From: Planctomycetota bacterium
GTDB lineage: Bacteria > Planctomycetota > UBA1135 > UBA2386
Assembly: GCA_947444055.1 (NCBI GenBank)
Contig: CANEYR010000010.1
Coordinates: 17,102-81,101, forward strand
DNA: 64,000 nucleotides
Direction: 5' to 3'
The notes beneath the pieces were generated by a model. That model saw nothing but the letters and a program-made list of their open reading frames with translations, did not search any database and was not told where the DNA came from. Shown here piece by piece: positions 1-64,000 of the stretch. A program made the position numbers and the translations under genes. Every line of letters begins with the position of its first letter. Within the stretch, counting starts at the first letter, position 1.

Positions 1-312
1 CAGGGCCTCGGCATCGAGCCAGTTGTCGTGCGCGATCAGTTCGCCATCGGGTGTCAACCACGCGATCGTCGGCCAGCTGCCGGTGCCGTAGCGTTGGTTG
101 ACATCAGGTCGCCGTTCGGCGTCAACGTGAACGGGCACGAAGGCGTCGTTGACGAGCGCCATCACTTGCGGGTCGGCAAAACTCGTCGCCAGCAACTCGC
201 GGCAGTGTTGGCACCACGGTGCGGTGAGCAGCAGCAACACCGGGCGATCGGCAGCGGCGGCGGCCCTCAGGGTCGCCGGCTCGAAGTGCTGCCATCGGAT
301 CGGGGTGGTCAT
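1..312 (-). CDS. Thioredoxin-fold protein, C-terminal part cut by window edge
   Basis: The gene starts at an ATG at 312 and runs off the left edge of the window, so only the first 104 residues are visible. Residues 33-37 read WCQHC, a CxxC active site at Cys34 and Cys37. It is followed by a stretch (RPDVNQRYGTGSWPTI) with the thioredoxin cis-proline region. This layout resembles DUF255/thioredoxin_7 proteins, including the N-terminal domain of YyaL/SSP411-like proteins. No signal peptide is visible, so the visible part looks cytoplasmic. It lies downstream of rsfS on the same strand with a gap of about 100 bases. The remaining domain content cannot be judged. Confidence 0.75.
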   Translation of the reverse strand, partial: MTTPIRWQHFEPATLRAAAAADRPVLLLLTAPWCQHCRELLATSFADPQVMALVNDAFVPVHVDAERRPDVNQRYGTGSWPTIAWLTPDGELIAHDNWLDAEAL

Positions 313-414
313 CGCGCTGTTTGAATGCGAACCTACGAACGCCTCATCGGCGAATTGCAGCTCGAACTCGTGGATTCCTGCGCCGCGGCGCGCCTGCCGC
401 GGCCGGCGCAGCCG

Positions 415-945
415 CTACTCGTCGCGTGGGCTGTCGCCGGGCTGGAACGCGCCGAACCCATCGAGGGTCGGTTGCCGCACTTCGATGCGCTCGACGACCT
501 GCTTCTTGGCCGGCGTGAACGGCAATCGCGGCGCGTCCGCCCACAGGTCTTCTAGTGCGTAGTAGGCCCGCGCCTCTGGCAAGAACAGATGCACGATGAT
601 GTCGTCGAAGTCCAGCAGCACCCAGTTGGAGTTCTCCGTCTCGAGGCCGCCCGTATTGTGGCGACGCCGCCCGCGCAGCGCCTTGTGTTCGACGTCGAGT
701 TCTTTGGCGAGGGCTTGGCCTTGGCGCGTGCTCTGCACCGTCGCGACCACGAAGTAGTCGGAGATCACCAAGGTGCTGGCTACGTCAAGGATGACGATGT
801 CCTTGGCTTGGTGTTCGTCGAGGCGCTGCGCGATTTGCAGCGCGAGGGCGCGGGTGGCGGCGGCGGGGGTGCGTTGGAGGCGCTTGGAAGGTGCGGGGGC
901 AGGAGTGCTCAAATCGAAAGTCTCGGGGCGTGGAATTGGACGCAC
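415..945 (-). CDS. rsfS: Ribosome silencing factor RsfS
   Basis: The 176-residue product carries the RsfS/Iojap core from about residue 33 to 145: the ALQIAQRLDEHQAKDIVILD start, a TLVISDYFVVAT block and a WVLLDFDDIIVHLF block. Family members bind ribosomal protein L14 (uL14) and block subunit joining when nutrients are short. The protein is longer than the usual 105-130 residues because of a Pro/Ala-rich N-terminal extension and a C-terminal tail of about 30 residues. The extension raises the possibility that translation starts further downstream, but no better start is obvious. Confidence 0.9.
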   Translation of the reverse strand: MRPIPRPETFDLSTPAPAPSKRLQRTPAAATRALALQIAQRLDEHQAKDIVILDVASTLVISDYFVVATVQSTRQGQALAKELDVEHKALRGRRRHNTGGLETENSNWVLLDFDDIIVHLFLPEARAYYALEDLWADAPRLPFTPAKKQVVERIEVRQPTLDGFGAFQPGDSPRDE

Positions 946-1106
946 AAGGTCGCCGACAAGGATAGCCCGGCGACGGGATGTGGTAACCCCCCGCTTACCG
1001 AGGAGTGTGAAGGAGAGACGAAGAACTTCGGCGAGACCGCCAGGCGAGACCGGGGCTCTCGGCAGGTTCGACGGGGTGCGGCGGCCGCCAAGGGCGATCG
1101 GCCGGG

Positions 1107-3179
<2,073 letters not shown>

Positions 3180-3282
3180 GAATTTGATCGCTGCTCGAGC
3201 GTGATCCCGACACGGAAAAGCGGGGCGGCAGGGTAGTGGGCCGAGCTACGTCGGAGCAAGCGCGACGTGCGTGGCGCGCCGT

Positions 3283-4065
3283 TCAATCGGCCGCAGGCGA
3301 GGCTGGTGGTGGCGGTTCACCTGGATCCGTGTTCGTCGGCGCCCCGATCGTCGGTGCAATGTTCGTCGCTGGCCCAATCATCGGTGCCCCGATCGTTGGT
3401 GGCTCTTGCACCGGGCGCTGCGGTTGCACGAACGCCTCCGTTGGGCGTGGCTGCCGCGAGAGCCGACGTTGCCGCCGCCATAACCAGAACCACAGCGCGA
3501 GCACCAAGCCGCCACCGATGGCGCCCCACAAGATGCCGCGTTCGACGCGTTGCACCGTCGCGATCACTTGTTCGATGAACCCAGCACTGTGGAAGCCGAC
3601 CAGCGTCAGGGCGGGCACGAGGATGACGATGCCGAGGCCATCGAGAAACAAGAACCGGCGCCACGGCATCTTCATCGTGCCGCCGGTGAAGAACGCGACG
3701 ACGCGCAACCCGGGCAGGAAGCGCGCGATCAGGATGACGAGGTCGCCGCGGCGGCGAAACCAGCGGTCGAAACTCGCCAGGCGCTGCTTGGTGACGACGT
3801 AGCGCAGCCACCGCAAGCGCAACAGCCGCACGCCAAACACCCGCCCCATCACGAAGGGAACCACGTCGCCGGCCAGGATCGCACCTGCGCACCAGGCCAT
3901 CATCCACGGCAGCTCGGCGTGCTCGGGATACTTGGCGCAGACGTAGCCGCCGGCCAGCAGCACGATTTCTTCGGGCAGCGGCAGCCCAAGGCCGCACAAC
4001 AAGAACAGCACCGCCACCGTCTGGTAGGGGTAGTCCGTGATGAGGGCGACGATCTGGTCGAACAT
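3283..4065 (-). CDS. DedA/VTT-domain membrane protein
   Basis: The product has 260 residues. It shows the DedA-family re-entrant motifs: GLPLPEEIVLLAGG near residues 27-40, a GDVVPFVMGR segment, and FLPGLRVVAFFTGG in the second half. Members are membrane proteins linked to lipid carrier flipping and envelope homeostasis. The final ~60 residues are a soluble Pro-rich tail with three imperfect repeats of IGAP type (TIGAP, MIGPA, TIGAP), which is unusual for the family and is encoded by a short nucleotide repeat near 3340-3400. It lies 17 bases upstream of the gene ending at 4084. Confidence 0.85.
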   Translation of the reverse strand: MFDQIVALITDYPYQTVAVLFLLCGLGLPLPEEIVLLAGGYVCAKYPEHAELPWMMAWCAGAILAGDVVPFVMGRVFGVRLLRLRWLRYVVTKQRLASFDRWFRRRGDLVILIARFLPGLRVVAFFTGGTMKMPWRRFLFLDGLGIVILVPALTLVGFHSAGFIEQVIATVQRVERGILWGAIGGGLVLALWFWLWRRQRRLSRQPRPTEAFVQPQRPVQEPPTIGAPMIGPATNIAPTIGAPTNTDPGEPPPPASPAAD

Positions 4066-4083
4066 CGGCTTGGTGTTCGGGCG

Positions 4084-4866
4084 TCAGCGCAGGAAGGGGA
4101 GGAGGATCGCGAAACGTTCGTCGGCGGTCACCGCGGTGAGATCGATGGTGCGATCCCCGGCGAGCCAACGGGAGACTTCGACCAGCCGTTGGCGCCAGCG
4201 TGTAGCCAGCGCTTGGTCGCGAACGTCGTGACTGCGCGCGATCGCGGCGGCCAGCATTTCCAGGGCGTTGGCGGGGTCGTTCGCGGCTAGCAGGCCAGCG
4301 GCCAGTTTGGGCGCAAAGAAGGTGCGCTGCTCACGCACCGCCGCGGTTGGAAACAGGCGCTCCGCTTCGGCCAGCCAAGCGTCGGTGATCTTGATGGCGC
4401 CGCCGGTCGGCTGCAGCAGTGCTGCGAGCGCTGGCTCGCGCCGGACCGCGACTTCGGGCAGGAAGGCGAGCCCTTGCAGCAGGTCCAGCTCGTGCTTGCC
4501 GGCGCGTTCGCGGGCGCTCTCCATCCACGCCATCGCGAGGTCGAGCCGGGTGCGTGCCCGGGCGCCGCGTTCGGCGTCGGTGCCGCTGCGATCGTCATCG
4601 CTGAGCGCGAAACGATAGGCAAACGCCGAGTGGCCGTCGCTCCATTGCGGCAGCAAGCGCAGCAGGTTTTGGGCGCGCGCGAACGCTTCGAGCGGATCCC
4701 CGCCGCGGTTGGCTTCTTGCAGGCTGTGCCACGCGAACGGCAACATCAGCGGGCGCGCGATCCAGGCGGCGAACTCGGTGACGTCGCGCAAGTTGGGCGG
4801 CACCAGCGCCGTCGCCACGAGCAGGCAGCCGATCGCCAGCGCACCCGACCAGGGGCGACCGTTCAT
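4084..4866 (-). CDS. Hypothetical protein with one N-terminal membrane segment
   Basis: The product has 260 residues with a hydrophobic N-terminus (LAIGCLLVATALVPP), then an Ala/Leu-rich, probably alpha-helical soluble part resembling helical-repeat (TPR-like) proteins, but without a clear TPR signature. The ATG at 4866 overlaps the stop of the upstream permease-like gene (ATGA), so the two are probably translationally coupled. That coupling is the reason for choosing this start over an upstream in-frame one. It is the last gene of the ABC-type operon and may be an accessory of that transporter. I do not recognise the family. Confidence 0.7.
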   Translation of the reverse strand: MNGRPWSGALAIGCLLVATALVPPNLRDVTEFAAWIARPLMLPFAWHSLQEANRGGDPLEAFARAQNLLRLLPQWSDGHSAFAYRFALSDDDRSGTDAERGARARTRLDLAMAWMESARERAGKHELDLLQGLAFLPEVAVRREPALAALLQPTGGAIKITDAWLAEAERLFPTAAVREQRTFFAPKLAAGLLAANDPANALEMLAAAIARSHDVRDQALATRWRQRLVEVSRWLAGDRTIDLTAVTADERFAILLPFLR

Positions 4867-5900
4867 CGGCGAACTCTTCGGCGCAGGAGCATCGCCAGGA
4901 TCATGGCCATCGACCCCACGGTGAGGGAAGCCGCGCACGGCTGGAAAACTGCGCTCGTCGCCAGCCAGTGGCCGCGCATCAGCGCCAACATGGTGGGTTC
5001 GAACGGGCCGAGGCCGACGATCGTTTGCACGAAGAGGCCGCTGGCAACGACGGCGATCACGGTTGGCAAACCGGCCAGCAGCCCGCACCACGAGGCGAGC
5101 GCCATCGCCACGAAGCTTGGCAGCAACGCCAGCAGCGCCGCGAGCAAGCCGTTGCTGAGACTCCAGTGCGCGGTCGCTGCGCGCAGCGTCACCGCGCCGG
5201 GCACGAACACCAGCGGCACGGTGCCCGCCTTGTGCACGAGCTCGAGTCGGTGCATCGAACGCGACGAGAACGGCAGCCGCACCAGTTGCCGCGTCTCGGC
5301 GAAGGGCGCTGGCATCGTGCCGAGGGATTCGCCATCGGCGAACACCTCGACGATGGTGGGGACCAGGCTGCTAGTCGGCAGCCCGGCGAGCGGCCGCAGC
5401 CGCAGTTCCGTGAACGGCTGTGGGTCGCGGATGGTGAAGGAGACGGGCGGTCGATCGGCCGCCAACACGGGCTGGCCTTCTGGTTGCAGCTGCAGATGAG
5501 TCACGGCACTGCTCGGCGCGCCAAGGGCCAGCGCCAATGCCGTCGTCAGCGGCACCGTCAGCAGCCACTGCGCCAACAAGGCGCCGGCCATGGCGCCGCC
5601 GCTGCCGCGCAGGGGGCCGCGCTGCAGCCGTTCGACCCATTGTTGTCCCGGGCGGCCGCGCGCGAAGGTTGGCCAAAACACCGCGGCAGTGACCGCGCAC
5701 GTCAGGCTGGCGACCACCATCGGGAAGACCAGCCACGGCGACGCCGCCCCGGGAGCATGCTGCTCGCCGAGCGCTGGCGCGATGGTGAGGTGCAGGGTGA
5801 AGGCCAGCACGGCGGCCAGCAGGGTTGGCAGCCAACCCATGTGCAGGCAGCGGCGGCAGGTGAGCCCGAATGGGCCGCGGGCACTCAGGCCGAACTTCAC
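4863..5900 (-). CDS. Multi-pass membrane protein, probable ABC transporter partner
   Basis: The product has 345 residues. It has about six hydrophobic segments: three in the first 150 residues (LPTLLAAVLAFTLHLTIA, WLVFPMVVASLTCAVTAAVF, LTVPLTTALALALG), then a soluble, probably beta-rich extracytoplasmic domain, then three more near the C-terminus. It overlaps the upstream ATP-binding gene by ATGA at 5897-5900 and the downstream gene by ATGA at 4863-4866. This position suggests the membrane partner of that ATPase (ABC-2-like layout), although sequence similarity to known permeases is not evident by eye. Confidence 0.7.
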   Translation of the reverse strand: MKFGLSARGPFGLTCRRCLHMGWLPTLLAAVLAFTLHLTIAPALGEQHAPGAASPWLVFPMVVASLTCAVTAAVFWPTFARGRPGQQWVERLQRGPLRGSGGAMAGALLAQWLLTVPLTTALALALGAPSSAVTHLQLQPEGQPVLAADRPPVSFTIRDPQPFTELRLRPLAGLPTSSLVPTIVEVFADGESLGTMPAPFAETRQLVRLPFSSRSMHRLELVHKAGTVPLVFVPGAVTLRAATAHWSLSNGLLAALLALLPSFVAMALASWCGLLAGLPTVIAVVASGLFVQTIVGLGPFEPTMLALMRGHWLATSAVFQPCAASLTVGSMAMILAMLLRRRVRR

Positions 5901-6748
5901 GAGCCCTCGCGACCGCGGGCCGCCAGCCGCCGAAACAGTGCGAACAAGTGTTCGCGCGGGCGCTCGATGCGCACCACTTCGCCGCCGCGCGCACGCGCGT
6001 CGTCAGCGAGCCCGGCCATGGCGGTGGCGTCGAGACCGCGCACCACCATGGCGTGGCTGTCGGTGGCGAGCAGTTCACTCAAGGTGCCGCGCGCGCGCAC
6101 GGCGCCGTTCTGCAGCACCAGCACTTCATCGCAGATTTCCTCGACCTCGAGCAGGTGGTGGCTCGCCATCAGCACCGTGGTGCCGGCGGCCGCGCGTTCC
6201 CGCAGGATCGTGGTCACGACTTCACTGCCGAACGGATCGAGCCCCGCGGTTGGCTCATCGAGCAACAGCAACTCCGGGTCGCCGAGCAGTGCCGCCGCCA
6301 GTGCCAGGCGCTTCTGCATGCCGGTGCTGAACGTACGCACCCATCGCCGCCCGGCGTGACGCAGGTCCAGGCGATCGAGCCAGTGCGCCGCCCGGGCGTC
6401 GGATTCTGGATTCGGCAGTCCGAGCTCGGCGCCGATGTAGGCGAGGAACTCTGGCGCCGACAGCACACCAAGTGGCAGGGCGCCTTCCGGCTGGAACGCC
6501 ACGCGCCGCTGCGCAGCGGCGGAGTCCGGCTCGTCCCCGAGCACCGTCACCGCCCCAGCCGTCGGCCGCTGCAACCCAGCCAGCACCCGCAGCAAGGTGG
6601 TCTTGCCGGAGCCGTTCGGCCCGAGCAAACCGACGATGCGCCCGGTCGGCACGTCCAGATCGAGTGGCAACAAGGCGGCGACCGCAGCTTGGTTGCCGCG
6701 TCCGCCAAATGTCACTGCGAGTTGCTTGACCGAGATGGCGGTCGTCAT
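5897..6748 (-). CDS. ABC transporter ATP-binding protein
   Basis: The product has 283 residues. Walker A is GPNGSGKTT at residues 43-51. The signature region reads FSTGMQKRLALAAALLGDP, followed directly by Walker B LLLLDEPTAGLDP, and an H-loop lies in MASHHLLEVEE. The order and the Gly-Met-Gln signature (ABC-2-exporter style, as in CcmA/NatA-type proteins) point to an exporter ATPase. I chose the ATG at 6748 over an in-frame ATG 24 bases upstream because it begins directly before the first beta strand (ISVKQLAVTF). It is the first gene of the three-gene operon and is divergent from the FHA gene. Confidence 0.9.
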   Translation of the reverse strand: MTTAISVKQLAVTFGGRGNQAAVAALLPLDLDVPTGRIVGLLGPNGSGKTTLLRVLAGLQRPTAGAVTVLGDEPDSAAAQRRVAFQPEGALPLGVLSAPEFLAYIGAELGLPNPESDARAAHWLDRLDLRHAGRRWVRTFSTGMQKRLALAAALLGDPELLLLDEPTAGLDPFGSEVVTTILRERAAAGTTVLMASHHLLEVEEICDEVLVLQNGAVRARGTLSELLATDSHAMVVRGLDATAMAGLADDARARGGEVVRIERPREHLFALFRRLAARGREGS

Positions 6749-6818
6749 GCGGGCGCGATGGTATACCTGCACGGATGCAGTTTCCCGCAGTGCGCGGACT
6801 CTCGGCGCGGAGCGAACG

Positions 6819-7634
6819 GTGAGCGGTTATCTGGCCATGACGAACGGCACGCGCGTGCCGATTCACAACGGGTTCGTGTTGGGGCGCGTCGCTGGCGTCG
6901 ACTTGGTCGTCGACGACAGCAAGGCGTCGCGGCGCCACGCCAAGATCCACGTCGAGAGCGGCGTCGTCGAGATCGAGGACTTGGCGAGCAGCAACGGCAC
7001 CTTGTTGAACGACAAGCCGGTGACGCGGCGGGTGCTGCGCGATGGCGATCGGGTGCAGATCGGCAAGACGGTGATTGTCTTTCACGAAGGCGAAGTGCCA
7101 GGCGCGCGTGCGGGAGCGGTGAGGGCGACTAGGTCCACCAGCAGTGATTCCACCAGCAGTGATGCAGCTGGCAGTGATGCAGCTGGCAGTGACGCAGCCG
7201 ACAACGATCTGTTTGGTGATGACGAGGCCGTTGCGGAGACCGTGATTGCACCAGCAGTGCAGAAGGCTCCGGCCGCGCGCCCGCCGATGGCGTCATCGCC
7301 GCCGTCGGTCCGCCCCGCGCCGCCCGTTCCACCACCCGTTTCCCCGCCGCCGCCCGCCGCGCCGCGCCCTTCGGTGGTCGAGTTCGCGGACGAAGTGGTG
7401 GAGGTGCGCAAGGCGCCGCCCGTGACAGTGGCGGCCAAGGGCGGCAGCGCAGCCGCGCCGGCGGTGGCGGCTTCCCCTTCGCGCGTGCTGCAGTTCAGCA
7501 AGCGCGCGGCCGGCAGCGGCGGCCTGCTCGGCGATGACATGTCGCAGATGAATGCCGGCACGCGCGGCCTGATCGTGGTGCTCGTCTTGGTGTTGGGCGG
7601 CGCGATCGTCTGGTTGGTGCAGAAGTTCGTGTAG
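6819..7634 (+). CDS. FHA-domain protein with C-terminal membrane anchor
   Basis: This 271-residue protein begins with a forkhead-associated domain (about residues 1-95). The phosphothreonine-binding signature is clear: FVLGR, then SRRHA, then SSNGT. A GTG at 6819 is preferred because the first FHA beta strand (YLAMTNG) begins right after it; an ATG at 6837 is the alternative. The linker holds Ser/Asp/Ala-rich repeats (SSDSTSSDAAGSDAAGSDAA) and a long Pro-rich stretch. A single membrane helix (LIVVLVLVLGGAIVWLV) ends the protein, so the FHA domain should face the cytoplasm. The last codons lie inside the first copy of a 50-bp direct repeat. Confidence 0.85.
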   Translation: MSGYLAMTNGTRVPIHNGFVLGRVAGVDLVVDDSKASRRHAKIHVESGVVEIEDLASSNGTLLNDKPVTRRVLRDGDRVQIGKTVIVFHEGEVPGARAGAVRATRSTSSDSTSSDAAGSDAAGSDAADNDLFGDDEAVAETVIAPAVQKAPAARPPMASSPPSVRPAPPVPPPVSPPPPAAPRPSVVEFADEVVEVRKAPPVTVAAKGGSAAAPAVAASPSRVLQFSKRAAGSGGLLGDDMSQMNAGTRGLIVVLVLVLGGAIVWLVQKFV

Positions 7635-7676
7635 GCAGAACTGGTACGAAGTTGGGCCCGTTGCCAACGGAACCGG
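7627..7676. repeat. 50-bp direct repeat, copy 1
   Basis: This 50-bp sequence matches 9291-9340 at 48 of 50 positions in the same orientation. It begins with the last codons and stop of the FHA gene. It contains a near-palindrome (CCGTTGCCAACGG), so it can fold as a hairpin on either strand. The two copies bracket the ATPase gene at 7726-9171. Confidence 0.9.
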
Positions 7677-7725
7677 GTCCATGAGCGTTGCCGTTGCGGC
7701 GCGAGTTCACCTACGCCCTGCCCCC

Positions 7726-9171
7726 TCAGCGACCGCGCTTCCGCGGCTTGCTGCGCGCCGCCGTTTGAGCGCGCGATCGCTTCGGCGCCTTGGTCTTGCT
7801 GGTCCTGGCTTCGTCGATCAGGCGCGGCAGTTCCGGCACCAGATAGAACGGGATCGACAGCAATTGGAAGTCGTGCGGCGCGTGCCCCGGCACGTTCGCG
7901 GTCACCGTCGCCAGCTGCGGCGGGGCGATGCTGACGCGCACCGCGAGCCGCGCCTGCTTCTCGACGACGAATCGGTGCAGGCTGCGCAGCGTTCCGGTGC
8001 TGCCGGCTTTGACTTCGATCGGCACCACCTCGGTGCCGTGCTGCAGCAGGTAGTCGACTTCGGCCTCGGCCCCATGCTGATGGCGCGACCAGTACCAGAG
8101 AGCTGGCTCCACGAAACGCGGCGACAGGTCGGCCAGCAGCTGCCCGACGAGATGTTCGGCGAGCGGCCCTTCATTGGTGAGTTCGCCGGGCGCGGCCCCT
8201 GCTCGCAACAAGAGACCGAGGGAACTCTGCACCAGCCCGGTGTCGACCATCGCGACCTTGAACTGCTTCTCGACGAGATCGGCGCCGAGTGGGATGCCGT
8301 TGCCGTGCGAACACCGAACGAGGTGGCAGACGCGCGCGCGGCACAGCGCCTCGAGCGCCTGCCGAAGTGCTTGTGCCCGTTCTTCGCGGTCGACTGCCGT
8401 CCACATGAACTTGCCGCCGATCTGTCGCGCGATCGAGTCGAGCACGCGTTGCAATCGCGCCGCGGGAATGCGCGTGCCGTAGCGGCTGAAGTCGTCGCGG
8501 AACGTCGCCAACAGGTCTTGCTGCACGCGAGCGGCCGCAACCAGAGATCGCGACGTGCGGAAGCTCTCGACGACGGCCGGCATGCCGCCAACCAGCGAGT
8601 AGTCCCGCATCAACGCCATCAACTTGTCGTGGATCGGGACCGGCGGCGCCTGGCGGAGGCGGACCGTGTGCAGGAACTGCGTCGTGCGCTCGCCCGCGAT
8701 CGCCGTCACAAACTCGGGGAACGACATCGGCCCGAGGTGCAGGTAGCTGATCCGGCCGACGGGCATGCTCGAGATGTGGTCCGCGAGGGCGAAGTCGAGC
8801 AGCGAACCGGCGGCGACGACGTGCAGTTCGGGGATCTCTTCGTGGAAGTAGCGCAGCCGCGCAAGCAGTTCGGGCCAGGCTTGGATCTCGTCGAAGAACA
8901 GGAGGCAGCGACCCGGCACGATGCGTTTGCCGAGCAGGGCTTCGATTGCGGCGACGTTGGCGCGAGGGGAAGGGTCAGCGAACAGCGAGCGCATCTCGCG
9001 CAGGCGTTCGACGTTGACAGTCGCAACGTCGCCCAGGTGCTCGCGCGCAAAGGCCTCCACAAGCCACGTCTTGCCAACCTGGCGAGCGCCCCGAACGATC
9101 AGCGGACGGTGCAGGTCGGCGTCGGCCCACTCCCGCAGGTCTTCGAAGGCGGTGCGACGCATCGCAGGCAT
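7726..9171 (-). CDS. ATP-binding protein, AAA_14 / DUF4143 family
   Basis: The product has 481 residues. The N-terminal P-loop reads RGARQVGKT (residues 27-35) and Walker B is LLFFDEIQAWP (Asp94, Glu95). A sensor-like AAGSLLDFAL follows. The C-terminal half has the DUF4143 nuclease-like pattern: E-x-D-Y-L-L (AEVDYLLQHG), then PIEVKAG. Proteins of this type are common, patchily distributed and often linked to mobile or defence loci, but no function is firmly established for most. The Lys/Arg-rich C-terminal tail (about 20 residues) is basic and may bind nucleic acid. It is flanked by 50-bp direct repeats, opposite in strand to both neighbours, and has a palindrome just upstream of its start. 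Confidence 0.88.
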   Translation of the reverse strand: MPAMRRTAFEDLREWADADLHRPLIVRGARQVGKTWLVEAFAREHLGDVATVNVERLREMRSLFADPSPRANVAAIEALLGKRIVPGRCLLFFDEIQAWPELLARLRYFHEEIPELHVVAAGSLLDFALADHISSMPVGRISYLHLGPMSFPEFVTAIAGERTTQFLHTVRLRQAPPVPIHDKLMALMRDYSLVGGMPAVVESFRTSRSLVAAARVQQDLLATFRDDFSRYGTRIPAARLQRVLDSIARQIGGKFMWTAVDREERAQALRQALEALCRARVCHLVRCSHGNGIPLGADLVEKQFKVAMVDTGLVQSSLGLLLRAGAAPGELTNEGPLAEHLVGQLLADLSPRFVEPALWYWSRHQHGAEAEVDYLLQHGTEVVPIEVKAGSTGTLRSLHRFVVEKQARLAVRVSIAPPQLATVTANVPGHAPHDFQLLSIPFYLVPELPRLIDEARTSKTKAPKRSRAQTAARSKPRKRGR

Positions 9172-9202
9172 GATGACAATGCCGTCATAAATGTCAATCG
9201 CA

Positions 9203-9230
9203 GTGACAAAAGTGACGGCTGTTTTGTCAC
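9203..9230. promoter_or_regulatory. Perfect inverted repeat upstream of the ATPase gene
   Basis: GTGACAAAA and TTTTGTCAC form a perfect 9-bp inverted repeat with a 10-base spacer, lying 32-59 bases upstream of the ATG at 9171. The stretch is AT-rich compared with its surroundings, and extra TGACA half-sites lie close by. Placement suggests an operator or promoter-proximal hairpin for the minus-strand ATPase gene; no regulator is identified. Confidence 0.5.
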
Positions 9231-9290
9231 GGTTGCTGGCAGTTCGGACTGCATCGGCGGCAAGCGCGCCGGGTCAACGCCTCTAGCGAG

Positions 9291-9340
9291 TCGTGTAGGC
9301 AGATCTGGTACGAAGTTGGGTCCGTTGCCAACGGAACCGG
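9291..9340. repeat. 50-bp direct repeat, copy 2
   Basis: This is the second copy of the repeat at 7627-7676, same orientation, with two mismatches (positions 14 and 31 of the repeat). It ends 31 bases before the ATG of the gene at 9372. Unlike copy 1 it is intergenic. Confidence 0.9.
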
Positions 9341-9371
9341 CGTGGCCGGTGCGTTCGTCCAACCGAGTCTC

Positions 9372-10229
9372 ATGAGATACGCACTCGGCTCGCTCCAACC
9401 TGATCGCTCCGCCTTCTTGGTTGCCTTTCTCAGTCGACTTCACGTGCAGTTGACGCAGGAGTTGCTGTCGAGGGAGGAGACGCTGTCCCCATTGGGCGCG
9501 GTCTTGGAACGTCACGAGCCGCAGCGGCACGTCGACATCTGCTCGCAACTCGATTCCTACGATCGCGACTGGTCGTGGCTGCAACAGGTTGCGGCCACCG
9601 TCACCGAGATGGCGACCGCTGCGCGGCCGCTCACCTTGATCGACTGCGAGCACACACCCGGCGAGGCAGGTTCCTGCATGGTGTTGCTGCACGATCCGGC
9701 GGTGGCCGCAGCGATCCGCGTGAACGACACCGTCACCGCCGGCGTCGCTCTGCTGCGCGCGCCCAATGCCGAACTCATGGTGATGCCGCGCCTGTTCCGC
9801 AAAGTGTGCAGCAATGGTGCGGTGCTCGATCTTGGCAACGGCATCGAGGACGACGTGGCGCCTTGGGCGGTTGGGGACGCGGTGCGCGCGTGCCTGGGTG
9901 TTGACGCCAACGAGCGAGTCTTCGCGCGCTTGCGGGCGGCGGCCGCGACCGCAGCCGATCCCGACGACCTGCTGGCGCGAGCCACGCTGGCGACGCCGTC
10001 CGACGACGTGGCGGCCGAATGGCGAGCCGGCCACGATCGCTCAGTGTTCGGCGCGATCAATGCGGCCACTGGATTGGCACACGCGGAACGCGATCCGCGG
10101 CGCCGCCTCGAGCTCGAGCGCGATGCCGAACGGTTGTTGGCGGCGGCCGAGTCACGAGCCGAGGAAATGGCGTGCCGTCGGTCTCTGGTCAGTTCGCGGC
10201 CCCGCCATGCGATCGTGAGCCTGCCCTAG
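9372..10229 (+). CDS. Hypothetical protein, weak DUF932-like signal
   Basis: The product has 285 residues with no signal peptide or membrane segment. A MPRLFRKVCSNGAV stretch faintly recalls the CTNG signature of DUF932-type proteins found on plasmids and phages, but this is not firm. The C-terminus is helical and charged. The ATG at 9372 is preferred to a GTG at 9342, which abuts the end of the direct repeat. The gene converges on the minus-strand gene ending at 10243, only 13 bases away. Confidence 0.65.
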   Translation: MRYALGSLQPDRSAFLVAFLSRLHVQLTQELLSREETLSPLGAVLERHEPQRHVDICSQLDSYDRDWSWLQQVAATVTEMATAARPLTLIDCEHTPGEAGSCMVLLHDPAVAAAIRVNDTVTAGVALLRAPNAELMVMPRLFRKVCSNGAVLDLGNGIEDDVAPWAVGDAVRACLGVDANERVFARLRAAAATAADPDDLLARATLATPSDDVAAEWRAGHDRSVFGAINAATGLAHAERDPRRRLELERDAERLLAAAESRAEEMACRRSLVSSRPRHAIVSLP

Positions 10230-10242
10230 CGAGACACGTGCT

Positions 10243-12864
10243 TCACAGCCGCACGACGCTGCGCATCAGCGAAACCGGCAACGGGAACGGCGTCGGCGAC
10301 ACCGGGTCGAACACCGCGCACTGCACGAAACAGTGCGACCACGGCAACGGCGGGATCGACCAGAACGTCGAGCGCGTGGTGGCGTCGAACAGCTGCAGGT
10401 CGGCGACGATGACGTCGCTGAACTGGTTGCCAAGGTCAAGACTCACCACGCCCGGCGCCACCGACGGCTGGTTGCTCGTGCTGATCACGAGCGCCCCAAA
10501 GCTCAACGTCGGCTGACTGCCAGCACCGCAGTAGACGCGGAACGATTGCCCCGGCGGGACTGTGGGTGGTGCACTCATCGGCACGCCGACGGGCGAGGCG
10601 TTCAGCGAGATGATGGTGCTCGAGCTGCTGCCCACCGGATTCTGGAACGACAGTGCCAGGCCACCTGGCGCCAGCCCCTGCGGTAGATGGAAGTAGAGCT
10701 GCGTCGGGCTCACCACCGTGAAGCCACCGGCATGCCAGTTCGCGTTGTTCAGTGGGCCGACGATCGAAGCGCCCAGCACGGCGGACGTCACCGTGTCGAG
10801 CCGTTCCCCAGTGACCAGGAACGGCGTGTTGAGGACGTTGGGGAGACCGGCCGGCGTGACGGTGGTGACCGCAGGTCGCCGCGGGAACGACGGCAGCCCG
10901 TAGTTCGGGAACAGATCGTGCGTGGGCCACGTCGCGATCTGCTCCACCATGGTGTTGACGTCGTCGAACCCGGCTTCGCTGTCGCCCTGGTTGACGAACA
11001 CTGCGATGGCGATGCCGTCGGTGCGCCAGACGATGCGCGTCGCCGCGTCCGACAGCGAGCCGCCCTTGTTGTAGGCCCACACCCCATTCGGTCGCTGCCA
11101 CCAGCTGAAGCTGCCCGGGGTCACGTTGCCGGGCCCTTCGCTGAACGCCGGAAAGCTGTGCCGCGTCAGCATGCTGGTCTGTTGCGCCGGCGGCAGCACG
11201 CTCCAATCTGCGCCGAGGCCGAACACGCCGCTGAGCAAGCGCACGAAGTCGACGGTCGACAGCGCCATGCCGCCCGAGCCGTCGGCGAGGTTGTGGTCTC
11301 CACTCCATTGCCGCGCCCGGCGCCGCTGGTCGGCGTGCACGGTGCTCGTGGCCAGCTCCAACGTCCGCGGGTAGCCCTTGATCTCCCCGGCGGGCAGGTT
11401 CGCTTCGATCGAAGTCGCGACGCGCGGCCGCGTGATCCCGAGCGGGGTGTAGAAGTTCTGCAGCAGGTAAGAGTGCATCGACAGCCCGGTCTGCTGACGC
11501 ACGACCTGAGACGCCAGCAAGAACGCGCTGTTGCTGTACTCGCCGTAGGTGCCTGGCACGAACTCCACCGGCTGCGTGCGCAGCCACGCGACACCCAGGC
11601 TGTGCGTCGTCGGCAGCACCGGCGACGTCGAGTTCCACCACGTGGCGATCGTGGCGCCGTCGTAGTTGCGCACCAATCCCGAGGTGTATTCCAGGCAATT
11701 CAGCAACGTGATGTTGTCGAACCAGCCGCCGGTCGGCGTCAGCCCTAGCACCTGCTGTGGCCGGCTGCCGAGCGTCAACGGTGAGGTCGTGGTCAGCTTG
11801 TGCACCGCCAAAGAAGTCAGCACCTTGGTGAGGCTGGCTGTGCGGAAGTTGCTGGTGGGCTGGGTGGTCATCGTTCCCGCTTCGCCCCACGTGTAGCCGC
11901 GTGCGAACACCAACCTCCCGTCCTTCGCGATGGCCACCGATGCGTTGCGAGCGCCGGTCGTGCTCAGCAGGTTCTGCATGTAGACATCGAACGGACTGAA
12001 GGTGGCATGGGCCTGGCCGGTCGTCGAGAACACGCGCGCCCGCGGCGTGCGTTCGGCGGAGAAGGTGCCGGCCATGCGCAGCGACGCGCCGGCGCCGCCC
12101 GCAGCGATGACGAGCGGCGACAGGCCTTGGCCGGTCAGCGTCGTGACCTGGGTTTGCCAGCCGCTGCTCGTGTAGTTGGCGCGCGCGGCCCAGCTGCCGA
12201 GGCGGTCGTCGTGCCACACCGAGACATAACGCAGGCTCTCCGACAGGCCCAAGGCGGCGATGCGCGCGTCGGCTTCGTAGTACGCACTGAACGTCTCCGT
12301 GAACTCGGTGTTGTTGGCATCGATGACAACGTCCCACACGGTGCCGCTGGGGTTCGGTTCGAACACGGCGCAGTAGAGCGGGGTCGTGCTGGTGCCGTGG
12401 ATGTCGACGCTGACCGGACGTCGTCCGGCAGTGAGGGCGCTGTTGACCGCCGTCAAGAACGCCGATTCGCTGCTGGCCGTCAAGTCGGTGGTGCTGGCGC
12501 CATCCGCATGGAACACCGCGGCAAACACGGTGTCGCTGCCGCTGCCAGCCGCCGTCACCAGCTTCGGGCGGTAGCCCTGGCCGATCCACGTCGAACGCTG
12601 GGTGGTGTATTGAGCCTGCGTCATGTTGTGGCTCGCAACCCAACTCGGCCCGCCTTGCACTTCCCAGATGGCGGCGTAGCGCGGGGCCGCAAGACCGCCG
12701 GCGACGGACAATTGTTTCAGGCGGTAGCCCTGACCGGTGAGCGTGTTGAACTGCGATTGGTGCGATGCCGCCGTCGCATCGTGGTAGGTGACGACCTGCG
12801 CAAACGCGGGAACGGCGAGGCCCGTGGCCGCCGCCAGGGCGAGCCGGATAGGGGAGGTCTTCAT
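10243..12864 (-). CDS. Secreted serine hydrolase (beta-lactamase fold) with N-terminal tandem repeats
   Basis: The product has 873 residues. Residues 1-22 are a signal peptide ending AFA. Residues 23-275 hold about five degenerate repeats of the form GQGYRPKLV followed by a Y/FAAV-type strand, matching the bacterial tandem repeat domain (BTRD1) seen in polyglycine-hydrolase-like proteins. The catalytic domain of the PF00144 type follows: SLTK at 344-347 (Ser nucleophile and Lys), YSN at 443-445 and a KGG motif near 600-602. An IPT/TIG-like domain (from about residue 655) and a C-terminal beta domain complete the protein. It probably acts outside the cytoplasm on a peptide or ester; the substrate is unknown. 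The start is set by the signal peptide. Confidence 0.85.
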   Translation of the reverse strand: MKTSPIRLALAAATGLAVPAFAQVVTYHDATAASHQSQFNTLTGQGYRLKQLSVAGGLAAPRYAAIWEVQGGPSWVASHNMTQAQYTTQRSTWIGQGYRPKLVTAAGSGSDTVFAAVFHADGASTTDLTASSESAFLTAVNSALTAGRRPVSVDIHGTSTTPLYCAVFEPNPSGTVWDVVIDANNTEFTETFSAYYEADARIAALGLSESLRYVSVWHDDRLGSWAARANYTSSGWQTQVTTLTGQGLSPLVIAAGGAGASLRMAGTFSAERTPRARVFSTTGQAHATFSPFDVYMQNLLSTTGARNASVAIAKDGRLVFARGYTWGEAGTMTTQPTSNFRTASLTKVLTSLAVHKLTTTSPLTLGSRPQQVLGLTPTGGWFDNITLLNCLEYTSGLVRNYDGATIATWWNSTSPVLPTTHSLGVAWLRTQPVEFVPGTYGEYSNSAFLLASQVVRQQTGLSMHSYLLQNFYTPLGITRPRVATSIEANLPAGEIKGYPRTLELATSTVHADQRRRARQWSGDHNLADGSGGMALSTVDFVRLLSGVFGLGADWSVLPPAQQTSMLTRHSFPAFSEGPGNVTPGSFSWWQRPNGVWAYNKGGSLSDAATRIVWRTDGIAIAVFVNQGDSEAGFDDVNTMVEQIATWPTHDLFPNYGLPSFPRRPAVTTVTPAGLPNVLNTPFLVTGERLDTVTSAVLGASIVGPLNNANWHAGGFTVVSPTQLYFHLPQGLAPGGLALSFQNPVGSSSSTIISLNASPVGVPMSAPPTVPPGQSFRVYCGAGSQPTLSFGALVISTSNQPSVAPGVVSLDLGNQFSDVIVADLQLFDATTRSTFWSIPPLPWSHCFVQCAVFDPVSPTPFPLPVSLMRSVVRL

Positions 12865-12947
12865 GCAACGAGCGGAGCGATCCGGGGCGGCGTTCCGTTC
12901 GCGGCTTCTACAGAATTTGCCGGCGGCAGGCCGCGCGCGTTGGGCCG

Positions 12948-14018
12948 CTAACGCGAGAGTCGGCGCCAGGTCGCGAGCAGTTCGGCGGCGGCGTCTGGCC
13001 ACTGCATCGTGGCGAGGTGTTGGCGGCAGGCGGCTTCGTCCACGACGTGGGTCGTGGTGGCGGCGATGGCCAGTGCCCAGCGCTCGGGGTCGTGCGGTGG
13101 CAAGGTGACGCCGAGCGTGCCCACGACCTCGGGCAGGGCTGTGGTGTTGCACACGAGCACCGGTCGGCGATGCGCCAGACCTTCCAGGGCGGGCAGGCCA
13201 AAGCCTTCGTGCAGCGATGGCATCACGACGGCGCGGGCCTGGCGATACAGACCGGCGAGAGTCAGTTCGTCGACCACACCGAGAACGTGCAGCCGCACCT
13301 GCAGCGCGTTGGCTGTCTGTTGCAGCGATCGCAGGGCCCCGGCGTCACGACCGGCGAGCCACAATTCGGGGCGCTGCGCCGTCGGCAGTTGGGCCACCGC
13401 TTGCACGACGAGCCGCAGGCCCTTGCGTGGCTCGATGTGGCCGACGTGCAGCAGATACCCGTTGGCTGGCAGCGGCATCTGCAACGGTGCGCCCCCAGTC
13501 GCTACTGACTCGACGCCATTCTTGACGACGACGGCGATGGGGGCGGCGGGCACCAGCAAGCGCAGACGACCTGCCGTCCAGTGACTCGGTGCGACGATCG
13601 CGTCGGCGCGTTCACACGAACGTCGCAACACGGCCCGCGCCAGCCAGCGTGGCCAACGCGAGAAGCCGTCGACGGCGCGCAGGTCGTGCACCAGCAAGCA
13701 GGTTGGTACCGGCACTCGCGGCAGTGGCAAGAAGCCGTGGTCGTAGACCGTTGCCGCCAGCTCGCGCAAACAGTCCGGCAGCAGTCGTTGCTCGGCGCGG
13801 GCGCGGGTCCAGCTCGGACCGGCAGGAATGTCGATCGGCAACCACGCGATGCCGCGCCGTGGTGGCGGCGTGAAGTCCCGGCGATGCAGCACGGTGATGC
13901 GTTCACCGGGATGCAGCTGCGTGCCTGTGTGCGTCAGCAGGGCCAGCAGCCGCCGATTGGCGCCCGACGGCGGCCCGAGCAACCAACCCGCAACCACCGC
14001 GTGCAGGGTCACGACCAT
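12948..14018 (-). CDS. Glycosyltransferase, GT4 family
   Basis: The product has 356 residues. The C-terminal Rossmann domain is typical of GT4: LLHVGHIEPRKG, then LWLAGRDAG, then the donor-binding MPSLHEGFGLPALEGLA with the EGFG-x7-E pattern. The N-terminal domain has HDLRAVDGF and VAPSHWTAGRL. It transfers a sugar from a nucleotide donor, probably to a lipid-linked or surface glycan. The ATG at 14018 overlaps the end of the preceding GT gene by 10 bases. It is the last of three consecutive GT4 genes. Confidence 0.9.
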   Translation of the reverse strand: MVVTLHAVVAGWLLGPPSGANRRLLALLTHTGTQLHPGERITVLHRRDFTPPPRRGIAWLPIDIPAGPSWTRARAEQRLLPDCLRELAATVYDHGFLPLPRVPVPTCLLVHDLRAVDGFSRWPRWLARAVLRRSCERADAIVAPSHWTAGRLRLLVPAAPIAVVVKNGVESVATGGAPLQMPLPANGYLLHVGHIEPRKGLRLVVQAVAQLPTAQRPELWLAGRDAGALRSLQQTANALQVRLHVLGVVDELTLAGLYRQARAVVMPSLHEGFGLPALEGLAHRRPVLVCNTTALPEVVGTLGVTLPPHDPERWALAIAATTTHVVDEAACRQHLATMQWPDAAAELLATWRRLSR

Positions 14019-15007
14019 TCCCCGCGGTGTCCCGCCGACCACTCGGCGGCGACGGCTTCGCAGGTCTTCTGCGCGGCGCGTTGGTGGCCAGCTTGGGCGA
14101 GCCGCCAGCGCAGCGCTTCGTCGGTGTGGATCGTGCACAGGCCGTGGGCGATGTCGTGGCTGTTGCGCGGATCCGCGAACAGGGCAGCACCGTTGGTGAT
14201 CTCTTGGTGCGGGGCGAGATCGCTGCACAGCACCGGTGCGCCTTGCGCCATGCCTTCGAGCACCGGCATGCCGAAGCCTTCGAACAAAGAGCAATGCACG
14301 ACCGCGCGGCAGCTGCGCAGCAGACGTTCCTTCTCCGGCTCGTCGACGTAGTCGTGCGGCGGCCCGAGGAAGCGCAGGTCGGGCAGCGTCGGGCATTGCT
14401 GGCGCGCCAACGCATGCGCTTCTCGCACCCGGTCGCGGTTCTTGCGCGGCCGGTCGTCGCCGAGCACGAGCAGCGGCCCATGGCGAGCTGCGGTGCTGGC
14501 CGCCGTCGGGGCGGGACCCAGCGCGGTGCCGTGGGGAATTACGGCGAGCGGCGGCGTGCGGCGGCCGAGCCACGCGCGCGTGTCCATCGCCGTCAGCAGC
14601 GAAGGCGTGATGATCGCCGTCGCGTGCCGCAGCAAGCGCGACAGCATGAAGTGGCGGAACGAGTGCACAGGTTCGCCGACTTCCGGATGCATCCACGGCA
14701 GATCGTGCACGGTGGCGAAGGTGCGGCAGCGAGTCCAGCGTGGGATGGATGCGACCGAGCTGTGCAACACGTCGGCGCGCAGACGCTGCAACAACGACGG
14801 CAACCGCAACTGCCGACGAATGGCACCGCGCGGGGCCAGCTCACATCGCACGCCGGGGATCGAGGGCGCCGCGACGTTCGGCGGCACCAGCAAGATGCAG
14901 TCGGCATAGCCAGCGCGCGCGTATGCCGTGAGCCCGTTCAGGAACGCGCGACCAACGCCGGTGATCGGCCCGTCGCCGAGGCAGATGCCATCGAAGGCGA
15001 CGATCAC
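14009..15007 (-). CDS. Glycosyltransferase, GT4 family
   Basis: The product has 332 residues. It starts with IVAFDGICLGDGPITGVGRA, the GxGR pattern of an acceptor-side GT4 domain, has FATVHDLPWMHPE and IITPSLLTA in the middle, and the donor-site CSLFEGFGMPVLEGMA. It also has LLVLGDDRPRKNRDR in place of the more usual VGT-x-EPRKN, a slightly altered hinge. The start overlaps the stop of the first GT gene (ATGA). It is a paralogue of both neighbours and presumably acts in the same glycan pathway. Confidence 0.9.
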   Translation of the reverse strand: MIVAFDGICLGDGPITGVGRAFLNGLTAYARAGYADCILLVPPNVAAPSIPGVRCELAPRGAIRRQLRLPSLLQRLRADVLHSSVASIPRWTRCRTFATVHDLPWMHPEVGEPVHSFRHFMLSRLLRHATAIITPSLLTAMDTRAWLGRRTPPLAVIPHGTALGPAPTAASTAARHGPLLVLGDDRPRKNRDRVREAHALARQQCPTLPDLRFLGPPHDYVDEPEKERLLRSCRAVVHCSLFEGFGMPVLEGMAQGAPVLCSDLAPHQEITNGAALFADPRNSHDIAHGLCTIHTDEALRWRLAQAGHQRAAQKTCEAVAAEWSAGHRGEWS

Positions 15008-16083
15008 GGTGCGACCTCGCGATAGAGCGCGGCGTGCGCCGCCGCACAGTGCTGCCAGCGAAAGTCGGCGGCGCGCGCGCGTCCCGCCGCGATGCTTCGC
15101 TGGCGCAAGGGCGAGTCGCGCAGTGTGCGCGCGACGGCGTCGGCGAGGGCTTCGGGGCTGGTGGCATCGGCGAATACGAAGGCGCCATCGCCGAGTTCAC
15201 GCATCGGGGCGCAGTCGTGGGCCACCACCGGCACCCCGAGTTGCATCGCTTCGAGCGGCGGAAACCCAAAGCCTTCCCACAACGAAGGGAACACCAGGGC
15301 CCGAGCGTGCTGCAGCAGCGGCCACAGGCCCTCGTCGTCGACGTTCGTTCGCCACTCGATCAGGCCCTCGGTCACTGCCTGCCGCAAGTCGCGCACGATG
15401 TCGTCGCATTGCCAGCCGATGCGCCCAACGACCAAGAGTCGCGGGCGCGGCGTCGGCAGCGCGCGCCACGCCGCCAGCAACGTGCGGTGGTTCTTGCGCG
15501 GCTCGATGGTGCCAACGCACAGCACGTAGTCGCCGAGCGTGTTGGGTGGTGGTGGCGAGCTTGGCACGTGATCGACCCCGAAGGGCACGATGTGCACCGA
15601 CGCGGCGCGCGGTGCGAACGCGCGCAGATCAGCGGCGGTGGCAAGCGAAGGCACCACGATCGCCGCGGCCATGCCGATGGCGGCGCGTGTGCGTTCTCGC
15701 AGCACGGTGGCGTTCTCACCATGCCAGCCTGGATCGCGCACGAAGGCGAGGTCGTGCACGGTCAGCACCGCCTTGGCGCGACTCAGCGGTGCATGCACGT
15801 AGTCGGTCCAATGGAACACCCTCACGTTGCCCGCCAGGCGATCGGCGCCGAGCCCCATGCGCGCGAGGGCAGGCAGCGAACGGCCGGGAATCGGCAGCCG
15901 GTGCAGCCGCGCGCGCGCCGGCACTGCGGTCTGGCAGCGCGCGGGCGCCAAGCTGTGGCCGAACAGATGCACGACGACATTGTCGCGTTCCGCGAGGGAG
16001 CGGGCGAGCTCGCGCGTCGCGCGGCCGATGCCAGCGGCGGACAACAGAGCCGGACGGTAGTCGAGAGCGATCGGCAGGCGCAT
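15004..16083 (-). CDS. Glycosyltransferase, GT4 family (first gene of the operon)
   Basis: The product has 359 residues. GT4 hallmarks are AGIGRATREL at the N-terminus, TVHDLAFVRDPGW, VGTIEPRKNHRTLL at the hinge and FPSLWEGFGFPPLEAMQ in the donor site. The ATG at 16083 is chosen because it precedes the first beta strand (LPIALDYRPALL). Sequence further upstream is antisense to the start of the divergent gene at 16133. The 49-base gap between them must hold the divergent promoters. Confidence 0.9.
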   Translation of the reverse strand: MRLPIALDYRPALLSAAGIGRATRELARSLAERDNVVVHLFGHSLAPARCQTAVPARARLHRLPIPGRSLPALARMGLGADRLAGNVRVFHWTDYVHAPLSRAKAVLTVHDLAFVRDPGWHGENATVLRERTRAAIGMAAAIVVPSLATAADLRAFAPRAASVHIVPFGVDHVPSSPPPPNTLGDYVLCVGTIEPRKNHRTLLAAWRALPTPRPRLLVVGRIGWQCDDIVRDLRQAVTEGLIEWRTNVDDEGLWPLLQHARALVFPSLWEGFGFPPLEAMQLGVPVVAHDCAPMRELGDGAFVFADATSPEALADAVARTLRDSPLRQRSIAAGRARAADFRWQHCAAAHAALYREVAP

Positions 16084-16132
16084 GCGGCGGTAGGACTGCG
16101 AGCACGCTATCCTCCTTCCCATCGCCACCGGC

Positions 16133-17659
16133 ATGCAACGCCGCACTGTTCTGTTCCTGTCGCTCGCCGTTGGCATCGTCGCCACGCTGGCTTTCGTGCT
16201 TACCGCTGGTGACGAGCAGGCGCCGCCGCCGAGTCCGTCCTCGCTGTCGCCCACGGTGCCGACGGTGTTGGTCGAGCCAAAGGCAGTGCAGGATCCGCAA
16301 CCGGTGCCCCCAGGGCTGCCACGCGTTCATGTCGAGGTCTTCGCCAAGGAACGCTACTTGCCGCCGTCGCCGGTGCGGGTGCAGGGCGTGCGCGTGGTCG
16401 ATGGCAGTGCGCTGCCGACGTGGCTGTTGGCCGGGGCCGGGGCCGGTTTCGATGCGTCGCCGCAGGCGGCCGGGGTCGCGTTGGCGGCGATCGAGCACGA
16501 GGAAGGCTTGGTGCTTCGCCAGGCGCCGATCACCTTTGGCGCCGTCGCGCAGGTGGCGTTGGGCACGCGGTTGGTGGTGCGCGGGCACGTGGTCGATGCG
16601 CAGAAGCAGCCGATCGTCGGGGCCTCGGTCTGGTTTGGCGAGTTCGATGCCGATGGCCAGCGCCGCGTGGTTCTGACCGTCGAGGAAGGTGCGTTCGAGG
16701 CGTTGGTGCTCGCCAGCGATGGGGTGCCGTTCGTGGTCAGTGGCGAGGGTTTGGCGACGCAATGGCGGGTCACGTCGATTGCCGCCCCGGTGTTGCCGCA
16801 CGACGCCGTGATGGAACGCGGCTGTGTGTTGGAAGTGCAGATCGCGGCGCTGGCAGTCGCGATGGAAGAGGCGCGCGTGTTCGTCGTGCCGCGGCCGACG
16901 GTGGCGACCTCGCTGGCGCGTTGGCCGTTCTTTGAGCAAGCGCTGCTCGATGGCTACCCAGTCGACGCCAACGGGCGCGCGGTGATTCCGGCGTTGCCGA
17001 TGACGGGCGAAGTGGGCCTGGTGGTTCGCCATCCGCGGGCGCCATTGGCGACAGCGCAAGCGGTGACGCTGAAGGGCGAGCGGGTGCGAGCCACGGTGCC
17101 GCTGCAGTTCGCGGCCCGTTCCTGGCAGGGCGTGGTCACGGATGCAGCCGGGGCGCGGCTGCTGCGCGCTGCGGTATGGGGCAAGGCTGGTCGCGTCGAT
17201 CTGTCGCCAGGTGCTTCGCAGCGCCTGGTGCCGCCGCACCTGCAAGCTGTGGGGACCTTCGCGAGTTGCACCGACACCGCGGGCGCGTTCACGATCGGTT
17301 TGGCCGAGGCGCCCGATGCCAGCTTGTCGCTGCGTTGCGCGGGTCGCGCGGGTCGCGATCTGCCGTGGTCGAGCCTGGTCGCGGGACAGCCGGTCGTGCT
17401 ACCAGAATGGCACGGCGGGGAAGTGGAGTTTCGTCTCCACCCGCCGCGCGCTGGCACGCCGTGGGTTGCGCACTTTGACCTCGATGCGGGGCGCGATGTG
17501 GTGGCCAAAGACCAGCCATGGCGCTGCTCGCTGCCGCACGCCGGTTGCTACGACTTCGTGATCCGCACGTTGGTCGGCGACGAAGAGCGCGGCCGCACGG
17601 TCGTCGAGGGTGTGCACGTCACCGGTGCCATCGAGCTGCACGCGCCCAAGCTGCCCTGA
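16133..17659 (+). CDS. Membrane-anchored protein with carboxypeptidase-regulatory-like domains
   Basis: The product has 508 residues. An N-terminal hydrophobic segment (TVLFLSLAVGIVATLAFVLTA) acts as signal or anchor. It is followed by a Pro-rich linker and a mostly beta extracytoplasmic part. Segments such as LVVRGHVVDAQKQPIVGASV and SWQGVVTDAAGARLLRAAV fit the carboxypeptidase regulatory-like / SpaA-like beta-sandwich pattern. No catalytic motif is seen. Its role is unknown; an adhesive or structural envelope role is only an inference. It is divergent from the GT4 operon. Confidence 0.75.
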   Translation: MQRRTVLFLSLAVGIVATLAFVLTAGDEQAPPPSPSSLSPTVPTVLVEPKAVQDPQPVPPGLPRVHVEVFAKERYLPPSPVRVQGVRVVDGSALPTWLLAGAGAGFDASPQAAGVALAAIEHEEGLVLRQAPITFGAVAQVALGTRLVVRGHVVDAQKQPIVGASVWFGEFDADGQRRVVLTVEEGAFEALVLASDGVPFVVSGEGLATQWRVTSIAAPVLPHDAVMERGCVLEVQIAALAVAMEEARVFVVPRPTVATSLARWPFFEQALLDGYPVDANGRAVIPALPMTGEVGLVVRHPRAPLATAQAVTLKGERVRATVPLQFAARSWQGVVTDAAGARLLRAAVWGKAGRVDLSPGASQRLVPPHLQAVGTFASCTDTAGAFTIGLAEAPDASLSLRCAGRAGRDLPWSSLVAGQPVVLPEWHGGEVEFRLHPPRAGTPWVAHFDLDAGRDVVAKDQPWRCSLPHAGCYDFVIRTLVGDEERGRTVVEGVHVTGAIELHAPKLP

Positions 17660-17857
17660 CGCCAACGTTCGCTGCCAGCGGTGCGACGAGTGTCCCGGCG
17701 CGAGATTGGCGCAACTGGCGATGGTGTCGATCGCACCGCTCCGCCAAGCCGCACGCTCCGGGCCGACGCCGACCGCGACTTCGCCAACGAGGTATTCTGT
17801 CGGTGAGCCGTGCGTGTGAGCGTGCGGCGTACCTCGTGTGGCTTCGTTGTGTGGTGG

Positions 17858-17896
17858 GGGGATCGAACCTTGTAGGTTCGATCCCCACTTTTTTTT
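17858..17896 (+). terminator. Intrinsic terminator
   Basis: A 12-bp perfect stem (GGGGATCGAACC with GGTTCGATCCCC, 5-base loop TTGTA) is followed at once by eight Ts at 17889-17896. It lies about 200 bases after the stop of the gene ending at 17659 and just before the GTG at 17934. The 3' arm resembles a tRNA T-arm, but no tRNA can be completed around it. The bases between 17660 and 17857 hold nothing else that I recognise. Confidence 0.85.
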
Positions 17897-17933
17897 CCGC
17901 GGTGTGGTTCGCGTTGGCTACGGTCGCCAGCCC

Positions 17934-19274
17934 GTGAGCATTCTGCGCGATCCGGTCCACGGCGACATCGAACTCTCCCGCGACGAGCTGCGGCTCGTCG
18001 ACACCGTCGAGTTCCAACGCCTGCGTGGCATCAAGCAACTCGGTAGTGCGGCGTTCGTCTATCCAGGGGCGACCCACACCCGCTTCGAACACTCGCTCGG
18101 CACGCTGCACGTCTGCGAACAGTTGCTGCTCGCTTGCAACAAGAACGCGGCGAAGGCGGCGGACTGCTTGCACGTCAGCGAGGTCGAACGGCGACTGCTG
18201 CGCACGGCGGCGTTGCTGCACGACGTCACCCACATTCCGTTCGGTCACAACATCGAAGACCAGACCGGCCTGCTGCCGCGGCACGATGAACCGGAGCGCT
18301 TCCGAGCGATGTTGGGCGACACCGAACTCGGCGCCGAGTTGCAGCGGCAAGGTCTGCGCGACGACGTGCTGGCGATCCTGACGGGCGAAGGCCGCGCGGT
18401 GCCACCGTTCTGGCGGCAGGTGGTGAGCGACACGATCGATGCGGACCTGCTCGATTACCTGCGTCGCGATGCCCACTACACCGGCCTCGAGTTGCGGTAC
18501 GACCGACGGGTCATCGACTACTTCCGGGTCGATAAGAAGAGCGGGCAGATGTTCGTCGACTGCGAGAAGAACGGCATGCTGCGCGAAGACATCGTGTCGG
18601 AGCTGCTGCGGGTGCTCGAGTGCCGCTACCACTTCAGCGAACGCGTCTACTACCACCACGCGAAGATCGCCGCCGGCGCCTTGCTGTCGCGCATGGTGGA
18701 ACTCGCCCTGCAGAGTGGGGCGTTGACGGCGAGCGAGCTGCAATCCCTGACCGACGAGTTGCTGGTGTTCCGTCTCGGCGAGATCGAACTTGGCGATGCC
18801 AAAGCCACCGAGCGGTTGCGTCGCTTCGTCGCCAGGTTTCGTCGGCGCGCGCTGCCGAAGCGAGTGTTGGTGTTGCCGCTCTACCAAAACCACGGCGTGC
18901 AAGACGAGCTGCTGCGCACCTACTTCACGCCGGGGCAGCCCGAGGCGCGCTTTCGCTGGGAGGCTGAGATGGAACGGTTGGCGCAGCGCGAATTCGGCCA
19001 GTCGATCGACGTCATCCTCTATTGCCCCAAGCGCCGCATGCAGTTGAAGGAGGCGAAGACGTTGGTGCGCTTCCCGGGCGTGGGGGATCGCACCCTGCCG
19101 CTGGATGCCTTCGCCGAGCAGATTCCGCGGCTGCGCGACTTGGCCGAGAGTTACCCGCGCATGTGGAAGCTCTACGTGTTCACTTCGCTCGAGGACCGCG
19201 CGCTGCGCCGGCGCTTGCAGACGATGTGTATGGAGGCGCTGCCAGCCGGGTCCCGCAACGCGTTCGTGCTATGA
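17934..19274 (+). CDS. HD-domain phosphohydrolase, dNTPase/SAMHD1-like
   Basis: The product has 446 residues from a GTG at 17934. The start is set by the conserved family opening SILRDPVHGDIEL. The metal-binding HD motifs are present: GATHTRFEHSLG (His48, His53), LLHDVTHIPFGH (His96, Asp97, His100, His105), and a later Asp in DTIDADLLDYL. Family members hydrolyse nucleoside triphosphates or related phosphoesters in the cytoplasm; the exact substrate is not readable. It follows a strong intrinsic terminator and precedes the beta-barrel gene by 55 bases. Confidence 0.9.
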   Translation: MSILRDPVHGDIELSRDELRLVDTVEFQRLRGIKQLGSAAFVYPGATHTRFEHSLGTLHVCEQLLLACNKNAAKAADCLHVSEVERRLLRTAALLHDVTHIPFGHNIEDQTGLLPRHDEPERFRAMLGDTELGAELQRQGLRDDVLAILTGEGRAVPPFWRQVVSDTIDADLLDYLRRDAHYTGLELRYDRRVIDYFRVDKKSGQMFVDCEKNGMLREDIVSELLRVLECRYHFSERVYYHHAKIAAGALLSRMVELALQSGALTASELQSLTDELLVFRLGEIELGDAKATERLRRFVARFRRRALPKRVLVLPLYQNHGVQDELLRTYFTPGQPEARFRWEAEMERLAQREFGQSIDVILYCPKRRMQLKEAKTLVRFPGVGDRTLPLDAFAEQIPRLRDLAESYPRMWKLYVFTSLEDRALRRRLQTMCMEALPAGSRNAFVL

Positions 19275-19329
19275 CGCCTTGCCGTCAAGTCGGATGCCGG
19301 ACTGGGGTCAGCTCGGCTATGGTCCGGTG

Positions 19330-20187
19330 ATGCTGCGCGTTCCCCTGATGACCTTGTTGCTGCTGGCGCCGCTGGCCGCGCAACTGGTGACGACGGATGC
19401 GGGAGTGATTTCGCCGGAGCTGCCGACGGTCAAGGAACGGCTCGAATGGTGGTCGCGGGAGCATGCCGACGAACTGCGCGCCATCACGCGCCTGTCGTGG
19501 GCGCCGGAACGGCGCCTGCAGCTCGACCTCGCGGTGCCGTTGGTCGCGCGCACGGTGGCGGTGCCAAGCACCGGCGGCGAATTGCGCGGCCGCCAGGAAG
19601 GACTGGGTGATCTCACGTTCGGCGCCAAGTGGGCGCTCGTGCGTGCCGACGACGTGATGCGTTCGGATCGGCTCTCGGTGCTGGCCGAGGTCTCGCTGCC
19701 GACGGGGGATGACAACGCCTTCGTCGATGGCGTCGATCTGGGACCGCGGGCTGCACTGGGTCTTGGCACGTTCGGTGGCTCGTTGGGTCTTGGCTACACG
19801 CTCGTGCGCGATCGCCATCGCGCGGCGGTGGCGTTGCGCGGCAGTGCGTTTGCGAGCGACGACGGGTTTGCGCCGGGCGAGGAGCTCGCGCTCGACGTGG
19901 CCTGGTGGGTGCGCTTGTCGCCGCGCGAGTTCTTGCCGGAGCACACGGGCCTCGAATGGCGCGGTGTGCTCGAAGTGCTGTCGCGCTGGCAAACTGATGA
20001 CACGGTGCGTGCAATCGATCAGCAGAACGGTGGTCGCGAGCTGTCGTTCGTGTTCGGTCTGCAAGCCAACCTCAATCTGGCGACCAGTTGTGAAGTGGGC
20101 GTCGTGGTGCCGCTCGACATCACTACGGGTTCACCATTCGGCGAGCCTGACTTCGGGCTGCTCTTCTCGTTCCGGGTGTCCTTCTGA
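19330..20187 (+). CDS. Outer-membrane beta-barrel protein, phenol-MetA-degradation/transporter-like
   Basis: The product has 285 residues. A short signal peptide (VPLMTLLLLAPLAAQ) is followed by alternating amphipathic strands. The GLGDLTFGAKWAL and VLAEVSLPTGDD blocks are typical of the PF13557 Phenol_MetA_deg/transporter family, and the chain ends in LLFSFRVSF, an aromatic C-terminus as expected for a beta-barrel. The ATG at 19330 is chosen over an adjacent GTG. Its stop overlaps the ATG of the selenoprotein-like gene (TGATG), so the two are likely co-translated. The name of the family should not be taken as proof of phenol metabolism. Confidence 0.8.
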   Translation: MLRVPLMTLLLLAPLAAQLVTTDAGVISPELPTVKERLEWWSREHADELRAITRLSWAPERRLQLDLAVPLVARTVAVPSTGGELRGRQEGLGDLTFGAKWALVRADDVMRSDRLSVLAEVSLPTGDDNAFVDGVDLGPRAALGLGTFGGSLGLGYTLVRDRHRAAVALRGSAFASDDGFAPGEELALDVAWWVRLSPREFLPEHTGLEWRGVLEVLSRWQTDDTVRAIDQQNGGRELSFVFGLQANLNLATSCEVGVVVPLDITTGSPFGEPDFGLLFSFRVSF

Positions 20188-20666
20188 TGCGTTCCCTCAG
20201 TCTGTTGGTGTGTGCATTGTCTCTCGCGGCCTGTCAGGTCGCGTTGCCCAAGGCCACCGCGGCGCCTGGTCACGGGCTGCAGCGGGTGTGGATCGAAACG
20301 CTTGGGCTCGAGTGATTGCCTTGAGCAAAGGCCGTGGCCGACGGCCTGCGGCGCCTGGATGGCGTCGCCAATGTGGAAGTGGACCTGCAAGCGAACGTGT
20401 GCACGGTGACGCCGACTCCGGATCGCTTGCCAGACTTGGCTGGGTTCCCTGCGGCCGTGCACGCCGCTGGCTATCGCCCAGCTCGGATGTGGGTGCAGGT
20501 GGTGGGCACGGCATCGGCAGCACCGGATGGGGGCCGACAGTTTCAGATCCAAGGGTCCCCGCTGTGGGTGCGGCTCGTCGGTGATGGGGACGTGACGAAG
20601 GCCTTCGTGGTGCGTTTGGAACACGCTCCGCAGTTGACGTTCGTGCCTGACCGCGCACCGCGCTGA
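20187..20666 (+). CDS. Probable twin-selenocysteine HMA-domain lipoprotein (UxxU)
   Basis: Read through two in-frame TGA codons (20313-20315 and 20322-20324), this is one 159-residue protein. Residues 1-16 are a lipoprotein signal with lipobox LAAC (Cys16). From about residue 34 the sequence follows the heavy-metal-associated fold: strand RVWIETLGLE, then U43-LP-U46, helix AKAVADGLRRLDGV, strand NVEVDLQANVCTV, and HAAGYRP. The TGAs sit exactly where the CxxC metal-binding cysteines belong, so selenocysteine insertion is the simplest reading. Two hairpins lie just downstream. A soluble C-terminal part of about 50 residues follows. It overlaps the barrel gene and would be exposed outside the cytoplasmic membrane, probably binding a soft metal or acting in redox. 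Sec machinery is not in this window. The alternative is a pseudogene. Confidence 0.8.
20330..20368 (+). promoter_or_regulatory. Two tandem hairpins, candidate bacterial SECIS elements
   Basis: Hairpin 1 pairs AGGCCGT (20329-20335) with ACGGCCT (20341-20347) around loop GGCCG, 20 bases after the first TGA. Hairpin 2 pairs GCGGCGCC (20348-20355) with GGCGTCGC (20361-20368, one G-T pair) around loop TGGAT, 31 bases after the second TGA. Both distances and loop guanines fit the usual bacterial SECIS layout. Hairpins are common in GC-rich DNA, so this is supportive only. Confidence 0.5.
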
Positions 20667-20674
20667 CCTTGCCT

Positions 20675-21190
20675 TCAGGTCTGTTTGCTAGTGAGCAGAC
20701 CCATGCCGACCAACACGAACGACGCGAGCCAGAGGTAGTAGCCGGCGGCGTAGCTCTCGAACGGGTTCGTGTCGCCGAGGTACAGCCAGCTGGCGTTGAC
20801 GCCAGCGGCGAGCAGGACGCAGAGGCCGAGCAACACGCTGCGGCGTTTTGCTAGGGTGCAGACGATCGCCACGAGCATCACGAGGTTCGTTAAGCAAGTC
20901 GAACCGACCACTCGCTGTTTCCATTCCTCGCCGGTACCGGGTGTCTTGGCCTCGATGAGCAAATGCCAGGCAAAGTCGCACGCCGTCCAGCCAGGCAACC
21001 AATCAGGACCGCTGGCGCCGAGTGCGGCGGGTGCGGAGCCAAACCGGCCTGCGATGTTGCCAAGCCCACCGAAGATCTCTTGGCCGCGCACGACGGGCAC
21101 AAACCACGAGACGACGTAGAGCACGATGCCGAGCAGCAACAGGTGGCTGCCGACACCGCGATCCCCGCCGCCTTTGCCCTGCTTGCCCAT
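20675..21190 (-). CDS. Small four-helix membrane protein, unknown
   Basis: The product has 171 residues. Hydrophobic segments lie near residues 16-34 (LLLLGIVLYVVSWFVPVV), 100-113, 119-135 and 145-166. The segment between the first two is extracytoplasmic and Gly/Ala-rich. The Gly/Lys-rich N-terminus should be cytoplasmic. I do not recognise the family. It converges on the HMA gene with 8 bases between the stops and lies 4 bases downstream of the exonuclease gene, so it is probably co-transcribed with it. Confidence 0.7.
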   Translation of the reverse strand: MGKQGKGGGDRGVGSHLLLLGIVLYVVSWFVPVVRGQEIFGGLGNIAGRFGSAPAALGASGPDWLPGWTACDFAWHLLIEAKTPGTGEEWKQRVVGSTCLTNLVMLVAIVCTLAKRRSVLLGLCVLLAAGVNASWLYLGDTNPFESYAAGYYLWLASFVLVGMGLLTSKQT

Positions 21191-21194
21191 GCCG

Positions 21195-22283
21195 TTACTT
21201 GCGACTCGGCGCCCAGTCGGCGCGGTAGCGCAAGACCAGGTCGCGGCACTTGCGATAGACCTCGCTGGTCGCGCGCACGTCGTGCGCGTTGTATTCGGCG
21301 ATCTTGAGGATCTCGCCGCGTTCGTAGGCCGGCGCCACCATCGAACCGTCCATCACTTCCTTTGGACTCACGATGCCGAGCGCCCAGCAGATGACGTCGA
21401 GCTTGCTGGGGCCGCGCCCGCGCTGCGTCAGCAGCTCGAACAGATCGAGATGCGGCCGCAGGGCCCAACGCTGCGACATCAAGTCGACGCGGGCCGGGAT
21501 GCCGTGGATCAGGCTGCGGGTCACCAAGAACGGCACGTCGAAGCCACGACCGTTGAACGACACCACCGTCTCGGCGCGACTCGCGAGCGCCCAGAACGCG
21601 CGCAGCAACTCCGGCTCGCTCATCGGCCGCAGCCACTTCGGGCAGTTTTCGATCGTGATGCCGGGCGGCGGCACCGCCAGCACGGTGACTTCATCCTCAC
21701 CGGGTTCGGCATCGCCATCGCCAATCGCCAGCGACACGATCTTGCCGAAGAACGGCGACATGCCCATCACGGCGGCAGGCTCCATCTCCTTGCGCGTGGC
21801 GTTGTCCGACAGCGCTTCGGCGACGGTTGGCGGCAGTTCGCGGCGATCGAAGGCGGGCACCGTCTCGATGTCGAAGACGAGCGTCTTGCAGCAAAGGTCT
21901 TCGACTTGCGCCAGCGCCGGATCGACCAGTTGATCGAGCGTGAAGCCGGGCGGTGCTTCGCCTGGATCGATCGCCTTCAAGCGCTCAATGACGAGCTGCG
22001 GCCGACCTTGCCATTCTTTGACGCGGCCGCGCACCTTCACCGGACCGAGTGGCGGCGCGGCCTTGGCCGCCTCCATCGCCTCCTTGCAGTCGTCCCAGAT
22101 TTTGGCTTCGACGACCGCATGCACGTCGGCGAGTTCGAGCACGAGGAACGGCCGGCTGTCCTTCGTCTGCAGTTCTTTCAGCGAGCGCAGCTGGGCGTAT
22201 ACGTCCCAGTCGTGGTCGGCCGCGTGCAGCGCCGCCAGATTCTCCGCCTGCACGACACGCACCTTGTTTTCGTCAGCGTTCAC
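21195..22283 (-). CDS. 3'-5' exonuclease with OB-fold N-terminus (DEDDy type)
   Basis: The product has 362 residues. The first ~110 form an OB-like fold (DVYAQLRSLKELQTKDSRPF, then VKVRGRVKEWQGRPQLVIE) similar to the nucleic-acid-binding domain of YhaM-like nucleases. The second part is a PolB-like exonuclease: FDIETVP (Asp138, Glu140), SFNGRGFDVPFL (Exo II) and YNAHDVRAT (Exo III, Tyr type). It should remove nucleotides from 3' ends of DNA or RNA. The ATG overlaps the stop of the aminotransferase gene (ATGA at 22280-22283). Confidence 0.85.
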   Translation of the reverse strand: MNADENKVRVVQAENLAALHAADHDWDVYAQLRSLKELQTKDSRPFLVLELADVHAVVEAKIWDDCKEAMEAAKAAPPLGPVKVRGRVKEWQGRPQLVIERLKAIDPGEAPPGFTLDQLVDPALAQVEDLCCKTLVFDIETVPAFDRRELPPTVAEALSDNATRKEMEPAAVMGMSPFFGKIVSLAIGDGDAEPGEDEVTVLAVPPPGITIENCPKWLRPMSEPELLRAFWALASRAETVVSFNGRGFDVPFLVTRSLIHGIPARVDLMSQRWALRPHLDLFELLTQRGRGPSKLDVICWALGIVSPKEVMDGSMVAPAYERGEILKIAEYNAHDVRATSEVYRKCRDLVLRYRADWAPSRK

Positions 22284-23467
22284 TTGGACTGCCCAAACGC
22301 GGTTAGGCGAACGACGGCAGCGCGCAGCTGATCCATCGCCGCGGCATAGCTCAGACGCAGGAAGCCGGGAATCGCGAACGCGCTGCCGGGCACGGTCGCC
22401 AGCAGGTGGCGTTCGAGCAGGATCTCAGCCAGCGCCACGTCGTCGATGCCGCGCTGCTTGCACCACGCGCGCGCATCGACCAGGGCATAGAAGGCGCCGC
22501 GTGGGGCTGTGAGCGAGAGCCCGGGGATCTGGTTGATCTGCTCGACGAGGTAGCGGCGGCGTTCGTCGAACGCGCGCATGCGGCGTTCTTGTTCTTGCGG
22601 CAGCGCCTGCTCGCAGGCCGCGAGGGTGGCGGCTTGGCTGATGGTGCACGCGTTGCCCAGCACTTGGCTCTGAATGCGGCAGGCGGCGTCGACGACGGCG
22701 CGCGGGCCCGCCAGGAAGCTGGTGCGCCAGCCGGTCAGCGTGTGGCTCTTGGTGAAGCCGTTGACGACGATGGTGCGTTCGCGGCCACCCGGCAGTGACG
22801 CCGGCGAGATGTGCGTCGCGTCGTCGTAGAGCAGCGTCGCGTAGATCTCGTCCGAGACGATCCACAGATCGTGCCGCGTGCAGACATCGACGATTGCTTG
22901 CACTTGCGCCCGCGTCGGCACCGACCCCGACGGGTTATTGGGGAAGTTGACGAGCATGCCCTTCGGCTTGTGCGTGCGGATCGCGGCTTCGATGGTGGCG
23001 GCGTCGTGGATGAAGCCGTGCTCGGGAACGGCTGGCAGCACCACCGCATTGCCGTCTGCCATCGTGACCAGGGCCGGGTAGGAGACCCAGTACGGCGCCA
23101 AGATCAGCACGGCATCGCCGGGTTCGACGATCGCGTTCAGCGCCATGTGCAATGCCGCCTTGGCGCCGGCCGTGACCATCACCTCTTCGGCGGCGTAGGA
23201 CAGGCCGAACGTCGACGACAGCCAGCGGGCGCCAGCGGCTCGCAACTCGGGCACGCCGGCGGCGGGCGTGTAGCGCGTATTGCCCTGTTCGATGGCGCGG
23301 ATGCCCGCTTCTGCGATCGGGGCGGGGGTCGCAAAGTCGGGTTCGCCGGCGCCGAGTGAGACCACGTCCTGGCCCTGCGCCTTCATGCGGGCGGCCCTCG
23401 CGGTGATCGCGAGAGTTGCCGATTCCACGATGCGGCGAGAACGGGCATTGGGAACGAGGCCAGCCAT
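22280..23467 (-). CDS. Pyridoxal-phosphate aminotransferase, aspartate aminotransferase-like (class I)
   Basis: The product has 395 residues. The fold-type I motifs are complete: NFPNNPSG (residues 174-181), SDEIYA (205-210), the Schiff-base lysine in FTKSHTLTGWR (Lys240), and a C-terminal FLRLSYA holding the carboxylate-binding Arg. This pattern matches subgroup Ib aspartate/prephenate aminotransferases. It transfers an amino group between an amino acid (probably Asp or Glu) and a keto acid in the cytoplasm. An upstream in-frame start at 23584 would add 39 residues of poor quality, so the ATG at 23467 is chosen. Confidence 0.93.
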   Translation of the reverse strand: MAGLVPNARSRRIVESATLAITARAARMKAQGQDVVSLGAGEPDFATPAPIAEAGIRAIEQGNTRYTPAAGVPELRAAGARWLSSTFGLSYAAEEVMVTAGAKAALHMALNAIVEPGDAVLILAPYWVSYPALVTMADGNAVVLPAVPEHGFIHDAATIEAAIRTHKPKGMLVNFPNNPSGSVPTRAQVQAIVDVCTRHDLWIVSDEIYATLLYDDATHISPASLPGGRERTIVVNGFTKSHTLTGWRTSFLAGPRAVVDAACRIQSQVLGNACTISQAATLAACEQALPQEQERRMRAFDERRRYLVEQINQIPGLSLTAPRGAFYALVDARAWCKQRGIDDVALAEILLERHLLATVPGSAFAIPGFLRLSYAAAMDQLRAAVVRLTAFGQSK

Positions 23468-23622
23468 GACGGCCAGTAGACCGTTGGCGCGCAGTGAAGG
23501 CAACGCGCCGGTTCGCCGCGGCCGCGACGGACGCACGGCATGTTGGAAGTTCGCGCCACGGTTCGCGTCGAAGCGAAGTCTCACTGCCAGCTGGCGGCTG
23601 TCGCCGCTACGTTCCTCTGCGA

Positions 23623-25749
23623 ATGGCCAAACCGAAGCAAAATCGCGGGCGCCGCATCCTGCGCAAGTTGGGCATCACGGCACTCGTGCTCGTGGTGTTC
23701 TTGTTGATGTTCGTCGCCGCGTTCATCTTCAATCCATTCGAAGGTTCCGTCGTGGAGCTGCGCGATGCGGTGCCGCGCGGCGTCAACTTCTTTGCGCGCA
23801 AGGAACGACTTGCCGAAGACTTCGAGGCCTTCCCGGAGCCGAAGTTCTGGAGCAAGCTGAGCGAAACGCGCGGCTTCACGGAATTGGTGAAAGGCAGCCT
23901 CGGGCAGAGTTGGCGGCGGGCTGGGCTCGATCGGGCGTTGCTGCAAGTGAGCGACTCGCTGGACCGCGTGCGCAATGACTCGGGCGGGTTTGTCGACGTG
24001 ATGCGCGACGTACTCGGCACCGAGGTGCTGATAGCGGGGAACCAACTGAACCACCGCACCTCACCGCCTGAGCCGTTGGCGGAGCCGTATTGGTGTTTGT
24101 ATGCGCGGGTGTCCTGGCGCGTGAAGGCGCTGCATGGGCTCGCCGGCTTTGGTCTCGTGCAGGGTCAGTTGCGCCAGAACGGCGTCGATGTCAGCAACGA
24201 CGGCGAGGATCTGCTGGTCAAACTGTCGGGGGCATCGCAGCCTCTGTACGTGCGGCGCTACCTCGACCTGCTGATGGTCAGCAACCACAAGCCGCTGATC
24301 GAGCAGTCGCAGCGGTTGTTGGATGGCAACCGCGATGAAGAACCGATCGGCCAGATGGCGGCCTACACGGACGGTGCCGAGAAGCGCATTCAGCGTTGGG
24401 CCAGCGCCAATGCGCAGGATCCGGTCAACGTGCTGGAGTTCGTCATCGAGCCCAACACGTTCGACAGTTTCCGCCGGCTCGCCACCAGTTGGCCCAACCC
24501 ACAGAACCGCGACAGCATGAACGAGCGTGTGCTCGCCAGCTTCGTCAACCTCAAGGGCTGGCAGCAAATCACCGGTGGGTTGATGTTCGCCGATGGGGTG
24601 TTGGCGGCGACGGGCCAAGTCGGGCTCAACAGCAAGCAACACACGCCATTCCAGAGCAGCTTCTATCGCGCCGAGCAGGAGTCGCGGGCGAAGTGGCTCG
24701 ACCCGTTCTTGCGCATGGTGCCGGAGACGGCGTGTGCGGCGGCCGCTTTGCGCATGCCGGCCGGCGAGTTCTTGCACGCGATGTTCGGCGCGCTTGAGGA
24801 TGCCGAGAAGGAACTCGTCAACGACGCCATGCGGCGCACGACCTTTCAAGGCACCAACGTCGTCGACACCAACGACTTGATCGAACGCATGAAGGTGGCG
24901 TTCTTGCCGCGCACCGGGTTTGTGTTCCGTCAGAACGATCCCGACATGTCGCGCGACGACAAGGGCGAACTGATGGTGCCCGTGGCCGCCAAGTCGCCGA
25001 TGCCGCAGGTGGCGTGGGTGTTTTGGCTGCGGCCTGGTGGGGCGGCGATCGCTGAAGAGTTGGTGACGATGCTGCGCACGTACTTCAGCACGTTCCGCTT
25101 CCAGAAGGTGTGGCACCTCCCGGTGCCGACGGCGACCGGCAAGCTGCAAGAGAACGTCACGGAGTTCACCAACGCCCGCATTCCAGGGACCGGCGAGATC
25201 GCGATGATCGTCTTCCGCGACTTCTTCGTGATCTCCAACTCGGGGCCGTTGATTCGCGACATCCTGCGCACGCGCTACCCAGGCATGACCGGCGCCAGGT
25301 CGATGCGGGACCTGCCCGAGTTTCCCGCGATCGAGAATGAGCTGCCGAGCGAGATGAACGCGTTGGTGTGGCTGCACGGCGAGAACCTGCTGCCGATGTT
25401 CGAGGACTACTTGGCGTTTGCCGAAGCCGACAGCGATCAGGCGGATCCCGAGTGGTTGATGCAGAATCGTCCGACGGCCGAGGAGCAAGTGCGGCGCTCG
25501 CAGTTCCCGCGGTACCCGAGCAAGGCGAGCATGCCGAAAACCATGGTCGATGAGGGCGGTGAGTTCGAGGTGGCGGTGATGGCTTACCTGCGTGACCTGT
25601 GGCGGCGCGAGCGCACCAACTTCACCACCGAAGACCGCCAACAGCTCGAACAGTGGAAGGCGATGGCGCAGATGCTGCGGGTGGGTTGCGTTCAACTGGA
25701 GCTGGAGAACAACTTCATCCGCTACCAAGCCCGGCTGATGGTCCGCTGA
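23623..25749 (+). CDS. Large anchored protein of unknown function
   Basis: The product has 708 residues. A basic N-terminus and one hydrophobic helix (LGITALVLVVFLLMFVAAFIF, about residues 17-37) make it a membrane-anchored protein with a big extracytoplasmic part. No catalytic motif is recognised. The C-terminal ~100 residues are charged and helical. The start is the ATG at 23623, directly in front of the anchor. It is divergent from the aminotransferase gene with 155 bases between, and is followed by tRNA-Leu. A distantly similar layout (fluctuating alpha/beta body after an anchor) occurs in the gene at 52802, but I cannot show homology. Confidence 0.7.
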   Translation: MAKPKQNRGRRILRKLGITALVLVVFLLMFVAAFIFNPFEGSVVELRDAVPRGVNFFARKERLAEDFEAFPEPKFWSKLSETRGFTELVKGSLGQSWRRAGLDRALLQVSDSLDRVRNDSGGFVDVMRDVLGTEVLIAGNQLNHRTSPPEPLAEPYWCLYARVSWRVKALHGLAGFGLVQGQLRQNGVDVSNDGEDLLVKLSGASQPLYVRRYLDLLMVSNHKPLIEQSQRLLDGNRDEEPIGQMAAYTDGAEKRIQRWASANAQDPVNVLEFVIEPNTFDSFRRLATSWPNPQNRDSMNERVLASFVNLKGWQQITGGLMFADGVLAATGQVGLNSKQHTPFQSSFYRAEQESRAKWLDPFLRMVPETACAAAALRMPAGEFLHAMFGALEDAEKELVNDAMRRTTFQGTNVVDTNDLIERMKVAFLPRTGFVFRQNDPDMSRDDKGELMVPVAAKSPMPQVAWVFWLRPGGAAIAEELVTMLRTYFSTFRFQKVWHLPVPTATGKLQENVTEFTNARIPGTGEIAMIVFRDFFVISNSGPLIRDILRTRYPGMTGARSMRDLPEFPAIENELPSEMNALVWLHGENLLPMFEDYLAFAEADSDQADPEWLMQNRPTAEEQVRRSQFPRYPSKASMPKTMVDEGGEFEVAVMAYLRDLWRRERTNFTTEDRQQLEQWKAMAQMLRVGCVQLELENNFIRYQARLMVR

Positions 25750-25833
25750 CCGCGCCATGGGGGGTAGCGAGCCCCTTCCTGCCCAGGGTTGAAAACTGGA
25801 TTCCTCCCGCTACTGTGCCCGCCCTCGCTGCAC

Positions 25834-25921
25834 GCCCAGGTGGCGGAATTGGCAGACGCACTAGCTTGAGGTGCTAGCGCCCGTAATAGGCTTGCAGGTT
25901 CAAGTCCTGTCCTGGGCACCA
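25834..25921 (+). tRNA. tRNA-Leu (anticodon GAG)
   Basis: The cloverleaf is complete: 7-bp acceptor stem (GCCCAGG with CCTGGGC), D-arm, anticodon stem CTAGC/GCTAG with loop TTGAGGT, a long variable arm and T-arm AGGTTCAAGTCCT. The long variable arm marks a class II tRNA, and the anticodon GAG reads CUC/CUU leucine codons. The 3' CCA is encoded (25919-25921). Confidence 0.97.
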
Positions 25922-26033
25922 CATTCAGCGAGTTGGCCAGTGAACGCCGAGGATGGCTCGCAACCGCGACCATTCTCGGCCCGGCCGTTGGGCCGGAGGG
26001 GGGGCCGGCGGGCGTGGCCGCGACCTGAGGGCG

Positions 26034-27476
26034 TCAGCGAACGCACGCTTGCAGCAGCTGCCAAAGGTCGGCGACGTGTTCGTGTTCGGTGGCCAGGGCG
26101 CCGATCGAGATGCGCACTGCCCAACGGCCGTCGAGCTGCGTCGGTGTCAGCCACGCTTGCCCTGATTGGTGCACTTGTTCGAGCCATGCCAAGGTGTGGC
26201 GGTCGAGCTGCTCGGCCGACATGCCGGTGGGTTCGTGGCGCACGACCAGGGTCTGCAGTTGCAGCGGGGCCAGCAAGCGCCACGGTGCGGTGCCGGTGAT
26301 TTGGGTCGCCAACCAACGAGCGTTCGCCAAGTCGCGACGCAAGCGTGCGCGCAGCGCGGCGACGCCGTGGGTGCGAATGAGGCTCCAGAGTTTGAGCGCG
26401 CGAAAGCGGCGGCCGAGCGCGATGCCCCAGTCGCGGTAGTTGCGCACGCGGCCGTCGACGGCCGTGCGTAGGTAGCTCGGGTTGGTGCTCATCACGCGCA
26501 CCAAGTGCTCTTCGTCGCGAACGTAGTAGACGGAGCAATCGAAGGCGGCCCCGAGCCACTTGTGTGGGTTGACGACCAGGGAGTCAGCGCCCTCGACGCC
26601 TTCCCACAGCGCGCGGCATTCCGGCAGGATCATCGCCGAGCCAGCCATCGCCGCATCGACGTGCAGCCATACCGCGTGTTCGGCGGCAAGGCGGGCGCAA
26701 GCGGTCAGGGGGTCCATCGCGGTCGTCGCCGTGGTGCCGGTGGTGGCGACGATGGCACATGGGCGCAGGCCCGCCGCGCGGTCAGCGCGGATCGCGAGAT
26801 CGAGGGCGGCGGGGTCGAGGGCGCGCGCCGCGTCGACGGCGATGCGGCGAACGTGCGCGCGGCCGAACCCCGCCAGCAGAGCCGCTTTCTCCACCGAGCT
26901 GTGGGCCTCGGTGCTGGTGTAGACGATCAGCGGTGGTCCGCCGTGTTGCATGCCAGTGGTCGCGGCGCCGTGGTTGGTGCTGCGTTCGCGCGCCGACAGC
27001 AGTGCTAGCAACGTGCACGTCGAGGCGGTGTCTTGGATCACGCCGCGAAAGGCTGGCGATAGCCCTGACATTTGCGCCAACCACTCCGTGACGCGCTGTT
27101 CGAGTTCGGTGAGCGCGGGTGCGGATTGCCAGGACAGCCCCAGTACGCCAAGTCCCGTGCTGAGGAAGTCGCCGAGCACCGAGGCCAAGTCGCCGTTCGA
27201 GGGGAAGTAGGCGAAGAAGCGTGGGTGTTGCCAGTGCGACAACGCCGGCACCAGCAGGGCATCGAGATCGTGCAGCACGGCTTCGAAACCTTCCGGCTCT
27301 TCGGGAGGACTCGTTGGCAGGGCGGCGAGCAAGTCGCCAGGCGCCGTTCGCGTTTGCACCGGGAGGCTGCTGACGCGGGTGCGGTAGTCAGCGATCCAAT
27401 CGACGACGCGGTGGCCCAGACGCCGGAATTCCTCAGGCTGCATCGAGGATGGAGAATCGGCAGCGGACTCGTTCAT
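26034..27476 (-). CDS. PLP-dependent aromatic amino acid decarboxylase-like protein
   Basis: The product has 480 residues of the group II decarboxylase type (aromatic-L-amino-acid/histidine/tryptophan decarboxylases). Motifs: TEAHSSVEKAA (His192, ring-stacking), ATTGTTATTAMDP, HVDAAMAG (Asp274, pyridine N) and NPHKWLGAAFDC (Schiff-base Lys306). The substrate cannot be read from sequence; tyrosine, DOPA or tryptophan are plausible. The ATG at 27476 is chosen because the conserved EEFRRLGHRVVDWIADY opening begins 15 residues after it. It is divergent from the SirB1-like gene. Confidence 0.9.
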   Translation of the reverse strand: MNESAADSPSSMQPEEFRRLGHRVVDWIADYRTRVSSLPVQTRTAPGDLLAALPTSPPEEPEGFEAVLHDLDALLVPALSHWQHPRFFAYFPSNGDLASVLGDFLSTGLGVLGLSWQSAPALTELEQRVTEWLAQMSGLSPAFRGVIQDTASTCTLLALLSARERSTNHGAATTGMQHGGPPLIVYTSTEAHSSVEKAALLAGFGRAHVRRIAVDAARALDPAALDLAIRADRAAGLRPCAIVATTGTTATTAMDPLTACARLAAEHAVWLHVDAAMAGSAMILPECRALWEGVEGADSLVVNPHKWLGAAFDCSVYYVRDEEHLVRVMSTNPSYLRTAVDGRVRNYRDWGIALGRRFRALKLWSLIRTHGVAALRARLRRDLANARWLATQITGTAPWRLLAPLQLQTLVVRHEPTGMSAEQLDRHTLAWLEQVHQSGQAWLTPTQLDGRWAVRISIGALATEHEHVADLWQLLQACVR

Positions 27477-27697
27477 GGGGCGCTCACGGCGAGGGTGCTG
27501 GCTCGCGAAGATGTCAGGGTGCGATGCGACCGACGCTTTGAGGACGGTTGCTGACGCGAGCGTTTCGCGCAAGCACTTGCATGACCATCCGGCGCGCGTG
27601 CACACGTCGTGGCGCCCGTTGAAAGCGAGTGACGGCGTGGCCTTCGTGTGTATGCTCGCGCCTCGTCCCGCGTCGTCCGCGCAGCCCCACTCAGCCG

Positions 27698-28576
27698 ATG
27701 AATGAACCGTCCGGAAGCGCTCCGCTAGGCCCGACACCGGCTCAAATTGCCGCGACGATCGACCTGCTTGGCGACGACCACGCGCCGATCGTGACCGCGG
27801 CGCGCGAACGCTTGCTGCGCTGGGGCGGGCTGGCGGCGGCGCCGCTGCGCGAAGGTGCGGAGGCGGAGTCGCTGCGGGTGCGGTCCCGCTGCCGGGCGCT
27901 GCTGCGCACGATCGAAGTGCGAGGTTGCTTGCGGCAATTCGGTTCGTTGCGGTTGGGGCGCACCGGGCGCAGTGCGGCGCCGCCGCTGTTGGAGGGCGCG
28001 GTGTTGCTGTCGCAGATGGTGCGCACCTTCGTGCCAGCCGCGGCCGAGCTGACGGCGATGCTGCGGCGCGAAGCCGCGGAGTTGCGTTCGGCGTGCGGTG
28101 GCCGCAGCCTGCCGACGTGCGCGCGGCTATTGGCGGAACGGTTGCACGATCGCTTGGGCTTGCGCGGTGGCGAGGCGAATGCGCTCGATCTCGATCACGT
28201 GCTGATCGATCGCGTGCTGACGCAGCGCATCGGCGTGCCGGTCACGCTGTCGCTGATCTACCTGCTGGTCGCCCGCTGGGCCGGCTTGTCGGTGGCCGGG
28301 GTCGCGATGCCCGATCACTTCCTGGTGCGTTTGCACGGTGTGCGCCCGGTCCTGGTCGATCCGTACCACGCCGGCCGAACGATCACGAAGACGGATTGCG
28401 CGCGGCATCTGCGCGCCCACGGCTACGACCCGGTGCGCGATCACCTGCGCGATCTCACCGATCGCGAAGTGCTCATTCACTACCTGCGCTGCCTTCGGCG
28501 CGCGGCCAGCCATCGTCCGGTCGCTGAGACGCAAGCGACGTTGGGGCAGGCCATGGCCTTGCTCGAGATCGGCTGA
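27698..28576 (+). CDS. SirB1 / transglutaminase-like family protein
   Basis: The product has 292 residues. The second half matches the SirB1/Transglut_core2 pattern: DLDHVLIDRVLTQRIGVPVT, LSLIYLLVARWAGL, then VAMPDHFLVRL and VLVDPYHAG. Usual members show a Pro-Ile-Thr-Leu-Ser block (here VPVTLSL) and a Gly/Asp-His-Phe block (here PDHFL). The first 100 residues are a helical repeat-like domain. The function of the family is unclear; a proteolytic or transglutaminase-like role is inferred from the fold. One base separates its stop from the GTG of the next gene. Confidence 0.85.
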   Translation: MNEPSGSAPLGPTPAQIAATIDLLGDDHAPIVTAARERLLRWGGLAAAPLREGAEAESLRVRSRCRALLRTIEVRGCLRQFGSLRLGRTGRSAAPPLLEGAVLLSQMVRTFVPAAAELTAMLRREAAELRSACGGRSLPTCARLLAERLHDRLGLRGGEANALDLDHVLIDRVLTQRIGVPVTLSLIYLLVARWAGLSVAGVAMPDHFLVRLHGVRPVLVDPYHAGRTITKTDCARHLRAHGYDPVRDHLRDLTDREVLIHYLRCLRRAASHRPVAETQATLGQAMALLEIG

Positions 28577-28577
28577 C

Positions 28578-29852
28578 GTGCGCTGGCCCGCGGCGTGGTC
28601 GGGACTCTTAGTCGTCGGCCTGCTGTTGCTTGTCAGTTGCGCCGGAGTCTTCCAACACAGTCGATCGGCCGAGCCGCTGCGCTATGCGATCGAGACTGAC
28701 GCACGTTCCCTCGCCGTTGGCAGTGCGGAACGCGACATCACGCCGGCGGTTGGTGGCTATCTGGCGGGCTTCAGCCTGGCGCGCACCAGTACGCACGTGG
28801 CGTTGCCCCTGAAGGTGCGGGTGCTGGTGCTCGCAACCCCAACGCGCAACGTCGCCATTGTCGGCATCGACAATCTCGGCGTGATGCGGGAAGACGTGGA
28901 TTGGATCAAGCGCGGCCTCGTCGGCTTCGCCAACGGCGATGTGTTCGTCTGTTCGAGCCACACCCATGCTGGCCCAGATCTGATCGGGATGTGGGGTTGG
29001 TACTTCATGTCGTCTGGGCGCGACCGTGAGTACTTGGTGACGGTGCGCGAGGCGGTGGTCGCCGCGGTGGCGGCGGCGCGCGCCAAGGCTGTGCCTGCGC
29101 GCTTGCAACTCGGGCAAGCCATGCTGCCACCGATCGGTTTGGTGAAGAACGCCAACCGCCCCGGAGTCTTCGATCGCCGCGTCACCGTGCTGCAGGCGGT
29201 GTCGATGGCGGACGACAGCCCGCTCGGCACCCTGCTGCATCTCGCTTGCCACCCGGAGGTCTTGCCGCGCCGCAACACCGCGATCAGTTCTGATTTCGTG
29301 GGGGCATTGTGTGAGGGCTGGCGAGAACGTGGCCACGGCCAAGCCGTGTTCGTGAACGGCGCGCTTGGCGCGATGATCTCGCCAGAAGGCCTGACGCGCG
29401 ATGACGCTGGCGTGACCGCATTTGGGCAGCGGGCCTGTGACGTCTGCGAGCAGGCGTTGGCGTCGTCGAGCACCTTGCCGGTGGCATCGCTCGAGGTGCG
29501 GCGCACGGACGTGTATTTGCCGATGGTGTCCGCAGGCTTTCGTCTAGGTCGGTTGACGACGACCTTGCAGCGCGAACTGTTCGATGGTGCCGCGCGCAGT
29601 TCGGTCGGCTACCTGCGGCTGGGAGCGTTCGAAGCGATCGCCGTGCCTGGTGAGATGGAGCCCGCGTTGGCGGAACAAGTGCGCGCCGAGTTGCGGCGGC
29701 CCGACCTCGTGGTGTTTGGTCTTTGCGATGACGAGGTGGGTTACCTGCTGCGGGAACAGGACGCGTCGGACCCTGAGTTTGCCTACGAGCGCTCGATGAG
29801 TCCGTGTCGCTTGGCTGGTGAGATCGTGCGCGCGGCGTTGACTGGGCGTTGA
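28578..29852 (+). CDS. Neutral/alkaline ceramidase-like protein, membrane-anchored
   Basis: The product has 424 residues from a GTG at 28578, one base after the upstream stop. A hydrophobic N-terminal segment (WSGLLVVGLLLLVSCAGVF) contains LLVSC, so it may be a lipoprotein or an anchored protein. The body shows VGSAERDITPAVGGYLAGFS and VFVCSSHTHAGPDL, the N-terminal and metal-binding signatures of the PF04734 neutral ceramidase-like family, which hydrolyse an amide bond in lipids. The His-rich metal site is partly visible (SSHTHAG, HLACHPEVLP). Substrate not established. Likely co-transcribed with the SirB1-like gene. Confidence 0.8.
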   Translation: MRWPAAWSGLLVVGLLLLVSCAGVFQHSRSAEPLRYAIETDARSLAVGSAERDITPAVGGYLAGFSLARTSTHVALPLKVRVLVLATPTRNVAIVGIDNLGVMREDVDWIKRGLVGFANGDVFVCSSHTHAGPDLIGMWGWYFMSSGRDREYLVTVREAVVAAVAAARAKAVPARLQLGQAMLPPIGLVKNANRPGVFDRRVTVLQAVSMADDSPLGTLLHLACHPEVLPRRNTAISSDFVGALCEGWRERGHGQAVFVNGALGAMISPEGLTRDDAGVTAFGQRACDVCEQALASSSTLPVASLEVRRTDVYLPMVSAGFRLGRLTTTLQRELFDGAARSSVGYLRLGAFEAIAVPGEMEPALAEQVRAELRRPDLVVFGLCDDEVGYLLREQDASDPEFAYERSMSPCRLAGEIVRAALTGR

Positions 29853-29903
29853 CGCGACTGGGCGTTGACGCGACTGGCCGGTGACGCGGCTGGCCCGCGC
29901 GCG

Positions 29904-30548
29904 CTAGCCGAAGATCGTCGGATACGGCAACCAGCGATCGACGGTGAAGAACACCGGCCAGAAGAGGTCGCCGAGGTATCGCGAGAGCAGCACGATCACG
30001 ACGAGGGTGCTGTACGGAATGGCGAGGATCGCATCGAACAGGCGTCCCGATGGCGGGTACAGGCCGCGCACGACGCCGGCCCCATCGAGCGGCGGTAGTG
30101 GCACGAGGTTGAACATCGCGAGCAGCAGGTTGAGGCGCAGGAATTGCGCGGCGATGTCGCGAATGGCCTGCTCGCTGCCGCCAGTGGGGCGGGCGATGTA
30201 CCACAACACGGCGAACGCGATGGCTGCGAGCAACACGTTGGCCAGCGGTCCCGCGAGCGACATCAGCGCCGCGCGGAGTGGATAGCGAGTGGCCCAGTCA
30301 GGGTTGTAGGGTGCGTGCGCAAAGCCAAAGCAGTACTTGCCGCCGGAGGCATAGAGCGTCAGCAGCGGCAGCACGACCATCCCGAACGGCTCGCGCCGTA
30401 TGTGCGGGATGGGGTTCAACGTCACTTGGCCAGTGCCATAGGCCGTGCGGTCGCCGCCGAGCATGGCGACCCATGCGTGCGCCGCCTCGTGCACCGTGAG
30501 GCTGATGATCAGTGTCACGAACGGCAGCAGCAGTTCGACCCAGTTCAC
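29904..30548 (-). CDS. Site-2-protease/M50-type membrane metalloprotease
   Basis: The product has 214 residues. HEAAH at residues 20-24 is the zinc-binding HExxH inside the first membrane helix, and NLVPLPPLDG near residue 163 supplies the third ligand motif. The protein has about five membrane segments and matches the small YwhC-type site-2 proteases, which lack a PDZ domain. The start is a GTG at 30548 that overlaps the xseB stop (GTGA), so I prefer it to an upstream in-frame ATG that lies in xseB sequence. Its substrates are unknown. Confidence 0.88.
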   Translation of the reverse strand: MNWVELLLPFVTLIISLTVHEAAHAWVAMLGGDRTAYGTGQVTLNPIPHIRREPFGMVVLPLLTLYASGGKYCFGFAHAPYNPDWATRYPLRAALMSLAGPLANVLLAAIAFAVLWYIARPTGGSEQAIRDIAAQFLRLNLLLAMFNLVPLPPLDGAGVVRGLYPPSGRLFDAILAIPYSTLVVIVLLSRYLGDLFWPVFFTVDRWLPYPTIFG

Positions 30549-30814
30549 GCGTCCACCTCGTCGTCGGTGGCGGCAGGCGGTGCGGCGTCGTTTTGCATCG
30601 ACGCACTCACTTCGGAGGTGATCTTCTTCACCTTCGTCTCCGTGGCGGCCAACCGCTGGCGGCACAACGCCAGCAAGGCGGCGGCGCGCTCGACCTTCTC
30701 GGTGAGCACATCGAGATCGATTTGGCCCGTCTCGATGTCCTGCAGGATCTGCTCCAGCTCCGAACTGGCGGCAGCGTAGGTGGGCTCATCGCCCTTCTTC
30801 TTTTTGTCGCTCAT
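30545..30814 (-). CDS. xseB: Exodeoxyribonuclease VII small subunit
   Basis: The product has 89 residues. The conserved helix pair YAAASSELEQILQDIETGQI and DVLTEKVERAAALLALCRQR is typical of XseB, which binds XseA to form exonuclease VII, a single-strand DNA exonuclease. It overlaps xseA (ATGA at 30811-30814) and the downstream protease (GTGA). The Ala/Asp-rich tail is poorly conserved. Confidence 0.95.
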   Translation of the reverse strand: MSDKKKKGDEPTYAAASSELEQILQDIETGQIDLDVLTEKVERAAALLALCRQRLAATETKVKKITSEVSASMQNDAAPPAATDDEVDA

Positions 30815-32442
30815 GGCGAGTTCTCGTGAACGTGGTCGACGCGGGTGTCGGCGTGGCCGTCGCGCCAGTGCACGCGGATGATCTGGTCTTTCTGGATGCG
30901 GGTGACGGAAGGGGCCACGCGACCGTCGGCAAGACGGACGATGGCGAAGCCGCGCGCCAGCACGCGCGCCGGATCGAGCAGCCGCACCTTGGTCGCGTGT
31001 TGTTCGAGGCGCGCAGCGGCCCGCTCAAGCTGGCGTTCGCTGGCGTTGTGGGCGCGCACCGTTGCCTGCTGCAAGGTCTGCTGTTCGTGGCGCAGCCGCA
31101 AGCGCGTCGCGGTGTGCAGTTCGTTGCCGGCTCTTGCCAGCTCGGCGTGCGCGCGCACGAGGCGCAGGGTGGTAGCGCGCTGCAGAGAACGCGCGAGCGC
31201 CGCGAGCGAATCGCGCTGGTCGGCGAGGGCGGCACTGGCGGCGGCGTGCAGACGGCGGGTGCGGTCCACGACATCGCCGCGCGCGTCCTCGACCCCGCGC
31301 ACCAGCAGTTCGGCCACTGCGGTCGGCGTCTTCTCCGAGTGCGCGATCGCATCCAGCACCGATTGGTCGCGCTGGTGGCCGATGCCGACGATCACCTTGA
31401 GCGGGTGCTTGGCGACTGCGAACGCCACGTCGCGATCGTCGAACCACGCCAGATCGGTGCGCGACCCACCGCCGCGCATGATGCAGAGCACGTCGAAGTG
31501 CTCGGCGTGGTCGGCAAACCAAGCCAGGCCTGCGAGCAAGGTGGGCTTCAGGTCGAGGCCCTGCACCTTGATCGGAAACAGCGTGATGTCGAGTCCGACC
31601 TTGGCCTCCTCGACATGGCGGCGAAAGTCGTTCCAGCCGTCGGCATCCGGGCTCGTCAGCACACCGATGCGCAGGGCTGGCACGGCAAAGCCAAGGGACC
31701 GATTGCGCTCGATGAGGCCCAGCTGGGCGAGCTCACGCAGGATTTGTTCTTTCGTCAGCGCCAACTTGCCGAGCGTGAAGCTCGGATCGATGTCCTGCAC
31801 AACGATCTGGAAGCGGCCGGTGGCGACGTAGAGATCCACGCGCACGAGAACGCGCACTTCAATGCCGTCGCGCAGAGTCAGCGGCGGGTCGTGGGCGGCG
31901 AGAGTTGGCAGCAGGCGGTCGCCGGTGGCGGCGAACAGCGCGACTTCGACGGCCGCCATCGGTCGCGCTTCGCCGCGGGCCTTCTCGATCAGTTGGAAGA
32001 AGCGATGCTGACGGCCTGCATTCTTGTCGAAGTCGATGACTTCGCCAATGACCCAGAACGTCTCGGGAAACTGCCGCCGCAGGCCGTCGCGCACCTGCGC
32101 ATTGAGCGCGGAGACGGTCAGCGCTTCGGTCGTCGCCGTCGTCGCCGCGTTCGCCGCCGCCGCGTCGAGCGTTGGCAGGGCCTTGCCCGCTGGTCGTGTG
32201 GCCGGCATGGCGCGCAAGGTGCCGGCCATCAACGACGGGATCTCTGGCGCGAAGTCGAAGAGATGCCGCGACAGCGCGTTGAACACCTGTTCGACGGCGG
32301 TAGCAGGAACTCGCCACAGCTTTTGCTTGGGGTCCCAACGGCGGCCCGGCAACTCCTTCACGATCGCGACCAAGTCCTCGCGATATTGAAAGCGGATCAG
32401 CAGCTGCGTGCCGTCCTGATCGAGCTCGACGGTGCCGGTCAT
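30811..32442 (-). CDS. xseA: Exodeoxyribonuclease VII large subunit with an extra N-terminal domain
   Basis: The product has 543 residues. Residues 1-45 form an extra domain (FQYREDLVAIVKELPGRRWD, then KLWRVP) resembling the HARP-type N-terminal domain of SMARCAL1-like DNA-annealing helicases. An Ala/Thr-rich linker follows. The canonical XseA begins at about residue 105 with TVSALNAQVRDGLRRQFP, then GEVIDFD, and the catalytic domain shows VLTSPDADGWNDF, RGGGSRTDLAWFDD and VGIGHQRDQSVLD. With XseB it digests single-stranded DNA. The start is the ATG at 32442. It is 10 bases downstream of lipB. Confidence 0.92.
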   Translation of the reverse strand: MTGTVELDQDGTQLLIRFQYREDLVAIVKELPGRRWDPKQKLWRVPATAVEQVFNALSRHLFDFAPEIPSLMAGTLRAMPATRPAGKALPTLDAAAANAATTATTEALTVSALNAQVRDGLRRQFPETFWVIGEVIDFDKNAGRQHRFFQLIEKARGEARPMAAVEVALFAATGDRLLPTLAAHDPPLTLRDGIEVRVLVRVDLYVATGRFQIVVQDIDPSFTLGKLALTKEQILRELAQLGLIERNRSLGFAVPALRIGVLTSPDADGWNDFRRHVEEAKVGLDITLFPIKVQGLDLKPTLLAGLAWFADHAEHFDVLCIMRGGGSRTDLAWFDDRDVAFAVAKHPLKVIVGIGHQRDQSVLDAIAHSEKTPTAVAELLVRGVEDARGDVVDRTRRLHAAASAALADQRDSLAALARSLQRATTLRLVRAHAELARAGNELHTATRLRLRHEQQTLQQATVRAHNASERQLERAAARLEQHATKVRLLDPARVLARGFAIVRLADGRVAPSVTRIQKDQIIRVHWRDGHADTRVDHVHENSP

Positions 32443-32452
32443 CGGCGCGCGT

Positions 32453-33061
32453 TCATAGTGGAAGGGGAGGATCGGTGAGCACGGAAACCGCCGCGGTGGC
32501 CGCGGCGATGGCATCGGCCATCGTCAGCGCCCGGCCGCTCGCTGTCGCCAAGTCGGTCATGATGTCGGGCGACAGGCCGCATGGGCGCACGGCTTGCCAA
32601 CAGCGCAGGTCCATCGCGACGTTGATGCCGATGCCGTGCAGGTTGATCCAGTGCTTCACGGCAACACCGATCGATGCGAACTTGCGGCCAGCCACGAAGA
32701 CACCGGTGCCGTCGATGGAGGGTTCGGCGGTGAGCCCGAAGGCCGCCGCGACCTGTATGCCGAAGGCTTCCAGGCGTCGCAGCCAGTCGCGCACATCGTT
32801 TTTGGGCAGTCGCACGATCGGATAGACGACGAGCTGGCCGGGGCCATGGAACGTGATCTTGCCGCCGCGTTCGATCGGCACGATGCCAGGCCGCAGCTCG
32901 GTCGGCGGCGTGGCGCGGCCGGCGGTGTAGACCGCCTCATGCTCAACCAAGATCACTCGCCCCGCACTGTCGCCACGATGCACGGCGGCGTGCACTTCGC
33001 GCATGTGCGCGAGCACCGGCTCGTAGGCGGCGCGACCGAGGTTCTCGATTTCCGGGAGCAA
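32453..33061 (-). CDS. lipB: Lipoyl(octanoyl) transferase
   Basis: The product has 202 residues, the usual length. It moves octanoate from acyl carrier protein to lipoyl domains in the cytoplasm. Motifs: VEHEAVYTAGRA, RGGKITFHGPGQLV (His72), GRKFASIGVAVKHW (active Lys127), LHGIGINV, and Cys161 in RPCGL, the acyl-thioester cysteine. It is the first gene of an operon with xseA-xseB-S2P. A small plus-strand gene starts 19 bases away in the opposite direction. Confidence 0.96.
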   Translation of the reverse strand: MLPEIENLGRAAYEPVLAHMREVHAAVHRGDSAGRVILVEHEAVYTAGRATPPTELRPGIVPIERGGKITFHGPGQLVVYPIVRLPKNDVRDWLRRLEAFGIQVAAAFGLTAEPSIDGTGVFVAGRKFASIGVAVKHWINLHGIGINVAMDLRCWQAVRPCGLSPDIMTDLATASGRALTMADAIAAATAAVSVLTDPPLPL

Positions 33062-33079
33062 GGCGGCAGACTAGCGCCC

Positions 33080-33463
33080 GTGGCGCTTGCCGTGATCGTC
33101 CTGTGTGGCCTTGGCCTGCAACAACTGCAGGTGACGCCGTTCCCCGCGTTCGTTGGCCAAGAGGTCACCGTGCGGGCTCATCGCGCCGACGTTGGCCTTG
33201 GTGGCGTGGCGCTGGCGGTGGAAGTGCTTGGCGCCGCGGCCACGCCGTGTGGCACGACGGCATCCGATGGGGTGCTGCACTTCGTCCCGACGCAGTCTGG
33301 TCAGCACGTGTTTGTGGCGACGATCGACGGTGTGCGCACCTTGGCACTGCTAGCCGTCGTCGCCGCCGAAGTTCGCTGGCCCTTGGCGCTCGGCAGTGTG
33401 CCGCTCGGGCTTGCGTTGCTGTGGTGGAACCTCAGCCGATCACGCGGTCGACGTGCCCCTTGA
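33080..33463 (+). CDS. Small secreted/anchored protein, unknown
   Basis: The product has 127 residues from a GTG at 33080. An N-terminal signal (LAVIVLCGLGLQQLQ) precedes a beta-rich middle with PFPAFVGQEVTVRAHRA and LHFVPTQSGQHVF, which recalls an Ig-like or carboxypeptidase-regulatory-like sandwich (DUF4198-like). A C-terminal hydrophobic segment (LALGSVPLGLALLWW) precedes RSRGRRAP. The function is unknown. It ends inside the 3' end of the convergent thioredoxin gene (32-base overlap). Confidence 0.6.
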   Translation: MALAVIVLCGLGLQQLQVTPFPAFVGQEVTVRAHRADVGLGGVALAVEVLGAAATPCGTTASDGVLHFVPTQSGQHVFVATIDGVRTLALLAVVAAEVRWPLALGSVPLGLALLWWNLSRSRGRRAP

Positions 33464-33752
33464 CCGTGCGTAGGTCGGCGTTGCCCATGAAGCGGTCGAC
33501 CTCCTTGCCGTCGCGAAAGAAGATGCAGGTTGGCACGCTCATGATGCCAAAGCTCGCGGCTGCTTCTTGCGCGTTGTCGATGTCGACCTTGTAGACGTCC
33601 ATCTTGCCTTTGTACTCGCCGGCGACCTTGTCGATCGTCGGGGCGAGTGCCTTGCAGGGCTGGCACCAGCTGGCGGAAAAGTCGACGAGCACGGGGACCT
33701 TCGCGGTCTGCAGCGTGCTCTGAAAGTTCTTGTCGTTGAGTTCAGTGACCAT
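33432..33752 (-). CDS. trxA: Thioredoxin
   Basis: The product has 106 residues, the usual thioredoxin length. The active site WCQPC lies at residues 29-33 (Cys30, Cys33), with FSAS before it, the buried Asp region VDIDNA, and the cis-proline in MSVPTCIFF. It is a cytoplasmic disulfide reductase. The ATG at 33752 is chosen because it precedes the first helix (ELNDKNF). It converges with the gene at 33080 and is divergent from the GT2 gene at 33887. Note that QP instead of GP in the active site is seen in some thioredoxins and tunes redox potential. Confidence 0.95.
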   Translation of the reverse strand: MVTELNDKNFQSTLQTAKVPVLVDFSASWCQPCKALAPTIDKVAGEYKGKMDVYKVDIDNAQEAAASFGIMSVPTCIFFRDGKEVDRFMGNADLRTVKGHVDRVIG

Positions 33753-33886
33753 GGTGATTGAGGGGTGCCCCTGGCTGGGCGGGGGAGCGCCGGATTTTGG
33801 CCAATGCGGTCGTCGGCGCAAGGGTTCTGCTCAAGTGTCCGCGATCGCGACGTCGATTCTCGCCACAGCGAGGTGCGGCGAATCGA

Positions 33887-34762
33887 ATGAAGTTGGTCTC
33901 GATTTCGATGGTGAAGAACGAGGAGTACTGGATTTGGTACGCCTTGACTTCGGTTGCACCGCACGTCGACGAGATCCTCGTCTTCGACAACCATTCGCAG
34001 GATCGCACGCCCGAGATCGTTCGAGCCATGCGGCACCTCGGCGACAAGTTGGTGTTGTTTGAGAACTTCGGCGGCTCCGACGAGCAGGAAAACCGCGAGG
34101 CGACGCTGGCAGAAGCGCGGCGCCGCGGTGCCACGCACGTGCTGACGCTCGATGGCGATGAGGTCTATCCGGATGACGGACTGGCGTTGTGTCGGCGCCT
34201 GCTGGAAGTGCACGAGCATGTGCCTGGCCTCAGCGACCCGCCGCGCAACCACGGCCGCGCCCTCGACCCACTGCCGACCGACGGCGTCTTGATCAAGAAC
34301 ATCGCTCTGCGGCCGATTTGCCCGGGCTTTGACGGGCCGCACACATGTCGTCCGATTGACTACCTGTGCCCCGACACCGACCACTCCGCCTACAACTACC
34401 TGACGCGGATCACGTCGTTGGCCAACCTGCGTGGCAACGGCCTTGGCTGGGGCAAGCACGGCTTCGTTGAGACCGGCGACGTCTACATCCAGTCGTCACC
34501 GCACACGCTGTGGTTGCCTGGCTTGTGGTTCTTGCACTTCTCGTTCCATCCACGATCGAGCATGCGCAAGCCTGGGTCGATGGAATGGCTGCGCCGACCG
34601 ATGGATCTAGGCAGTGTGCCGATCCACGCACATGTGGCCCTGCCAAGTGCGTTGCTGCGTCCCGATGGGCCGGGCAACCCGACGCTCGAGGCGTGGGGGC
34701 TTTGCGAGCCGCCGCCGGGGCGGCTGCGCGTTCGACTGCACGACTTGATCGCTTCGCTCTAG
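33887..34762 (+). CDS. Glycosyltransferase family 2 (PF13704-like)
   Basis: The product has 291 residues. It starts with KLVSISMVKNEEYWIWYAL and has EILVFDNHSQDRT and VLTLDGDEVYPDD, which is the GT-A nucleotide-binding region with the metal-binding DGDE. The second half is rich in His and aromatic residues, possibly the acceptor side, but is not well conserved. It probably transfers a sugar to an unknown acceptor. The ATG at 33887 precedes the first strand. It is divergent from the thioredoxin gene. Confidence 0.8.
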   Translation: MKLVSISMVKNEEYWIWYALTSVAPHVDEILVFDNHSQDRTPEIVRAMRHLGDKLVLFENFGGSDEQENREATLAEARRRGATHVLTLDGDEVYPDDGLALCRRLLEVHEHVPGLSDPPRNHGRALDPLPTDGVLIKNIALRPICPGFDGPHTCRPIDYLCPDTDHSAYNYLTRITSLANLRGNGLGWGKHGFVETGDVYIQSSPHTLWLPGLWFLHFSFHPRSSMRKPGSMEWLRRPMDLGSVPIHAHVALPSALLRPDGPGNPTLEAWGLCEPPPGRLRVRLHDLIASL

Positions 34763-34777
34763 GCGAGGCGAGTGGTC

Positions 34778-35023
34778 TCAGCCCTCGCGATTCATCGCTG
34801 CCAGCAGGCGCTCGGTCGGGATGCCGTTCTGCGCGGCGACGTGTTCGATCGAATCGTGCGGGTTGAAGCCGCAGTTGCGGCAGCCACCCAGGTGGAAGTC
34901 GCGCATCAGTACCATGCCGAGCGATGGATCGGCCGTGAGGCAGTCCAACATGGTCGACTGGGGGGTGAAGCGGCTCGTGTTCGGGGTGTTGGTTGGGTTG
35001 TTCATGTTCGTTCTCGGGTTCAT
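34778..35023 (-). CDS. Small CxxC protein, DUF1858-like
   Basis: The product has 81 residues. The body reads LTADPSLGMVLMRDFHLGGC, then RNCGFNPHDSIEHVAAQNGI, i.e. a GGCRNCG pair of cysteines followed by a helix, as in DUF1858/hybrid-cluster-associated small proteins. The N-terminal ~20 residues are Asn/Thr/Pro-rich. Its ATG overlaps the stop of the Mrp ATPase gene (ATGA at 35020-35023), so it is translationally coupled to it; an ATG at 35005 is the alternative. It may bind an iron-sulfur cluster or another metal. Confidence 0.75.
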   Translation of the reverse strand: MNPRTNMNNPTNTPNTSRFTPQSTMLDCLTADPSLGMVLMRDFHLGGCRNCGFNPHDSIEHVAAQNGIPTERLLAAMNREG

Positions 35024-36084
35024 TCCGCGTTGAGGATGCTCACGCGCTGCGCGACCTTGCCAGCGACGCCAATGAGGGCGCGCGCGCTGGCGGATTCGGG
35101 AAAGGCCACGACGATCGGGTTGCCGTTGTCGCCGCCTTCACGGACCGCGACTTCAAGCGGCACTTGGCCGAGCAAGGGCACTCCGAACTCGCGCTCGATC
35201 TTGTGGCCGCCACCTTGGCCAAACAGGTAGTAGCGCTCGGTTTGGCCGGGGGGCGTGAACCAAGCCATGTTTTCGACGATGCCGAGGATCGGCACGTTCA
35301 CGGTTTGGAACATGCGGATCGCCTTCCTCACGTCGAGCACGGAGACGTCCTGGGGAGTGGTCACGATGACAGCTCCCATCAGGTGCGCTTGCTGGCTCAG
35401 CGACAGTTGCGCATCGCCCGTACCCGGTGGCAGGTCGACGACCAAGTAGTCGAGATCGTGCCAAGCGACATCGAACAAGAATTGCCTTACCGCGGAGTGC
35501 AGCATCGGGCCGCGCCAGATGACCGGTTGGTCATCAGCGACCAAGAGCGCCATCGACATCACCTGCAGGCCGTGTCGTTCGAACGGCACGATCTTCTTGT
35601 CGACGACCATGGGCTGGCCGGTCACACCAAGCATCAGCGGCACGTTCGGGCCGTAGACGTCGGCGTCAAGAATGCCCACCTTGGCGCCGGTCTGGCGCAG
35701 GGCGCAAGCGAGGTTGACAGCGACGGTTGACTTGCCAACGCCACCCTTGCCCGACGACACGGCGATGACGTTCTTGACACCCGGGATGAGCCCCTTGTTG
35801 CCCAGCACCGGCCGACTCGACGTGACGCGGGCCGTCATTTCGATGCTGACTTTGGCGACGCCTGGCAGGGCCCGCACCGCGCGTTCAGCCTGGCTCTTCA
35901 TCAGGTCCTTGACCGGACAGGCGGGGGTCGTCAGCTCGATTGCGAAGGCGATGCTGTCACCGCAGATGCGCAGGTCTTTAATGAAACCGAGGGCGACGAT
36001 GTCTTGGTGAAGGTCTGGATCTTGGACCGCGCGCAGGGCGTCGAGGACGGCGGCTTCAGTAGGGGCGACGAGCGGAACGGCCAT
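35020..36084 (-). CDS. mrp: Mrp/ApbC-type iron-sulfur ATPase, lacking the CxxC
   Basis: The product has 354 residues. A DUF59/MIP18-like N-terminal domain (DLHQDIVALGFIKDLRICGD, TPACPVKDLM) is followed by the P-loop ATPase (SSGKGGVGKSTVAVNLACAL) and IIWRGPML-type signature (here PVIWRGPMLHSAV) of the Mrp/Nbp35 family, which load iron-sulfur clusters onto target proteins. In well-studied members a CxxC follows the ENMA/ENMS motif. Here ENMAWFTPPGQTERYYLFGQ has no Cys at all. The next, overlapping gene encodes a small CxxC protein. Confidence 0.92.
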   Translation of the reverse strand: MAVPLVAPTEAAVLDALRAVQDPDLHQDIVALGFIKDLRICGDSIAFAIELTTPACPVKDLMKSQAERAVRALPGVAKVSIEMTARVTSSRPVLGNKGLIPGVKNVIAVSSGKGGVGKSTVAVNLACALRQTGAKVGILDADVYGPNVPLMLGVTGQPMVVDKKIVPFERHGLQVMSMALLVADDQPVIWRGPMLHSAVRQFLFDVAWHDLDYLVVDLPPGTGDAQLSLSQQAHLMGAVIVTTPQDVSVLDVRKAIRMFQTVNVPILGIVENMAWFTPPGQTERYYLFGQGGGHKIEREFGVPLLGQVPLEVAVREGGDNGNPIVVAFPESASARALIGVAGKVAQRVSILNAE

Positions 36085-36287
36085 TGGGGCGGCCTAAATA
36101 GCCTTGGAACGGGGCCATTTTCAAGCGGCTTGTTCGAGGCGGCCACGCCACGGGGCCACAGTTCTCGTCGGCGGTGGCTCACGAAGGGAAGACAACAGCC
36201 CTCATCTCGTCTCAGGCCCCTGGAAACGTCGGGCTTGAGCTAGCATTCTCCGCCGTTGCCCTTCTTCCTTTGCACCCTGGAACTCTG

Positions 36288-37196
36288 ATGTTGTTGCGAC
36301 TTGTCGTTGGGATCGTCTGTTTCGCCGCGCTCTTGCCTTGCCAGACCGGGGAAGTGGAAGTGGAGGCTGAGGGCCTGCGAACGCGCCAAAAAGGCGAGAA
36401 GGGGCAGACCGGTGAGGTCGACAAAGAAGCTGCCGACGAGCGCCTGACACCGGAGCAGCGGCTGGCGCGCAACATCACGAGCGGCGCCTCCGCGTACTGT
36501 CAGTTTGTGGCGACCGTCAAGCCCGCGAAGTTGATGCCCGGCCAATCTGGCACTTTGCGCATTGTGGCGACTCTGCAGGGCGACGCGGTCATCCCGTCGC
36601 CTGCCCCACTCGAACTGACGCCAGCACCTTCGCAAGGGCCGGTGCAGTTGGGGACGCATACGCTGCGCCCTGCCGAAGCCGGTCGCTTGGCGAAGGGTTA
36701 CCTCGGCCGTCCGGTCTACGACAACTTCGCCGTGCTGGAAGTGCCGGTGACGATGGCCGCTGACGCCTTGCTTGGCAGCAAGCATGTGGTCGCCGTCGAC
36801 CTCAAGTTCGACCTCTACGATGGCAGCTCGGCGCAAGTGATTGGCCGCTTTCTCGATCGTGCCGCGACCGAAGTCGAGGTGGGCCTGACTCCAGATCCTG
36901 CCGTGCAGGGGGGGCGTCGCCGCGACCAGCAGCCGTCTGGCGCCAGCGAACCGGCTCCTGTGGTCACGAGCCAAGCAGCGCCTGCCACGCTCCCGGAGAC
37001 GCCGCTGACTGGAAACGTCCTGGTCGCCCGCGAGCCTGTGCCAGTCGCGCCGGCCGAGACGGAGTCGGCGCCGCGATCGAATGCAGCCAACACCCTGCCG
37101 TCGGCAGCGGAAGACGAGTCGTTCCCCCCGTTCTTGCTGGTGGGTGGTGGCGTGCTAGTGCTAGGCCTCGTGGTGCTGCTGGCCCGCAAGAAGTGA
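36288..37196 (+). CDS. Secreted protein with C-terminal membrane anchor, unknown
   Basis: The product has 302 residues. A signal peptide (LLRLVVGIVCFAALLPCQ) is followed by a short Glu/Lys-rich segment and a beta-rich domain. The QFVATVKPAKLMPGQSGTL pattern resembles a thioredoxin-like/DsbD-type N-terminal domain, which is uncertain. A Pro/Ala/Glu-rich linker and a C-terminal helix (FLLVGGGVLVLGLVVLL) with AR-KK end anchor it in the membrane. The ATG at 36288 sits at the signal peptide. The 203 bases upstream to the Mrp start hold no recognised element. Confidence 0.65.
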   Translation: MLLRLVVGIVCFAALLPCQTGEVEVEAEGLRTRQKGEKGQTGEVDKEAADERLTPEQRLARNITSGASAYCQFVATVKPAKLMPGQSGTLRIVATLQGDAVIPSPAPLELTPAPSQGPVQLGTHTLRPAEAGRLAKGYLGRPVYDNFAVLEVPVTMAADALLGSKHVVAVDLKFDLYDGSSAQVIGRFLDRAATEVEVGLTPDPAVQGGRRRDQQPSGASEPAPVVTSQAAPATLPETPLTGNVLVAREPVPVAPAETESAPRSNAANTLPSAAEDESFPPFLLVGGGVLVLGLVVLLARKK

Positions 37197-37363
37197 GTCG
37201 AGCCTTACCGATGGTCGACCAGGGAATGTCGCCCGATGAGGTTGGCATGCGGGTTGATTGTGGGGGAGTGAAGGTGTCGAGGTTTGTTGGCTCGAGGCCG
37301 TGAAGGCTTCGAGTTGCAACGAACGTCGTATCACTGGCTCCCCCTCTGAACCCTGGAGTCACC

Positions 37364-38569
37364 ATGGTGCTCGCAAGACTGCTCTCAGCCGTAGTTCAAA
37401 AGAAGCTGCAACCTAAGCAGGTTTTTAGTCTTACCGATCTCGATCAGCGGCTCGACGTGACCACAGACCGGTTCGCGGCCACGATCGCAAAGCTCGGCAA
37501 GCAGTTCGCGACGGCAAGGGCGACGCTCGATCTAGCTGGGTTCAGGGCGAGCCGCAGGCCTGCTGCCAATACGGCAGCACTGCCAGAATTGCCAGGTGGA
37601 CGGGATGCGTATCAGCATGAGCTGCACCGCATCGAGCCCATGGATCGAGCCGAGGAGTTCCGCATGGCGCGGCGGCACGAATTCATGGCGACCCTCATTC
37701 GGTCGGTTCTCGTTCGCGCCGGACGCCAGGAGAGTGACGCATTCGATCTCTGCAAGCGGCCTGCTCGCGAACTGCGGATCGCGGTCGAAACGCTGCCGCC
37801 CGTGCGAGGCATTGACCGGTCGTGGTTGTTAGCGATCGTCGATCAGTTCGATGAATTGCGCCAGCTGTATGTCGAAGGCTCGCTGTCGATCGTGCTGGGC
37901 ACGGTCAATCGTTACCGCGGCCTCGGTGTGGATACCGCGGACCTGATCCAAGAAGGCAACGCGTCGCTGTTCCAGGCCGTCGATGGCTTTGATTGGCGCC
38001 GCGACGTTCGCTTTCGTACCTACGCGCAGTTCTGGGTGCACCAGGCTGTGCTGAAGATGCTCTACAACAGTTCTCGCACGGTGCGCGTGCCGATCTGGGT
38101 GCAGAAGATCCTCGGCAAGATCCGGCGCGCGCAAGAAGAGGGGCGGCGGGCTGGCCACGAACTGACCCACGACGAGATTGCCGCGAAGATCGGTGTGGCG
38201 GCGAGCAAGGTTGCGTGGGTGCTGTCGACTCGTCGCTACGCCGTGAGCATCGATGCGGAGTTTGGTGGCGACGACGGCGCCACCTTGGCGCAGTCGTTGC
38301 CGGATGAGCATGCGGTTTCGATTCCCGAGTCGATCCCGGCTGGCGATCTGCGCGAGGCGCTGGGTGCAGCCATGGCGGACTTGCCAGATCGCGAACAGCG
38401 CATTCTGCGTGGTCGCTTCGGCCTCGACGGGCAAGAGCCGCAGACGCTTGGTGAGATCGCGGTCGATCTTGGCATCTCGGCGGAACGTGTCCGCCAACTG
38501 CAGAACGCCGCGCTGTTGCGCATGCAGCGGCCGGGCAAGCTGCGGCAGCTGCAAGCATTCGTGGAATGA
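37364..38569 (+). CDS. RNA polymerase sigma-70 family factor
   Basis: The product has 401 residues. Region 2.3-2.4 is clear: DLIQEGNASLFQAVDGFDWR, then VRFRTYAQFWVHQAVLKML (about residues 188-228). Region 3 follows (RTVRVPIWVQKILGKIRRAQ), and region 4.2 lies at DLPDREQRILRGRFGLDGQE and LGEIAVDLGISAERVRQLQN. It directs RNA polymerase to promoters. The first ~140 residues differ from RpoD region 1, so it is probably an alternative (group 2/3) factor with an unusual N-terminus. No anti-sigma gene is seen beside it. Confidence 0.9.
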   Translation: MVLARLLSAVVQKKLQPKQVFSLTDLDQRLDVTTDRFAATIAKLGKQFATARATLDLAGFRASRRPAANTAALPELPGGRDAYQHELHRIEPMDRAEEFRMARRHEFMATLIRSVLVRAGRQESDAFDLCKRPARELRIAVETLPPVRGIDRSWLLAIVDQFDELRQLYVEGSLSIVLGTVNRYRGLGVDTADLIQEGNASLFQAVDGFDWRRDVRFRTYAQFWVHQAVLKMLYNSSRTVRVPIWVQKILGKIRRAQEEGRRAGHELTHDEIAAKIGVAASKVAWVLSTRRYAVSIDAEFGGDDGATLAQSLPDEHAVSIPESIPAGDLREALGAAMADLPDREQRILRGRFGLDGQEPQTLGEIAVDLGISAERVRQLQNAALLRMQRPGKLRQLQAFVE

Positions 38570-38609
38570 GGTGCGTGCAGCGGCCCGCGGCGGCAACGAG
38601 TCCTTCTGC

Positions 38610-39506
38610 TCAGTCGTCGTCGTCGACGTCGTTGCCGGGCGCCGACTCGCGACTGAGGGCCTCCATCAGCGGCAACGTTTCGGCGAACAGCTCGCGATAG
38701 ACGCTTGGTCGTTGGTCGCGTTGGATTGGCAGAATGCGCCGCATCGTGCGCACTTTGCGAATCTCGATCGACGCCACGATCGCACCCGCGTCGCCCGAAC
38801 CTGCCGCCAGGATCTCACCGGTTGGATCCACGATGCGGCCATCACCGGGGAACGGCATCGCTTCCCCATTGCGTTGCGATGGCTCTTGGCCAGTGCGGTT
38901 GCATCCCAGCACGAACATCTCGTTCTCGATGGCTCGCGCGCGCAGCAGCGTGCGCCAGTGCTGGGCTCGAGCTTCTGGCCATTGACCCGGAACCGCGAGG
39001 ATCTCAGCACCGCGGTGAAAGTAGTACCGGGCCAGTTCGGGAAATCGCAGGTCGTAGCAGATCATCACGCCAATGCGACCCAGCGACGTCTCGACCAGGC
39101 ACGGGGTGTTGCCGCGACCGTGCCGACGGTGCTCAAGGTTGGGCGAGAACAGGTGGATCTTGCGATAGGCGCCGATGCGCTCACCCTGGTCGTAGACGTA
39201 GGCCGTGTTGTAGACCACGTCGTCGACGACCTCGATCGTGCTGGCGACTGTCACCAAGCCATGCACGCGCGAAAGTTCGGCCAGTTCGCGTTCCGCCTCG
39301 TCGGCTTGGCGCACGAGGCTGTCGTCGAAGTGCGGATGGAACGACGTCGACCAGAGCTCTGGCAACACGCACAGTTTGGCGCCAGCTCCGACTGCCTCCT
39401 CAACGCCGGCACGCATGGCAGCGCAGTTGTTGGCGACGTCACCTGGCTGCACGTCGAACTGCACGCACGCCGCAAGAAAGTCTCGGTCAGAAGCGGAGGA
39501 GGTCAC
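38610..39506 (-). CDS. Carbon-nitrogen hydrolase (nitrilase superfamily, omega-amidase-like)
   Basis: The product has 298 residues with the Glu-Lys-Cys catalytic triad of the nitrilase superfamily: VLPELWSTS (Glu50), YRKIHLFSP (Lys116) and MICYDLRFPELAR (Cys150). The CYDLRFPE block and overall length match the Nit2/omega-amidase group, which hydrolyses alpha-keto amides in the cytoplasm, but the substrate cannot be assigned. A short acidic tail (DVDDDD) ends the protein. Confidence 0.9.
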   Translation of the reverse strand: MTSSASDRDFLAACVQFDVQPGDVANNCAAMRAGVEEAVGAGAKLCVLPELWSTSFHPHFDDSLVRQADEAERELAELSRVHGLVTVASTIEVVDDVVYNTAYVYDQGERIGAYRKIHLFSPNLEHRRHGRGNTPCLVETSLGRIGVMICYDLRFPELARYYFHRGAEILAVPGQWPEARAQHWRTLLRARAIENEMFVLGCNRTGQEPSQRNGEAMPFPGDGRIVDPTGEILAAGSGDAGAIVASIEIRKVRTMRRILPIQRDQRPSVYRELFAETLPLMEALSRESAPGNDVDDDD

Positions 39507-39574
39507 GGCTCTGGAACATAGTCAGTTGGGCGAGCGCGGTCACGCAATGCGCGAGGCCGCCGCCCGAAAGCGAC

Positions 39575-39608
39575 ACGGGGAGGCGTCGCGAGTGCGAAGC
39601 CTCCCCGT
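39575..39608 (-). terminator. Hairpin downstream of the HU-like gene
   Basis: ACGGGGAGGC and GCCTCCCCGT form a perfect 10-bp inverted repeat with a 14-base loop, 28 bases after the stop of the HU-like gene (minus strand). No T-run follows on the minus strand, so it may be a weak or Rho-aided terminator, or a processing hairpin. It lies between that gene and the amidase gene. Confidence 0.5.
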
Positions 39609-39636
39609 TCGTCTCGCCGGTGCGAGGTCGAATCGA

Positions 39637-40068
39637 TCAGCCCTTGAAGAGGATGTCGTCGGTTGGCAATCCCGGCGCCTTCTTCGCTCGTGGCGCGGCA
39701 TTCGTCCGCGTCTCGATGATCAGTTGGTCACTCGGTTTGAAGATGATGGTCTCCTTGTTGGCGACCTCAATGCTCTCACCGGTGAGTGGGTGCTTGTAGG
39801 CGCGGCCCTTGCGGATGCGGCGTTCGAAGGTGCCGAAGCCCTTCACCGCAACCTTGCCGCGACCTCGCAACAGATCGCTGACCGCGTCCAGAACCGCGTC
39901 GAGAACGCGCGCCGCGGTTCGTCGCGGCACGTTGAGTTCCTCGGCGACCTGGTCGGCCAGAATCCCCTTGTTGGCTTGGCGGCCGAAGGCTTCCTCGGCT
40001 GCTGCCGAGGCCTTAACAGTCACCTGATCCATGCGATCAGTCGCATCTTGCTTCGTCGTGCGGGTCAT
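39637..40068 (-). CDS. HU/IHF-type DNA-binding protein with C-terminal extension
   Basis: The product has 143 residues. The core (residues ~35-120) shows DQVAEELNVPRRTAARVLDA, then VAVKGFGTFERRIRKGRAYK, then SDQLI, the beta-arm signature of the HU/IHF fold, which binds and bends DNA. It is longer than HU (about 90 residues): an Asp/Thr-rich N-terminus and a tail RAKKAPGLPTDDILFKG are added. Such tails occur in some nucleoid proteins and may bind DNA or another protein. It precedes the MinD-like gene, same strand, by 70 bases. Confidence 0.9.
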   Translation of the reverse strand: MTRTTKQDATDRMDQVTVKASAAAEEAFGRQANKGILADQVAEELNVPRRTAARVLDAVLDAVSDLLRGRGKVAVKGFGTFERRIRKGRAYKHPLTGESIEVANKETIIFKPSDQLIIETRTNAAPRAKKAPGLPTDDILFKG

Positions 40069-40138
40069 CCCTGAAATCCCCTGTTTGCCGTTATCGATAT
40101 GAAGAGCGCAAGCTCGTCATTCCCCTAGATTCTCCCCA

Positions 40139-40954
40139 TCAGCTCTTCGCGGCTTGCGGAACTGGTTTGTTGTCTCCAACGTATCGTTCGAGACCTGACA
40201 CCAGTTTCGCGAGGTAGCGCGCGGCGACACTGCCGGGGAAGACTTCGCTGAATGGCGCGCGCTTCAAAACGGCGCCCTCAACGGAGCTATCTTCCGGCAG
40301 CAGTCCGAGCCAGTTGAGGTCGAACCCCAAAAAGCGCTCGGTGCATCCCTTCAACTTGAGGAACACCTGTTCGGCTTCCTCTGGTGAACGGACGCGATTG
40401 ACGACGCAGTGGATGGGCCTGTTGTAGCCATCCTGTACGAGGACCTTGACGATGCCGTACGCATCGGCGATCGCCGCGAAGTTGCTCGTTGTGACCAGAA
40501 TCGCGTGGTCCGCGATGGAGACGAAGTCGGTGACACCCTTCGAGACACCGGCACCGGTGTCGAGGATGATCACATCGCAAAACGGGCTGAGCTCGTCGAT
40601 CGCGACGCAGAGCCGGGCGCGACCATTGTCGTCGAGGTTGGCCATTTCCTTCACGCCGCTGCCGCCGCTGATGAACTTCACCTTGCACGGCCCTTGCTCG
40701 ATGATGTCCGAGAGTTCGGCCTTACCTTCGATGTAGTCCGACAGCGTGCGCGTCGGCTTGATGCCGGCCAGAATGTGGGCGTTGGCCAAGCCAAGGTCCG
40801 CATCGACGATGATCGTGCGGTGCCCGCGGCGACTGAACTCGCAGGCGAGGTTGACCGACAGCGAGGTCTTGCCAACGCCGCCCTTGCCAGAGGTGACGGC
40901 GAAGATCGTGGCCTTCTTGCCAGACTTCGGCGGCTGATTCGTTTGCTCGGCCAT
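40139..40954 (-). CDS. MinD/FlhG-like P-loop ATPase
   Basis: The product has 271 residues. The deviant Walker A is SGKGGVGKTSLSVNLACEF (residues 22-40) with the two lysines typical of ParA/MinD ATPases; Walker A' is IIVDADLGLANAHILAG, and the switch is VIILDTGAGVSKGV. The DADLGLANAHILAGIKPTRT block resembles FlhG/YlxH-type proteins. Family members position flagella, pili or septa. No flagellar genes are visible here. It is divergent from the membrane cluster at 41141 and 70 bases from the HU-like gene. A C-terminal membrane-targeting helix is not obvious. Confidence 0.88.
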   Translation of the reverse strand: MAEQTNQPPKSGKKATIFAVTSGKGGVGKTSLSVNLACEFSRRGHRTIIVDADLGLANAHILAGIKPTRTLSDYIEGKAELSDIIEQGPCKVKFISGGSGVKEMANLDDNGRARLCVAIDELSPFCDVIILDTGAGVSKGVTDFVSIADHAILVTTSNFAAIADAYGIVKVLVQDGYNRPIHCVVNRVRSPEEAEQVFLKLKGCTERFLGFDLNWLGLLPEDSSVEGAVLKRAPFSEVFPGSVAARYLAKLVSGLERYVGDNKPVPQAAKS

Positions 40955-41140
40955 GGTTTGTCTTGGTCCGTTCCCAGCGGATCTCGCCGATCATCGGCAT
41001 CCGACTCGGTGCGTCTTGCGTCCAACTGCGGGACGACCGCGAACGCATAACTTCACGACCTGCCTACGAATGTCGATCTCGGCTGCGCTGGCGGATTCGG
41101 AATAGGCCGAACCCCAAGGCACGAGGGCGATCACGCGGCC

Positions 41141-41632
41141 ATGGCTACGGCAACTCGACGATCTAGCGAGCATTGCACGAGTGCGCTCGTCGTGAAGGGG
41201 CGGTTGCTGCGTTTGGCGGTGCTGGTCCCGGGGCTAGCCATGATCGCTAGTCTCGTCGGGCTCGCCTGCTATTGCCGTTCGCTGTTGCAGGACGCAGTCG
41301 CTGGCCGCGCGGCGGTGGTTGGTGGTGTTGGCTTTTGGTGCGCGATGGGTTGCTTCCTGGCGGCGTGCGGTGGCGTCATTGTGCTGCAGTCGGTGCGGTT
41401 GGCGCTGCGGGTTGCCGGGCCCGAATACCGGTTGCGTCGTGTCTTGCAACGCATCCGCACCAACGATGTCGGGTTTCGCGTCACGCTGCGGCGCGGGGAC
41501 TTGCTGACCGGCCTCGCTGGCGAATGCAACGAACTGCTGGACTGGCTCAGCGTGCATCCACCAGTAGGCGCGCGCACCGGCAGTGATGTCGTCGAGGTCG
41601 CGCCGGCCATTCCCGGGGGCGCTCGATCATGA
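41141..41632 (+). CDS. Two-helix membrane protein with HAMP-like tail
   Basis: The product has 163 residues. Two hydrophobic segments (LLRLAVLVPGLAMIASLVGL and WCAMGCFLAACGGVIVLQSV) are followed by YRLRRVLQRIRTNDVGFRVT, which looks like a HAMP-type helix and a cytoplasmic tail. The first of three overlapping genes (ATGA with the next at 41629-41632). The MinD-like gene faces it. Function unknown; the layout would fit a pilus, secretion or sensor complex, but no known subunit is recognised. Confidence 0.65.
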   Translation: MATATRRSSEHCTSALVVKGRLLRLAVLVPGLAMIASLVGLACYCRSLLQDAVAGRAAVVGGVGFWCAMGCFLAACGGVIVLQSVRLALRVAGPEYRLRRVLQRIRTNDVGFRVTLRRGDLLTGLAGECNELLDWLSVHPPVGARTGSDVVEVAPAIPGGARS

Positions 41633-41910
41633 ACCTGCGCCGAGCCGAGTGGGTGGAACGAGTGTCAGCCTTGGCGTTGCTCGGAGTCAGCGTGATCTGC
41701 GCTCGTTGGTCGCATGCGCAGGTTGGGTTGGCGGAGGTTGCTTTGACCGAACGTGAGCAACAACTTGAGTCCTTGGCGGTGTGGCCACGGTCGGCCGCTT
41801 CGGGAGGCAAGGATTTCGCGCGGCTCTTCGCGGACGAAGAAGTGGTCGCGGTGGCGACGACCCTTGGCCCAGCGCTGCAGTTGCGAGCCGTTGCGGAGGG
41901 CGAGCGATGA
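41629..41910 (+). CDS. Small single-pass membrane protein
   Basis: The product has 93 residues. One membrane helix (VSALALLGVSVICARW) lies near residues 12-27, followed by a coiled, charged region (VALTEREQQLESLAVW). It overlaps both neighbours by ATGA (41629-41632 and 41907-41910), so all three genes are translationally coupled. Not recognised. Confidence 0.6.
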   Translation: MNLRRAEWVERVSALALLGVSVICARWSHAQVGLAEVALTEREQQLESLAVWPRSAASGGKDFARLFADEEVVAVATTLGPALQLRAVAEGER

Positions 41911-43085
41911 AGGGTCGTCGCGCGCCGCGATGGATGGGTTGGAGCGTGCTCTGCTCGCCGATGATGATCGCGGTTGGCGCTGCCTTCGTGGTGGGAATGA
42001 GCATGGTGCATGACGCGGCTAAGGTGTTGCGACGTTCGTCGGACGTGAACGCGAGGCTTCAAGTCGCCCGCGCCCGGTTGGTGGCCGACATGGCGGCGGT
42101 GGCCGCGTTCCGTTCTCCTGGCCTGGAACAGCAAGAGTTCGTTCCTCTCGACTGTGTGGCGTCGGTGGAACGTCAGCGCGGCGGGCTCTTGATCGAGGTG
42201 CGTTCGCCCGGCACCGCGTGCCACGTGTTTTCGGCGCCGGAGCTACCGGGCGCGAGCCCGGGGGCGTTTGCGTTCGCCCTTGCCTCGCCGAACGCACTGG
42301 CGCTGGCCGCTGGGGGCACGCGCGTTGATGCGAAGGCGATGCCGACCCTGTCCGCCCGCGAACTGCGCGAGGCGCCGCGCGCGGACGCTCTGGCGATGCT
42401 GCGGCGCGACCCTGGGCTCGCTTTGGCGCATTGGGATGCCGGGACCGAGCAGGACGACTTCGTCTTCAACGACTTGCCACCCCGTGGCGAGCTGTCGACT
42501 AGTGCGGACCTGGTCGTCGTTCCTGGGCATCTTTGGATCGAACCCGGGGCGGCAGCTCTGCAGATCATCCTGGCCCGCGATCTGGTGATGGTCGTCTACG
42601 GCAATGTGTACATCGGCCGTTCCCTGCGAGTCGGCGGCACGGGGCGCCTGTTGTTGGTCACCGCGGCGGCTGCGGACTCGACCGCGTTCCTCGATGCAGA
42701 CGCCAACGGCCGCTGGTCGCCGGGCGAGGCCGTGCTTGAGAACGCCACGTTCCAAGGGCCGATCGAAGGTGCGGGGAACGTCTATCTCGGGCTCGGTGCG
42801 ACCCGAGCGCGCATCGAGTGCGGCGCCGGTCTGTGCGTCGCTGGCCAGTTGCATGTGCTGGCCGACAGCCGCGTCGCCGGCCCCGTCAGCTTGGCGCATG
42901 GCGTCACCCAGCTCGGCACCGCCCGTTTGCAAGCGGCGGGGGAGTGGTTGTTTCTTCCCGAACGCGAACGGGTGCCGGGGTTCCTCACCTCCGGGCCGCC
43001 GCGCCCAGGTCTCTTGCAGCACATCGGTGGAGGTCGAACGACGATGGCAAAGCAGCCCCTTTACCTCGCCGCGATCGTTCGCTAG
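41907..43085 (+). CDS. Single-pass membrane protein with beta-repeat domain, unknown
   Basis: The product has 392 residues. A single N-terminal membrane segment (MMIAVGAAFVVGMSMVHDA, about residues 19-37) is followed by an alpha-helix (VARARLVADMAAV), reminiscent of prepilin-like or PulK-like minor pseudopilins. The body is beta-rich, with VVVPGHLWIEPGAAALQIIL and further strand-like repeats that look like a beta-helix. The N-terminus is basic (MKGRRAPRW). It is the last gene of the three-gene cluster and ends 21 bases before tRNA-Ala. Confidence 0.6.
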   Translation: MKGRRAPRWMGWSVLCSPMMIAVGAAFVVGMSMVHDAAKVLRRSSDVNARLQVARARLVADMAAVAAFRSPGLEQQEFVPLDCVASVERQRGGLLIEVRSPGTACHVFSAPELPGASPGAFAFALASPNALALAAGGTRVDAKAMPTLSARELREAPRADALAMLRRDPGLALAHWDAGTEQDDFVFNDLPPRGELSTSADLVVVPGHLWIEPGAAALQIILARDLVMVVYGNVYIGRSLRVGGTGRLLLVTAAAADSTAFLDADANGRWSPGEAVLENATFQGPIEGAGNVYLGLGATRARIECGAGLCVAGQLHVLADSRVAGPVSLAHGVTQLGTARLQAAGEWLFLPERERVPGFLTSGPPRPGLLQHIGGGRTTMAKQPLYLAAIVR

Positions 43086-43106
43086 CTTCTCGCGCCCAAA
43101 TACTGC

Positions 43107-43182
43107 GGGGTCGTAGCTCAGTTGGTAGAGCGACGCGTTCGCAATGCGTAGGTCAGGGGTTCGAGTCCCCTCGACTCCACCA
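43107..43182 (+). tRNA. tRNA-Ala (anticodon CGC)
   Basis: A complete cloverleaf: acceptor stem GGGGTCG/CGACTCC, D-arm, anticodon stem ACGCG/TGCGT with loop TTCGCAA, and T-arm AGGGGTTCGAGTCCCCT. The third acceptor pair is G3-T70 (G3:U70), the major identity element of alanine tRNA, which confirms the isotype. The anticodon reads GCG codons, which suits the high-GC genome. The 3' CCA is encoded. Confidence 0.97.
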
Positions 43183-43208
43183 GTTTGGTGACTGCAAAGG
43201 TCACCCCA

Positions 43209-43249
43209 GCGGCCTACCGGATGCGCAAGTGTCCGGTAGGCCGCATCCG
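43209..43249 (+). terminator. Strong hairpin with overlapping alternative stem after tRNA-Ala
   Basis: GCGGCCTACCGGA (43209-43221) and TCCGGTAGGCCGC (43232-43244) pair perfectly over 13 bp with a 10-base loop. CGGATGCG (43218-43225) can instead pair with CGCATCCG (43242-43249). No T-run follows. It lies 27 bases after tRNA-Ala and may end its transcript. The remaining ~200 bases to 43449 hold nothing else that I recognise. Confidence 0.5.
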
Positions 43250-43448
43250 TTCCGGCAGCGCGTTCGGACCCAAACGCTCGGTCTTTCCCCCTGGGCAGCC
43301 TAGCGAACGAGGTCGGCATGGCGAGTGCCCAGCCCGGCCCCTAGGATCTTCGCCCCGACTGCTGGCCGAATGACATTCCGCGTCCCGCCAAGTGTTGTCG
43401 TCCTCGTCCCTTCACGTCCTTCCACCCGCACACGAAGAGCACAACTCG

Positions 43449-44633
43449 ATGGGCCGTCCCGTGATCGTGTCCGCTTGCCGCACCGCAATTGGCAAGTTTC
43501 AAGGAGCCTTGGCTTCATTCACAGCACCCCAACTTGGCGGCTTGGCGGTCGCCGAGGCCCTGCGCCGTGCGAACGTTCCCGCCGACCAAGTGGAAGAGGT
43601 GCTGATGGGGAACGTGTTGCAAGCCGGCCTCGGTCAGAACCCGGCGCGGCAAGCGCTGCGTGCGGCTGGCATTCCCGATGCGGCGGCGGCGGTCACCATC
43701 AACATGGTCTGTGGATCGGGCCTCAAGTCCGTGATGTTGGCTGCCCAAGCGATCAAGGCCGGCGACATCAAGGTCGCGGTCGTCGGCGGCATGGAGTCGA
43801 TGTCGAACACGCCGTACTACCTACCAACGGCGCGCAGCGGGTCGCGGCTTGGCCACACGCAGGCCCTCGACGGCATCGTGTGGGACGGTCTGTGGGACCA
43901 CTACAACAACTTCCACATGGGTAGCACCGCGGAGCTGGTGGCTGCGAAGTACAGCATCACCCGCGCCGAGCAAGATGCCTACGCCACCGAGAGCCATCGG
44001 CGCGCCACCGTGGCGCAGCAGGGCGGGGCCTTTGCTGCCGAAATCTTCGGCGTCGAGATCAAGCAGAAGAAGGGCGATGCAATCGTCGTCAAGGCCGACG
44101 AAGGACCGCGTGCGGACACCACTGCCGAAGCGCTAGCGAAGTTGCGGCCTGCGTTCCAACCCCAAGGTGGCACCGTCACCGCCGGCAACTCCAGCACGAT
44201 CAACGATGGCGCCGCCGCGCTGGTCGTCTGCGACGAAGACTGGGCGAAGGCGCATGGTCTGACGCCGCTGGCGCGCATCACCGGCTACGCGACCGGCGGC
44301 CTGGCACCCGAGTGGGTGATGATGGCGCCCGAAGTCGCGACCAAAAAACTGTGCGCGTTGCTGCGCGTCTCCCCGCGCGACTTCGACCTCGTCGAGATGA
44401 ACGAAGCGTTCTCGGTGCAGATGGTGGCGCTGCAGCGCCAACTCGAAATCGATCCTGCCAAGTGGAACGTGCATGGTGGCGCCGTTGCTCTTGGCCACCC
44501 GATCGGCTGCTCCGGCGCGCGCGTTCTCGTCACCTTGCTGCACGCGCTGCAGCGGCACGGCAAGTCACGCGGCATCGCGGGGCTGTGTCTTGGCGGCGGC
44601 AACGCTGTCGCCATGAGCGTCGAGCGCCTCTGA
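43449..44633 (+). CDS. Acetyl-CoA acetyltransferase (thiolase)
   Basis: The product has 394 residues, the usual thiolase length. Cys88 in [10 protein letters not shown] is the acyl-enzyme cysteine. [16 protein letters not shown] holds His350 and Cys354, the remaining catalytic pair, and [10 protein letters not shown] is the NEAF block. This suits a biosynthetic or degradative acetoacetyl-CoA thiolase. It heads a short-chain acyl-CoA operon on the plus strand. The ATG at 43449 fits the family start ([15 protein letters not shown]). No enoyl-CoA hydratase is in the window. Confidence 0.95.
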
Positions 44634-44659
44634 GCCAAGAGCCAACGAATCACCTACTC

Positions 44660-45523
<864 letters not shown>

Positions 45524-45536
45524 TCAGGTCTCAGAG

Positions 45537-46712
45537 ATGACGCGCACCGTCACCCAGTCGCCGCCGCAAGTGCCCGACTTCCAGTTGTCGCCCGCCCTGC
45601 AGGAGTTTCGTGCCTACGTGCGCGACTACGCGCAGAAGCACCTCGGCAACGCCGCCTACTACGACGCCGAAACCAAGTTTCCGCGCGAGCCCGTACAGGT
45701 GGCGGCCAAGCTCGGTTTGCTGCGCACAACGGTCGCCAAGGAATACGGCGGCTCGGCGATGGGCAACCTCGCCAGCTGCGTGATGCTCGAAGAGATCAAC
45801 GCGGTGTGCGTGTCGACCGGCGTCACCATCAGCGTGCACAATTCGCTGGTCAACTCGCTGCTCGGCAAGTGGTGCAACGAAGCGCAAAAGAAGCGCTGGT
45901 TCCCGAAGCTGGTGACCGGCGAGTGGCTCGGCGCCTACTGCTTGTCCGAAGCGTTCTCCGGCTCGGATGCGGCAGCACTGCGTTGTGAAGCCAAGAAGCA
46001 AGGCGACCACTACGTGATGGACGGCGCCAAGCTGTGGATCACGACCGGCAGCGAAGCGCAATTGTTCGTCATCTTCGCGCGCACCGGCGCCGACCGCGTC
46101 AAGGGCATCTCGGCGTTCGTGGTGGAGCGCGATTGGCCCGGCGTCAGCGTCGGCAAGAAAGAACGCAAGCTCGGCCTGCGCGGCTCGCCGACCACCGAGA
46201 TCGTTTGCGAGAACGTCAAGGTGCCCGCCGATTGCCTGATCGCGACCGAGGGCCTTGGGTTCACGATCGCCCTCGACACGCTCGACGGTGGGCGCCTTGG
46301 CATCGCCTCGCAATCGCTCGGCATCGCTCGCGCCTCGATCGAGCTGATTCGCAGCCACCTCGCTGGCCAAGTGGACGCGAAGGGCCGGCCGAGTGCGTCC
46401 CAGCCCGACCAATGGACGCTCGCCGATCTGGCGGCCGAACTCGACGCCTACCGGTTCTTGACGTGGCGTGCGGCGATCCTGCGCGACCAAGGGGTGCGCT
46501 GCAGCATCGAAGCCGCGATGGCAAAGCTGTGTGCGTCGCGCTTGGCGAATCGGGCGGCGCGCGCGGCCGTATCGGTGCTCGGGCAAGCGGGCGTCGATGG
46601 CAGCAACGCCGCCGAACGGCTGTTGCGCGATGCGCGCATCACCGAGATCTACGAAGGGGCGACCGACATCCAACGCCTGGTCATCGCGCGTGGTTTGGTG
46701 GCTCCCGCATGA
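45537..46712 (+). CDS. Acyl-CoA dehydrogenase, short-chain type
   Basis: The product has 391 residues. The FAD-site block AYCLSEAFSGSDAAAL is complete, as are the NAVCVSTGVTISVHNSL region and the catalytic Glu373 in IYEGATDIQRLVIARGL. It oxidises a short-chain acyl-CoA, such as butyryl-CoA, passing electrons to ETF. The ATG at 45537 follows a good spacing from the upstream stop. It overlaps the next gene by ATGA. Confidence 0.95.
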   Translation: MTRTVTQSPPQVPDFQLSPALQEFRAYVRDYAQKHLGNAAYYDAETKFPREPVQVAAKLGLLRTTVAKEYGGSAMGNLASCVMLEEINAVCVSTGVTISVHNSLVNSLLGKWCNEAQKKRWFPKLVTGEWLGAYCLSEAFSGSDAAALRCEAKKQGDHYVMDGAKLWITTGSEAQLFVIFARTGADRVKGISAFVVERDWPGVSVGKKERKLGLRGSPTTEIVCENVKVPADCLIATEGLGFTIALDTLDGGRLGIASQSLGIARASIELIRSHLAGQVDAKGRPSASQPDQWTLADLAAELDAYRFLTWRAAILRDQGVRCSIEAAMAKLCASRLANRAARAAVSVLGQAGVDGSNAAERLLRDARITEIYEGATDIQRLVIARGLVAPA

Positions 46713-47845
46713 GCTCGATACCGCCTTCCTCGTCAGGTGGACCGTCAGGTGTACCGCCAGGTGTACCGCCAGCGGGCGTGCCACCGCAGACACCGCATTG
46801 GCCAGGTTGGCCGTCGCCGACGCCACCGCCGCGTGAGTCGCGCGGGGTCGCCTTCTTCGTCGCGATCTTCCTTGGCCTCCTGCTCGTTGCTTCGGGCGGC
46901 CTCAACGTGCTGCTGTTGTTGGTCAGTGTGGGCAGCCTCAGCGGCGGCCTTGGTGCGGACAGCGATGGCGTTGAGTACGACGAAGTGTTCATCGCTGGCG
47001 AACGCGGCGGCAAGGACAAGGTGCTGCAGATTGCGATTCGCGGCGCCATCGCCGAAGTGCAGACCGCGCTGCTCGGCGCGTCGGGTGGAACGGTGTCGCA
47101 GGTCAAGCGCGCGCTGCGCCAAGCGGCGGCGGACGACATCCAGGGTGTACTGCTCTACATCGATTCGCCGGGCGGCGGCGTCACCGACTCGGACGTGATC
47201 TACCAGATGGTGCAGGCCTTTCGTCGGGAGCATCCCAAGAAGGTCGTGATGGCGCTGTTCGGCGACATCGCTGCGTCCGGTGGTTACTACATCGCGGTCG
47301 CAGCCGAGCACATCACCTCGCGGCGCACGACGATCACCGGCAGCATCGGCGTCATCATGAGCGCTTGGAACTTCGCGGAAGCCGCGAAGAAGCTGGGTGT
47401 CGACCAAGTTGCGATCAAGTCCGAGCGCACACCGTGGAAGGACATGCTGTCGCCGACGCGCGCTATGCAACCTGAGGAACGCGCGATGCTGACCGCGATC
47501 GTCGACGAGCTCTACGACCAGTTCGTCAGCGTCGTCGACGAAGGCCGCGACAATCTCGATCGCGCGCAAGTGGTGGCTGCTGCCAACGGCGCCGTCTACA
47601 CGGCCAAGCAAGCGCTGGCGCTCGGGCTGGTCGACGACATCGGCGACTACGACACGGCGCTCGCGTGGTTTCGCCAGAAGCTCGGCAAGGACGTCACCAT
47701 CATCGAAGCGCGTCGGCGGGCCGGGCTCGGCGATCTGTTGTTTGGCGCGTTTGCAGCGCCCAAGGGCGCTGACGCCGCCATCGCCAATCTGCTCACGACC
47801 TCGACCGGACCTCGCTTCCTTTACTACTGGGAGGGCGGTCGGTAG
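46709..47845 (+). CDS. SppA-type signal peptide peptidase (S49)
   Basis: The product has 378 residues. A Pro/Gly-rich N-terminal segment (residues 6-42) built from short repeats precedes one membrane helix (GVAFFVAIFLGLLLVASGGL). The protease domain shows GDIAASGGYYIA with nucleophile Ser190, and SERTPWKDML with the probable base Lys244, the Ser-Lys dyad of single-domain SppA-type enzymes. The active site should face the periplasm and digest signal peptides or membrane-protein fragments. Its place between two acyl-CoA dehydrogenase genes is odd, but overlaps (ATGA) show co-transcription. Confidence 0.92.
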   Translation: MSSIPPSSSGGPSGVPPGVPPAGVPPQTPHWPGWPSPTPPPRESRGVAFFVAIFLGLLLVASGGLNVLLLLVSVGSLSGGLGADSDGVEYDEVFIAGERGGKDKVLQIAIRGAIAEVQTALLGASGGTVSQVKRALRQAAADDIQGVLLYIDSPGGGVTDSDVIYQMVQAFRREHPKKVVMALFGDIAASGGYYIAVAAEHITSRRTTITGSIGVIMSAWNFAEAAKKLGVDQVAIKSERTPWKDMLSPTRAMQPEERAMLTAIVDELYDQFVSVVDEGRDNLDRAQVVAAANGAVYTAKQALALGLVDDIGDYDTALAWFRQKLGKDVTIIEARRRAGLGDLLFGAFAAPKGADAAIANLLTTSTGPRFLYYWEGGR

Positions 47846-47858
47846 CCGCGGAGATCGC

Positions 47859-48923
47859 ATGCACAACCTGCAGCTCACAGAAGATCAGGACATGATCGTC
47901 GACACCGTTCGCAAGTTTGTTGCGGACGTGGTCGCTCCCAAGGTGCTCGAACATGACGAGCATCGCACGTTTGTGCGCGACCAGTTCGAAGGACTCGCCG
48001 AACTCGGCGTATTCGGGTTGTCGATCCGCGAAGCGAGCGGCGGGGTAGGCATGGGTCTGTTGCCATTCGTGGCGGCCCTCGAGTCCGTCGGCTTGCACAG
48101 CAGTTCGCTCGCGAGCTTGTGGATCGGCCAGGTGCAGTGTGCAGCGGCCCTTGAGGCCACTGGCAGCGACGCGCTCGCCGATATCCTGACGGGCGCCCAG
48201 CTGGTCGCTTTCATCGGCCCCGAGCACCGCATCGTGATGAACGCGGGCAGTGTCACCGGCAGTGTCACCGGCAGTGCGCGCGTCGTGCCAGCGGGGGGCG
48301 AGGCGCAGCTGTTTGTGGTGGCGGCCCAAGAGAATGGGATCCCGGTGCTCGCTCTGGTCCGCGCCGATGCCTGCAAGCGAGTGCCGCTGCGTGCGCTTGG
48401 CCTCGCCAGTGCGGCCTGTGCCGCGATCACCTTCGATGGCGCTGTCGCCACCACGGTGGCGAGTGGCGAGGCGGCCGCAGCGGCGATCCAAAAGGCGCAG
48501 GTGGTGGCGTGGATCGGTGTGGCGGCGGCGGCAGTTGGTGGTGCGATCGGTTCGATCGCGGCTTCGAAGAAGCACGCCAGCGAACGCATCGCGTTTGGCA
48601 AGCCGTTGCTGGTGCAAGAAGCCGTGCAGCGCAAGCTCGTCGAGTCGCGCCGTCTGGTCGATGCCGCGCGGCAGCTGACGTGGCACGCGGCGCGCGTCGC
48701 CGACCTTGGCCAGAATGCCATCGAAGCGGCGATCACCGCGCGCCTGGCCGCGATCGACGCCGTGGTGTTAGCTGCGGACGAAGCGATCCAGATTCACGGT
48801 GGCTTTGGCTACACCGTCGAATACCACGTCGAACGGCACTACCGCGACGGCAAGACCTTCGAAGTCTTGGACGGTGGCGGCGAGTTGCTGCGCAACCGCT
48901 TGGCGACGATCCAACTTGCCTGA
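47859..48923 (+). CDS. Divergent acyl-CoA dehydrogenase-like protein
   Basis: The product has 354 residues, short for the family. The N-terminus (LTEDQDMIVDTVRKFVADVV) and the C-terminal helices (ADEAIQIHGGFGYTVEYHVE) are typical. Two features are not. The FAD/substrate block that reads TEPxxGSD in ordinary members is replaced by a tandem GSVTGSVTGSAR. The catalytic Glu position (YEGxxE) is Asp338 in VLDGGGE. It may be a poor or inactive dehydrogenase, a partner of the one at 45537, or use a different base. A GGAG Shine-Dalgarno precedes the ATG. Confidence 0.8.
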   Translation: MHNLQLTEDQDMIVDTVRKFVADVVAPKVLEHDEHRTFVRDQFEGLAELGVFGLSIREASGGVGMGLLPFVAALESVGLHSSSLASLWIGQVQCAAALEATGSDALADILTGAQLVAFIGPEHRIVMNAGSVTGSVTGSARVVPAGGEAQLFVVAAQENGIPVLALVRADACKRVPLRALGLASAACAAITFDGAVATTVASGEAAAAAIQKAQVVAWIGVAAAAVGGAIGSIAASKKHASERIAFGKPLLVQEAVQRKLVESRRLVDAARQLTWHAARVADLGQNAIEAAITARLAAIDAVVLAADEAIQIHGGFGYTVEYHVERHYRDGKTFEVLDGGGELLRNRLATIQLA

Positions 48924-48960
48924 ACCGCTCGGGCGTGGCGGTGTCGCAGCGATGCCAGTC

Positions 48961-50406
48961 TTAGCGATGGGCCGACGCCCATTCACCAGCCCGTTGCTCG
49001 GCGCGCCGCAGCAGCCGCCGTACCGGTGGTTCTTGCAGCAGCCATCGATGGGCGCGCAAGTAACCGCGCAAGAACGTGCGCAGGGTCACGGCCTCGCCCG
49101 GCGCGCCGGCGGCGCGGAACGCGGCTAGCAGACGGCCGAGGTCGCCACCGCGACCGCGCGAGTCGCCGACGGCGCGGCGGTCGACACCATCGAGATCCAC
49201 CATGCACACCTCGCCGCTCTGCGGGTCGCGCACCAGGTTGTCGAGTTTGAGATCGCGGTTGCCCAAGCCATGCGCGTGCAAGCGTCCGAGGCTTTCGCCC
49301 AAACTTCGCGCCACCGCCAGCACACCGGCGCCACGCAGCGCGCCGTTCGCCAGTTCGACCGCTAGCGTTGGGTTGGCGAGGCGGCGAGTGAAGACTTGGC
49401 CGAGCCCTGCATGCAGTCGGAGGGCAACGGGCGCGGCGGTTGGCACGCGGGCAAACAGCAGCCAATAGCTGGCGCGCCACAGCCGCTGCGCCTTGCTGGC
49501 ATCACGTTGCTTGACCACGAGCTGGTCGAGCAGCCAAACGGCGCCGCGCCGACCTGACTTGAACGGTGCTGGTGGTGCTGCCGCGAACTGTTCGCATTGC
49601 GTGCGCGTCGTCGCGTCATCGCCGAGCAAGTGCCAGTGCCAGCGCGGCTGGCCGCGCCGTCGCGGCGGCACCTCGGTGTGCCGACACGAACGTTGGGCTC
49701 GTCGCCCAAACGACGGCAAGGCGGCGCTGCGCCAGCGGTGCGTGGCCAGTTGCAGTTCGCGTTCGAACGTCTGCGGCAGGGCCGCCGCCGCCGCGTAGCC
49801 GGTGAGCAGTGCGCGGGCGCGGGGATCGAGAGCGCCGCCGTCCAGTTCGTGGCAAAAGAACGCCAAGTCGCGAGCGCGGTGAGGCAGGCTCGGCGGGTTG
49901 CCGTGGCGCACGCTCGTCAGATCGAGCAACCAGGGCTCGCCGTGGCCGTCGACGACAACGTTGCCCGGGTGCAGATCGCCCGGCAACACGCCGAGTTCAT
50001 GCACCCGCCGCAGCAGCGCACCGACCGCGAACTGCGGCGCCGCCGTCAGCGCAAACGAGAACGGTGCCCCGAGCACGGCGCGGGTGACGACGAAACTGCG
50101 CAGCCGTTCGCCTTCGCACGCGAAGCCGTGCGCGATCGGTTCGACCACCGGCAATCCCAGCGCTTGCGCCCGCAACAGATTGCTGGCTTCGTGGCTGCCG
50201 CGATCGCGTCGCACCATGTCACGCACGTGGTCGGCCAGCGTGTCGGCGCGGAAGACTTTGAGGAACACCGGCACGCCAGCCAGTTCCCCGCGGAACACGC
50301 TGCGCACCGTGCGGCTCTTGGCCGGGGCGAATCCACGCGTCGGCCAAGTTTCCAGATCGTGCGCCAGCAGGTCTCGCAGCGCGTCGGACACGGTGCTCTC
50401 CGCCAT
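48961..50406 (-). CDS. Tandem double-kinase protein, lipopolysaccharide-kinase-like (Kdo/WaaP)
   Basis: The product has 481 residues and two copies of a small bacterial kinase fold. Copy 1: VFLKVF (Lys), VLPGDLHPGNVVV and LLDLTSV. Copy 2: LVVKQRD (Lys), GLGNRDLKLDNLV and MVDLDGV. These equal the Lys, the DLxxxN catalytic loop and the DxG-like metal site of the Kdo/WaaP family, which phosphorylates LPS core heptose. A single polypeptide with both kinases is unusual. The ATG at 50406 is preferred to one at 50484, which leaves almost no room for the divergent lptF promoter. The partners at 50496 are lptF-lptG. Confidence 0.8.
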   Translation of the reverse strand: MAESTVSDALRDLLAHDLETWPTRGFAPAKSRTVRSVFRGELAGVPVFLKVFRADTLADHVRDMVRRDRGSHEASNLLRAQALGLPVVEPIAHGFACEGERLRSFVVTRAVLGAPFSFALTAAPQFAVGALLRRVHELGVLPGDLHPGNVVVDGHGEPWLLDLTSVRHGNPPSLPHRARDLAFFCHELDGGALDPRARALLTGYAAAAALPQTFERELQLATHRWRSAALPSFGRRAQRSCRHTEVPPRRRGQPRWHWHLLGDDATTRTQCEQFAAAPPAPFKSGRRGAVWLLDQLVVKQRDASKAQRLWRASYWLLFARVPTAAPVALRLHAGLGQVFTRRLANPTLAVELANGALRGAGVLAVARSLGESLGRLHAHGLGNRDLKLDNLVRDPQSGEVCMVDLDGVDRRAVGDSRGRGGDLGRLLAAFRAAGAPGEAVTLRTFLRGYLRAHRWLLQEPPVRRLLRRAEQRAGEWASAHR

Positions 50407-50495
50407 GGCCGTGGCGCGACCGATCGTCAACGTGACGGAATGCGGCAGCGAGTCGTTGCCCGGCGTCGGGCGATGCGGAACCATGGAGCGGCGCG

Positions 50496-51560
50496 ATGTG
50501 GAAGCTTCACCGATACTACCTGAAGGAAGTGCTGATCAACGCCTCGATCATCTTCCTGGTCTTGACCGTCGTCGTGCTGGTGGCCTCGATCTATCGCGGC
50601 ATCCAGCGGTCGCAGGGTGGCGGTCCGTTGGACGCGCTGTTGATCATCGTTCTGTTCGCGCTCGATCTGTTTCAGCACCTGCTGACGATCTCGTTTCTGC
50701 TGGCGACGGTGATGACGTTTACGCGGGCCGCCCAGGACCGCGAGCTGACTGCGATTCGGGCCGCTGGCATCTCCCCGCGTGTGCCCATGACGTCGGCCCT
50801 GCTGGTGGGGCTGTTTCTGACGGCGCTGGGATCGTTCGCGATGCACTACGTGATCCCCGAAGTGCACTTCCGCAAGTTCCGCGTCATCGCGGACATCGTG
50901 CGCAGCGCCTTCCTCAGCCTCAACCTCGGCACCGACCGCCTCAAACTCTTTGACTCCGGCTTCGTCATGACGTGGCGGGCGCGGGAAGGTGAGGACTATC
51001 GGCAGTGCACGATCTACATGCCGAAGGTCTACGGCGAGCTGCGGTCGCCGATCATCTATGTGGATCGCGTCTCGATGCCGCCGCCTACCGACAAGTCGCA
51101 GGATGTATCGATCGAGCTGAGTGGAGTGACGGATCCGATCGCCGGGGTCTCCAACCCGGGGCCATTCCGCTTCGTCATTCCGATCGGGGACATCGCTGGT
51201 CGCGATCGGCGCGATGACCGCGATGACGATGTGCGCAGCGACCAGCTGCTGGCCGAGGTCATCCGCGGTGTGCACCGGAAGCCGTACGAAGCGACCTACA
51301 CGCTGTTTCGACGTTGCTGCTTCTCGCTGATGCCCGCCGTGGTGGCGCCGATCGGCTACTGCCTGGCCGAGTTGGCGCGCGAGCGTGGCCGAGTCACGGC
51401 GTTGCTGATGGCGCTGGTGCCGTTGGTGCTCTTCTACCTCGGGGAAGTGCTCGGCGCGCGCTTCCTGCTGTCGACCAAGCAGCCGGCTTTTGCGTGGCTG
51501 CCCATGGTGTTGCTGGCCGCGTTTGGCTTGCCGTTGTGTTGGAGGCAGTTGCGCCGATGA
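50496..51560 (+). CDS. LPS transport permease, LptF/LptG family
   Basis: The product has 354 residues with six membrane segments around a periplasmic beta-jellyroll domain. The family opening KLHRYYLKEVLINASIIFL, the coupling helix FTRAAQDRELTAIRAAGISP and the RRCCFSLMPAVVAPIGYCLA block are typical of YjgP/YjgQ (LptF/G). With LptB it pulls lipopolysaccharide from the inner membrane. It overlaps its partner gene by ATGA at 51557-51560. Whether it is LptF or LptG cannot be read from this alone. Confidence 0.9.
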   Translation: MWKLHRYYLKEVLINASIIFLVLTVVVLVASIYRGIQRSQGGGPLDALLIIVLFALDLFQHLLTISFLLATVMTFTRAAQDRELTAIRAAGISPRVPMTSALLVGLFLTALGSFAMHYVIPEVHFRKFRVIADIVRSAFLSLNLGTDRLKLFDSGFVMTWRAREGEDYRQCTIYMPKVYGELRSPIIYVDRVSMPPPTDKSQDVSIELSGVTDPIAGVSNPGPFRFVIPIGDIAGRDRRDDRDDDVRSDQLLAEVIRGVHRKPYEATYTLFRRCCFSLMPAVVAPIGYCLAELARERGRVTALLMALVPLVLFYLGEVLGARFLLSTKQPAFAWLPMVLLAAFGLPLCWRQLRR

Positions 51561-52636
51561 CCATGCTCGATCGCTACGTCGGGCGCATCGTGCTCGGGGC
51601 CTTCTTGGCGGCCTTGACGTTCTTCATGTTCTTGCTGGTGCTCGCGGACTTGCTGGCGCGCATCTCCAAGTACGCCGACCGCGCCGAAGAACTCGGGATC
51701 AGCGGTCTCGAACTGGCGATGCTGCTGGTGCCCTACTACCTGAAGCTGCTGCCGGTGTTGTTCACGACCGTGACGCCGTTCGCGACGGTGATCGCCTGCA
51801 TGTTCGCGGTGTCGCGCTTGCAGCACGCTAACGAAATCGTGCCGATGCTCTTCGTCGGCCGCAGCATCCATCGCGTGCTGCGACCCATGTTGGCGCTCGG
51901 CGTCGTCGCCGCGCTGGCGATGGCGGCCTGCTGGGAATGGGTCGTGCCGCAGTTTGGCGCGTCGTTGGCGACGACTGAGAAGTTCCTGCGCAAGGGCGAT
52001 GACGTCGAGCGCTTCTTGGTGCACGAAGTGCATCTCACCGAGAACCAGCACTTCTATGCGCGGGAGTTCAATCCGCTGAACAGGACACTGGCCGGCGTGC
52101 ACTTGCTGGTGCAGGGCGCGTTGGCCGAGGACGTCAGTCTGACGACCGCGACGACGGCGAGTTGGGACGAACAACGGCTGGACTGGCGCTTGGTCGATGG
52201 CAAGCTCGGCCGCAAACGCGAAGAGTCGCCGCAAGAGTGGCTCGGCCGTCCGGACCTGACGCCGGAAGTGCTGGTGCAACAGAGCCGCGACACGATTGAT
52301 CCCGAGATGCTCTCGTACTCGGAGCTCGCCAGAATGATGGTGACGCGCGCCAATCGGCCGGACGTTCGCTTCGCGTTCCACCACCACATCACCTACCCGC
52401 TGGCGAATGTGCTGCTGCTGCTGCTGGTGCTGCCGTTCGCGATTCACTATGAACGCGGCGGCCGCATCGGTCGGGTGTTGATCGCCATCGGACTGTGCGC
52501 TGGCTACCTGTTTCTGGACCTGACCTGCCAGAGTCTTGGCCAACGCAGCTTCTTCCATCCCGTGGTCATGGCTTGGGTGCCGACGATCGTGCTCGGTTCG
52601 TTCGGCATCGTGTTGTTTACAGGAACCCGCACATGA
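51557..52636 (+). CDS. LPS transport permease, LptF/LptG family (second subunit)
   Basis: The product has 359 residues, same layout as the preceding gene: DRYVGRIVLGAFLAALTFFM, then AVSRLQHANEIVPMLFVGRS (coupling helix), a periplasmic domain and three C-terminal helices (ITYPLANVLLLLLVLPFAIH). Together the pair form the LptFG half-complex. It overlaps the tiny membrane-protein gene by ATGA (52633-52636). No lptB is in the window. Confidence 0.9.
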   Translation: MTMLDRYVGRIVLGAFLAALTFFMFLLVLADLLARISKYADRAEELGISGLELAMLLVPYYLKLLPVLFTTVTPFATVIACMFAVSRLQHANEIVPMLFVGRSIHRVLRPMLALGVVAALAMAACWEWVVPQFGASLATTEKFLRKGDDVERFLVHEVHLTENQHFYAREFNPLNRTLAGVHLLVQGALAEDVSLTTATTASWDEQRLDWRLVDGKLGRKREESPQEWLGRPDLTPEVLVQQSRDTIDPEMLSYSELARMMVTRANRPDVRFAFHHHITYPLANVLLLLLVLPFAIHYERGGRIGRVLIAIGLCAGYLFLDLTCQSLGQRSFFHPVVMAWVPTIVLGSFGIVLFTGTRT

Positions 52637-52758
52637 CTTCGATGAACGATCCTCGCTCGCCAGACGGTTCCCGTCGGCGGCCCGGCTGGTTGGTGCTGCT
52701 TGTCATCACGAGCCTGATTGGCGCCATCGCCGCGATGATTCTCTCCGGTGTTAGCTGA
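52633..52758 (+). CDS. Small single-helix membrane protein in the lpt operon
   Basis: The product has 41 residues. A charged head (MNDPRSPDGSRRRPG) precedes one membrane helix (WLVLLVITSLIGAIAAMILSG). Its ATG overlaps the stop of the LptG-like gene, so it should be translated; an alternative start is the ATG at 52642. Unknown; could be a small partner of LptFG. Confidence 0.6.
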   Translation: MTSMNDPRSPDGSRRRPGWLVLLVITSLIGAIAAMILSGVS

Positions 52759-52801
52759 CTACTTCGCAATCCTCGGCAACCCTGACGCATTGCGCATCCT
52801 C

Positions 52802-53827
52802 ATGGCGACCTTCCTCCACACCGTCCTGGTCTCGGCTGTGCTCGTGGTGGCCCTGCCCGCGCAAGCGCCGCTGGCTGCCAAGGCCTTCTTTCCCAACGAC
52901 TACCGCCACATCGCCTTTGTCGACCTGGCGGCGATGCGCACCCGCGGCATCTGGGAAGAGCTCGAAGGCTCGGTGCTCAAGCTGATGTTTTCGCAGATCG
53001 AGAAGGAGGCTGGCTTCGCGTTGCGCGCGCTCGACCGAGTGACGATGGTGGGGGACCTGCGCGAAGGAGCAAGCGACGATCGCCGCGAGGGAACGCAGGT
53101 GCGTGTGCTTGAGGGCAACGCACCGCTCGGTGTGCCCGAGTCCGTGCAACAACTGTGGTCCAAGGAGACGCTCGGCACCTACGAAGTCCGGCGCCGTAGC
53201 CGCGGCAGTAGCGATGAGCTGTTCGTCAGTCCGCGGCCCGAAGTGCAGGTCTACGGCAGTATGAGGTTGGTGGAACCGCCGTTGTTGGGCAAGCCGAGTG
53301 CGGGCACGCCGTGCCCTGACGTAATGTCGTTGCTCTCGGGTCGCAACGACCAGCTCGCCTACGGCGTGTTCGATGTCAGTGGGGAGCTGCTGCAGAAGAA
53401 CGTGCTCGCCAAGCTCTTCCCGGACACTACGTGGCCGGCCGGGGAAGCGCCGAGTTTCATGTGCTTGCGCCTGTTGGCCACCGGCGACGCGGACGATCCG
53501 CATCTCAGCGTCGAAGCGGTGCTGCGTCACGGCAAAGAAGGTCCGGGCATGGACGCATCGAGCAAGGCCTTCGATGAGTTGCTGGCACGATTGGTCGCGA
53601 TGCCGCAACTGCGCTCACTGAAGCCCGTGTGGAAGCGCGTCGAGGCGAAGCGGCACGGTGCCGACCTGATCTACGTGACGGACCTTGGGCGAGTGCGCGA
53701 CGCGGTGGGGCACGTGGCGATGCTCGGCGGCCTGCTGTTCGGCACCGCGGTCGAGGCAACCCCCACAGCCGCTCCAGCTCCTGCCGCCCCCGTCGCACCA
53801 GCGCCGCCGGTCGCCCCGAAGAAGTAA
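52802..53827 (+). CDS. Secreted protein, unknown
   Basis: The product has 341 residues with a signal peptide (MATFLHTVLVSAVLVVALPAQ) cut after AQA-type residues. The mature part is alpha/beta with no recognised catalytic motif, and ends in a Pro/Ala-rich tail (APVAPAPPVAPKK). The ATG at 52802 is set by the signal peptide. It converges on the GNAT gene with 16 bases between. Confidence 0.65.
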   Translation: MATFLHTVLVSAVLVVALPAQAPLAAKAFFPNDYRHIAFVDLAAMRTRGIWEELEGSVLKLMFSQIEKEAGFALRALDRVTMVGDLREGASDDRREGTQVRVLEGNAPLGVPESVQQLWSKETLGTYEVRRRSRGSSDELFVSPRPEVQVYGSMRLVEPPLLGKPSAGTPCPDVMSLLSGRNDQLAYGVFDVSGELLQKNVLAKLFPDTTWPAGEAPSFMCLRLLATGDADDPHLSVEAVLRHGKEGPGMDASSKAFDELLARLVAMPQLRSLKPVWKRVEAKRHGADLIYVTDLGRVRDAVGHVAMLGGLLFGTAVEATPTAAPAPAAPVAPAPPVAPKK

Positions 53828-53843
53828 CGCGCCGGCCGCTGAC

Positions 53844-54842
53844 TCAGACCAAGTCCGAATCGCCGAGCGTGTGGTACCAGTGTTCTTTGTAGAACGGTGA
53901 TTCGTGGCTGTCGAACGGGATGACGACCTGGAAGTAGATGGTCCCGTAGACGAGGAAGCCCAGGCGCTGGAACTGCAAGAAGCGCGGGTCGCGGTGTTGG
54001 AACAGGGTCACCAGAGCACTTGCATTCATCTCTGACGCGCGTCGTTCGGCCGCGGCCACGAGTGCCAGCGTTGCATCGATGTCGTCGGCGGGCGCCAACC
54101 AGTCGACGAGGTAGCACGTGTTCGGCAACACGAAGTCGCGCTGCGCCACGATCGCCACGCCGCGCAGCCGGTTGGTGCGCACTTCGCGGCATTCGTAGAG
54201 CTCATAGTTGGCGTCGTGGGCGTCCGCGTAACGCCAGTTGAGGTAGCGCGCATCGCGGATCGTCGCCAAGGGCGTGGTCTTCGCGAAGTCCGCCCACAGC
54301 CCGTCGGTGTCGGCATCAAGACGAGCCACGCGCTGCACGCGCAGTTCGGTGGCAACGGCGCGCGGCGGCAGCCCGTGTGGCGGCACTTCGCGGAACAAGA
54401 AGTCCCAGTCGCGCACCATTTCGTAGCGCAGGTACTTCTGACCAATGCGCCAGGTAGCGATCGGCCAACCGTGATGGAACGAGTTCTGCGTGTCGCCCTT
54501 GCCGCCCCAGAGTTCGTAGTGGGCGAGGGCTAGATTGACGAACAAGCCCGGCCGCGGCCCCGCTCGTCGGTGTTCGGGCAACACCCACAGATCGACGCAC
54601 TGGCCAACGATGCGGCGCTTGCCCTCGATGGTGAAGTGCGTCGGCAGCGTCACGTAGGCGCCGACCAAACCAGCGGTCGCGTGCTCGGCGACCATGATGT
54701 GGACTTGGTTGGTCGGGTTGTCGCGGAACTTCCACTGCCAGTGCGCGAGCGAGCGCGCGGGGAAGATCTGGTTGTGCCCGGCCAGCAGCCCGGCCTCGTC
54801 GCCGGGCCGGAACGGCCGAATGGTGATCTGCTCGCTCATCAT
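53844..54842 (-). CDS. GNAT-family N-acetyltransferase, long form
   Basis: The product has 332 residues. The first ~110 show the GNAT layout: TIRPFRPGDEAGLLAGHNQ, GAYVTLPTHFTIEGKR, then VDLWVLPEHRRAGPRPGLFV with the acetyl-CoA-binding R-x-x-G-x-G/A-like turn (RRAGPRPG). A second, similar-sized domain follows with HWQWKF-type and YLNWRYAD motifs, as in two-domain GNATs. Substrate unknown. It is 31 bases downstream of mutS in the same direction. Confidence 0.8.
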   Translation of the reverse strand: MMSEQITIRPFRPGDEAGLLAGHNQIFPARSLAHWQWKFRDNPTNQVHIMVAEHATAGLVGAYVTLPTHFTIEGKRRIVGQCVDLWVLPEHRRAGPRPGLFVNLALAHYELWGGKGDTQNSFHHGWPIATWRIGQKYLRYEMVRDWDFLFREVPPHGLPPRAVATELRVQRVARLDADTDGLWADFAKTTPLATIRDARYLNWRYADAHDANYELYECREVRTNRLRGVAIVAQRDFVLPNTCYLVDWLAPADDIDATLALVAAAERRASEMNASALVTLFQHRDPRFLQFQRLGFLVYGTIYFQVVIPFDSHESPFYKEHWYHTLGDSDLV

Positions 54843-54873
54843 CGGGAAGCTATCGGCACGGTGCGGGGCGCAC

Positions 54874-57471
54874 CTATTTCGAGCTCGGCCGTTCTTGCCA
54901 CTGTCGCAGCAGGTCGAGGGCTTGGCGCGGCGTCAGGTTGTCGAGATCGAGCTGTCGCAGCTCGGCGACCATGGGATCGGGCGGCGGCGCAAACAGTTCT
55001 TTCTGCTTGAGGCCAGGACGTTGGCGATCCCGGGCGGCCACCAAAGCCTCGCGCACGCCATCGCCTTCTTGGTCGAGCTTGCCGAGCACCGAGCGAGCGC
55101 GCTCGATCACGGACTTCGGGATGCCGGCCAAGCGAGCCACGTGCAGCCCATAACTGCGATCGGTGCCGCCGTTCTCGATGCGATGCAAGAACACGATCTC
55201 GTCGCCCCATTCGCGCACGGCGACTCGGCAGTTGACGATGCCTCGACCGGGCCCGGCGAGGTCCATCAGTTGGTGGTAGTGCGTCGCGAACAAGGCGCGG
55301 CAACGGACACGATCGTGCAAGTCTTCGGCGATTGCCCACGCCAGCGACAGGCCGTCGTAGGTGCTGGTGCCGCGGCCAACCTCGTCGAGCACGACGAGGC
55401 TGCGGCTCGTCGCGTTGTTCAAGATATTGGCGGTCTCCGTCATCTCGACCATGAACGTCGAGGCGCCGCGGCTGATGTCGTCGGCGCCGCCGACGCGGGT
55501 GAAGATGCGATCGACGAGACCGATGCGCGCTTGCTTGGCGGGTACGAAGCTGCCGATCTGCGCCATCACCGCGATCAACGCGTTCTGCCGGATCCACGTC
55601 GACTTGCCCGCCATGTTGGGGCCGGTCAGCAAGACCAACCGACGAATGGGCGGCTCCAGATCGGTGTCGTTGGCGACGAACGAGCCGGCGGCATGGGTCG
55701 ACTCGATCACTGGGTGACGGCCGTCTTCGATGCGCAACACCAAGGAGTCATCGACGACCGGGCAGCAGTAGTTGCGGGCGACGGCGACGGTCGCGAGCGA
55801 TGCGCTCGCGTCGAGTTCGGCCACGGCGTTGGCGGTGCGGTGCAGGCGGTCGACGGCGGCGGCGACGCGATCGCGCAGCGCCACGAACAGCTCGTATTCG
55901 AGCGCCTTGCCGTTCTCCTCAGCCTTCAGGATCTTCGTCTCAAACGTGCGCAAGTCATCGGTGACGTAGCGCTCGGCGTTCTTCGTCGTCTGCTTGCGCT
56001 GGAACTCGGGCGGCAGCGCCGTCTCGCGGTGCGTGTGCGTGACCTCGATGTAGTAGCCGAAGATGCGATTGAAGCCGATCTTCAGGCTGCTGATGCCCGT
56101 GCGCTCGACCAGCTGCTGTTGGTAGCGCGCGAGCCAATCGGTGCTGTCGCGGGCCAGCGTCTTCAGCTCGTCGAGTTCTTGGTGGAAGCCGGGACGAATG
56201 AGCCCACCGTCTTTGATCGCCAGCGGTGGTTCGTCGATCAGCGTCGCCGCAATGGCTGCCACCAAGTCCGGCATCGGATCGATCGCCGCGGCCAGCGCGC
56301 GCAACCACTCGCTGCCGCAGGTGTGCAAGCGCGCTTGCATCGGCGGTAAGCGTTCCAAGCTGGCGCGCAGTCCGATCAGGTCGCGGGCGTTGGCTCGCCC
56401 GAATGCAGCGCGCGACGACAGCCGCTCCAGATCCAACACACCGCTGAGTTGTTCGGTGCAGAGCCGCAACAGAGCGGAGTCGCCGTGCAGTTCAGCCACG
56501 GCCGTCTGCCGATGGGTGATGGCCTCTACGTTCGCCAGCGGCGCCAGCAGCCAGCGGCGCAGGCAGCGGGCGCCCATCGGCGTGCTGCTGCGATCGAGAA
56601 TCGACAGCAACGACGTGCCTTCGGCATCGCGCATGGTCTGCACGAGTTCGAGGCTCTGACGCGTGGCGCGATCGAGGCGCATGAAGGCGCCGTCGTGCCA
56701 GACTTCGAGGCCGCGCAAGTGCGGCAAGGCACACAGCTGCGTCTCTTGCAGGTAGGTGACGATGGCTCCCGCGGCACCCGTGGCCAGCGGCATGTCCTGC
56801 ACCCCAAAGCCAGCCAGCGTCGCCGTGCGGAAGAACTGCTGCAGCGTGCGCACGGCACCTTCGACGCCGAAGTCGTAGGCGGCGCGAAACGTCGTCGGTA
56901 GCGACTCGCTCGGTTGCCAACGGCGGTCGGTGCCGCGCTGCTCTTCCGGCAGCAACAGCTCGGACGGCTCGATGCGCGCGAGCTCGTCGGCGAGCCGTTC
57001 GGATGCGCATTCATGCACGAAGAACGCGCCCGTCGACAGATCGACCCAAGCGAGGCCCGTGCGATCTTTGCCGAACGAGATGGCGGCGAGGTGGTTGTTG
57101 CGGCGGCCGTCGAGCAGGTTGTCTTCGGTCAGCGTGCCCGGCGTGACCACGCGCACGATGGCGCGTTCGACGACGCCCTTACCGTCCTTCGCGTCTTGCA
57201 GCTGTTCGCAGATGGCGACCTTGTGGCCCATCTGCACGAGCCGGCGCAGGTAGCCATCGACGGCACGCGCCGGCACGCCCGCCATCGGGATTGCCCCTTC
57301 GCCTTTGCTGCGGCTTGTCAGGGTGAGGCCGAGTGCCTTCGACGCGACTTTGGCGTCGTCGAAGAACAGCTCGTAGAAGTCGCCGATTCGGAAGAACAGC
57401 AAGGCATCGGGATGCCGCTGCTTCTGCGTCACGTACTGCGCCATCGCCGGCGTCGTGGCGACCTCTGTCAT
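54874..57471 (-). CDS. mutS: DNA mismatch repair protein MutS
   Basis: The product has 865 residues, the usual MutS length. The mismatch-binding motif is RIGDFYELF (Phe32-Tyr33-Glu34). The clamp, lever and ATPase domains are present: Walker A TGPNMAGKSTWIRQNALI, signature FMVEMTETANIL, LVVLDEVGRGTSTYDGLS, and ALFATHYHQLMDLA. It recognises mispaired DNA in the cytoplasm. The ATG at 57471 overlaps the stop of the cysteine desulfurase gene (ATGA). No mutL is in the window. Confidence 0.98.
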   Translation of the reverse strand: MTEVATTPAMAQYVTQKQRHPDALLFFRIGDFYELFFDDAKVASKALGLTLTSRSKGEGAIPMAGVPARAVDGYLRRLVQMGHKVAICEQLQDAKDGKGVVERAIVRVVTPGTLTEDNLLDGRRNNHLAAISFGKDRTGLAWVDLSTGAFFVHECASERLADELARIEPSELLLPEEQRGTDRRWQPSESLPTTFRAAYDFGVEGAVRTLQQFFRTATLAGFGVQDMPLATGAAGAIVTYLQETQLCALPHLRGLEVWHDGAFMRLDRATRQSLELVQTMRDAEGTSLLSILDRSSTPMGARCLRRWLLAPLANVEAITHRQTAVAELHGDSALLRLCTEQLSGVLDLERLSSRAAFGRANARDLIGLRASLERLPPMQARLHTCGSEWLRALAAAIDPMPDLVAAIAATLIDEPPLAIKDGGLIRPGFHQELDELKTLARDSTDWLARYQQQLVERTGISSLKIGFNRIFGYYIEVTHTHRETALPPEFQRKQTTKNAERYVTDDLRTFETKILKAEENGKALEYELFVALRDRVAAAVDRLHRTANAVAELDASASLATVAVARNYCCPVVDDSLVLRIEDGRHPVIESTHAAGSFVANDTDLEPPIRRLVLLTGPNMAGKSTWIRQNALIAVMAQIGSFVPAKQARIGLVDRIFTRVGGADDISRGASTFMVEMTETANILNNATSRSLVVLDEVGRGTSTYDGLSLAWAIAEDLHDRVRCRALFATHYHQLMDLAGPGRGIVNCRVAVREWGDEIVFLHRIENGGTDRSYGLHVARLAGIPKSVIERARSVLGKLDQEGDGVREALVAARDRQRPGLKQKELFAPPPDPMVAELRQLDLDNLTPRQALDLLRQWQERPSSK

Positions 57472-58703
57472 CGACTGCCGACTCCATGGGCGTTGGCGCG
57501 TGGCGCGCTGCCCAACAAGCGCTCCGCTTCGGCGGCGAGGATGTCGGTCGCTTCGTCGATGTCGTCGTTCGTGGTCAGGCCACTGAACGACACCCGCACC
57601 ACTTCGCGCGCCGCGGTGCGGTCGAGGCCAATCGCTGCCAGCACATGGTTCTCGGCAGGCTTGTTCTCGGCAGGCTTGTTCTCGGCAGCCTTCTTGTCGG
57701 GCTTGTTGTCCTCGTGGGTGCCATGGCAGGCCGACCCGGTCGAGAACGCGACGCCGCGGGCATCGCAGCGCAGCGCGAGGGTCTGTCCGACGACGCCTGG
57801 CAAGCGCATCGACAGGATGTGCGGCAATCGCCGCGTGGCGTGCCCTAGACGCTCCGCTCCGGGAACGGCTGTTTGCAAGCGCGCGAACATGCGTTCGCAG
57901 GCGGCTCCGGTGTGGGCTTCGACGCCCGCTTGGTGGGTCAGTGCGTGCTCCGCGGCGACGGCGAGGCCGATGGCTCCCGCGACGTTCTCGGTGCCGCCGC
58001 GCAAGCCGCCTTCTTGGCCACCGGCGAGTTGCAGCGGTGCGATTTCGGCGGTGCTCGACAACGCCAGGAAGCCGGCGCCGCGCGGGCCGTGGAACTTGTG
58101 GCCGGAGACCGCGACCGAATCGACGTCGAACTCGTCGAGGTCGAACGGCAGCTTGCCGTAGGTCTGCACCAGATCGACATGCACGTGGGCTTGCGGTGCC
58201 GTTCGCCGCACGATCTCGACGAGGTCGCGCAGCTGGCACAGCGTGCCGAGTTCGTTGTGGCCGTACATCAACGCCACCGTGCGCACGTCTTGCCCCATGG
58301 CTTCAAACAACACCTCGGGTGCGATGTCGCCGCTCGTGGTGACGGGCAGCACGGTCACGTGGTTGCGGTAGCGGCCGAGCAACGCCGCACACTGCAACAG
58401 GGCTGGATGATCGCTAGCGGCCATCAACACACGCCCCGGTGACCGCGCCGCGGCGCTGCCGACGATGCCGAGGTAGTCGGCTTCGCTGCCGCCGGAAGTG
58501 AACACCACGCGGGCGGCGCCGAGCGTGCCGCGCAAGAACTCGCGGGCGTCGTCGAGGGCTCGCCGAGCCGGCGGGCCGAACGAGTGGGCACTGCTCGGAT
58601 TGCCAAACAACTCGCGCTGAGCCCTGCCCATGGCCGCGACGCAAGCGGGCAGTGGCGGCGTGGTGGCGGCGTTGTCGAGGTAGATGGCACGACCTTCAGT
58701 CAT
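57468..58703 (-). CDS. Cysteine desulfurase with a repeat-expanded active-site loop
   Basis: The product has 411 residues of the NifS/IscS type. Motifs: IYLDNAATTP, FTSGGSEADYLGI (PLP-phosphate site), YGHNELGT, SGHKFHGPRGAGFL (Schiff-base Lys203), GGQEGGLRGGTEN, and the persulfide-bearing Cys326 in STGSACHG. It moves sulfur from cysteine for iron-sulfur clusters or thio-tRNAs. Right after Cys326 comes an insertion of about 25 residues containing three copies of AENKP, encoded by a 15-bp tandem repeat. The loop is normally short. It overlaps mutS downstream. Confidence 0.9.
   Translation of the reverse strand: MTEGRAIYLDNAATTPPLPACVAAMGRAQRELFGNPSSAHSFGPPARRALDDAREFLRGTLGAARVVFTSGGSEADYLGIVGSAAARSPGRVLMAASDHPALLQCAALLGRYRNHVTVLPVTTSGDIAPEVLFEAMGQDVRTVALMYGHNELGTLCQLRDLVEIVRRTAPQAHVHVDLVQTYGKLPFDLDEFDVDSVAVSGHKFHGPRGAGFLALSSTAEIAPLQLAGGQEGGLRGGTENVAGAIGLAVAAEHALTHQAGVEAHTGAACERMFARLQTAVPGAERLGHATRRLPHILSMRLPGVVGQTLALRCDARGVAFSTGSACHGTHEDNKPDKKAAENKPAENKPAENHVLAAIGLDRTAAREVVRVSFSGLTTNDDIDEATDILAAEAERLLGSAPRANAHGVGSR
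57648..57692. repeat. 15-bp tandem repeat in the desulfurase gene
   Basis: GTTCTCGGCAGGCTT is repeated three times without gaps, the third copy with one change. On the minus strand it encodes A-E-N-K-P three times. Because the unit is a multiple of three, copy number can change without breaking the frame, and would lengthen or shorten the loop after the catalytic cysteine. Confidence 0.9.
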
Positions 58704-58760
58704 CGCCGGATCATGGCCAATGACGCGTTCTGGGGCCAGCCGCGCGTCAGGAGCGCCCGG

Positions 58761-60521
58761 TCACTCGGCGATGTCGTAGCGCTTGAGCTTTTCGTAGAGC
58801 GTCGAAGTGGCGATGCCAAGCATCTGGGCCGCGCGCATGCGGCTGCCACCCGTGCGTTGCATGACGTCGAGAATGTGCTGGCGCTCGAGGTCGGCCAGCG
58901 TCGCCACTTCGGGAACGGGTGCACCGGTGGCGTCTACCGCAATCGCGGGTGGCAGGTGGCGCGGCGCGATCGGTTGGTCGGCGGCAGCGGCGGCCGCGGC
59001 TTCCAGCACCAGCCGCAACTCGCGCACATTGCCCGGCCAGGCGTAACTGACGAGCAACCGCTTGGCGCGTTCGGTCAGCAGCCGTGGTGAGCCGCTGGGG
59101 CTGCAGCCGAGTTCGGACAGGAACAGTTCCGCCAGGGCGAGTACATCGCGCGCATTGCTGCGCAGCGGCGACACGGCGAGGCAGTGGTGGGGGAGCAACT
59201 CGATCGCGGGCGACAGCCATTCTGAAGGCGGCGCGGTGCTCGACGTGGCCATGACGAACATCGGCATCGCGGCTCCGTCGCGTGGCCGCAGGGCAGCCAG
59301 CAATACCTCTTGCAAAGGCACCGATAGTCGGTCGAACTGGTCGATGAACAAGGTGCCCCCGCGGGCCCGATGCACGGCGCCGTCTTGGCTGCGGCCGTCA
59401 CCAAACAGTTCTTTCTCGTGGCGCCATTGGGGCACGCGCGCCGCATTCCACGGCACAAACGGCGCCTGGCGGCGGGGGCTCTCAGCATGCAGATAGCGCG
59501 CGAGATCTTCGAGCTCGGTGCCTTCTTCGCCGGTGAGCAACACCGGATCGTGGCTGCCGGACAGGCTGCGCAAGGTTTGCCGCACCTCCTGCAGGCGGGT
59601 GCTCGTCAGCAGTCCGTTGTGCGCCGCGGTGCCGTGGAAGCGCAATCGCTGCAGCTCGTCGCGCAAGCGCAAGCGTTCGGTTGTTTCTTGCAGCCGATGC
59701 CACACCACGCTGCTCAGTGAGTGCGCGAGTCGCAGCAGTTCTTGGCCCATGGGAGCGCCGTCGATTGCGTTCTCCAGCACGATCATGCCGTCTGGCGCCT
59801 TGCCAATCGGGATCACGAGTCGTTGTTTGGCGACCTGGCCTTCCTGCGTCGTCAAGAGGTGGGGTCGAGCGATGCGCTGCGCATCCACGAGAACGACCTC
59901 GGGCAGCGTGGCCACGCCAGCGCCGCTGCCGATGTTGTGCGAGGCCAGGGTTTCGATCGCGCCGCGCGCATTGCAACGCAGGATCCAACCACTTCGTCGT
60001 CCCGTCAGGTTGAGCGCCAGTTCGAGCAGCGGCTCGGCAGCGTGCGTCAGGTCGCCGAGGTCGGCGAAGGTCCACTCGATGCGGTCGAGCACGCGTGCCG
60101 CGGTGGCTGCGAAGGAGTCCGGGGCGGTGACGCCGACAACCTCGTCGTCCTCGACTTCCCGCGACAACACGACGGTCGGTTGGAGGTCGGTGGTAACCGC
60201 CGTCGGCCGCACCCGCGCTTCGATGACAAGCCGCGTGAGGCCGATGGCGAGGGTCTGGCCGAGCCCGACCACGCCTTGCTTCTGCGCTCTGCCGTCCAGT
60301 AGGGCCGGATTGCTGCCGCCGAGGTCATGGAAACGAAACTCTTCCCCCGCTCGTTCGATCATCAGGTGCCGTCGACTCACCGTCGGGTCGCGCAAGGGAA
60401 CATTGCAATCGGTGGCCCGTCCAACGATCCACTTGTGGCCGACCAGCGGCATGGTGCGAACGGACCCGTCACCGAGCACCAGGATGCGGTACTGGGTGGC
60501 TTCGCGGTCAGATGACTCCAT
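58761..60521 (-). CDS. FHA-GAF-AAA-Fis regulator with degenerate ATPase
   Basis: The product has 586 residues. Domains in order: FHA (IVGRATDC, SRRHLMI, GGSNP; residues ~33-75), a GAF-like domain (~140-290), an NtrC-type AAA domain and a Fis-type helix-turn-helix (MRAAQMLGIATSTLYEKLKR). The architecture is that of sigma-54 enhancer-binding proteins, but Walker A is GEEGTELE (the Lys is lost), Walker B is FIDQFD (Glu replaced) and the GAFTGA loop that contacts sigma-54 is absent. The sensor II WPGNVREL is intact. It is probably a DNA-binding phospho-signalling regulator without ATP-driven activation. The ATG at 60521 is chosen over a TTG at 60530. Confidence 0.88.
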   Translation of the reverse strand: MESSDREATQYRILVLGDGSVRTMPLVGHKWIVGRATDCNVPLRDPTVSRRHLMIERAGEEFRFHDLGGSNPALLDGRAQKQGVVGLGQTLAIGLTRLVIEARVRPTAVTTDLQPTVVLSREVEDDEVVGVTAPDSFAATAARVLDRIEWTFADLGDLTHAAEPLLELALNLTGRRSGWILRCNARGAIETLASHNIGSGAGVATLPEVVLVDAQRIARPHLLTTQEGQVAKQRLVIPIGKAPDGMIVLENAIDGAPMGQELLRLAHSLSSVVWHRLQETTERLRLRDELQRLRFHGTAAHNGLLTSTRLQEVRQTLRSLSGSHDPVLLTGEEGTELEDLARYLHAESPRRQAPFVPWNAARVPQWRHEKELFGDGRSQDGAVHRARGGTLFIDQFDRLSVPLQEVLLAALRPRDGAAMPMFVMATSSTAPPSEWLSPAIELLPHHCLAVSPLRSNARDVLALAELFLSELGCSPSGSPRLLTERAKRLLVSYAWPGNVRELRLVLEAAAAAAADQPIAPRHLPPAIAVDATGAPVPEVATLADLERQHILDVMQRTGGSRMRAAQMLGIATSTLYEKLKRYDIAE

Positions 60522-60838
60522 AGTGCGCAAGGTGTGGCCCCCGATTGAGGGCGCAGTCTCCGGAAATCGGAGGATTCACGCAAGGGGCTAAGGAATTGAC
60601 TGAAATCGGAGGTCGTGGTGTTGACGGACCTGTTGGCGCGCGACTAGTGTCCGCCCCGCCCTGGGTTGATGGTCGTCAAGTTGCCCGTCGCGCACAACCC
60701 CTGCCTTAGCGTTCTCCCCATCTGTGGGGAGAGTTGCTGCTGACCCGCCGGATCTTCAGAGGCCGGTGTTTTCAGAGGCCGGCGCCTTCAGCGGCCGGTG
60801 TCTTCAGCCGAACGCGTGCCCCCGTCGATAGCGGCCGC
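60522..60838. other. 317-bp non-coding interval with repeats and hairpin
   Basis: No gene is supported. It holds two copies of GAAATCGGAGG (60563-60573 and 60602-60612) upstream of the regulator gene. It also has an 8-bp hairpin (TCTCCCCA with TGGGGAGA, loop TCTG, 60713-60732) and a 16-bp tandem repeat, 3.5 units, at 60755-60810. Divergent promoters for the regulator and the DUF1444 gene should lie here, but I see no convincing -35/-10 pair. Confidence 0.6.
60755..60810. repeat. 16-bp tandem repeat, 3.5 units
   Basis: The unit TTCAGAGGCCGGTGTT occurs at 60755-60770, 60771-60786 and 60787-60802 with two to four changes, then a partial fourth unit. It lies 29-84 bases upstream of the ATG at 60839. 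It could be a repeated protein-binding site or a simple slippage product. Confidence 0.7.
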
Positions 60839-61693
60839 ATGTGGCTCTGGTTGACTCTTGGCTGGGGCGTGACTGCGGTGATGGCCGCGGCGATCCATCG
60901 TCGCTGGCGCCGCGTCGCACGCGAACCGTCGCCGGAGATCGCGGCGTTCGTGCTGCGCTGCGAGAACGAGCTGGCGGTGCATTCCGGCGTCGACTTTCTC
61001 GGCATGTTGCCCGATCGGTTCGCGTGCCTGTTGCGCGTCGATGGGCAAGAGACGGTGGTCTCGCTGCACGAATTGTTTCGTCATGCGGAGGCAGCGGCGG
61101 ATGCCTTCACGCGCACGATCGCCAGCTTGCTCGCGGACATTCGTGAGGTCGGGCTCGATCGTGTCGGCGATCTCGACTTTGCCGCCGCCGCGCCGATGTT
61201 GCTGCCGCAAGTGCGCGCCCGCGCGTGGCTCGAACAGAACGGATCGTTCGGCGATTCTGGGCTCGTGCACACGCCGTTGAACGATGACTTGGTCACGGTC
61301 TATGTGCTCGATGATGCGAGCAGCATGGTGTTCGTCTGTCGGGAGCACTGCAAGCGTTGGCGGCAGGACGTCGCCGCGGTGCACAATCTCGCGCTCGCCA
61401 ACCTCGCTCGTCGTGGTGCGTCGCTGCCGAAGGTGTCGATGGACCAGCCCGTCGTCGTGCAGTCGCACGATGGGTTCGATGCTGCACGCGTGCTCTTGCT
61501 TGAGGCGCAGGAAGGGCTGCTGGTGGCGATCCCCGATCGCGACACGCTGTGGGTCGGGCCGGAGGCAGGGCAGAACCTGGAGCAGTTGATGGCGATGACG
61601 GAAGAGATTGCGAGCAAGGCGGCGCATCCGGTGTCGGCGGGTGTGTACCGAGTCACGGATGGTCAGTTGGAACGGTTGCCAGTCTCGCGCTGA
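60839..61693 (+). CDS. DUF1444-like protein with N-terminal membrane helix
   Basis: The product has 284 residues. An N-terminal membrane helix (MWLWLTLGWGVTAVMAAAI) is followed by a soluble domain with LVTVYVLDDASSMVFVCREH and NLALANLARR, the typical blocks of the DUF1444 family, whose function is not known. The ATG at 60839 is set by the helix; an upstream in-frame extension would cross a tandem repeat. It is alone on the plus strand. Confidence 0.85.
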   Translation: MWLWLTLGWGVTAVMAAAIHRRWRRVAREPSPEIAAFVLRCENELAVHSGVDFLGMLPDRFACLLRVDGQETVVSLHELFRHAEAAADAFTRTIASLLADIREVGLDRVGDLDFAAAAPMLLPQVRARAWLEQNGSFGDSGLVHTPLNDDLVTVYVLDDASSMVFVCREHCKRWRQDVAAVHNLALANLARRGASLPKVSMDQPVVVQSHDGFDAARVLLLEAQEGLLVAIPDRDTLWVGPEAGQNLEQLMAMTEEIASKAAHPVSAGVYRVTDGQLERLPVSR

Positions 61694-61817
61694 GTTGGCG
61701 GGGCAAGCTCTCTCGCGCGCGAAGAAATGTTGTCGCGCTCGGTTACCCGTGATTCGCTTCCTGCTAGTCCGCTGGTCAAGGGAACAGCCCGTTCGTACCC
61801 CGTCGCGTAAGGAAACG

Positions 61818-64000
61818 ATGATGCCTCGCCTCGCCTCGCCTCGCCTCGCCTTCGTATTCGTGGCTGAAGCACGGATGTAGTTGGCTGCTCTTGCTTGCGG
61901 GTTTGCGCGCACAAACCTGCGAAAGCACGACGGGTGCTGCCGGTGGAACCGAGGGTACGCAGTGCCAAGCGATTGTCTCGGCGACCGGCGAACCAATGGG
62001 CCCGTTGCTGGAGCAGGTGTCTCTGCCGCCATTCTGGGGAGAAGGCCTCATCCGCGCGGAAGTCGTTCTACCCCCAGGCGCTACCTCGACGCTCACCGAT
62101 GTGCAGACAGCCATGGGTCTGGTATCGGGCGGCGGGCTGGTGGCGGCGACAGGCGGTGAGTTTCGCCAGACGGTTGGCTTGCTGCGCACTTACGGCGTCG
62201 ATCGCGCGCACCCGTTCCTGCTGACGATCGGCTATCGCAGTTACGAAGTCGACGCCTGGCGAACGGCTGGCGACAAGGTTGGCACGGTCGACGATCCATT
62301 TGGTCCCGGTTGGCGGGCTTCGTGGGGGGATCTGCTGGAGGCACCGGTTGCGGGTCTCCAGGTGGCGCGCATCGACGAACAAGGTGTTCGTTGGTTGCAC
62401 GATCCGCTGAGCTCGTCGTCCGTCACCGTCTTTGACCCCACCGATCAGCCGATTGCGACAACCTGGTGGACGTACGAAGCGGAGGCCGGCACGCGGCTCT
62501 TGCTCGAACACCATCTTGTTGGCGGCCAGATTGTGCCCATTTGGTTTCGCGAGTGGCCAGATCGCACCCGGTGCGAGTACCGAACCGTGACCGGCAGCGG
62601 CAACGACGTCGTCACGAAGCGGTTCTACCGCGGCGCCTACGCCTCGCCCGACTGGCAAGTGGCGTTCACGTACGACAGCGGCACCGGCAAGTTGTCGAAG
62701 ATCACGGACGCGCGCGGCATCGAGCACGCCCTGACGTGGACGACGTTCGGCAGCACGCGTCGCGTGACCAAGCTGACTGCGCTAGCGCCGACCGCGTGGG
62801 CGACGGCCGCGATCGACACCCACTTTGAATACGCCACGACGGCGCCGTACCAACTTGTGCGCGTGCGCAAGCCGGCGCGCTCGTTCCTCGACGACCAAGA
62901 TCGCAATGGTGCCTACGACGCCGTCGAGGCGTTCAACCACGAAGTCATCACACACTTCACCTACGTCGGCGCCAGCAACCGCATCGAGCGTGTGTACGAC
63001 GAGTCGACTGGGCTGGCGCGCCAGATGCTCGAAGTCGCCTACGACGGCAATCCCACGTGGCGTGTTGCCACCATGACGGAAGGTGAGACGTCGACGTGGC
63101 CAGGCCAGGGGCCGCGGACGCAGACGATGACCTATCCACAAGCGAACCGAACGGTGTGGACGGATCCGCGTGGTGTGGTGCGTCAGTACGACTACGACCC
63201 CAACTTCGGCAGTTCGCCGCGGCAATGGCGGGTCACGCGCATCGAAGAGTTTGCTGGCGCCAACGACCCCCGTCCGAACTCTCCCATCTACCACTACCAC
63301 GCGTCGCTGGTCTGGCAGTTCACGTGGGCCTGCGGCTGTGGGCAATTGACCGGCATCACGATGCCGTCAGGTCTACAGCATGTGATGACCTACGACACGG
63401 AAGGTCGTGGGCTGACGACAAGCACCGGGGTGATCCCACTTGGGCAATCGACGGCGCAACAAGTGCGCACCTGGAGCTATCGCTCGTGGAATGACGCCGA
63501 CTATCGGTTGGCGTCACGCCTCTCGGGTTACGTGGACGCGCGCGGCAAGATCGGGGTCAACACGTTCACTCTGGACCCAACCTACGGGGGCTATCGCATT
63601 GACGGCGCCTTTGCGAACGTCGACCTGTTTTCCGTGCAAGAAGACAGCCAGGGCCGAGTGCTGTGGACTGAGGAAGCTGCGTTCCAGGTCGATGGCGGTT
63701 CTACCAGCCGGGCTCGCGTCGGCTATTCCTTTGGTTCGACGTCGTCGCCGAGCAACCAGTTGGTGACGCAGGTCACCACCTACGAAGCGAACGGCACGAC
63801 CTCGTATTCGACGCGTTCGTTCACCTACACAGGCCTCGGCTGGCTTGCGACGTTGGTCGACGAGAAGGGGCGGACCGCGACGTTTGCGTACGATGCGATC
63901 GGCCAACTGACGGCGGTGACACTGCCGACGACGAGCAGCGGCCGCGGCTCGGCGAGCTACGGCGGCACCTTCACGTTCCAATACGATCGCCGCAGCACCG
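61818..64000 (+). CDS. Secreted RHS/YD-repeat protein, 5' part; start out of frame across a pentanucleotide repeat
   Basis: Coding in the frame of 61822 runs to the window's right edge (about 726 residues, no stop). It begins with signal-peptide-like residues (WLKHGCSWLLLLAGLRAQT) and goes on to YD-type repeats, for example FTYDSGTGKLSKITDARG, VMTYDTEGRG and FAYDAIGQLTAVTLP. RHS/YD proteins form a shell around a C-terminal toxin or adhesin; that part lies beyond the window. No ATG or GTG lies in this frame before the signal. An ATGATG at 61818 with a good Shine-Dalgarno (AAGGA) is in another frame and hits TAG at 61878 after 20 codons. The (GCCTC)n repeat sits between, and one more unit (or two fewer) would join the two frames. 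Confidence 0.75.
61823..61850. repeat. Pentanucleotide repeat (GCCTC)5.6 at the start of the RHS gene
   Basis: GCCTC is repeated 5.6 times between the ATGATG at 61818 and the signal-peptide coding region. The unit is five bases, so each gain or loss shifts the frame. This is the arrangement of slippage-driven phase-variable contingency loci. In the sequence given the start is OFF for the RHS frame. A sequencing or assembly error in the repeat is possible. Confidence 0.9.

Follow-up and report, generated by a model that had tools for sequence, protein, structure and literature searches.

HMA domains bind soft metal ions, and the metallochaperones CopZ (NF047957, NF033795) and MerP (TIGR02052) use a CxxC motif. 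To our knowledge, selenium has been little studied as a soft-metal ligand, compared with its roles as a redox catalyst or as a ligand in Mo/W and Ni enzymes. The GOS metagenome was reported to contain Sec versions of MerP and of mercuric transport proteins (PMC2398784), and Table 1 of PMC13188914 (119 families or subfamilies) includes NF041115 (UxxU_metal_bind), a UxxU family with two Sec residues described as "putative mercuric reductase". UxxU HMA selenoproteins are already known through this family. In addition, NF045683 (MerT_CopZ_Se) covers selenoproteins that transport heavy metals and are HMA-like in part.

The window analysed here is a stretch of 64,000 nucleotides from a Planctomycetota genome. 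Positions 19330-20666 of its plus strand probably constitute a two-gene operon, in which a β-barrel gene is followed by an HMA lipoprotein gene with two internal UGA codons, likely read as Sec, whose product would bind a toxic soft metal (likely Hg(II) or Cu(I)) where the channel opens to the periplasm. The lipoprotein gene (20187-20666, +), delimited by frame reading and homologue alignments, starts with ATG at 20187 and contains a coding frame of 159 residues (20187-20663) followed by a terminal TGA (20664-20666). This 160-codon stretch begins MRSLSLLVCALSLAAC and is interrupted by TGA at 20313 and 20322 and nowhere else before its end. The two codons correspond to the first and second positions of the metal site, namely predicted Sec43 (20313-20315, +) and predicted Sec46 (20322-20324, +), and the gene is predicted to encode a genuine double selenoprotein.

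The translated protein has a lipobox, LAAC (20223-20234, +), with Cys16 and with Gln rather than Asp at position +2. By the Asp-at-+2 sorting rule for outer-membrane lipoproteins, LAAC-Q predicts a location in the outer membrane; a lipobox-like motif is found in 17 of the 18 family members, none of which has Asp at +2. The lipobox is followed by an HMA (ferredoxin-like) domain at residues 31-105 (20277-20501, +), assigned by Pfam and fold prediction. When both internal TGA codons are read as Cys, the window protein matches PF00403 with 33.7 bits (E 4.7e-8; Pfam gathering cut-off 24.8), and all 18 members match this model at E <= 0.001. The predicted fold stands alongside MerP and CopZ, with just one chain at E <= 0.001 in one fold search. 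The lipoprotein signal and HMA fold on which the original prediction was built are thus borne out, the fold by prediction. The C-terminal part (residues about 107-155; 20505-20651, +) is predicted to be all-β, with a long strand at 97-111 and four further strands; its lack of a match in fold searches is uninformative, because it was seen there only within the whole protein.

NF041115 resembles the window protein in its HMA-type metal-binding domain and in the replacement of both Cys by Sec. However, the score of the window protein is 22.9 bits, far short of the curated cut-off of 95, and 6/18 family members match the model at E <= 1e-5 (best 2.4e-10). Unlike NF041115, the window protein is a lipoprotein with an extra C-terminal β part, its gene follows a barrel gene and carries an RNA element, and its family includes UxxC and CxxU forms. 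NF045683 is, by its name, a MerT fusion, and the window protein reaches 17.4 bits where its cut-off asks for 375. In contrast to CopZ (30.4 bits; cut-off 85, NF047957) and MerP (25.6 bits; curated cut-off 92.55, TIGR02052), it is predicted to be lipid-anchored, and its gene is paired with that of a predicted outer-membrane channel. The genes adjoining the lipoprotein gene are a PF13557 barrel gene on the 5' side and, on the 3' side, an opposite-strand gene with no significant family match; neither merT nor merA was found directly beside it. Assignment to NF041115, MerP, CopZ or NF045683 was rejected on the basis of these scores.

The GOS Sec-MerP shares the presence of selenium in a mercury-binding protein, whereas the table of PMC2398784 gives no Sec motif for MerP and its main text does not contain the word "lipoprotein". 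The original prediction had pointed to Sec-containing MerP-like proteins from metagenomes, and these are indeed in print, as is the UxxU family (PMC2398784, PMC13188914). It had also regarded a diselenol metal site as rare chemistry; rare it is, but these two reports provide precedents. On the other hand, the lipoprotein form, the operon with a barrel gene and the covarying tandem hairpins, as well as the UC and CU forms, the UxU relatives and the thioredoxin fusion described below, were not met in the literature searched or in Table 1 of PMC13188914, a set that does not include the possibly relevant Haft and Gwadz 2023 and Haft and Tolstoy 2025.

The upstream gene (19330-20187, +) is predicted, from its PF13557 score and predicted fold, to encode an outer-membrane β-barrel of the COG4313/FapF-like channel type. 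The gene ends in a TGA (20185-20187) that shares sequence with the start codon ATG of the lipoprotein gene. The barrel scores 29.6 bits against PF13557 (Phenol_MetA_deg; Pfam gathering cut-off 22); this model, which detects 8/18 barrels at E <= 0.01, was too insensitive as a marker, and tblastn homology was therefore used. A barrel homologue adjoins the lipoprotein gene in 16 of 21 loci (tblastn), and in 17 of the 21 an ORF ends between -1 and 72 nt 5' of the lipoprotein start. The predicted barrel fold is that of the COG4313/FapF group, at 14-16% identity to the COG4313 channel Pput2725 (4rl8) and to FapF (5o65). We have met no report of such channels paired with an HMA selenoprotein, in reading that was not dedicated to this question. 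The structure prediction thereby supports the pairing with a barrel gene noticed originally. It was also observed that an HD-domain, dGTPase-like protein is encoded 5' of the barrel gene (window 17838-19274, +; TIGR01353 33.6 bits, cut-off 152) and that, by eye, a similar HD-domain gene occupies the same place in locus L031.

With regard to the two internal codons, the claim of a 159-codon frame broken solely by TGAs at the two CxxC positions was confirmed by frame reading, and its argument that two random stops would be very unlikely to hit just these codons can be given a figure: for two stops placed at random in 159 codons, the chance of exactly this pair is 1 in 12,561. A total of 38 in-frame TGA codons, all at the metal site, and no TAA or TAG were counted in 21 related ORFs (3,638 codons; 18 ORFs of the family, two UxU lipoproteins and one HMA-thioredoxin fusion), a count that effectively tests the first 100 residues, since most ORF ends were set at the first stop beyond residue 100. 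Comparison of the window gene with its three closest relatives gave dN 0.09-0.15 and dS 0.82-1.05 for the 15 codons 5' of the site, and dN 0.20-0.23 and dS 0.65-1.23 for the 58 codons 3' of it, indicating protein-like constraint on both sides. By contrast, for G011 against G001 and against G006, the short upstream stretch showed no constraint signal (dN/dS values 0.26/0.15 and 0.26/0.27).

Homologues were collected at several taxonomic depths. In a search of 61 genomes, nine matched at E <= 0.001, four of them near full length at E < 1e-40, i.e., the window's own genome, G001, G006 and G011; G004 holds a fragment at a contig end. G001 and G006 contain two TGA codons each, and G011, which is placed in the same taxonomic family as the window genome, contains one and has the site U-LP-C (UxxC). 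Profile searches of the order and the class (154 genomes each) and of the phylum (392 genomes, with up to nine candidates scored per genome) added UxxU forms in G130, G106, G449, G196, G178, G341, G158, G292, G214, G263 and G352, UxxC forms in G122 and G234, and a CxxU form in G039. Among the up to nine candidates scored per genome in the phylum search, 14 genomes gave matches at E <= 2e-14, 13 of them with TGA inside the match; in the remaining one, G411, the domain has CxxC and lies within a long uninterrupted frame, and matches at weaker E-values are mostly stop-free. Distant homologues with CxxC were found in G040, G104, G105 and G151 and as database proteins P0023 and P0024. A first scan of a contig collection, made with peptides carrying Cys at the TGA positions, returned no relative, and a second, made with alignment A1, returned one locus, L031, on a Planctomycetota MAG contig. 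A DNA search against plasmids gave no match.

The 18 aligned phylum homologues (alignment A4, which omits the UxU lipoproteins, the HMA-thioredoxin fusion, G118 and the CxxC homologues) comprise 14 UxxU, three UxxC and one CxxU form, so that the first position is TGA in 17 and Cys in one, and the second is TGA in 15 and Cys in three. As is expected of a bacterial selenoprotein, TGA aligns with Cys across these rows and the CxxC-containing P0023, P0024 and L025, which was the outcome sought by the orthologue comparison originally proposed. On the tree, the metal-site label requires four changes, at least three of them on well-supported branches; several branches are long, which makes the details unsure.

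Several related forms were also detected. In G178, a second cassette consists of a barrel gene followed by a lipoprotein gene with U-T-U (L096:7783-8289, +), and in G088 a U-I-U lipoprotein likewise follows a barrel (L039:1426-1941, -). The two are 27% identical (E 7e-13 in a single comparison), have no Pfam match at 0.01, and possibly represent a second double-selenoprotein family. In G196, a predicted lipoprotein in which an HMA domain with U-MT-U is fused to a thioredoxin with WCGPC (L095:4872-5630, -) adjoins the UxxU lipoprotein. A short, lipoprotein-like HMA protein with a single TGA and three-residue spacing, GLT-U-PIS-C, was noted at L104:5283-5591 (-) and also in L062 (G118).

Judged from its sequence, the lipoprotein is most likely the soft-metal-binding partner of the outer-membrane channel, a view in which the identity of the metal and the activity are themselves predictions. 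In the proposed mechanism, the mRNA hairpins would recruit SelB, and both UGA codons would be decoded as Sec. The protein would receive a lipid anchor and stay in the inner leaflet of the outer membrane, where its two selenolates could trap a soft metal ion in the periplasm. Selenolates are deprotonated at neutral pH and are stronger soft-metal ligands than thiolates. The channel would then move the ion, or a complex of it, through the outer membrane, most likely outward as detoxification. The oxidised site, a diselenide, may be kept reduced by a thioredoxin-type partner, as the UxxU HMA-thioredoxin fusion of G196 suggests.

The metal bound is probably a soft one, provisionally Hg, Cu or Ag, because of the metal genes in the neighbourhoods. 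A recognised soft-metal gene was found in 5 of the 21 neighbourhoods (G196, G178, G234, G449 and G341), in a search that used six query proteins from four loci on stretches of 6 to 20 kb and may have missed others. In G196, a MerR-type regulator accompanies a P-type ATPase of the copper type (TIGR01511, 608 bits); the ATPases of G178 and G234 are 59% and 55% identical to this ATPase, respectively, the former accompanied by an ArsR-type regulator beside the cassette and the latter by a MerR-type regulator. In G449, a MerR-type regulator occurs together with a protein that fuses DF-family and MerC parts (PF03203, 31.9 bits; cut-off 27.6). G341 has a CusA/CzcA gene (TIGR00914, 604 bits) that is partial and below the full-length cut-off of 701. 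Where scored, the MerR-type proteins reach 131.9 and 106.6 bits against TIGR02051, below its curated cut-off of 150.85. In both the G449 and the G234 regulator, three Cys are spaced in a way that we take to be that of Hg-binding MerR. At L094:2614-3369 (-), a "DF family (seleno)protein" domain (NF049942, 45 bits; cut-off 70) joined to a MerC-like membrane part was observed after a MerR-type regulator. The earlier suggestion of metal or metalloid handling thus gains from the metal genes near five loci, but none of these soft-metal neighbour genes occurs in the window.

An alternative, which we regard as unlikely but worth weighing, is that the protein is a real double selenoprotein whose UxxU is not a metal ligand but a redox couple, acting as a diselenide/diselenol oxidoreductase or a peroxide scavenger. 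The fusion of a UxxU HMA domain to thioredoxin in G196 speaks for it, and in G130 the gene of SelO (PF02696, 405 bits; L041:3368-4954, +), a redox-linked protein, was observed directly 3' of the UxxU lipoprotein gene. In addition, homology to thiol oxidoreductases, or a redox motif, is described for many selenoproteins (PMC13188914). Against this, the fold is that of HMA rather than thioredoxin, and metal-resistance genes lie near the five loci named above, although both observations are compatible with redox chemistry all the same.

It is improbable that the operon instead serves the uptake or export of selenium or another metalloid (selenite, arsenic or tellurium) rather than the handling of Hg or Cu. 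Channels of the COG4313 group have been implicated in the uptake of hydrophobic molecules (PMC4493636), which would suit such a role, as would the ArsR-type regulator beside the G178 cassette. Nevertheless, in the search with the six query proteins described above, the five loci were seen to carry genes for copper-type P-type ATPase, MerR-type, MerC-like or CusA/CzcA proteins. The ligands of HMA domains, moreover, are soft metal ions.

The soft-metal reading may be widened to a Planctomycetota outer-membrane module of metal defence, a tentative proposal whose chances we would put slightly below even. In such a module, a lipid-anchored bis-selenolate HMA protein would capture Hg(II) or Cu(I) beside a channel resembling FapF, through which the metal would be exported, with the protein being cut at UGA by gene callers; its relatives would include UxU forms and forms with a thioredoxin of their own that might recharge the selenium pair.

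Two RNA hairpins in tandem are predicted, from folding and covariation, just beyond the second codon of the site. Hairpin 1 (20329-20347, +; AGGCCGU/ACGGCCU) is a predicted SECIS element, and hairpin 2 (20348-20368, +), directly 3' of it, is predicted to be a second SECIS or a stabilising hairpin; the SECIS assignments are drawn from where the hairpins lie and how they fold. In the 18 TGA members, the 24 nt around hairpin 1 fold with an average energy of -12.9 kcal/mol, compared with -6.0 in 30 CxxC HMA controls (Mann-Whitney p 8.5e-7), and energies of -12 kcal/mol or lower occur in 13/18 members versus 4/30 controls; the controls are matches of one CxxC HMA motif in the same fetched loci, P-type ATPases included. 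Hairpin 1 is retained in the UxxC rows G011 and G122.

Covariation was assessed in alignment A5, a gap-free set of 16 of the 18 rows from which G234 and G039 are omitted, their hairpin lying in another register. Across 16 pairs, 90.6% of cells form standard pairs, against 80.9% in shuffles. Both sides have changed in seven pairs (shuffled mean 4.4; 5/500 shuffles as high) and in 23 cells (shuffled mean 9.6; 0/500 shuffles as high). When partners are slid by 1-3 columns, paired cells fall to 31-48%; the relatedness of the rows is kept by this slid control and is not removed by the shuffle control. RNAalifold, given no structure, recovers 14/16 pairs. At the clearest pair, columns 20-32, which falls on second codon positions, eight rows have C-G, seven have G-C and one is unpaired, and the encoded residues switch together between K-A-x-x-D-G and K-G-x-x-D-A. 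Pairing in the mRNA would most simply explain this paired change. The hairpin right after UGA is thus of the type expected of a bacterial SECIS.

The window genome (a 5.35-Mb assembly of 237 contigs, about 90% complete) also encodes the complete Sec machinery that the original prediction had proposed to look for: SelA (458 bits; cut-off 268), SelB (349.5 bits; cut-off 242), SelD (357.9 bits; cut-off 125) and tRNA-Sec (74 bits; cut-off 47), with the anticodon TCA (ARAGORN). Its SelD gene (L017, minus strand, about 928-1851) contains a single in-frame TGA at the catalytic position (RYASGSG-U-AAKLP) and is thus a second gene of this genome with TGA at a known Sec site. SelB is present in 32 of the 38 genomes examined and is therefore a weak discriminating control; the six genomes without it are G380, G394, G495 and G104 (CxxC homologues), G292 (UxxU) and G002 (no match), and SelB co-occurs with CxxC homologues in G040, G105 and G151. 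That TGA is decoded as Trp or Cys, or by general readthrough, has nothing specific in its favour, is very improbable and was rejected, since TGA terminates both operon genes and the code is thus not simply reassigned, only TGA or Cys occurs at both positions in 18/18 aligned members, the genome encodes all the Sec components, with a SelD gene that itself contains TGA, and the hairpins are compatible with a SECIS role.

In the protein databases, a search with the window protein found 18 proteins, one of them the stub from the window itself. The other 17 (P0003-P0019) are 107-114 residues long; 16 of the 17 start no more than four residues past the second metal-site position, and the DNA was seen for few of them. 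P0004 starts MPCAKAV, with Cys at the second position, and P0011 is the sequence of G011 (UxxC). When A4 served as the query instead, 18 proteins matched at E <= 1e-8, including five that the first search had not given: P0020-P0022 start at or just past the second site position, and P0023 and P0024 are the longer CxxC proteins. Existing annotation thus often cuts the family short at the site. These stubs, and the automatic call of a 110-residue product from GTG at 20334, are what would be expected if the gene were a pseudogene or encoded a short protein with the TGAs as true stops, a reading that is scarcely credible and was rejected: the site has TGA in 18/18 aligned members with the first 100 residues otherwise stop-free, the lipobox is found in 17/18, the window codons 5' of the site are under constraint, and a start at 20334 would leave the HMA fold without its first strand and its metal loop.

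As a small family that is modelled with good confidence and has UU, UC, CU and CC versions of one site, these lipoproteins would make it possible to measure directly how Sec affects soft-metal affinity, exchange and oxidation. The barrel is a candidate for the outer-membrane partner of a metal-binding protein, and the switch of paired residues is a likely case of RNA base pairing driving paired amino-acid swaps. The family also shows, as a caution, that such proteins are cut by annotation at exactly their site of interest.
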